DNA of 22,700 bases from a virus. Numbering within the stretch: position 1 is the first letter of the stretch; every line of letters starts with the position of its first letter. The notes under the pieces were generated by a model. That model worked only from the letters and a program-made list of their open reading frames with translations, did not search any database and was not told the origin of the DNA. Below, piece after piece: positions 1 to 22,700 of the stretch. The stretch lies in IMG/VR virus record IMGVR_UViG_3300018083_001080, positions 1-22,700 of that record; one strand, 5' to 3'. The translations under genes were made by a program, and so were the position numbers.

Positions 1-624
1 ATATTTGGTGACGAACCGCCAACCGTCTTGAACACAGAACGCGAAGCTGCAAAATATAAGCGGATAACCGGCGTTGCGTGCAATCGCGTCAATTGCTTGC
101 TCTTCGGTCGCAAAGAATTCCCGCGATGGCACTACATGCCCGTCATGTTCAGTGAACGCCATGACGATGTAAGGTCGCGGCGGATGATAGGGAGCGTCGA
201 TCTGTTCATCTAATGCTTGCTTATCCAACCACGTGAACGGGTCAGCCACATCGAACCAACGATATTTCAGAGTAGGCGGTGACGGCTTACGGGGCGGCGG
301 CAGAATTTCGACTGACGGCTTTTCGACATACGGTGATGAATAAAAAAGATTCGGTGACCAGTCGCGCAACAGGTTATGTTCCTTCGCAAGCTTCCGCACC
401 GCAGACATGCCTCGCAATCTGCGAAGCGCAATCTTTTCAAGCTGCCAGATGCGCGACGTGGTGCAGCCCTGTTCGGCAGCGATCTGCTTCGCAATCTTGG
501 GTTCGCCATCAATCCCGAACCGATCACGCAGCACTTGCTCCTCCCTTGACGGCAATAGGTGCAGAGCCCGCATAAGTCGCCAGTCGTCCTCCTTGGCGAT
601 CAGCGCGGTTTCGGGGTCGTTCAT
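1..624 (-). CDS. Sigma-70 region-4-like DNA-binding protein (partial, C-terminus outside window)
   Basis: Reading leftward from an ATG at 624-622, the frame stays open for 208 codons to the window edge, so the gene continues beyond position 1. Residues about 23-71 look like sigma-70 region 4: a start resembling LLPSREEQVLRDRFGIDG, then a helix-turn-helix ending RIWQLEKIALRRLR, close to the RIRQIEKKALRKLR seen in housekeeping sigma factors. No sigma region 2 (the -10 reader) is visible in the part seen. It could therefore be a -35-reading adaptor, an anti-sigma or appropriation factor, or a plain DNA-binding regulator. Residues after about 110 are proline-rich and then unfamiliar. The start lies 15 bases after the stop of the gene at 640-810 and has only a weak ribosome binding site, so the exact start is uncertain. 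A role in switching phage transcription is inference. Confidence 0.7.
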   Translation of the reverse strand, partial: MNDPETALIAKEDDWRLMRALHLLPSREEQVLRDRFGIDGEPKIAKQIAAEQGCTTSRIWQLEKIALRRLRGMSAVRKLAKEHNLLRDWSPNLFYSSPYVEKPSVEILPPPRKPSPPTLKYRWFDVADPFTWLDKQALDEQIDAPYHPPRPYIVMAFTEHDGHVVPSREFFATEEQAIDAIARNAGYPLIFCSFAFCVQDGWRFVTKY

Positions 625-639
625 GGCTCGCCAGCCATT

Positions 640-810
640 TCATCTCTTCCGATTTCTTTTTTGCGCCATCCAATAAATCAATTCCGTTTCTTGTTCACTA
701 TATTCATTTTGTTCATTCATCCAAAGCACCGGCCCAAGCGGGCTGCGGCACTTCCGGTCTTGCCAAATCTTTTCTAGTTCTTTTTTCAATTCGGAAGGCT
801 TTTCAGTCAT
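640..810 (-). CDS. Small charged hypothetical protein (56 aa)
   Basis: An ATG at 810-808 opens a 56-codon frame ending in TGA at 642-640. It begins MTEKPSELKKELEKIW and ends WMAQKRNRKR. It is rich in Glu, Lys and Gln, with no membrane segment and no cysteine motif. It sits between the winged-helix-like gene (stop at 817) and the sigma-like gene (start at 624) with very short gaps, as expected for a leftward operon of three genes. I do not recognise the family. Support comes from the open frame, gene-like composition and operon packing. Confidence 0.6.
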   Translation of the reverse strand: MTEKPSELKKELEKIWQDRKCRSPLGPVLWMNEQNEYSEQETELIYWMAQKRNRKR

Positions 811-816
811 TGTGAA

Positions 817-1077
817 TTACTTTCCGTACCAATACGAAATAGGTTTTGGACCCATTCGTTTGGTTTTTAAAATTTTGAATTTTTTCTCACGATTGATTTT
901 AGCTTTCCGCATCAAAGATGATAACAAGCTGACAATTATTTGCTGGCCGTAGAATGGCGGGCTAGTCGGTGAATAAAATTGTCGGCAAATGGCGGTAGAA
1001 GTTTGCGGTTTGGTTTTCAGCAAGCACAGAACTTTCTGCTCGCTAGCTGAATATTTAACAGGATTTTTTACAGGCAT
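817..1077 (-). CDS. Small winged-helix-like regulator (86 aa; 90 aa from upstream ATG)
   Basis: This basic protein begins MPVKNPVKYSASEQKVLCLL and ends with the hairpin-like KTKRMGPKPISYWYGK. A run of helices followed by a basic beta hairpin ending in aromatics is typical of small winged-helix DNA-binding domains; this is fold-level resemblance only. Two in-frame ATGs are possible. The one at 1089 abuts GGAG with no spacing; the one at 1077 has GGAG 12 bases upstream, so I chose 1077 with reservation. It is the first gene of the leftward operon, and its promoter carries a palindrome over the -10. Autoregulation, or repression of the related rightward promoters, is plausible but inferred. Confidence 0.55.
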   Translation of the reverse strand: MPVKNPVKYSASEQKVLCLLKTKPQTSTAICRQFYSPTSPPFYGQQIIVSLLSSLMRKAKINREKKFKILKTKRMGPKPISYWYGK

Positions 1078-1096
1078 GGCGGTTCGCATCTCCGGG

Positions 1097-1119
1097 AGCT
1101 TTTATTTTTTATAAAAGCT
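1097..1119. promoter_or_regulatory. Perfect 9-bp palindrome, candidate operator
   Basis: AGCTTTTAT (1097-1105), a TTTTT spacer and ATAAAAGCT (1111-1119) form a perfect inverted repeat. It covers the -10 region of the leftward promoter and ends just before the start of the first leftward gene. As DNA it is a good operator candidate; as RNA it is a weak AT-rich hairpin at the 5' end of the leftward transcript. The binding protein is unknown; the adjacent winged-helix-like protein is the obvious guess. Confidence 0.45.
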
Positions 1120-1136
1120 AAAAAAATAAAAATCAA
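1108..1136 (-). promoter_or_regulatory. Leftward sigma-70-type promoter (member of a five-copy family)
   Basis: On the minus strand TTGATT (1136-1131) is followed after 17 bases by TATAAA (1113-1108). The spacer is T-rich and contains TTTAGCTTT, matching the spacer of the rightward promoters at about 1216, 3345, 3685 and 7357. It would drive the three leftward genes. Its -10 is the closest to consensus in the family. Confidence 0.6.
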
Positions 1137-1215
1137 GCAAAAACAGGCCGAACAGACTAAAAACGCCAATAAATTCAAAGACATAGTCGGTTTTGATTAT
1201 GCGGTTCAAAGGGAG

Positions 1216-1244
1216 TTGCTTTATTTATTTATCTAGCTTAGGTG
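1216..1244 (+). promoter_or_regulatory. Rightward promoter of the AT-spacer family
   Basis: TTGCTT (1216-1221), a spacer containing TTTATTTATCTAGCT and a weak -10 TAGGTG (1239-1244) at 17 bases. The spacer matches the promoters at 3345, 3685 and 7357. It precedes the DUF932-like gene by about 200 bases. That stretch, 1250-1448, would be a long untranslated leader holding several GC-rich inverted repeats (for example CGGCCATGGCCG near 1345) and no convincing gene of its own. Confidence 0.5.
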
Positions 1245-1448
1245 TGTTTTTAAGGGAACGGGCACTTGGTAAGCGCTCGGGACGGCAGGCAAGAGGAAGG
1301 TCCGGTTCAATACCCAAGACTCGCGGAAGCCAAATCCCCAGCGGCCATGGCCGGTAAGGCAGGAGGCGACCCAGTAGCAAGGCACCGACCGTTTCTGACG
1401 TCTCCCTTGACAGACTTAATGATGGCAACTCAAACCGAGGATTTTAAT

Positions 1449-2321
1449 ATGCGACGCTACATTCAAGATGACATTCTGCGCGCCCGTGCCGATCAATCGC
1501 TTTCGCTGGAAGAAATGCGCCAGCGGCTCCCGGCGATCTTTGCCGAGCAGGCTCATGAAAGCCGGTCGGATCGTTACGTTTATATTCCGACCTACGACGT
1601 GCTTTCTAAGCTGATCAAAGAAGGCTTCGAGCCGGTCGAGGCTCGGGTCTCCCGCACCCGCGATGAAACCAAGAAGGGTTTCACCAAGCACATGGTGCGG
1701 CTGCGCCAGCGGTCCGGTGAAATTAAAACCCGCGCGGTGGGCGATACTCATTTCGAGGTGGTAATGCGCAACGCCCATGACGGCTCCGCCGCTTACGATT
1801 TCATGGCCGGTTTGTTCCGCTTGGTCTGCCTGAATGGCATGGTGGTTTCGGATGGTAATCTGGGTGCCGCCCATGTCCGACACAGCGGCAATCAAAGCAA
1901 GCAGCTCGGCCAGGTGATCGATGCGGTTTATTCGGTAGTCGAACATGCCCCGGCGGTTCTGGAAGCCCCGCGCGTCTGGTCGACCATCGAATTGAAGCGT
2001 GATGAGCAAATGGCAATGGCGGAAGCCGCCCGCACCATTCGCTTTAGCGATGCGGAAGGAAATGTGGACAGCCCGATTGAAGCTGGCCAGCTTTTGCTCC
2101 CTCGCCGTTCCGCAGACAGCGGCAACGATCTCTGGACCACCTTCAACCGGCTGCAGGAAAACGCGATTCGCGGCGGCTTGACTGGCTACCGACGCAATCA
2201 GAACAACCAGCTTCGCCGATCCACTACCCGCGAGGTTCGCGGCATCGATTCCGACATCAAGCTGAACAAGGCGCTGTGGCAGCTTGGCGTCAAGATGGCC
2301 GAGCTGAAACAGGCGGCTTAA
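1449..2321 (+). CDS. DUF932-like phage/plasmid protein (290 aa)
   Basis: Resembles the DUF932 family, common in phages and plasmids and of unknown biochemical role. Family-like features are the stretch VYIPTYDVLSKLIKEGFEP (about residues 37-55), a central FMAGLFRLVCLNGMVVSDG and a later ENAIRGGLTGY. I chose ATG 1449 because GAGGA lies 7 bases upstream. ATGs at 1419 and 1422 and a TTG at 1266 are in frame but lack a good ribosome binding site, and the extra N-terminus they would add is not family-like. It is the first rightward gene, so probably expressed early. No catalytic motif is evident. Confidence 0.75.
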   Translation: MRRYIQDDILRARADQSLSLEEMRQRLPAIFAEQAHESRSDRYVYIPTYDVLSKLIKEGFEPVEARVSRTRDETKKGFTKHMVRLRQRSGEIKTRAVGDTHFEVVMRNAHDGSAAYDFMAGLFRLVCLNGMVVSDGNLGAAHVRHSGNQSKQLGQVIDAVYSVVEHAPAVLEAPRVWSTIELKRDEQMAMAEAARTIRFSDAEGNVDSPIEAGQLLLPRRSADSGNDLWTTFNRLQENAIRGGLTGYRRNQNNQLRRSTTREVRGIDSDIKLNKALWQLGVKMAELKQAA

Positions 2322-2332
2322 TTTTCACCGGC

Positions 2333-2348
2333 GGGGCGCAAATGCCCC
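2333..2348 (+). repeat. Hairpin-plus-ribosome-site leader, copy 1
   Basis: GGGGC-GCAAAT-GCCCC forms a 5-bp GC hairpin 11 bases after the DUF932-like stop. The 15-base core CGGGGCGCAAATGCC recurs at 2583-2597. In both places a GAGGT-type ribosome site and an ATG follow, so this looks like a duplicated intergenic leader. There is no T-run, so it is not a typical terminator; it may act in RNA processing or stability. Confidence 0.45.
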
Positions 2349-2392
2349 ACCACTTTCCCTAACGGAGGTCACGGCACCGATGAAACTCCAAA

Positions 2393-2629
2393 ATGGAGTT
2401 GTACAGCTATGAGGAGGACGGTTTGTACTGGCTGGAACTATGGTCCGGGCAAACCTGCACGCTGCGCCGCGACTACAGAACCATGACCGAGCGCAAGCTG
2501 GCAACCGAAAATATTTACAAAGCCTTGAAGAAACTTGGCGGCAAGGTGGGCTGGGTGCCTTTTGAGCGACGACAAAGACAACCGGGGCGCAAATGCCTCA
2601 TTAACTCCAACCGAGGTTCTGAACCATGA
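2393..2629 (+). CDS. Small hypothetical protein (78 aa), start possibly frameshifted
   Basis: Begins MELYSYEEDGLYWLELWSG; no family recognised. The ATG at 2393 has no ribosome site of its own and lies inside a small hairpin (AACTCCA 2384-2390 with TGGAGTT 2394-2400). A strong GGAGGT (2364-2369) instead serves an ATG at 2380 in another frame, which stops after 10 codons. Removing one A from the A-run at 2390-2393 would join the two frames into one natural gene. It may therefore be a gene with an indel, a sequencing error, or a leader peptide with restart. Its stop overlaps the next start (ATGA). Confidence 0.5.
   Translation: MELYSYEEDGLYWLELWSGQTCTLRRDYRTMTERKLATENIYKALKKLGGKVGWVPFERRQRQPGRKCLINSNRGSEP
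2584..2599 (+). repeat. Hairpin-plus-ribosome-site leader, copy 2
   Basis: GGGGC-GCAAAT-GCCTC is the second copy of the hairpin at 2333-2348, with one G-U pair. It lies inside the 3' end of the 78-aa frame and about 27 bases before the ATG at 2626, followed by CCGAGGTTC as ribosome site. The shared layout of hairpin, GAGGT and ATG suggests duplication of a translation-start cassette. Confidence 0.4.
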
Positions 2630-2787
2630 ATAAGCATCGCAAGGCGCAGCCGAAACTGCGCAAACGCAAGATGGCGATCATCGCGGAGTTGTGCCGCATG
2701 TCGCACAAAGGCTGGCACAATTGCCGCCGCGAAGACTGGCAGCCGCTGGAAGATGAGCTGAACCAGATCAATTTGATGGGTGCGTGA
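2626..2787 (+). CDS. Small basic hypothetical protein (53 aa)
   Basis: The frame begins MNKHRKAQPKLRKRKMAIIA and ends NQINLMGA. It is strongly basic at its N-terminus with two cysteines (CRMSHKGWHNCRR). It overlaps the previous stop by ATGA and the next start by TGATG, and has GAGGT upstream with normal spacing. Tight coupling and a duplicated leader support it as a real gene. No family recognised; a nucleic-acid-binding role would be a guess from charge alone. Confidence 0.6.
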   Translation: MNKHRKAQPKLRKRKMAIIAELCRMSHKGWHNCRREDWQPLEDELNQINLMGA

Positions 2788-2975
2788 TGCGGTTCTTCAT
2801 CCTGTGGCCAAGGCGGCAGATCGTGACCGAAGAACACATCATCCGCATGTATGCCGATGCGGTGGCTACCAACCAAGTCCATCCGGGAGGCTTTGGCTAC
2901 GCTAAGGAGCCGATCGCGATGGCGCACGCCTTGTCTGATGCCGGGATCATCACACTAGGGAGTTGGGAAGCATGA
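2787..2975 (+). CDS. Small hypothetical protein (62 aa)
   Basis: Begins MRFFILWPRRQIVTEEHIIRM. The first residues are hydrophobic but too short and charged for a clear signal peptide or membrane anchor. The start is ATG 2787, inside TGATG shared with the previous stop; an in-frame GTG at 2784 is possible. The end overlaps the next gene by ATGA. Not recognised; accepted on operon coupling and gene-like composition. Confidence 0.55.
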   Translation: MRFFILWPRRQIVTEEHIIRMYADAVATNQVHPGGFGYAKEPIAMAHALSDAGIITLGSWEA

Positions 2976-3250
2976 CCAGACCAGTTGACTTGCTAGGGGA
3001 AATGTTTGCGCCAACCTATACCGCGCGAACCAACGGAGAGTTTTTTATAGTTACGGTCATGCCACCAAGGAGCATGAAGCTGCCAGCGGTCTTGCTGCCA
3101 ATGACGGCGGAAGAATTTTCGCAGTTTCAACTGTGGCGAGCCGGGCGGCTGATGATTCAGGATGCCTTCCCGGACTGGTCTCCAGCACGCCGCGAGTTGT
3201 TACAGACTGGTTTGACTGAAACTGATTTCATGCGGTTCACAAAGGAGTAG
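2972..3250 (+). CDS. Hypothetical protein (92 aa), last gene of the first rightward operon
   Basis: ATG 2972 has GGGAG about 10 bases upstream and overlaps the preceding stop. The product starts MTRPVDLLGEMFAPTY and ends TGLTETDFMRFTKE. It looks soluble, with no cysteine motif or membrane segment. A strong terminator follows directly (3262-3299), closing the operon that begins with the DUF932-like gene. No family recognised. Confidence 0.6.
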   Translation: MTRPVDLLGEMFAPTYTARTNGEFFIVTVMPPRSMKLPAVLLPMTAEEFSQFQLWRAGRLMIQDAFPDWSPARRELLQTGLTETDFMRFTKE

Positions 3251-3261
3251 GAACGCCGCAG

Positions 3262-3299
3262 CCTGTGTCCCTCAGTCCGGGGACACAGGTGTGTTTTCC
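3262..3299 (+). terminator. Rho-independent terminator
   Basis: CCTGTGTCCC (3262-3271) pairs with GGGACACAGG (3280-3289), giving a perfect 10-bp GC-rich stem with an 8-base loop. A T-rich tail (TGTGTTTTCCT) follows. It sits 12 bases after the 92-aa gene. Confidence 0.85.
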
Positions 3300-3344
3300 T
3301 AACTTTTTAATTTGAAAAAAGGTGACTTTTCCTAGTCTTTTTAG

Positions 3345-3372
3345 TTGACCTTTTATTTATTTAGCTTAGTGT
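3345..3372 (+). promoter_or_regulatory. Rightward promoter, AT-spacer family (repeat copy 1)
   Basis: TTGACC (3345-3350), a 16-base spacer TTTTATTTATTTAGCT, and TAGTGT (3367-3372). The 39 bases from 3343 are almost identical (two differences) to those from 3683. AT-rich sequence with T-runs lies upstream (3301-3343) and may serve as an UP element. It lies between the terminator and the 94-aa gene. Confidence 0.65.
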
Positions 3373-3399
3373 GAAGGCATCAGAAAACAGGAGATGGCA

Positions 3400-3684
3400 A
3401 TGACCAACTTTACCAAGCGCTGCGACAACGAAGCCAAGACCTACGAATTGCTTGCCCCGCTTTATGGCGAGCAAGAAGACCGGCAGAACCGGGTCCTGAT
3501 CGCGAACGTCTTTAAGGCCATGTGGAGCGCCTCGATGCCTGCCAAGAAAATCGAAGCGGTGGCCTGCGCGATGCATGGCTTTGAGAATCTGGACCTGCAA
3601 GAGACTCTGACCCGCCTTTGCCGCGCCAAGGTTCTCCGCAGCTACGTAAATTGCGGCCAACGCTTTTACGAAGTGAATTACTAG
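3400..3684 (+). CDS. Small winged-helix-like protein (94 aa)
   Basis: Begins MTNFTKRCDNEAKTYELL and ends AKVLRSYVNCGQRFYEVNY. The C-terminal half reads like a helix-turn-helix followed by a beta wing with a YEVNY ending, a common small winged-helix pattern; no specific family is recognised. I chose ATG 3400 because AGGAG lies 6 bases upstream; ATG 3394 sits directly on the same site. The same leader sequence (CAGGAGATGGCAATGAC) recurs before the gene at 3945. It is flanked by the two copies of the repeated promoter and may be a transcription regulator. Confidence 0.6.
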   Translation: MTNFTKRCDNEAKTYELLAPLYGEQEDRQNRVLIANVFKAMWSASMPAKKIEAVACAMHGFENLDLQETLTRLCRAKVLRSYVNCGQRFYEVNY

Positions 3685-3712
3685 TTGACCTTTTATTTAT
3701 TTGGCTTAGTGT
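3685..3712 (+). promoter_or_regulatory. Rightward promoter, AT-spacer family (repeat copy 2)
   Basis: TTGACC begins on the base after the stop codon of the 94-aa gene. A 16-base spacer TTTTATTTATTTGGCT and TAGTGT (3707-3712) follow. It is the near-identical partner of the promoter at 3345 and drives the zinc protein, the DUF6011-like protein and the lysine-rich protein downstream. Confidence 0.65.
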
Positions 3713-3738
3713 AAAGGCATCGAAACGGAGCAAGCAAA

Positions 3739-3903
3739 ATGAGAAGCCGACCTCTTTCCCTTTCCCTGCCCCAGCAGCCTCAGCAGCCTCAACTGCGGCA
3801 CTGCAACCGGTGCCAACAACCCTCTTCCAACTATTTTCTTTGCAACGAGTGCAGCGAGCTGGAGCGGGAGCTTTCCCGGCAGCCTTTGCCTTGTCGGGAC
3901 TGA
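3739..3903 (+). CDS. Small zinc-ribbon-like protein (54 aa)
   Basis: The frame starts at ATG 3739, 8 bases after GGAG, and stops at TGA 3901-3903. After a Pro/Gln-rich start it has HCNRC followed by LCNEC 9 residues later, a four-cysteine CxxC...CxxC knuckle expected to bind one zinc. The C-terminus is charged (SELERELSRQPLPCRD). It is the first gene after its promoter. Comparable tiny zinc proteins are common in phage early regions; the specific role is unknown. Confidence 0.65.
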   Translation: MRSRPLSLSLPQQPQQPQLRHCNRCQQPSSNYFLCNECSELERELSRQPLPCRD

Positions 3904-3944
3904 ACGCGCCGAAACCTAACCCAACCCAACAACAGGAGATGGCA

Positions 3945-4445
3945 ATGACTGACCTAAGCGATATCTTCGCCAAGCTGGAGGTTCGAATGGAAGACATCAC
4001 TCCAGCCGCTGCCTCGACTTTCAAAGCCGAAGGCAGCTTTGATGAGCCGCAAGCCGCGATTCGCTTCATGCTGGCGGGCAATGCCACGGTGACCCTACGC
4101 TCTGCCCAAACCAACGCGCGGTTTACTTTTCGCATCCGCGCCAGCGAAGACGGAAGAATTCATTTCGTTTCGCTGCTGAACGGCCCGGACAACGAGACCG
4201 CCTACGCCTATTTCGGCTACATCCGCCGGGGCGTTTTCTTTCATGGCGGGGCAAAGGCCAAGGTCGGGGCCGACGCGCCGAGCGCCAAGGCTTTCTCTTG
4301 GTCTTGGATGAAGCTTAGTCAGAATACCATGCCGCCCAAGCTTGAAATCTGGCACGAAGGGCGGTGCGGCAGGTGTGCCCGGAAGCTTACGGTTCCTGAG
4401 TCGGTTGCTTCCGGGTTTGGTCCTGAATGTGCCGGGAAAATGTGA
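3945..4445 (+). CDS. DUF6011-like zinc-binding phage protein (166 aa)
   Basis: I start it at ATG 3945, 6 bases after AGGAG; ATG 3939 sits on the ribosome site. The frame stays open upstream, but that part overlaps the zinc-ribbon gene and the 94-aa gene. The C-terminus (about residues 139-164) has CGRCARKLTVPESVASGFGP then EC. This matches the CxxCxRxLTxPxSxxxGxGPxC signature I associate with DUF6011, a probable zinc-binding domain of unknown role. The N-terminal 130 residues look like a mixed alpha/beta domain. Its stop overlaps the next start (TGATG). Confidence 0.7.
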   Translation: MTDLSDIFAKLEVRMEDITPAAASTFKAEGSFDEPQAAIRFMLAGNATVTLRSAQTNARFTFRIRASEDGRIHFVSLLNGPDNETAYAYFGYIRRGVFFHGGAKAKVGADAPSAKAFSWSWMKLSQNTMPPKLEIWHEGRCGRCARKLTVPESVASGFGPECAGKM

Positions 4446-5155
4446 TGGGCAATGCCCTGAATAAAGTTACCCTGACGCCCGCAAGGCGTCAGGTCTACGC
4501 AAGATGGCAGCCGGATCGAATCGGTGTCATTTTGTCCGAAGGACAGGAAGTTTCCGAGGTTCGTTGGGAAGATAAGTCAACCGACTACATTCGAAACGAG
4601 CAGCTTGTTACCGCTAAATCATCTCAAACGGAGGGTGTAATGTCAGTCAACCAAGTTCAAGAATATAACAATCTTGTTGCTACAGCTAACGCGCTTGGGC
4701 TAAGTGCAACAATAGTCAAACGGTTCAAGAACAGCGCTGCCGGAGACAAACGCATTGCAGCGCTGCAAGCTTTAATAGACCAACAAAAAGACGCTGGCGA
4801 GCCAACGTCACCTGCCGAGCAGCAACCAGAAGTCGAAACAGAAGCCGAAACAACAGTAGAGTCAGAGAAGGAGGTTACCATGCCGAAGAAAGCCAAGAAG
4901 GCCAAGGCCGCCAAGGCCAAGGTTGCCAAGACCAAGAAGGTTGCGGCCAAGGCAAGCGCCAACGGAGCACCGCGCGAAGGCTCCAAGGCGGCCATTCTTT
5001 ACAACCTGATGACCCGCAAAAGCGGTTTCACTCAGGCCGAAGCCAACAAGGCGACCGGCTGGAAGAGTGTTAACATTTCGCTGCAGGCCAAGATTCGCGG
5101 CTTGAAGCTGCGACGCGAAAAGACCGACAATGGGTCGCGCTATTACATCGACTAA
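4445..5155 (+). CDS. Lysine-rich protein with C-terminal DUF3489-like domain and internal starts (236 aa)
   Basis: Three parts are visible. Residues 1-65 look like a small beta domain (RWQPDRIGVILSEGQEV). Residues 66-145 are a helical then Glu/Thr-rich acidic linker. From residue 146 there is a histone-H1-like basic tract of Lys and Ala repeats, followed by a domain resembling DUF3489 (SKAAILYNLMTRKSGFTQAE, ending NGSRYYID), probably a winged helix. In-frame ATGs at 4640 and 4880 each have a better ribosome site (GGAGGG, 4-base gap; GGAGG, 5-base gap) than the first start. Shorter products, especially the 91-aa basic form, are therefore likely. DNA binding is inferred from charge and fold. 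A terminator follows. Confidence 0.65.
   Translation: MGNALNKVTLTPARRQVYARWQPDRIGVILSEGQEVSEVRWEDKSTDYIRNEQLVTAKSSQTEGVMSVNQVQEYNNLVATANALGLSATIVKRFKNSAAGDKRIAALQALIDQQKDAGEPTSPAEQQPEVETEAETTVESEKEVTMPKKAKKAKAAKAKVAKTKKVAAKASANGAPREGSKAAILYNLMTRKSGFTQAEANKATGWKSVNISLQAKIRGLKLRREKTDNGSRYYID
4880..5155 (+). CDS. Possible nested short product of the lysine-rich gene (91 aa)
   Basis: ATG 4880 is preceded by GGAGG (4870-4874), one of the strongest ribosome sites in the window, and begins MPKKAKKAKAAKAK in frame with the longer gene. The product would be only the basic tract plus the DUF3489-like domain, a compact histone-like DNA binder without the acidic linker. An alternative is that the purine-rich sequence encoding SEKE is accidental; the exact spacing argues against that. 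Confidence 0.5.
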   Translation: MPKKAKKAKAAKAKVAKTKKVAAKASANGAPREGSKAAILYNLMTRKSGFTQAEANKATGWKSVNISLQAKIRGLKLRREKTDNGSRYYID

Positions 5156-5180
5156 AATTTATCTGAAGCAGCGAAGTCAA

Positions 5181-5212
5181 AAACCGGGAGCAACACTCCC
5201 GGTTTTTCTTTT
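5181..5212 (+). terminator. Rho-independent terminator
   Basis: AACCGGGAG pairs with CTCCCGGTT around a CAACA loop, followed by TTTCTTTT. It closes the operon that starts at 3685. The next ATG (5213) touches the T-tail. Confidence 0.9.
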
Positions 5213-5224
5213 ATGGGGACGGCC

Positions 5225-5899
5225 ATGCTTCCAAAATTTTCGCTAGCTGAACATGATGGCATCATTGTTGTCCGGGACGATCGCTTGCCCGGTGGGACCA
5301 AGCGCCGCGTCCTGCCTTGCCTGATCAAAGATCAAAAGCAGGAATACGTCTACGCTTCACCGGTCTATGGCTACGCGCAAATCGCGTTGGCGCATTCGGC
5401 CAAGCACGCGACTATTTTTTGCGCCGAGCGTAAAACAAACCATCCGCGAACGCTCGAAGCCAAGGCGGCAGGAGCCAAGATCGTTGAAGTGCCATGCGGC
5501 TACATGTCGGTGGTTCGCGCAAGGGCCAAGGCTTATTGCGCCGAGCATGGCGCTGTGCTGTTGCCGTTCGGACTTGATGTACCGGAATTCATTGACGCGT
5601 TGGCAGCTGAGGCCAGCAAGATCAACTACAAGCCGCGCGAGGTTTGGACCGTCGCTGGCTCCGGCGTATTAAGCAGAGCGTTGCAAGCGGCGTGGCCGAA
5701 AGCTAAATTTTTCGCGGTGCGAGTGGGAGCTGAACCCGATGCCGGTCGTGCAACGGTCTTGCAAGCCCCGGAAAAATTCGAGAACGATGCCAAGATGCCA
5801 CCGCCGTTTCCGTCCTGTTCGAATTACGATGCTAAGGCATGGCGGTTTGTTCGTGCTAGCGCCAAGCCTGGTGCATTGTTTTGGAACGTTGCTTCATAA
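5225..5899 (+). CDS. PLP-dependent fold-type-II-like protein (224 aa)
   Basis: The N-terminus VRDDRLPGGTKRR (about residues 16-28) resembles the substrate/cofactor loop of ACC deaminase, D-cysteine desulfhydrase and other type II PLP enzymes (RxD...GGNKxR), where the Lys (here K26) binds PLP. Later features fit: YASPVYGYAQIALAHSAK, an ATIFCAERK strand, EAKAAGAKIVEVP, and a phosphate-cup-like VAGSGVLSRAL. At 224 aa it is much shorter than a typical 330-aa enzyme, so it may be a minimal or derived member. ATG 5225 has GGGGA five bases upstream; 5213 is in frame. It directly precedes a DNA methyltransferase. The substrate is unknown; a role in DNA base modification is speculation. Confidence 0.5.
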   Translation: MLPKFSLAEHDGIIVVRDDRLPGGTKRRVLPCLIKDQKQEYVYASPVYGYAQIALAHSAKHATIFCAERKTNHPRTLEAKAAGAKIVEVPCGYMSVVRARAKAYCAEHGAVLLPFGLDVPEFIDALAAEASKINYKPREVWTVAGSGVLSRALQAAWPKAKFFAVRVGAEPDAGRATVLQAPEKFENDAKMPPPFPSCSNYDAKAWRFVRASAKPGALFWNVAS

Positions 5900-5914
5900 C
5901 AAAAGGAAAATTCA

Positions 5915-7360
5915 GTGGTCAAGAAACCAGACGCTAGAACTTTTGGTCAAGACTTAATGCGTGGCGAACATGTTGTGGGCAAAAGCAAATACAAACCGAC
6001 CATGACAAGTGAGGAACGGGTTGTTGCCAACAAGGTCGGAAGCTATCGCGATCAGGACAAGCTTAATCAAATCATGACTCAAAAGGCGCCAATTAAGAAA
6101 CGCAACTTCACTCCACATGTCGGGCTTTTTGAGGAACTAAGTCAGAAACCAAAAGGCGGTGCATTGGGCGAGCGCTTTCTGATGTCGCCGTTTACAATAT
6201 TGAATGCCCGCGAAGGCTGGTGGCAAGATCGCAAGCGTGCATGGCTGGAGCTTGGCATTAAAAGCGAGCTTGGGCGCGGCAACGACGCGGCACCCGGCGG
6301 CTCCAAGCAATGCGCCATTGATCCGGTGACTGGCAAGATCTGCCGGGCTGACAGCAAAGGCAGGCCCATTGCTGGCACGGTGGCCAAGGTGCATACCGCC
6401 ACGCTGGCCAAGGATGGCCGTGCCGGGCTTACTTTTGATACCACCACCGATCCATACCGAAGCAAGGCCAACGGAGCCATTGCTGGTGCAAAGGTTGGCT
6501 CCGGTAAAAATGCGTTCAAATTCAAAACCGCCGACGGCTATAAAAGCGGTACCGAAATAAACCAAAGCAGACAAACCGCTTCATTAAAAGGCGGGCTTAC
6601 CGTCGGCACCACCATTCATCCCTATGACGATCAGGAAGGCGGTGACGCTTCAGCAACCGGCACTTCGATCTTTGACCCGGTGCTGTGCGAATTGGCCTAT
6701 CGCTGGTTCTCACCACCCGGCGGATTAATTCTGGACCCGTTTGCTGGCGGCTCGGTGCGTGGCATTGTTGCGGCAAAGCAAGGTCGGAAATACATCGGCA
6801 TTGATCTGCAAAAGCGCCAGCTTGAAGCCAATTTCGAGCAAGGCGAGGAAATCTGTACCAAAGGCGACCCGAAGCCGGACTGGCGTTGCGGTGACTCGCG
6901 GGACATTGCCAAGCTGGTAAAGGAGCAAGCCGACTTTATTTTCACCTGTCCGCCTTATGCTGACCTCGAGCGCTATTCGGATGACCCGAAAGATTTGTCT
7001 ACGCTTGGGTACGAAGAATTTCGCAAGGTCTATACCGAGATCATCAAGGCGGCTTGCTCCAGATTGAAGCCAAACCGATTTGCGTGCTTTGTAGTCGGTG
7101 ATGTGCGAGGCAAGGATGGTAACTATTATAATTTTCCGGGCCATACCGTTGAAGCATTCGCCGCTGCCGGGTTGAAATTCTACAACGAGGCCATTTTAGT
7201 CACTGCCGTTGGCTCGCTGCCGGTTCGAGCCAGCCGCCAGTTTGAAGTGGCCCGCAAGCTGGGGAAAACCCATCAAAACGTTTATGTGTTCCTAAAGGGC
7301 GATGCCAAGCTGGCGACCAAGGCCTGCGGGCCGCTGGGGGATGCCGATTTTGCCGCTTGA
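5915..7360 (+). CDS. DNA N4/N6-type methyltransferase with N-terminal phage domain (481 aa)
   Basis: Residue about 273 starts DPFAGGSVRG, the S-adenosylmethionine-binding motif I. Residues about 344-348 are TCPPY, the catalytic motif IV of amino-methyltransferases. The order is I then IV, unlike the beta class. IGIDLQKRQL after motif I and FACFVVGDVR after motif IV also fit. The N-terminal 110 residues contain SPFTILNAREGWWQDRKRAW, a block I recall from other phage methylases. The middle (about 130-240) is Gly/Lys-rich and low in predicted structure, perhaps target recognition. Start is GTG 5915 with AAAGGA upstream. It could protect phage DNA from restriction or take part in a modification with the PLP-like neighbour. 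The stop overlaps the next promoter. Confidence 0.8.
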   Translation: MVKKPDARTFGQDLMRGEHVVGKSKYKPTMTSEERVVANKVGSYRDQDKLNQIMTQKAPIKKRNFTPHVGLFEELSQKPKGGALGERFLMSPFTILNAREGWWQDRKRAWLELGIKSELGRGNDAAPGGSKQCAIDPVTGKICRADSKGRPIAGTVAKVHTATLAKDGRAGLTFDTTTDPYRSKANGAIAGAKVGSGKNAFKFKTADGYKSGTEINQSRQTASLKGGLTVGTTIHPYDDQEGGDASATGTSIFDPVLCELAYRWFSPPGGLILDPFAGGSVRGIVAAKQGRKYIGIDLQKRQLEANFEQGEEICTKGDPKPDWRCGDSRDIAKLVKEQADFIFTCPPYADLERYSDDPKDLSTLGYEEFRKVYTEIIKAACSRLKPNRFACFVVGDVRGKDGNYYNFPGHTVEAFAAAGLKFYNEAILVTAVGSLPVRASRQFEVARKLGKTHQNVYVFLKGDAKLATKACGPLGDADFAA

Positions 7361-7385
7361 TTATTTATTTATTTAGCTTTACTGT
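7357..7385 (+). promoter_or_regulatory. Rightward promoter, AT-spacer family
   Basis: TTGATT (7357-7362) overlaps the methyltransferase stop codon. A 17-base spacer ATTTATTTATTTAGCTT and TACTGT (7380-7385) follow. The spacer is the same element found at 1216, 3345, 3685 and on the minus strand at 1136. It lies 25 bases before the next gene. Confidence 0.6.
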
Positions 7386-7410
7386 ATGGGAGAACGGAGG
7401 GATTATTCAC

Positions 7411-7689
7411 ATGGCTAAAGCTAAACTAAACGGTGGTTTTGAAGGCTGGGCCGATCAAGTATTCACGGTCGCCTCCAGCTTCAGGCTGCATCGTTTTCAC
7501 AATAAAGGTGGTTGCGACCAAACTGAAACCAACGACTTTGGCGTAGCCATGCGATTGGCGCATCTGGAGCTTGAAGCTGGCCGCCGGGTCATGGTCTACG
7601 CTTGCGCCGAAAGCGGTCGCTCGGTCTTGCTGGAGCAAAAGCTTTGGAATCATTTTGCTGAGCTTTGGACTACTAATCGAAAACAATAA
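7411..7689 (+). CDS. Hypothetical protein (92 aa)
   Basis: ATG 7411 has GGAGGGA 8 bases upstream. The product starts MAKAKLNGGFEGWADQVFTV and contains HRFHNKGGCDQTETNDFGVA. It is soluble in appearance, with two isolated cysteines and no clear motif. It forms a one-gene unit between its own promoter and a terminator at 7753-7786, so it is probably made in quantity. Family not recognised. Confidence 0.65.
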   Translation: MAKAKLNGGFEGWADQVFTVASSFRLHRFHNKGGCDQTETNDFGVAMRLAHLELEAGRRVMVYACAESGRSVLLEQKLWNHFAELWTTNRKQ

Positions 7690-7752
7690 GAATGCGCTTG
7701 TGCTGTTTTATGGGATCATGTGCCATCTACTCATGAAATAGCATTTTAGCGC

Positions 7753-7786
7753 GGGCGCAGTCTGGGAAGGGCTGCGCCCATTTTTT
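7753..7786 (+). terminator. Rho-independent terminator
   Basis: GGGCGCAG (7753-7760) pairs with CTGCGCCC (7772-7779), followed by ATTTTTT. It separates the 92-aa gene from the next operon. Confidence 0.88.
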
Positions 7787-7798
7787 ATAGGTGCAAGA

Positions 7799-7999
7799 AT
7801 GAAACGGTGGGAGGAGCTAAAGCAGTACACTCCTGCTGAAAGGCGATATTTACGTGGGTATAAATGCGAATGGTGCGGCTTGCTTTTGAATAAGCAAGGC
7901 TGTGGAGCGTTTTGTGATGGACCTTGTAATATAGAAGCCCGGCACAAGAGACGGCGCGAATGCTTAAGCAGTAGAAAGCAATCACGGGTTAAAGAATGA
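7799..7999 (+). CDS. Small cysteine-rich zinc-binding-like protein (66 aa)
   Basis: Begins MKRWEELKQYTPAERRYL. CEWCGLLLNKQGCGAFCDG (residues 23-41) plus PCN just after gives a cluster of cysteines (CxxC, then C, C, C) that could hold one or two zinc ions. The C-terminus is strongly basic (RHKRRR). It starts 13 bases after a terminator T-run with TAGGTG as ribosome site, and its stop overlaps the next start (ATGA). Probably nucleic-acid binding by charge; no family name. Confidence 0.6.
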   Translation: MKRWEELKQYTPAERRYLRGYKCEWCGLLLNKQGCGAFCDGPCNIEARHKRRRECLSSRKQSRVKE

Positions 8000-8157
8000 C
8001 CGGAGAATTTCCAACCATGGAAGCGGCCTATTGGAAAGGCTTCAGGGATGGCTATCACGGCGTGCATGATACGCCGGTGCCGAATTTCAATCGCTCTTAT
8101 GAGCGTGGTTTTGTAATGGGAATGAAAGCTAAAAAAGACAACGAGGAAAAAGCATGA
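7996..8157 (+). CDS. Ribosome-modulation-factor-like small protein (53 aa)
   Basis: Residues 12-50 have the pattern YWKGFRDGYHG...PVPNF....YERGFVMG, i.e. two GF/GW-type helices around a short Pro-containing loop. This resembles ribosome modulation factor (RMF), which pairs ribosomes into inactive dimers in bacteria. Length (53 aa) also matches RMF (about 55 aa). The N-terminus is less basic than in true RMF, so the function may differ. It overlaps the genes before and after by ATGA, placing it in the replication operon just before the sliding clamp. Confidence 0.5.
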   Translation: MTGEFPTMEAAYWKGFRDGYHGVHDTPVPNFNRSYERGFVMGMKAKKDNEEKA

Positions 8158-9119
8158 AAGAAGTTATTAGCTGGCTCAACGCTGCTATTGCATCCGGCAA
8201 GGATGCAGCTGGCGGCATGACCTATTACAAAGTCAACGGTAAGACTATTAGCGCCACCAATGGAGATATTACAGCGTGTGCGCCTTGGCGTTGGGGCGGC
8301 AAGTTCTTTGTACCCGGACAGGAATTTGAGAAAATTCTGAATAAGCTACCCGGCGAGCCGGAAATAATCGAAGGCGAAAACGAGATCAAATTAAAGTCCG
8401 GGAGATTTTCCGGCACCATTCAGACTTTGAAATTGTCGGAGTGGAAATACGAAGGCATTGACAAGGCCAAGTGGCAAAAGCTGCCGAAAGGCTTTGTAGC
8501 AATCCTGACCGCGCTGCGACCGTTTATTTCCGAAGATGGTGTGCCGTGGGCGCAATCTATCGCGTTTGATAACGATTGGGTTTATGCAACCAACAACATG
8601 GTCATTGCAGGCTCGGCATGTCAGGTTGGAAAATGCCAAGCATTGCTGCCAACCCAAGCTGTCGATTTTTTATTAAGCCGAACCGACGGATTGATTGAAT
8701 GGACTTTTGATGCTCATTTCATGGCGTTTCGTTGGGCCAATGGTGCTTGGATGCGAACCCAACTTGTGGTGGGTAAATTTCCTGAAAATGCAGCGGGCTT
8801 GATTCGCAAAAGCGAAAAGGCAAAGCCGACTCAAAAAATTGATGATGACTTTCGTGAGGCAGTTGGACGGATTGGCGAACTTGCCGAGGATACCATGGCA
8901 ATATTCAAAAATCGTATTGAGGCAAAATTCGGCAAAGCGGTTGTCGAGGACGGCATTAAATGCGAAATTCCAAAAGGCCAATTGTGCTCCATTTTCGGAG
9001 CCAAATTCTTGATACCAATGCTCAAGGTGGCTGAGGTTTGGCAGCCGTCGCTTTGGCCAGAGCCGGTGCCATGGCGCGGCAAGAACATATCCGGGTTTAT
9101 TGTTGGTAGGCGGCAATGA
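8154..9119 (+). CDS. DnaN-like DNA sliding clamp (321 aa)
   Basis: Repeated clamp-type features suggest a divergent beta clamp. ISATNGDITACAP (about residues 32-44) and VYATNNMVIAGSA (about 143-155) match the ATDG...A strand of clamp domains. LLPTQAVDFLLSR and later MRTQLVVGKFPEN match the 'P..al..ll' and 'R.i.GKFPd' segments of DnaN domain 2. The length, 321 against about 366 aa for bacterial DnaN, fits three shortened domains. A clamp encircles DNA and tethers the polymerase; the family B polymerase gene three genes downstream is the natural partner. ATG 8154 overlaps the preceding stop. The assignment rests on pattern recognition, not a search. Confidence 0.6.
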   Translation: MKEVISWLNAAIASGKDAAGGMTYYKVNGKTISATNGDITACAPWRWGGKFFVPGQEFEKILNKLPGEPEIIEGENEIKLKSGRFSGTIQTLKLSEWKYEGIDKAKWQKLPKGFVAILTALRPFISEDGVPWAQSIAFDNDWVYATNNMVIAGSACQVGKCQALLPTQAVDFLLSRTDGLIEWTFDAHFMAFRWANGAWMRTQLVVGKFPENAAGLIRKSEKAKPTQKIDDDFREAVGRIGELAEDTMAIFKNRIEAKFGKAVVEDGIKCEIPKGQLCSIFGAKFLIPMLKVAEVWQPSLWPEPVPWRGKNISGFIVGRRQ

Positions 9120-9147
9120 ATCGCGGCTCAAATAAGAGGATAGTCCA

Positions 9148-9366
9148 GTGACCAAAACCGAAGAAGCAATAGAGCGGGTTCGGGACGCCTTCAAGGCTCC
9201 CTCGTCCCTGATGGGCGGGGAAACTTTCATTCTGAACATCAATGATGTTGCCGAACTTCTGCGGGATCACGGACTGCAAAAACAGGCATTGGCTAACTGC
9301 CACAAAGAGATTTTTAAGCTCCGCGACGCACTGGCAAGTCAGCCGGTGTGCGGCGCTAATCAGTGA
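9148..9366 (+). CDS. Small hypothetical protein, possibly coiled-coil (72 aa)
   Basis: GTG 9148 with AAGAGGAT upstream. The sequence is helical in character (EEAIERVRDAFKA, NDVAELLRDHGLQKQALANC, EIFKLRDALAS). An 11-codon frame (9116-9151) bridges from the clamp stop to this GTG with ATGA/GTGA overlaps and may only couple translation. No family recognised. Confidence 0.55.
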   Translation: MTKTEEAIERVRDAFKAPSSLMGGETFILNINDVAELLRDHGLQKQALANCHKEIFKLRDALASQPVCGANQ

Positions 9367-9384
9367 CGATAAGAGAGGATAGCT

Positions 9385-9591
9385 ATGTTTCTCACACCAG
9401 AGATTGCCCACGATCTGCGACACGGCGCGAGCTTCGATGTTGAGGGCGAGCGCATAGGCGTCCGCCGCGTCAAAAGAGTTTGGTTCAATCCGTCATCCGG
9501 CCACTATGTCGCGGACGTTGGTTCCTGTTTTATGTGGACTGACGAACCGCACAAGCCTTGGCGAGTCGTGCCGTGCAACCCTAATCAGTGA
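9385..9591 (+). CDS. Small beta-rich hypothetical protein (68 aa)
   Basis: ATG 9385 has AGAGGAT upstream. The product contains FDVEGERIGVRRVKRVWFN and YVADVGSCFMWTDEPHKPW, which look like successive beta strands. No cysteine pair or membrane segment. Its stop overlaps a GTG in the polymerase frame (GTGA). Function unknown. Confidence 0.6.
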   Translation: MFLTPEIAHDLRHGASFDVEGERIGVRRVKRVWFNPSSGHYVADVGSCFMWTDEPHKPWRVVPCNPNQ

Positions 9592-9596
9592 TTAAC

Positions 9597-11585
9597 ATGA
9601 GTGATTTAGGAAATGATGCAGGCTTCTGGCCGGGCGCTCCGGCCAAGGTCAAATATCAACCTGATCCTAATGCTCCAAAAAAGGAGCCGAAAGTTCGCGA
9701 GCCGAAACAGAAAGTTGAATTGAATCCATACAAGCCCCGCAAGGCACCATCTTTTGAAGTGCTATCCGATGAAGAACTGGTTGAAGCTGTTGGTGATACT
9801 TTGGTGTTCGATGTCGAATGCTTCAAGAATTATTTTCTGATCGCCTTCAAGCATTTAAAAACCGGCAAGTTTCTTTTGTTCGAAATTCCGTTTGACGGCG
9901 ATAAGCTGGAATGGGTGCTGATAAATTTTACTTGCGTGGGATTCAATAGCTTGCGCTACGACATGCCGCTGGTCTGGATGGCCAGATCTAATCAGGATAT
10001 GATTAAACTTAAAAAGGTCAGCGATGAATTGATTCGCGGCGAATTTGTTACCAACATTACAAGGCGGCACAAGATTTCAATATTAAAAACCAAGCACATT
10101 GACCTGATAGAAGTATGTCCAATGTATGGAAGCTTGAAGCTTTATGGCGCAAGATTGCACGCCGAACGTATCTTGGAACTGCCGTGGTCTGATCTTCAAG
10201 AATTAGAAAAATGGCAAATATCTGTTACAAGACATTATTGCTTGGACGATCTGAATTTGACTGAATTGGTTTTCAACAATTTGACCGAACAACTACAATT
10301 GCGCGCCGAGCTTACCAAAGAGCAGCAAAAGGATTTGATGTCAAAGTCCGATGCTCAAATTGCCGAAGCGGTGATCGGCAACGAAATCAAAAAGATCAAA
10401 AACGCTTTTCCAAGTAGACCTAAAATCAAGCCCGGTAGTATTTTCAAATTTAAGACTCCAAAAAATCTAAAATTTCAAACCAAATACATGAAAGACATTC
10501 TCAAGACGGTTGAAGGAATTGAATTTGTTCTGGAGCCATCCGGCTATCTCGGCAGGCCAGAAATAATTGACACCGTAGAAATAACAATCGGCAATTCAAT
10601 TTACCGGATGGGAATGGGCGGGCTGCATAGCTCAGAAAGCCGCATGGCTTTAGTGGCGGATGCCAAGCATGATATCATCGATCGCGATGTGGCGTCCTAT
10701 TATCCGGCTATTGTGATGAATTGCGGGCTATATCCAAAAAATCTTGGACCAGAATTTTTACAGGTCTACAAAAGTTTAATTGAGCGCAGGCTTGCCGCTA
10801 AGAAGGCAGGGAATATTGCGGTCTCCGAGAACTTGAAAATTTCGATCAATGGTACTTTTGGCAAGACTGGAAACCCGTATTCTATTTTATACGCGCCCGA
10901 GGTTATTATTCAAATTTTGTTGGGCGGTCAGCTTTACCTGCTGATGCTAATTGAAGCTCTGGAGCTTGGCGGCGTGCCGGTAGCCAGTGCCAATACCGAT
11001 GGCATTTTGATGTATTGTCCTAAATCAAAAAAGAACAAAGCCGATCAAATTATCAGCCAGTGGGAAAAGACTACTAACTTTGTGACTGAGGAAACCCAAT
11101 ACAAGGCAGTTTATAGTCGTGACGTGAACGCCTATTTGGCAATAAAACTGGATGGCTCGGTCAAAGGCAAGAATATCTTTTATGATCCGTGGCGGGCCAA
11201 GAATGCCCGCGATCGATTCTGGCAATTTCAAAAGAATCCAAATTGTCAAATTGCGGTCGAAGCAGTCGAGCGGTTTGTGGTTGACGGCATCCCAATAGAA
11301 AAGACCGTGCGGGAATGTAAAGACATTTGTAAATTTGTAGCGGTAAAAAATGTGACCGGTGGGGCGCATAAAGCCGGAGACTATCTTGGCAAGACCGTAC
11401 GATGGTATATTGCTGACGGTGAGCAAGGCAGCATCAATTATGTAGCTAATAACAACCTGGTCCCGGATACTTTAGGGGCAAAACCGGTAATGGATTTACC
11501 AACCAGCTTGCCGGACGATATAGATTACGCCTATTATATTCGACGCGCCGAGGAAATGTTAGTCGATATGGGATATTCTAAATGA
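9597..11585 (+). CDS. Family B DNA polymerase with 3'-5' exonuclease (662 aa)
   Basis: Copies DNA and proofreads. Exonuclease motif I is FDVECF (D72, E74), motif II VGFNSLRYDMPL, motif III YCLDDLNLTE. Polymerase motif A is DRDVASYYPAIVM (D364 region), motif B KISINGTFGK (K414), motif C ANTDGI with catalytic D468; the first Asp of the usual DTD is Asn here. At 662 aa it is compact compared with cellular family B enzymes (780-900 aa). There is no obvious TPR2 protein-priming insertion, and the PrimPol gene downstream suggests RNA/DNA priming. ATG 9597 chosen; GTG 9588 is in frame. A clamp-like protein is encoded just upstream. The stop overlaps the next start. Confidence 0.88.
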   Translation: MSDLGNDAGFWPGAPAKVKYQPDPNAPKKEPKVREPKQKVELNPYKPRKAPSFEVLSDEELVEAVGDTLVFDVECFKNYFLIAFKHLKTGKFLLFEIPFDGDKLEWVLINFTCVGFNSLRYDMPLVWMARSNQDMIKLKKVSDELIRGEFVTNITRRHKISILKTKHIDLIEVCPMYGSLKLYGARLHAERILELPWSDLQELEKWQISVTRHYCLDDLNLTELVFNNLTEQLQLRAELTKEQQKDLMSKSDAQIAEAVIGNEIKKIKNAFPSRPKIKPGSIFKFKTPKNLKFQTKYMKDILKTVEGIEFVLEPSGYLGRPEIIDTVEITIGNSIYRMGMGGLHSSESRMALVADAKHDIIDRDVASYYPAIVMNCGLYPKNLGPEFLQVYKSLIERRLAAKKAGNIAVSENLKISINGTFGKTGNPYSILYAPEVIIQILLGGQLYLLMLIEALELGGVPVASANTDGILMYCPKSKKNKADQIISQWEKTTNFVTEETQYKAVYSRDVNAYLAIKLDGSVKGKNIFYDPWRAKNARDRFWQFQKNPNCQIAVEAVERFVVDGIPIEKTVRECKDICKFVAVKNVTGGAHKAGDYLGKTVRWYIADGEQGSINYVANNNLVPDTLGAKPVMDLPTSLPDDIDYAYYIRRAEEMLVDMGYSK

Positions 11586-12298
11586 ATCTTTTGATTAGTT
11601 TTAGCGGAGGCGAAACGTCAGCCTACATGACGCATTGGCTGCTGAATAATCAGCAGGCTAAGTATAAAAACATAGTTATAGTTTTTGCCAATACAGGTCA
11701 GGAAAATGAGGCGACACTTAAATTTGTTAAAAATTGTGACGAAGCTTTTGGGTTTAACACCATCTGGATTGAGGCTGTTCAATTTCAAAATGAACGAAAG
11801 GGAGCTTCTTTTAAAATAGTCAATTTTGAAACCGCTGATCGAAAAGGCAAGCCGTTTGAAGCTTCGATTAAAAAGTACGGAATTCCAAATCAAAAAAACA
11901 AAGAATGCACTCGAAACTTAAAGCGCTATCCAATTGAAGCCTATGCTCGAAGTTTGGGATGGAAAAAAACCGATTATGATTTAGCAATAGGCATTCGTTC
12001 TGATGAAATTGATCGAATGACTAGTGACGCAACAAGAAACATCATATATCCGTTAATTAAAGATCATCCCATGACCAAGCCTCAAATCAATTCCTGGTGG
12101 GCCAAGCAGCCGTTTCGACTTGATCTCAAAGGTTATCAAGGTAATTGTAAATGGTGTTGGAAAAAATCCATTCGAAAGCACCTTACTATTATAAGTGAGA
12201 ATCCTAAAGCGTATGACTTTCCTCGTAAAATGGAAAAATTATATGGTACCATAGGTCCAGAATCTTGCGAGGTATTTGCTGATGAAGATGAAAAATAA
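11582..12298 (+). CDS. PAPS-reductase-like / adenine nucleotide alpha hydrolase protein (238 aa)
   Basis: SFSGGETSAYM (residues 6-16) is the PP-loop ATP-pyrophosphatase motif, and FANTGQENEATLKFV (35-49) is the following strand-helix typical of PAPS reductase-like proteins. KECTRNLKRYPIEAY (C109) and a second pair CKWC (C189, C192) resemble the cysteines of DndC-like and tRNA-thiolating relatives, perhaps a metal site. Phage members are widespread and poorly understood; proposals include DNA sulfur modification or nucleotide chemistry. No dnd partner genes are seen here. Codon use is more AT-rich than its neighbours, suggesting recent acquisition together with the polymerase. Overlaps both neighbours. 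Confidence 0.75.
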   Translation: MNLLISFSGGETSAYMTHWLLNNQQAKYKNIVIVFANTGQENEATLKFVKNCDEAFGFNTIWIEAVQFQNERKGASFKIVNFETADRKGKPFEASIKKYGIPNQKNKECTRNLKRYPIEAYARSLGWKKTDYDLAIGIRSDEIDRMTSDATRNIIYPLIKDHPMTKPQINSWWAKQPFRLDLKGYQGNCKWCWKKSIRKHLTIISENPKAYDFPRKMEKLYGTIGPESCEVFADEDEK

Positions 12299-12677
12299 AC
12301 AAAACGAGGAAACCGTGCAAACTCATTGCGCCAAGCTGCTGGAAGCTTACGCGCGTGAGGATGTTTGCTGGTTTGCGGTACCGAATGGCGGGCTGCGTCC
12401 TAAGCGCACCGCGTTCAAGCTGAAACAGCAAGGCGTAAAGCGCGGCGTTTCGGATTTGTTTTTTATAATCAACGGTAAGTCTATTGGTTTGGAAATTAAA
12501 CCCGCCACAGGCGGCGTGCAATCAGACAAACAAAGCGACTGGCAGGAGCGCTTGGAACGCGCCGGTGGTTTTTACTATTTGGCCCGAGGGTTGAGCGAAG
12601 CGGTTGTCATCATGAACCGCATCGGAGCCTTCAGAATGCCAATCAAGCTTACGAGTGAGACTGTGACGCAAGCGTAG
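12282..12677 (+). CDS. VRR-NUC domain nuclease (131 aa)
   Basis: VPNGGLRPKRTAFKLKQQGV, then VSDLFF (D58) and GLEIKPATGG (E71, K73), followed by QSDKQ, form the PD-(D/E)XK core of the VRR-NUC family. These are often stand-alone Holliday-junction or flap-type nucleases in phages. Length is typical of the minimal phage form. ATG 12282 follows GAGGT by 8 bases; ATG 12288 is also possible. It overlaps the PAPS-like gene by 17 bases and precedes the Sak4-like gene, fitting a recombination module. Confidence 0.85.
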   Translation: MKMKNKQNEETVQTHCAKLLEAYAREDVCWFAVPNGGLRPKRTAFKLKQQGVKRGVSDLFFIINGKSIGLEIKPATGGVQSDKQSDWQERLERAGGFYYLARGLSEAVVIMNRIGAFRMPIKLTSETVTQA

Positions 12678-12752
12678 CTTGCTGATGGTTCTCCCGACCC
12701 CGGTCTAGTCTCTCCGCACATTTCACGGGGCGGTCCATCAAGGAGACGTAAA

Positions 12753-13562
12753 ATGGCACTATCGTTGAAGGACCTGCATAAGGTCCGCGCCACCCTGCCT
12801 CCGCGCGTTTTGATCTATGGTCCGCCGGGAATTGGTAAAACCACTTTGGCTTCCGAATTTCCAGACCCGGTCTTTCTCCAAATTGAAGACGGCACTCCAA
12901 GCGATCTTGAATTGCAATCGTTCGGCAGGCTCACGGCATTTGATGATGTCATGGAGGCGGTCGCCGCGCTCTATACTGAAGAGCACAAGAATAAAACTGT
13001 AGTCTTAGATAGCTTGGACAAGCTGGAGCCGTTGGTTTGGGCAAAGGCTTGTCAGGACAATAATTGGGAAAGCATTGAAACTCCCGGCTATGGTCGCGGC
13101 TATATCGCGGTTGATACTTATTGGCGGGATTTGCTGGAAGGCATGAACGCGCTGCGCCGCGATAAGAACATGGCGGTTGTGCTGATTGCACATTCGTCTA
13201 TCGAAACCGTAAACGACCCAATGACCGCCTCGTACAGCCGCTATGATATTCGGTTGCACAAACGCGCTATTGGCATCGTTCAAGATGAAATGGATTGCGT
13301 GCTTTTCATCAATCAAGATGTCTCGTTGCTTCAAAACGATCCAAAAGCCAAGGCTGGTCCCGGCGCAAGAGTACGCGCTGCCGGTGGCGGCAACCGGTTT
13401 GTCCATGCCACGCCACGTCCTGCTTATGTGGCTAAAAATCGGTTCGGAATGCCGGACAAAATTCAATACAACAAGGGCAAAGGTTTTGAAGCTTTAAAGC
13501 CGTTCTTTCCAGCACCGGCGGTCGCTGTGAATGGAAAAGTGAAAACCTCGAAAGCCGCCTGA
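12753..13562 (+). CDS. Sak4-like RecA-fold ATPase (AAA_24) (269 aa)
   Basis: IYGPPGIGKTTLASEFP (K29 of Walker A) and TVVLDSLDKL (Walker B region) mark a RecA-fold ATPase. The layout IEDGTPSDL, LVWAKACQDNN, LIAHSSIETVNDP is characteristic of phage AAA_24 proteins such as Sak4, which act with a single-strand-binding partner in recombination. The following DUF669 gene supports this. ATG 12753 has AAGGAG 8 bases upstream. The 75-base gap before it shows no clear promoter or terminator. Confidence 0.85.
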   Translation: MALSLKDLHKVRATLPPRVLIYGPPGIGKTTLASEFPDPVFLQIEDGTPSDLELQSFGRLTAFDDVMEAVAALYTEEHKNKTVVLDSLDKLEPLVWAKACQDNNWESIETPGYGRGYIAVDTYWRDLLEGMNALRRDKNMAVVLIAHSSIETVNDPMTASYSRYDIRLHKRAIGIVQDEMDCVLFINQDVSLLQNDPKAKAGPGARVRAAGGGNRFVHATPRPAYVAKNRFGMPDKIQYNKGKGFEALKPFFPAPAVAVNGKVKTSKAA

Positions 13563-13602
13563 TCTTTCTAAAAATCCAACCCCCTCAAAAGGAACTAGAA
13601 TT

Positions 13603-14172
13603 ATGGCTGAACTACCTGAAGTCTTTTACCCGGAAGATATCCCGGAAGACGATCGCAACTTTGACCCGATTCCACCTGGTACCTATACCATGCAGGTCAT
13701 CGAGTCCAAGATCGACGATACCAGAACCGGCACCGGGCAAATGCTGGTGCTGACGCTGGAAATTATCGACGGCGAATATACCAACCGCCGGATTTGGGAC
13801 CGGTTGAACATCGTCAACCAGAACCCGGATGCACAACGCATTGCGCAACAAGCGTTGCGGGCGCTGTGCATGGAGCTGGAAATTTCCGAATTGAAGGATT
13901 CGGAAGAACTACACTTTAAGCCATTCGACGCCAAGGTCCGGATTGAACAGGATAAGTCCGGCCAATATGGCCCGCAGAACCGGGTCCGCTATGGCTCCGG
14001 ACAGGCCAATCCGCCCGCAGAGAAAGCCGCTCCCGAGCCGAAAGGCAGGACGGCGGCCCCGCCTCCCAGAAACAGCGCCAGAGCCCCGCAGAAAGCCGCT
14101 CCTGCGGGCCGTTCGGCCAAGCCTTGGGCGGCGGGTAAAGCCGGAAAGGGCAGCCGGGACGCCCCGTTCTGA
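13603..14172 (+). CDS. DUF669 single-strand-binding-type protein (189 aa)
   Basis: FDPIPPGTYTMQVIESKIDD and LTLEIIDGEYTNRRIWDRLN are diagnostic of DUF669, a phage family that usually sits beside Sak4 and is thought to serve as the single-stranded DNA binding protein. The core domain ends near residue 125. The rest is a Pro/Ala/Lys/Arg-rich flexible tail ending KGSRDAPF; a short tail tip ending in Pro-Phe is also the partner-docking feature of bacterial SSB. ATG 13603 has AAGGAA upstream. Confidence 0.85.
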   Translation: MAELPEVFYPEDIPEDDRNFDPIPPGTYTMQVIESKIDDTRTGTGQMLVLTLEIIDGEYTNRRIWDRLNIVNQNPDAQRIAQQALRALCMELEISELKDSEELHFKPFDAKVRIEQDKSGQYGPQNRVRYGSGQANPPAEKAAPEPKGRTAAPPPRNSARAPQKAAPAGRSAKPWAAGKAGKGSRDAPF

Positions 14173-14327
14173 AGAAGTAGGGAGTCGTTGGGCAACCCGT
14201 AGAAGCCCGGCGGCTCTTTGCATCGATCTGGATACTCTAGTCAACCCTTCATTGGTGGGGCTTCGGTCGCAATGCCAGACGATACTCGGGCCAATGCACG
14301 TGCGGTCCATAACTGTAAGATTGAAAA

Positions 14328-14486
14328 ATGAAAAACAGACAGGATTATGTTGCGGTTCTGGTGCGTGAAATAAAGCGGTTTGATACTGAAGCCGAAGCCA
14401 AAAGCTTCCGTAATCGATTTGGCAAGAAAGCCGAAGAAATTGTGATTATAAAAGTAAAGGAACCAATTCGTGGTCGCGCTTCCTGA
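14328..14486 (+). CDS. Small hypothetical protein (52 aa)
   Basis: The frame starts MKNRQDYVAVLVREIKRF and ends KVKEPIRGRAS. The pattern of strand, helix and strand with EAEAKSFRNRFGKK resembles the short phage proteins that carry a ferredoxin-like fold, but no name can be given. The ribosome site is weak (TAAGA). Its end overlaps the GTG start of the next gene by 17 bases. The 155 bases before it (14173-14327) hold no convincing gene. Confidence 0.55.
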   Translation: MKNRQDYVAVLVREIKRFDTEAEAKSFRNRFGKKAEEIVIIKVKEPIRGRAS

Positions 14487-15423
14487 ACCAGTTATGCACA
14501 CCGTGCTTGCTATTTGGCAAGCCTATGAAAGCAAAGCTTCTGGTAGCGGTGACAATACCGGGGTGCCGATGTCGGTAGCCGCCAGCGATTGTTCCCGCTC
14601 AATCTGGTATGCCTTGCGGTGGGCGGCACCGCCTGAAGTCATCGATGGTCAGAAACAACGGCGGTTTGCTACCGGCCATCGCGAGGAAGACCGCTTATTG
14701 GCTGATCTTGAAGCTGCTGGCATTGAAGTAATTAAAACCGATCCTGCTACCGGCGAGCAATTTCGAGCTGCGCTTGCGGATGGCTGGTTGCGTGGCAAAT
14801 TGGACGGCAAGGTTATCGGTGTGCCGGAAGCGCCTAAAACCACCCATGTGGTTGAAATCAAAAGTCATAACGATAAGTCGTTCAAGGATCTTCAAAAGAA
14901 GAAATTAAAAGACGGCAAGCCGGAGCATTACGTACAATGCCAGCTCTATATGAAGGCGCTCAAGCTTACTCGCTGCCTGTATTTGGCGGTCAATAAAAAC
15001 GACGATTCTCTTTATGCCGAGCGCATTTCATACGAGCCGAATTTCGCCGCACAGATTGAAGAAAAAATCAAAAAGGTAGTCAAAGCCAATAGCGCACCAC
15101 CCAAGCTTTTCAATAATCCGGATGATCGTGCGGCGTTCGTTTGCCGGTGGTGTCGCGCCAGACCGCAATGTCACGACAACCAATTTGCAAGGTTCAATTG
15201 CAGAACCTGCATCGAGGCTGAATTCATGCCGAATGCCGAGGTGCGGTGCGCGTTGTGGAATAGAATACTCAGCTACGATGACCAGCAAAAGGGCTGCGCC
15301 AAGCACTTGTTTCTGCCAAGCCTGGTGCCGGGCGAGCAAATAGACTCCGACGAAAAGAAACGTACGGTAACTTATGAGCTGCGCAACGGGCAAAAGTGGG
15401 TGGATGGGAAGCTTGCTAAATAA
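14470..15423 (+). CDS. Cas4-like PD-(D/E)XK exonuclease with probable Fe-S cluster (317 aa)
   Basis: RGKLDGK (D112) and VVEIKSH (E129, K131) followed by EHYVQCQLYMKAL form the RecB/Cas4-type nuclease core, with the QxxxY helix. C41 near the N-terminus and C225-x2-C228-x5-C234 near the C-terminus reproduce the one-plus-three cysteine set that holds a [4Fe-4S] cluster in Cas4 and AddB. C244 and C247 add a further pair. Probable 5'-3' or ssDNA exonuclease working with Sak4 and DUF669 in recombination. GTG 14470 is preceded by AAGGAA at 7 bases; ATG 14494 is the alternative. Confidence 0.8.
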   Translation: MVALPEPVMHTVLAIWQAYESKASGSGDNTGVPMSVAASDCSRSIWYALRWAAPPEVIDGQKQRRFATGHREEDRLLADLEAAGIEVIKTDPATGEQFRAALADGWLRGKLDGKVIGVPEAPKTTHVVEIKSHNDKSFKDLQKKKLKDGKPEHYVQCQLYMKALKLTRCLYLAVNKNDDSLYAERISYEPNFAAQIEEKIKKVVKANSAPPKLFNNPDDRAAFVCRWCRARPQCHDNQFARFNCRTCIEAEFMPNAEVRCALWNRILSYDDQQKGCAKHLFLPSLVPGEQIDSDEKKRTVTYELRNGQKWVDGKLAK

Positions 15424-15451
15424 AAAAATAAATAATAAGATTTGATTGCTG

Positions 15452-15468
15452 TTCGGCATCCAGCCGAA
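15452..15468 (+). other. Small hairpin in the leader of the next gene
   Basis: TTCGGC-ATCCA-GCCGAA is a perfect 6-bp stem in the 81-base gap after the Cas4-like gene. It is preceded by an AT-rich run (15421-15441) and not followed by T-rich sequence, so it is not a standard terminator. It may shape the 5' leader of the gene at 15505. Confidence 0.35.
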
Positions 15469-15504
15469 TCTACCGCCCGCGTCTGGGCAAACAGGAGACT
15501 GAAA

Positions 15505-16326
15505 ATGGCTAAAGGCAAGACCACGGAAATTATTGAGGTGTCGGAAATTCAGCAGGAGGAAGCGATCTTTCACATCCTTGGTGCCACACCAATGATCATG
15601 AATCGTTTTAGCTTCAAGGCCCGGCAGGAATTGCTGATCCCGAAAGGCAAACAGAGCCGCGCTACGCTGGAAAGCAAGATGAAGCACGATCCATTGGCGG
15701 AATTTCGCGGTGCCTTGTATTTGAACCGCGACAAGAACAGCTACACACGCTTCCACATTCCGAACTCTGCTTTCCACCGTGCCATTGCGGCGGCTGGCAG
15801 CGATATGCCGGGAGCGGCAAAGGCTCAATTGAATCGGCTGGCCAGCATCGTGGATTTATCCATCGATCTGTATGGCGTGCCCAATCTTTTCATGTCGATG
15901 GTTCGCAACAGCGACATGAACCGCACGCCGGACGTTCGCACCCGTCCGATCTTCCCGGAATGGGCTTGCACCGTGACGGTTCGCTATACGCTGCCGAACA
16001 TCACCCGGCGTACCATTACCAACCTATTTACCGGTGCTGGTTCGATCATCGGCATTGGCGACTGGCGTCCGCAGAAAGGCGGCACCCATGGTCGGTTCTT
16101 GATTGTGTCCGATAAAGACCCGCGCTTTCTGAAGATCGTCAAGGAGCAGGGGCGCAAGGCGCAACAGGCTGCCTATGACCAGCCGGTCATGTTCGATGAA
16201 GATACCGAAGAATTGATGGCGTGGTTTGAACAGGAAGTGATGCGCCGCGAGCGCACTTCGGAATCATCCAAGCCGGTCAAGAACGGCAAGGCCAAGAAGT
16301 CCAACGTGGTGGAACTGAACGCTTAA
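15505..16326 (+). CDS. Conserved-looking phage protein of unknown function (273 aa)
   Basis: I chose ATG 15505, with AGGAG 8 bases upstream. The product starts MAKGKTTEIIEVSEIQQEE and has a central IVDLSIDLYGVPNLFMSMV, then FTGAGSIIGIGDWRPQKGG (about residues 178-196) and a basic Ser/Lys tail. The 'GIGDWRPxxGGxxGRF' block looks like a conserved core. I do not recognise the family. Position between the Cas4-like nuclease and the helicase suggests replication or recombination. Confidence 0.65.
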   Translation: MAKGKTTEIIEVSEIQQEEAIFHILGATPMIMNRFSFKARQELLIPKGKQSRATLESKMKHDPLAEFRGALYLNRDKNSYTRFHIPNSAFHRAIAAAGSDMPGAAKAQLNRLASIVDLSIDLYGVPNLFMSMVRNSDMNRTPDVRTRPIFPEWACTVTVRYTLPNITRRTITNLFTGAGSIIGIGDWRPQKGGTHGRFLIVSDKDPRFLKIVKEQGRKAQQAAYDQPVMFDEDTEELMAWFEQEVMRRERTSESSKPVKNGKAKKSNVVELNA

Positions 16327-16336
16327 AGGAGACTGA

Positions 16337-16825
16337 ATGCAGATCAAGACCAAGAAAGCGGTGGTTGTCGCGGAGTTGGAGAAGCTCCGCGACAAATCTG
16401 GCAGGCTTACGGCCGAACAGGTCTATCAGGCTGCCAAAAACAAACGTCATCCCTTGCACAAGGAGTTTATATGGGATGACAAAAAAGCCGCCTACCTCCA
16501 GCGGATCGAACGTGCCAACGAATTGATCCGCTATGCAACCCAAATTGTGATCACGCGCAACATCAAGATTGATGTGCCTTGCTACGTGCGTGATCCAAGC
16601 AAGGCAGGCAATGAGGCTGGTATGATTTCTTTAACGTCTGCTGATCTTGATAAGCAGCAATCGGAAAAGATCATGCTGGCGGAATTGGATCGTTGTGAGT
16701 ATGCGATCGTAAGGGCAAGGGGTGTAGTCGGTTTTCTGGATAAGTCACATCCCGGATTATCGATCAAGCTTGAGGAAATGTTGGCTGCAATCATTTACGC
16801 TAAGTCAATGTTGCAGGCGGCATAA
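16337..16825 (+). CDS. Phage protein of unknown function (162 aa)
   Basis: ATG 16337 has AAAGGAGA upstream, 10 bases after the previous stop. LTAEQVYQAAKNKRHPLHKE then FIWDDKKAAYLQRIERANEL and later YVRDPSKAGNE form a layout I have seen in other proteobacterial phage proteins next to recombination genes. The second half is helical and may be a coiled coil. No enzymatic motif is visible. The pentamer array begins one or two bases after its stop codon. Confidence 0.65.
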   Translation: MQIKTKKAVVVAELEKLRDKSGRLTAEQVYQAAKNKRHPLHKEFIWDDKKAAYLQRIERANELIRYATQIVITRNIKIDVPCYVRDPSKAGNEAGMISLTSADLDKQQSEKIMLAELDRCEYAIVRARGVVGFLDKSHPGLSIKLEEMLAAIIYAKSMLQAA

Positions 16826-17621
16826 ACGGCAGGAATGGAAAGGATTGGTGAGGTAACTCATGTTCTGGTGAGGCGCGGCATGACGTGGACTGGCAGGAGC
16901 GGATGGAAAGGCACGCTTGGGTTCGGGGTGGTCAGGTCTAGATTGGTAAGGCATTCGCAGGAGTGGCGGGGAATGGCACGGCGCTGCACGGAGAGGTTTG
17001 GAGAGGCATCGCAGGAGCAGCAAGGAAAGGTCAGGACTGGCGCGGTGAGTCCATGCAAGGCGCGGCGTGGTGCGGTATGGCATCGCAGGTGAGGCCGGGG
17101 TTGTCGCGGTCTGGCGTGGAAGGGCAAGGCAGGAATGGCACGATTCGGTCAGGCGGGGACCGGCATGGCACGATGTGGCATCGCAGGTGAGGCGCGAAAT
17201 AGGTCTGTCGCGGTTTGTCGGGAAAAGGTAAGGCATCGCAGGTGAGGTGAGGAGTAGTTGGGTTTGGAGAGGTCGAGTGCGGCTTTAGCAGGCGTGGACA
17301 GGTTCAGCGGGGCAATAAGTGTCCCGGCATGGTGTGGACAGGTACGGCAGGAGCGGAGCAGCATGGTAAGGCATGGTGGAGCACGGTTCGGTCTGAATAG
17401 GCATCGCAGGAACGGCTAGGCGAAGCGGGGCGGGGACTGGTTGGGTGCGTCATCGCAGGTGCGGTGGGAATTGGATCGGTGTGGTGCGGTCGCGTGTGGT
17501 GAGGCGTGGCGGCGCAGGCGAGGCGGCGTGGGGAGTGGTTGGGCGCGGCAAACCAAGCACCGGCACGGCAGGAAAGGTTCGTCAGGGACCGGCTTGGTCT
17601 GGCGCGGATGGGTATGGCAGG
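16826..17621 (+). repeat. Non-coding NNNGG pentamer array with CAGG/CATCGCAGG punctuation
   Basis: From just after the stop at 16825 to about 17621 the plus strand divides into pentamers ending in GG (for example TGAGG, CGCGG, TCAGG, ACTGG, TATGG). In 17016-17080 10 of 13 pentamers end GG; in 17090-17178 14 of 17 do. The register is broken mainly by tetramers CAGG, often as CATCGCAGG: exact copies at 17007, 17081, 17179, 17234, 17402 and 17451, and a one-base variant at 16952. Between markers lengths are exactly 5n or 5n+4 (45, 65, 89, 159, 40), with one 46-base exception. Open frames on both strands here are by-products of few stop codons. No standard element matches. It ends about 25 bases before the helicase ATG. 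Confidence 0.85.
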
Positions 17622-17645
17622 CAAACACATTTAGGTACAAACAAA

Positions 17646-19250
17646 ATGAAACTACGACCCTATCAACGCCAAGCTCTGAACGCACTTTACAGCTTCTGGC
17701 GCAAGCAAGGCGGCAACCCGTTGATCGTGTTGCCGACCGGCTCCGGCAAGAGCTTGGTCATGGCCGCATTGTGCCAAGAGCTGTTGCGGGATTATCCTAA
17801 TTTGCGCATCGGCATTGTCACTCATGTGCGCGAGCTCATTAAACAGAATTTCGATGAGCTTATGAGCCTTTGGCCATTGGCTCCGGCTGGAATCTTTTCG
17901 GCTGGCATTGGCCGCCGTGATACCCGCGATCAAATTCTGTTTTGCGGCATTCAAAGCGTTTGGAATAAAACCGATCTGGTTGGTCTGTTTGATATTATAT
18001 TGATCGATGAGGTTCATCTGGTTTCTAAAAATTCCGCCACCATGTACGGAGCGTTCATTGCAGCGGTGCGAGCAGCGGTGCCCGATGTGCGCATTGTTGG
18101 CCTTACTGCTTCGCCGTGGCGATTGGATAGCGGGCGGCTGGATCGCGGCAAGGGTCGAATCTTCGACAAGGTGGTTTTCGATGCCAATGTGCGCAATCTG
18201 ATCGACCAAGGTTATTTGTGCAATTTGATGTCCAAGGCTACTGCTACCGCATTGGACGTAAGCAATGTCGGCCAGCGCGGCGGCGAATTTATTGCGGGCG
18301 AATTGGAAATTGCAGTCGATCAGGATTGGATTACCCAAGCGGCGGTGCGGGAAATTATTCAATATAGCCGTGGCCGCAAGTCTTGGCTGGTTTTCTGCTC
18401 GGGCGTAGCACATGCCGCCCATGTGCGCGATGAAATGGTAGCGTCCGGCATTAAGTGTGAGACGGTCACCGGCGATACTCCAAAAGAATTACGCGATGCC
18501 CATATCCGCAATTTCAAGCTTGGCAAGCTGCAATGCCTTACCAGCGTTGGCGTGCTTGGCACCGGTTTTAATCATCCGGGCGTTGATCTCATTGCCTTGC
18601 TGCGTCCTACCCAAAGTGCCGGGCTGTTCTTGCAGCAAGTAGGACGTGGGCTGCGCAATGCACCAAACAAGAAGAACTGCTTAATTTTGGATTTTGCCGG
18701 AAATACTTCAAGGCATGGTCCAATCGACATGATCACCATTAGCCATTCATCCGAGCGACGTGGCGATGGCGAAGCGTTGGTGAAAGCCTGCCCGCAATGC
18801 CGGTCTATATTGCCGCTGGCCTGCAAGACCTGTCCGGATTGCGGGTATGTCTTTTCCGATGACAGCTTGCCAGCGCATGAAGCCACTGCCGATGCAAAGA
18901 CTCCGATTCTTAGCCAAGGCGCACCGGTATGGATAAATGTAAATGATGTGCAATATTTTCAGCATTTGAAGCCGGGCTCGGTGCCCACCTTGCGAATTGA
19001 ATATTTGTGCGGGCTGTTGGTCCATAAACAATGGGCTTGCTTTGACCATAGCGGGCTAGCGCGCAGCAAGGCCGAGCATTGGTGGCGCAAGGCTGGCGGC
19101 GATAAGATTCCTAGATCGACTGCCGAAGCTTTGGCGCGTGCCCATGAGCTTAACAAACCGGCGCAAATACAAATTAGGCCGGATGGCAAATACTTTGTGG
19201 TAGTAGGCTGGAAATTTAATGCGGCGGAAGCCGCGAAAATGATTGCTTAA
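17646..19250 (+). CDS. SF2 DEAD/DEAH-type helicase with zinc-binding tail (534 aa)
   Basis: ATP-driven nucleic acid unwinding. The N-terminal LRPYQRQALNAL is the Q-motif-like start of SF2 restriction-type helicases. PTGSGKS (K35) is motif I, DEVH (D121) motif II, GLTASPWR (about 151) motif III, and QVGRGLR (about 332-338) motif VI. C382PQC and C393KTCPDCGYVF form a zinc ribbon after the motor. The last 90 residues match no domain I know. ATG 17646 is chosen because translation upstream would run through the pentamer array; a weak TAGGT lies 9 bases before it. It likely acts at replication forks or in recombination together with the PrimPol protein. Confidence 0.88.
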   Translation: MKLRPYQRQALNALYSFWRKQGGNPLIVLPTGSGKSLVMAALCQELLRDYPNLRIGIVTHVRELIKQNFDELMSLWPLAPAGIFSAGIGRRDTRDQILFCGIQSVWNKTDLVGLFDIILIDEVHLVSKNSATMYGAFIAAVRAAVPDVRIVGLTASPWRLDSGRLDRGKGRIFDKVVFDANVRNLIDQGYLCNLMSKATATALDVSNVGQRGGEFIAGELEIAVDQDWITQAAVREIIQYSRGRKSWLVFCSGVAHAAHVRDEMVASGIKCETVTGDTPKELRDAHIRNFKLGKLQCLTSVGVLGTGFNHPGVDLIALLRPTQSAGLFLQQVGRGLRNAPNKKNCLILDFAGNTSRHGPIDMITISHSSERRGDGEALVKACPQCRSILPLACKTCPDCGYVFSDDSLPAHEATADAKTPILSQGAPVWINVNDVQYFQHLKPGSVPTLRIEYLCGLLVHKQWACFDHSGLARSKAEHWWRKAGGDKIPRSTAEALARAHELNKPAQIQIRPDGKYFVVVGWKFNAAEAAKMIA

Positions 19251-19270
19251 AGCTCCCGGCTTTCTGTAAT

Positions 19271-19334
19271 GGCGTGCGCGCCTGCGCCGGGGACAGCGAC
19301 TTCGCGAGTCGTTTCCCCTTCCCCTCCGTTGGGG
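19271..19334 (+). other. Cluster of three GC-rich hairpins between helicase and primase genes
   Basis: Within the 124-base gap there are GGCG-TGCG-CGCC (19271-19282), a long stem made of GGGGA (19289-19293) and CGACT (19297-19301) pairing with AGTCG (19307-19311) and TCCCC (19314-19318), and CCCC-N6-GGGG (19321-19334). No T-run follows, so read-through is expected. Possible roles are RNA processing or stability, or a DNA structure used in replication. Confidence 0.5.
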
Positions 19335-19374
19335 ATTACCCGCGTGCAAGGCTGGTTTAATTCGGAGGGACTTA

Positions 19375-21600
19375 ATGGCTACCAAGAAACCTTGGCTGAA
19401 CAAAAATACCAATCTTCTCAACTTTGCAGTTCAAATAGCCGCAACCGGCCAAGCGGTTTTCCCATGCCATCCCGGAACCAAAGCGCCGCTTACGCCGCAT
19501 GGCTTCAAGGACGCGTCTTTGAATGCCGACCAGATAAGCGAATGGTGGGGCAGATATCCGAACGCTTGGATCGCATCGCCTACCGGCAATGAAAGCCATC
19601 GGCTGGTCATCGATTTGGATCGCAAGCCGGGCCAAGCTGACGGTGTGATCGAATGGCCCAAGTTTTTATCCGATAATGGTATTGACGAAATTGAAACTAA
19701 AACCATTCAAACGCCTTCAGGTGGCAGGCATCTGGTCTTTAATTGCGATGAGGATTTAGGCTCGCTGCCGCTGAACAAGCTATGGCCCGGCATCGAGGTC
19801 AAGTCCAATGGTGGTTATGTAATTGTACCACCATCTCCCGGTTATAGCGTTTTGAGCGATGTCGAGCCGATCGAGGCTCCGCAATGGCTGGTCAATCGGA
19901 TTGGCGAATTGAAGCGTAGCAATGGCCACTTTCATGGCGACGATGACGGCACCGCTTCGATCGAAGAGCTTAAGCTCGCCATGGATGTGATCCCAAACGA
20001 CGATCTAGTTTGGGATGATTGGAATAGGGTCGCAATGGCATTGTGGCGGGCTTCGACCGGCTCGGCTGAAGCGTTCAAGTTGTTCGATGAATGGTCCAAG
20101 AAATCATCAAAATACAACACCCGCATCTGCCGCGATCGCTGGCGAGTGATTGGCAGGTCGCGCCCCACCGAGCTTGGCGCAGGCACGCTGTTCTATTTGG
20201 CCCAAGAGGCCGACCCGTTCTGGCGCGAAGCAGGCCGCAATGCCGAGCACGAAGAGCAGGCCGCCAAGCTGGTCGAAGGCTTGCTGCGTGGCCGAAACAA
20301 AGGCGAAAAGTCGTCGCATGAATTTCAGGAATTCCCCGACCGGCTGTTGCAAGTCCCAGGTGTGGTAAGCGAAATAGCCGACTGGGTATTGTCCTGCTCG
20401 CGCAGGCCGCAGCCATTGCTGGCCTTGGCAGTGGGGCTGTGTGTGGTCGGCACCTGCATTGGCCGCAAGGTTGCGGGGCCAACTCATTCCGGCACCCATT
20501 TGTATATGACGTTTGTTTCGCCTACTGGCTCCGGCAAGCAATTGGCAGTCGATGCCATAGCCGAAATTTTCAGTGCGTGCGGGCCACCGATCAAGGCGTG
20601 CTGCGGTCCCCCGGAATTTAGCTCTATTTCTGCCTTTACCCATTTTCTGGAAAAGCAACCGCTGGCGATTTGCGTCTTTGACGAAATCGGGTCGTTCCTG
20701 AAACGTATTTTGAATCGGCGTGCCAGCGGATGGGAGGCCGGGATTTCGGCTGAGCTGCGCAGGGCATGGGGTTCGTCGTTTTCCGAAATGCGAACCACTG
20801 AATGGGCGCAAATATCGTCCAAGATCATTTCGTCGCCTGCCCTGACGGTGCTCGGGGCTTCGACCCAAAAGGAATTCTACGACTCGCTGCGCGGCGAGGA
20901 TGTGGGCAATGGGCTGCTGAACCGGTTTCTAATTCTGGAAACCCAGCTCACGCCGCAGCCGCAAAACCCGGATCATTCCATCCGACAAGTGCCCAAGCCG
21001 ATCGTGGCCAAGCTTCGCAGGCTTTATGACCGTGGCTCGGCGCTGTATGTGGAAAAGGTGGCCCCGTCCCAGATCATTGATGAAACGGACGAGGCCTATG
21101 GGTTGCGGCTGGCCTTTACCCAAGAAATTGAAGCGCGCAGCCGCAAGCATCCGGATCAGGCGGATTTTCTGGTACGGGCGGTAGAAAATGCCTTGCGGCT
21201 GGCAACAATTGTGGCGGCTGGAGACAGCGCCAATGCGATTTCTGGCCCTACCATGGCTTGGGCCATAGATTTCAGCCGGTGGGCTTCGGACCGGCTTATT
21301 CAGGCCGCCCGTGCCCATATAGCCGATAGCGAAACTCAGGAAATGGCCCAACAAATTCGCCGGATCATCCTTCGGCATGGCAAGCCGGGCGATCCATGGG
21401 TCAAAATGGCCACGCTATGGCGCGGATTAAAATTCAAATACAAGCGCCGGGACGTTGAAGAAGTCATCAGAATGCTGACTGAATCTCGGGAAGTGGTCGT
21501 GAAAAAATCGCAGCCAAAAGGCGGTGGCACCCCGACTCATTGGTTCAAGATTCAGGATCAAACAGCCATTGATATCGACGCGGCTGAAGGCTCCGTCTGA
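19375..21600 (+). CDS. Bifunctional PrimPol (AEP primase-polymerase) fused to helicase-like ATPase (741 aa)
   Basis: Residues 1-190 are an archaeo-eukaryotic primase domain: FPCHPGTKAPLTPHGF start, catalytic VIDLDRK (D80, D82), SGGRHLVF (H119) and GIEVKSNGGYVIVPPS. Residues about 205-285 look like PriCT-2 (WDDWNRVAMALW). The C-terminal part has Walker A SPTGSGKQ (K388) and Walker B CVFDEIG (D436, E437), resembling DUF3987-type phage helicases, with a winged-helix-like tail. It probably primes and unwinds at the phage origin. ATG 19375 is preceded by GGAGGG. The following 260 bases look like the origin it would serve. Confidence 0.88.
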   Translation: MATKKPWLNKNTNLLNFAVQIAATGQAVFPCHPGTKAPLTPHGFKDASLNADQISEWWGRYPNAWIASPTGNESHRLVIDLDRKPGQADGVIEWPKFLSDNGIDEIETKTIQTPSGGRHLVFNCDEDLGSLPLNKLWPGIEVKSNGGYVIVPPSPGYSVLSDVEPIEAPQWLVNRIGELKRSNGHFHGDDDGTASIEELKLAMDVIPNDDLVWDDWNRVAMALWRASTGSAEAFKLFDEWSKKSSKYNTRICRDRWRVIGRSRPTELGAGTLFYLAQEADPFWREAGRNAEHEEQAAKLVEGLLRGRNKGEKSSHEFQEFPDRLLQVPGVVSEIADWVLSCSRRPQPLLALAVGLCVVGTCIGRKVAGPTHSGTHLYMTFVSPTGSGKQLAVDAIAEIFSACGPPIKACCGPPEFSSISAFTHFLEKQPLAICVFDEIGSFLKRILNRRASGWEAGISAELRRAWGSSFSEMRTTEWAQISSKIISSPALTVLGASTQKEFYDSLRGEDVGNGLLNRFLILETQLTPQPQNPDHSIRQVPKPIVAKLRRLYDRGSALYVEKVAPSQIIDETDEAYGLRLAFTQEIEARSRKHPDQADFLVRAVENALRLATIVAAGDSANAISGPTMAWAIDFSRWASDRLIQAARAHIADSETQEMAQQIRRIILRHGKPGDPWVKMATLWRGLKFKYKRRDVEEVIRMLTESREVVVKKSQPKGGGTPTHWFKIQDQTAIDIDAAEGSV

Positions 21601-21634
21601 TCGATTTTCCAGATTATGGCTAAATGTTGAGCAG

Positions 21635-21895
21635 CGGACGGTCGGGTTATTTTACTGTCCCGAGCGAGACCCGAACGACCCGACCGCTTGATTTTGGCGG
21701 ATCGGTCGGGTCGGTCGGGTTACGGTCGGGTACATAGTTTTGACCCGAGCGTGTAGCAAGATTCTATAATAATATCAGTAGTATAGATGTGTGTAGATAT
21801 ATAAAAACACGTTCGGGTCATAGATCACATTACCGATGATTTTTTTAGAACAAAGATAGAACGAGAGGAGGGTTGTACCGTGTACGACCCGAGCG
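21635..21895. other. Candidate replication origin: TCGGGT iterons plus AT-rich segment
   Basis: The hexamer TCGGGT or its complement ACCCGA occurs at 21642, 21669, 21678, 21706, 21715, 21726, 21743, 21813 and 21887. Positions 21669-21687 and 21702-21720 form an imperfect 19-base inverted repeat (17 of 19) around a 14-base loop. From 21761 to about 21810 the sequence is AT-rich (TATAAT, ATATCAG, ATATATAAAAA), as expected of an unwinding element. Iterons, a cruciform and an AT-rich block directly after a PrimPol-helicase gene are typical of phage and plasmid origins. An operator array is the alternative. Confidence 0.6.
21740..21770 (+). promoter_or_regulatory. Possible promoter inside the iteron region
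   Basis: TTGACC (21740-21745) and a perfect TATAAT (21765-21770) are separated by 19 bases, longer than ideal. The -35 overlaps an ACCCGA hexamer, so a protein bound to the repeats could control it. It would serve the NusG-like gene. Its spacer lacks the AT-rich motif of the other promoters. Confidence 0.4.
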
Positions 21896-22095
21896 CTGAT
21901 TTTGCCTATTTAATAGTGCGATTTGCACGGAATCGCAAAAAGGCGTATGCCATTGCCCCAAATGAAAAGCGGGATGGGTCAGTTGGGAAATGTACTGGGG
22001 CATTGCGGTCACACACCCGCAGTCAGAAAAAAAAGCGATCGGCCATTTGGAACGCCAAGGGTTCGAATGCTATGCGCCGAGGTTTCGAGAAATAG
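21880..22095 (+). CDS. Doubtful small frame with strong ribosome site (71 aa)
   Basis: GTG 21880 is preceded by GAGGAGGG at good spacing and opens a frame beginning VYDPSADFAYLIVRFARNRK. Its last 106 bases overlap the NusG-like gene in another frame, and that half is very basic and unconvincing. It may be a short leader-type gene, or the ribosome site may be accidental. Kept at low confidence. Confidence 0.25.
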   Translation: MYDPSADFAYLIVRFARNRKKAYAIAPNEKRDGSVGKCTGALRSHTRSQKKKRSAIWNAKGSNAMRRGFEK

Positions 22096-22463
22096 GAGTG
22101 GTCGCGGGTCGCAAAGTCGAGCGGTCCGCGTTTTTGTTTCCACGCTATGTGTTCGTTTTTATTCAAGATGGCTGGTACGAAATCAAAAGCACCATCGGGG
22201 TCGCAGCATTGCTGGTCAACAATATGTCGGTTCCAGCTAAGGTACCCGTGGGTGTGCTGGGCGAATTGAAAGGCCGTGAGGATTCCGATGGGTTTGTGCA
22301 ATTGCCGCAGCATTGGAGTCGGAAGATCGGTGACCGGGTTGAAATAAAGGACGGCCAGTTCAAAGGTCTGCGCGGCATCTATAAAGGTATGACTTCTCGG
22401 CAGCGGGAAGTCGTTTTGCTGGATGCTTTGGGTAAGGTCGAATTAGCAGCAACGGACCTCTAG
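21990..22463 (+). CDS. NusG/RfaH-like transcription antiterminator (157 aa)
   Basis: YWGIAVTHPQSEKKAIGHLE with GFECYAPRFRE (residues 2-34) is the start of a NusG N-terminal (NGN) domain. FLFPRYVFVFIQDGW fits its central strand, and GDRVEIKDGQFKGLRGIYKG (about 114-133) is the KOW domain. Such proteins bind RNA polymerase and suppress pausing or termination. Length (157 aa) matches RfaH-type paralogues (about 160-170 aa). A phage paralogue just before the presumed late genes suggests antitermination of the late operon. The ribosome site is weak; the start is fixed by the domain's normal first residues. Confidence 0.82.
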   Translation: MYWGIAVTHPQSEKKAIGHLERQGFECYAPRFREIGVVAGRKVERSAFLFPRYVFVFIQDGWYEIKSTIGVAALLVNNMSVPAKVPVGVLGELKGREDSDGFVQLPQHWSRKIGDRVEIKDGQFKGLRGIYKGMTSRQREVVLLDALGKVELAATDL

Positions 22464-22525
22464 GTGTCCTGAGCTTGCGGCTGAAAGCGGAAAGTATAGT
22501 CCGCTGGGGTGAGCGGTAGCGTCTA

Positions 22526-22700
22526 ATGCCAACCAATATCTATACTTATAGATGGCAGCAGGAACGCAAGCGGTTCCTAGCGATGCGACCGTTATGTAGG
22601 CGGTGCGAGCATAAGGGTAAAGTCGAAATAGCCACGGTTGTTGATCATATCATACCGCATGGTGGTGATCCCAAGCTGTTCTGGGATCGGTCTAACTGGC
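22526..22700 (+). CDS. HNH endonuclease (partial, N-terminal 58 codons)
   Basis: Starts MPTNIYTYRWQQERKRFL; CRRC (with a preceding PL) and TVVDHIIPHGGD then FWDRSNW show the beta-beta-metal HNH fold, with the first His in DHI and a CxxC zinc knuckle. The frame runs off the right edge. Phage HNH proteins of this type usually lie just before the terminase genes and assist DNA packaging, so the packaging module probably starts here. The 62 bases between the NusG-like stop and this ATG hold no obvious gene. Confidence 0.85.
   Translation, partial: MPTNIYTYRWQQERKRFLAMRPLCRRCEHKGKVEIATVVDHIIPHGGDPKLFWDRSNW

What the first reader, a model, noticed from the sequence alone, without database searches (positions are those of the whole stretch)
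16826..17621. An 800-base non-coding array of NNNGG pentamers held in register
The sequence splits by eye into about 150 pentamers, most ending in GG, starting right after one gene's stop and ending just before the helicase. The other three positions vary freely, so this is not a simple tandem repeat: only the GG spacing is conserved. That implies selection on spacing, or an unusual copying process. GG every 5 bases also gives continuous G2N3 tracts able to form two-layer G-quadruplexes in the plus strand or its RNA, and places GG on alternating helix faces. I half-remember Trp/Gly/Arg-rich translated frames of this style in other phages, so the class may recur, but I know of no description of its role.
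Basis: partly seen in the sequence, partly recalled or inferred. Interest (0 to 1): 0.87.

Follow-up and report, generated by a model that had tools for sequence, protein, structure and literature searches.

The report
Phage guide-RNA array of VIPR type
The odd "GG every five bases" stretch is almost certainly a store of guide RNAs for VIPR, a CRISPR-like system described in 2026 that phages use to bind and silence the DNA of rival phages; this is a new example, with the guides strung together as short modules marked off by the four letters CAGG.

Summary
In detail: 81 GG pairs lie 5 bases apart in 16826-17621, against 28 +/- 5 in shuffles, and nowhere else in the window. It is a VIPR vrRNA array. 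VIPR is a phage RNA-guided DNA-binding system reported in a 2026 preprint (PMC13142463). The gene at 15505-16326 is a Vipr protein: its family profile hits the solved SUSP1 Vipr at E 1e-44, and its model matches Cas7/Csm3 subunits. Members sit beside arrays in 72 of 107 viral contigs that I pulled by DNA pattern alone, on the G-rich strand in 71 of 72 placed cases. The next gene, 16337-16825 (phrog_15946), is a likely accessory gene. It goes with one array layout: modules of about 8-14 pentamers, each closed by a 4-base CAGG unit. In mycobacteriophages that are otherwise identical there, whole modules are gained or lost (59 bp; 113 bp). The variable dinucleotides match codon positions 1-2 (p about 5e-5), as expected for guides aimed at genes under the published 1-base-skip rule. 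Natural targets were not found. New member of a known kind; whether the CAGG layout equals the preprint's "staggered arrays" is open.

The parts
15505..16326 (+). vipr gene: RAMP (Cas7-like) protein, 273 aa, phrog_4652
   Evidence: Profile of 68 relatives hits PDB 36pp_D 'SUSP1 Vipr protein' E 1.2e-44; AF2 model pLDDT 85.6; all 50 top PDB matches are CRISPR RAMP proteins, best Z 11.3, residues 15-204; G-loop motif GIGDWRPQKGGTHGRF
16337..16825 (+). candidate vipr-accessory (vap) gene, 162 aa, phrog_15946, no known fold found
   Evidence: Present in 26 array or vipr loci, tracking CAGG-punctuated arrays; model pLDDT 91.4, no convincing PDB match
16826..17621 (+). vrRNA guide array: about 150 pentamers NNNGG in CAGG-closed modules
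   Evidence: GG autocorrelation z 11.4 at lag 5; segmentation
16834..16897 (+). module 1: 12 units + CAGG; NN = AT AA TT GA AA AT CT GA GC AT GT CT
16962..17015 (+). module: 9 units + CATCG + CAGG; NN = GT GG AT AC GC AC GA TT GA
17016..17089 (+). module 3: 13 units + CATCG + CAGG; NN = GC AA AA CA CT GC GA CA AA GC GT GC AT
17090..17133 (+). module 4: 8 units + CAGG
17134..17187 (+). module 5: 9 units + CATCG + CAGG
17352..17410 (+). module 8: 10 units + CATCG + CAGG; NN = GC GC AT AA AT GG AC TC CT TA
17411..17459 (+). module 9: 8 units + CATCG + CAGG
17460..17518 (+). module 10: 10 units + CGGCG + CAGG
17519..17572 (+). module 11: 10 units + CAGG
17573..17621 (+). module 12: 9 units + CAGG
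17646..19250 (+). DNA helicase gene (phrog_16) directly after the array; probably an ordinary replication gene, not part of the system
   Evidence: relatives in only 7 of the array loci

Best explanation
16826-17621 is the guide-RNA (vrRNA) array of a phage VIPR system, with its Vipr protein at 15505-16326 and a probable accessory protein at 16337-16825. Shown here: the vipr family, the array, their linkage, the module structure and the codon-like guide letters. Inferred from the published SUSP1 and P. fulva systems: the plus strand is transcribed; Vipr subunits polymerise on the RNA, each gripping one GG(Y) and displaying the two variable letters; each module of about 8-14 units, ended by the register-breaking CAGG unit, is one guide; and the complex binds double-stranded DNA through NN pairs separated by one skipped base, mostly in coding sequence with the skip at the wobble position, to repress genes of competing phages or prophages.
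For: Autocorrelation. Contigs pulled only by the DNA pattern GG(N3GG)8 carry the window's vipr family in 72 of 107 loci with a detected array, on the G-rich strand in 71 of 72 placed cases, mostly abutting it; a single-sequence search with other window genes finds relatives in 1-14 loci against 43 for vipr. Profile hit to SUSP1 Vipr, E 1.2e-44. Predicted structure is RAMP-like, Csm3. Converse test: 4 of 4 records chosen by Vipr protein alone have arrays beside vipr. Preprint text: Vipr + vrRNAs of 9-16 YNNGG repeats, 1-nt skip rule, phage-encoded, 'staggered arrays' known. Variable dinucleotides of the window fit codon positions 1-2 of its own genes (log-likelihood +8.9; background draws -4.7 +/- 3.1, p about 5e-5; swapped order -19.3). 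CAGG spacing 93/108 of the form 5n+4, mostly 44-64, in phrog_15946 loci. Exact gain or loss of CAGG-bounded modules between mycobacteriophages.
Against: No natural target was found: five 9-unit patterns in IMG/VR and one 10-unit pattern in GTDB genomes gave hits at about chance number. Several units here lack the second G, and A is allowed after GG (26 of 81), unlike the published GGY. No conserved 3' tail like SUSP1's is visible. Expression is not shown.
Confidence: 0.95

Rival explanations
1. A decaying VIPR array: the system is real by descent, but many units have lost GG and the array no longer makes working guides.
For: About a third of units lack a clean GG, and the base after GG is relaxed to A/T/C; several modules have irregular length (module 6, 51 nt).
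Against: The vipr and vap reading frames are intact. The NN letters keep a codon-position signature. Related arrays that share phrog_15946 or the CAGG layout also allow A after GG (L009, L083, L100, L070). The array still spans 800 bases with regular CAGG marks.
Confidence: 0.15
2. A structural DNA or RNA element: G-rich non-template strand favouring R-loops or two-layer G-quadruplexes, for example a replication origin before the helicase.
For: Strong GC skew (+0.42) and position next to helicase and primase genes.
Against: G-quadruplexes or R-loops do not need an exact 5-base register, slips of exactly -1 at CAGG, a codon-like NN composition or linkage to a RAMP protein. In relatives the array follows vipr into other neighbourhoods: beside excisionase, antirepressor or tail genes.
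Confidence: 0.02
3. A Trp/Gly/Arg-rich protein-coding region.
For: Open frames up to 143 aa on either strand; some phage records annotate small ORFs here.
Against: Frames are produced by the repeat itself. Identical-flank relatives differ by 59 and 113 bp in the array, breaking any frame. The period is 5, with -1 slips.
Confidence: 0.01

Closest known systems
VIPR systems (Viral Interference Programmable Repeat; PMC13142463; Escherichia phage SUSP1, type II)
   Same: Phage-encoded Vipr RAMP gene, neighbouring small accessory gene, adjacent arrays of (Y)NNGG pentamers on the same strand, codon-like variable dinucleotides.
   Different: SUSP1 has four separate vrRNAs of about 100 nt with structured 3' tails and a different accessory protein (no profile match between them). 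Here there is one unbroken array of about 13-15 modules closed by CAGG, GGH rather than GGY, and a phrog_15946 accessory protein.
VIPR loci of cluster F mycobacteriophages (Quico, Brocalys, James), Gordonia phages UmaThurman and Ecliptus, cyanophage Cy-LDV1
   Same: Vipr + phrog_15946 + CAGG-punctuated array: the same layout as the window.
   Different: Vipr only about 26-32% identical; nearly always C or T after GG; in the mycobacteriophages the array lies upstream of vipr; boundary word CATGGCAGG there where the window has CATCGCAGG.
CRISPR-Cas class 1 (Csm3/Cas7 backbone and crRNA array)
   Same: RAMP fold; RNA-guided logic; repeat-like marks between variable guides; loss or gain of whole units.
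   Different: No identical repeats, no Cas1/Cas2 seen in the window, guide information interleaved with the repeat rather than in contiguous spacers.

Membership tests
VIPR | vipr gene encoding a single-domain RAMP protein related to SUSP1 Vipr | tested here: met
   Profile E 1.2e-44 to 36pp_D; phrog_4652 in all 68 members
VIPR | RAMP fold with RRM core and glycine-rich loop | tested here: met
   AF2 model matches Csm3/Cas7 chains, Z up to 11.3; motif GIGDWRPQKGGTHGRF. The thumb domain was not examined separately
VIPR | vrRNA with tandem YNNGG repeats (9-16 per guide), hypervariable NN | tested here: met
   NNNGG units in modules of about 8-14 between CAGG marks; deviation: A as well as C/T after GG
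VIPR | array adjacent to vipr, on the same strand | tested here: met
   Array begins 499 bases after vipr, with only the accessory gene between; 71 of 72 same strand across loci
VIPR | vipr-accessory (vap) gene | tested here: inconclusive
   phrog_15946 gene between vipr and array tracks CAGG arrays; whether it is one of the preprint's vap1-6 could not be read (supplement not held)
VIPR | invariable structured 3' tail on each vrRNA (shown for type II) | tested here: inconclusive
   No such tail seen; the recurring CATCG-CAGG may mark the guide end, or this may be the 'staggered' array type
VIPR | targets matched with a 1-nt skip | tested here: inconclusive
   Codon position 1-2 signature fits; no convincing target found
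VIPR | vrRNA expression and binding to Vipr | not testable with these tools
   Needs small-RNA sequencing and pull-down
CRISPR-Cas | near-identical direct repeats separating contiguous spacers | tested here: not met
   Tandem Repeats Finder finds no such array; only one short 14-base period in the region
CRISPR-Cas | cas genes (Cas1/Cas2, effector complex) | tested here: not met
   No Cas1 or Cas2 among the window proteins scanned with PHROGs or Pfam; only a Cas4-like exonuclease; no PADLOC hit for vipr or vap

The most novel reading that the evidence does not exclude
The CAGG-punctuated, phrog_15946-linked arrays are a distinct VIPR architecture in which the register-breaking CAGG unit bounds interchangeable guide modules that phages gain and lose as whole units, a phage-borne, evolvable memory of rivals without Cas1. 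The exact 59-bp and 113-bp module differences in culturable M. smegmatis phages would allow acquisition to be studied directly.
Probability: 0.35. Interest if true: 0.8.

Novelty: new member of a known kind. Interest (0 to 1): 0.57.

Why it matters
VIPR is proposed as the ancestor of CRISPR's RNA-guided machinery and as a weapon between phages. This window adds an uncultivated-virus example. The comparison around it shows how common the arrays are in IMG/VR, ties one accessory family to one array layout, and shows that guide modules come and go as units in well-studied mycobacteriophages, which makes the question of how VIPR gains new guides testable.

Tried and rejected
blastn of the array against phage records: no match, because the variable letters defeat seeds. 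tblastn of an array frame: no match. Protein-coding reading: rejected (non-triplet indels in near-identical relatives). Rfam on the region: only a sub-threshold IMES-2 hit, E 0.03, over the gene junction; no hammerhead ribozyme in 13 array loci at gathering scores, so this window is not shown to be of the ribozyme-interspersed type. Target search: nine-unit NNx patterns for five window modules gave 2, 1, 2, 3 and 0 IMG/VR hits, about what chance predicts by rough estimate; extension beyond the searched units failed. The best is L126, 10 consecutive units in frame in an antirepressor-like gene; L136 also matched two flanking units, but these belong to a separator. The GTDB hit L138 is out of frame. 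All guides against 1.1 Mb of fetched DNA: skip-1 gives 170 near matches (16/18 or better) against 123, 141 and 100 for skips 0, 2, 3, which codon composition alone could cause. Mycobacteriophage guides against Che8 and other loci: no target; the 3-skip matches listed were unmasked copies of the arrays themselves; a scan of IMG/VR with one shared mycobacteriophage guide gave two hits that were not followed up. PDB fold search with the phrog_15946 model: only coiled-coil-level matches; families not listed are not excluded. An early profile for the accessory family swelled with array translations and was replaced by a clean one. Supplementary figures S16-S22 of the preprint could not be read.

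Full report
CHECK OF THE OBSERVATION. The region holds 151 GG dinucleotides, 81 of which have another GG exactly 5 bases on; dinucleotide-preserving shuffles give 28.4 +/- 4.6 (z 11.4), and lags 10 to 25 in steps of 5 are also high. No other part of the window shows this. The stretch begins right after the stop of the gene at 16337-16825 and ends just before the helicase ATG at 17646. A segmentation shows that the register slips by -1 at 4-base units, mostly CAGG and often in the word CATCGCAGG; between such marks lie mostly 8-14 five-base units. The base after GG is T, A or C (29, 26, 23) and rarely G (3).

THE CLASS RECURS. A lag-5 detector confirmed arrays in 107 of the loci, up to 1545 bases long. 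Blasting one long array (L091) against phage records found mycobacteriophages of the cluster F type (Cheoctovirus) and a Gordonia phage.

A PROTEIN GOES WITH IT. A single-sequence search of the window's proteins against these loci found the product of 15442/15505-16326 in 43 of them; other window genes were found in 1-14. With a profile and six-frame search, 72 of 107 array loci hold this family. Of 72 members with a detected array nearby, 71 lie on the same strand as the G-rich strand, mostly within tens of bases. All aligned members belong to phrog_4652, of unknown function, with no credible Pfam family. The family profile hits one solved structure strongly: 36pp chain D, 'SUSP1 Vipr protein', E 1.2e-44. 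An AlphaFold2 model (pLDDT 85.6) matches CRISPR RAMP subunits in all 50 top rows, best Csm3, Z 11.3, 151 residues at 3.6 A.

IDENTIFICATION. The preprint PMC13142463 (2026) describes VIPR systems: a phage-encoded RAMP protein, Vipr, and vrRNAs made of 9-16 YNNGG repeats. The variable NN letters pair with double-stranded DNA with one skipped base between pairs, the skip mostly at the codon wobble position. Natural targets are competing phages and satellites, and binding represses transcription. The window has the two defining parts. Converse test made here: four phage records chosen only by similarity to the window's Vipr (Ecliptus, LittleE, Cy-LDV1, LESphi2) all have pentamer arrays next to vipr.

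WHAT IS PARTICULAR HERE. The gene between vipr and array, 16337-16825, belongs to phrog_15946. A clean profile finds it in 26 loci, nearly all with CAGG-punctuated arrays. In 18 of these loci counted first, CAGG marks have 17.4 per kb against 5.7 in other array loci, and 93 of 108 CAGG-to-CAGG distances are 5n+4, mostly 44-64 bases. That the distances are 5n+4 follows partly from the register; the regular length and the recurring word are the informative parts. Among the four converse-test records, phrog_15946 is present in exactly the two with CAGG arrays. It shares no detectable similarity with the SUSP1 neighbour gene that I take for vap1, and its model (pLDDT 91) has no convincing PDB match.

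MODULES ARE UNITS OF GAIN AND LOSS. ByChance and James are identical over the aligned array and flanks except for 59 bp in James: 11 units plus CAGG, flanked by a 23-base direct repeat that includes CATGGCAGG. Donkeykong differs from Pippy and Brocalys by 113 bp, two modules (59 + 54), and one further base. Neither length is a multiple of three, which excludes a conserved reading frame. Direction (gain or loss) is not known; recombination between the short repeats is the simplest mechanism (inference).

WHAT THE VARIABLE LETTERS SAY. In the window the 81 cleanly framed NN pairs have first letter G35 A21 C14 T11 and second letter T27 A25 C20 G9. Scored against codon positions 1-2 of the window's own genes they give +8.9 log units over background (background draws -4.7 +/- 3.1, p about 5e-5), while swapped letters give -19.3 and reverse complements -4.8. 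Column shuffles score the same as the observed pairs, so the signal is in the composition of the two positions. This is what sense-strand guides against coding DNA with the skip at the wobble base would give. Modules read as first-two-letter codons look protein-like, for example module 3: A K K Q L A E Q K A V A M (one choice per box).

TARGETS. Not found. Five modules were scanned as nine-unit NNx patterns in IMG/VR and one as ten units in GTDB genomes; hits were at about chance number and did not extend convincingly. A site in an antirepressor-like gene (L126, 10 consecutive units, in frame) is the best lead, no more. A near-identical copy of the phage (L133, 99.99% over 8354 bp) comes from sample 3300021082, as does L070, which also carries vipr and an array.

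VERDICT. A real and striking feature, correctly seen, already explained in kind by a 2026 preprint. The window is a new member with an array layout that may or may not be the preprint's 'staggered arrays with overlapping vrRNAs'. The main text says that the ribozyme-interspersed and single-vrRNA types were confirmed by sequencing, and does not say so of the staggered ones.

Noticed in passing
L133 1-8354 = window 12623-20976: A contig from sample record 3300021082 is 99.99% identical (one mismatch), array included; the same sample also yields L070, a different VIPR phage.
   Followed up: partly
L142 2630-4174 (Pseudomonas phage LESphi2, P. aeruginosa LESB58): A VIPR locus in the LES prophage 2: three short tailed guide blocks upstream of vipr, followed by a small gene without phrog_15946 similarity.
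   Followed up: partly
L140 3459-4990 (Mycobacterium phage LittleE, Omegavirus): VIPR locus with separate guide blocks and no phrog_15946, between tail genes.
   Followed up: no
L146 about 1658-1712 (Donkeykong array): One module holds an internal exact duplication of five units (AC AC GA AA TC, TA, AC AC GA AA TC), suggesting slippage can build guides.
   Followed up: no
L104 1622-2422, L056 431-1143, L037 1313-2037: Two short arrays about 650-740 bases apart in each contig; in L104 both end in the same tail (CGGGGCTTTTTAAGCCTTGAGTAA), like discrete vrRNAs.
   Followed up: partly
L092 2742-3094: The only array on the strand opposite to its vipr gene.
   Followed up: no
L120 1-829: A strong array behind a truncated ORF with a RAMP-like start (IKGVKPLLMHSTR) that the family profile missed: a possible more distant Vipr.
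   Followed up: no
window 9588-16326: Compact replication and recombination block: DNA polymerase, PAPS reductase-like, Sak4, SSB-like, Cas4-type exonuclease, then vipr.
   Followed up: partly
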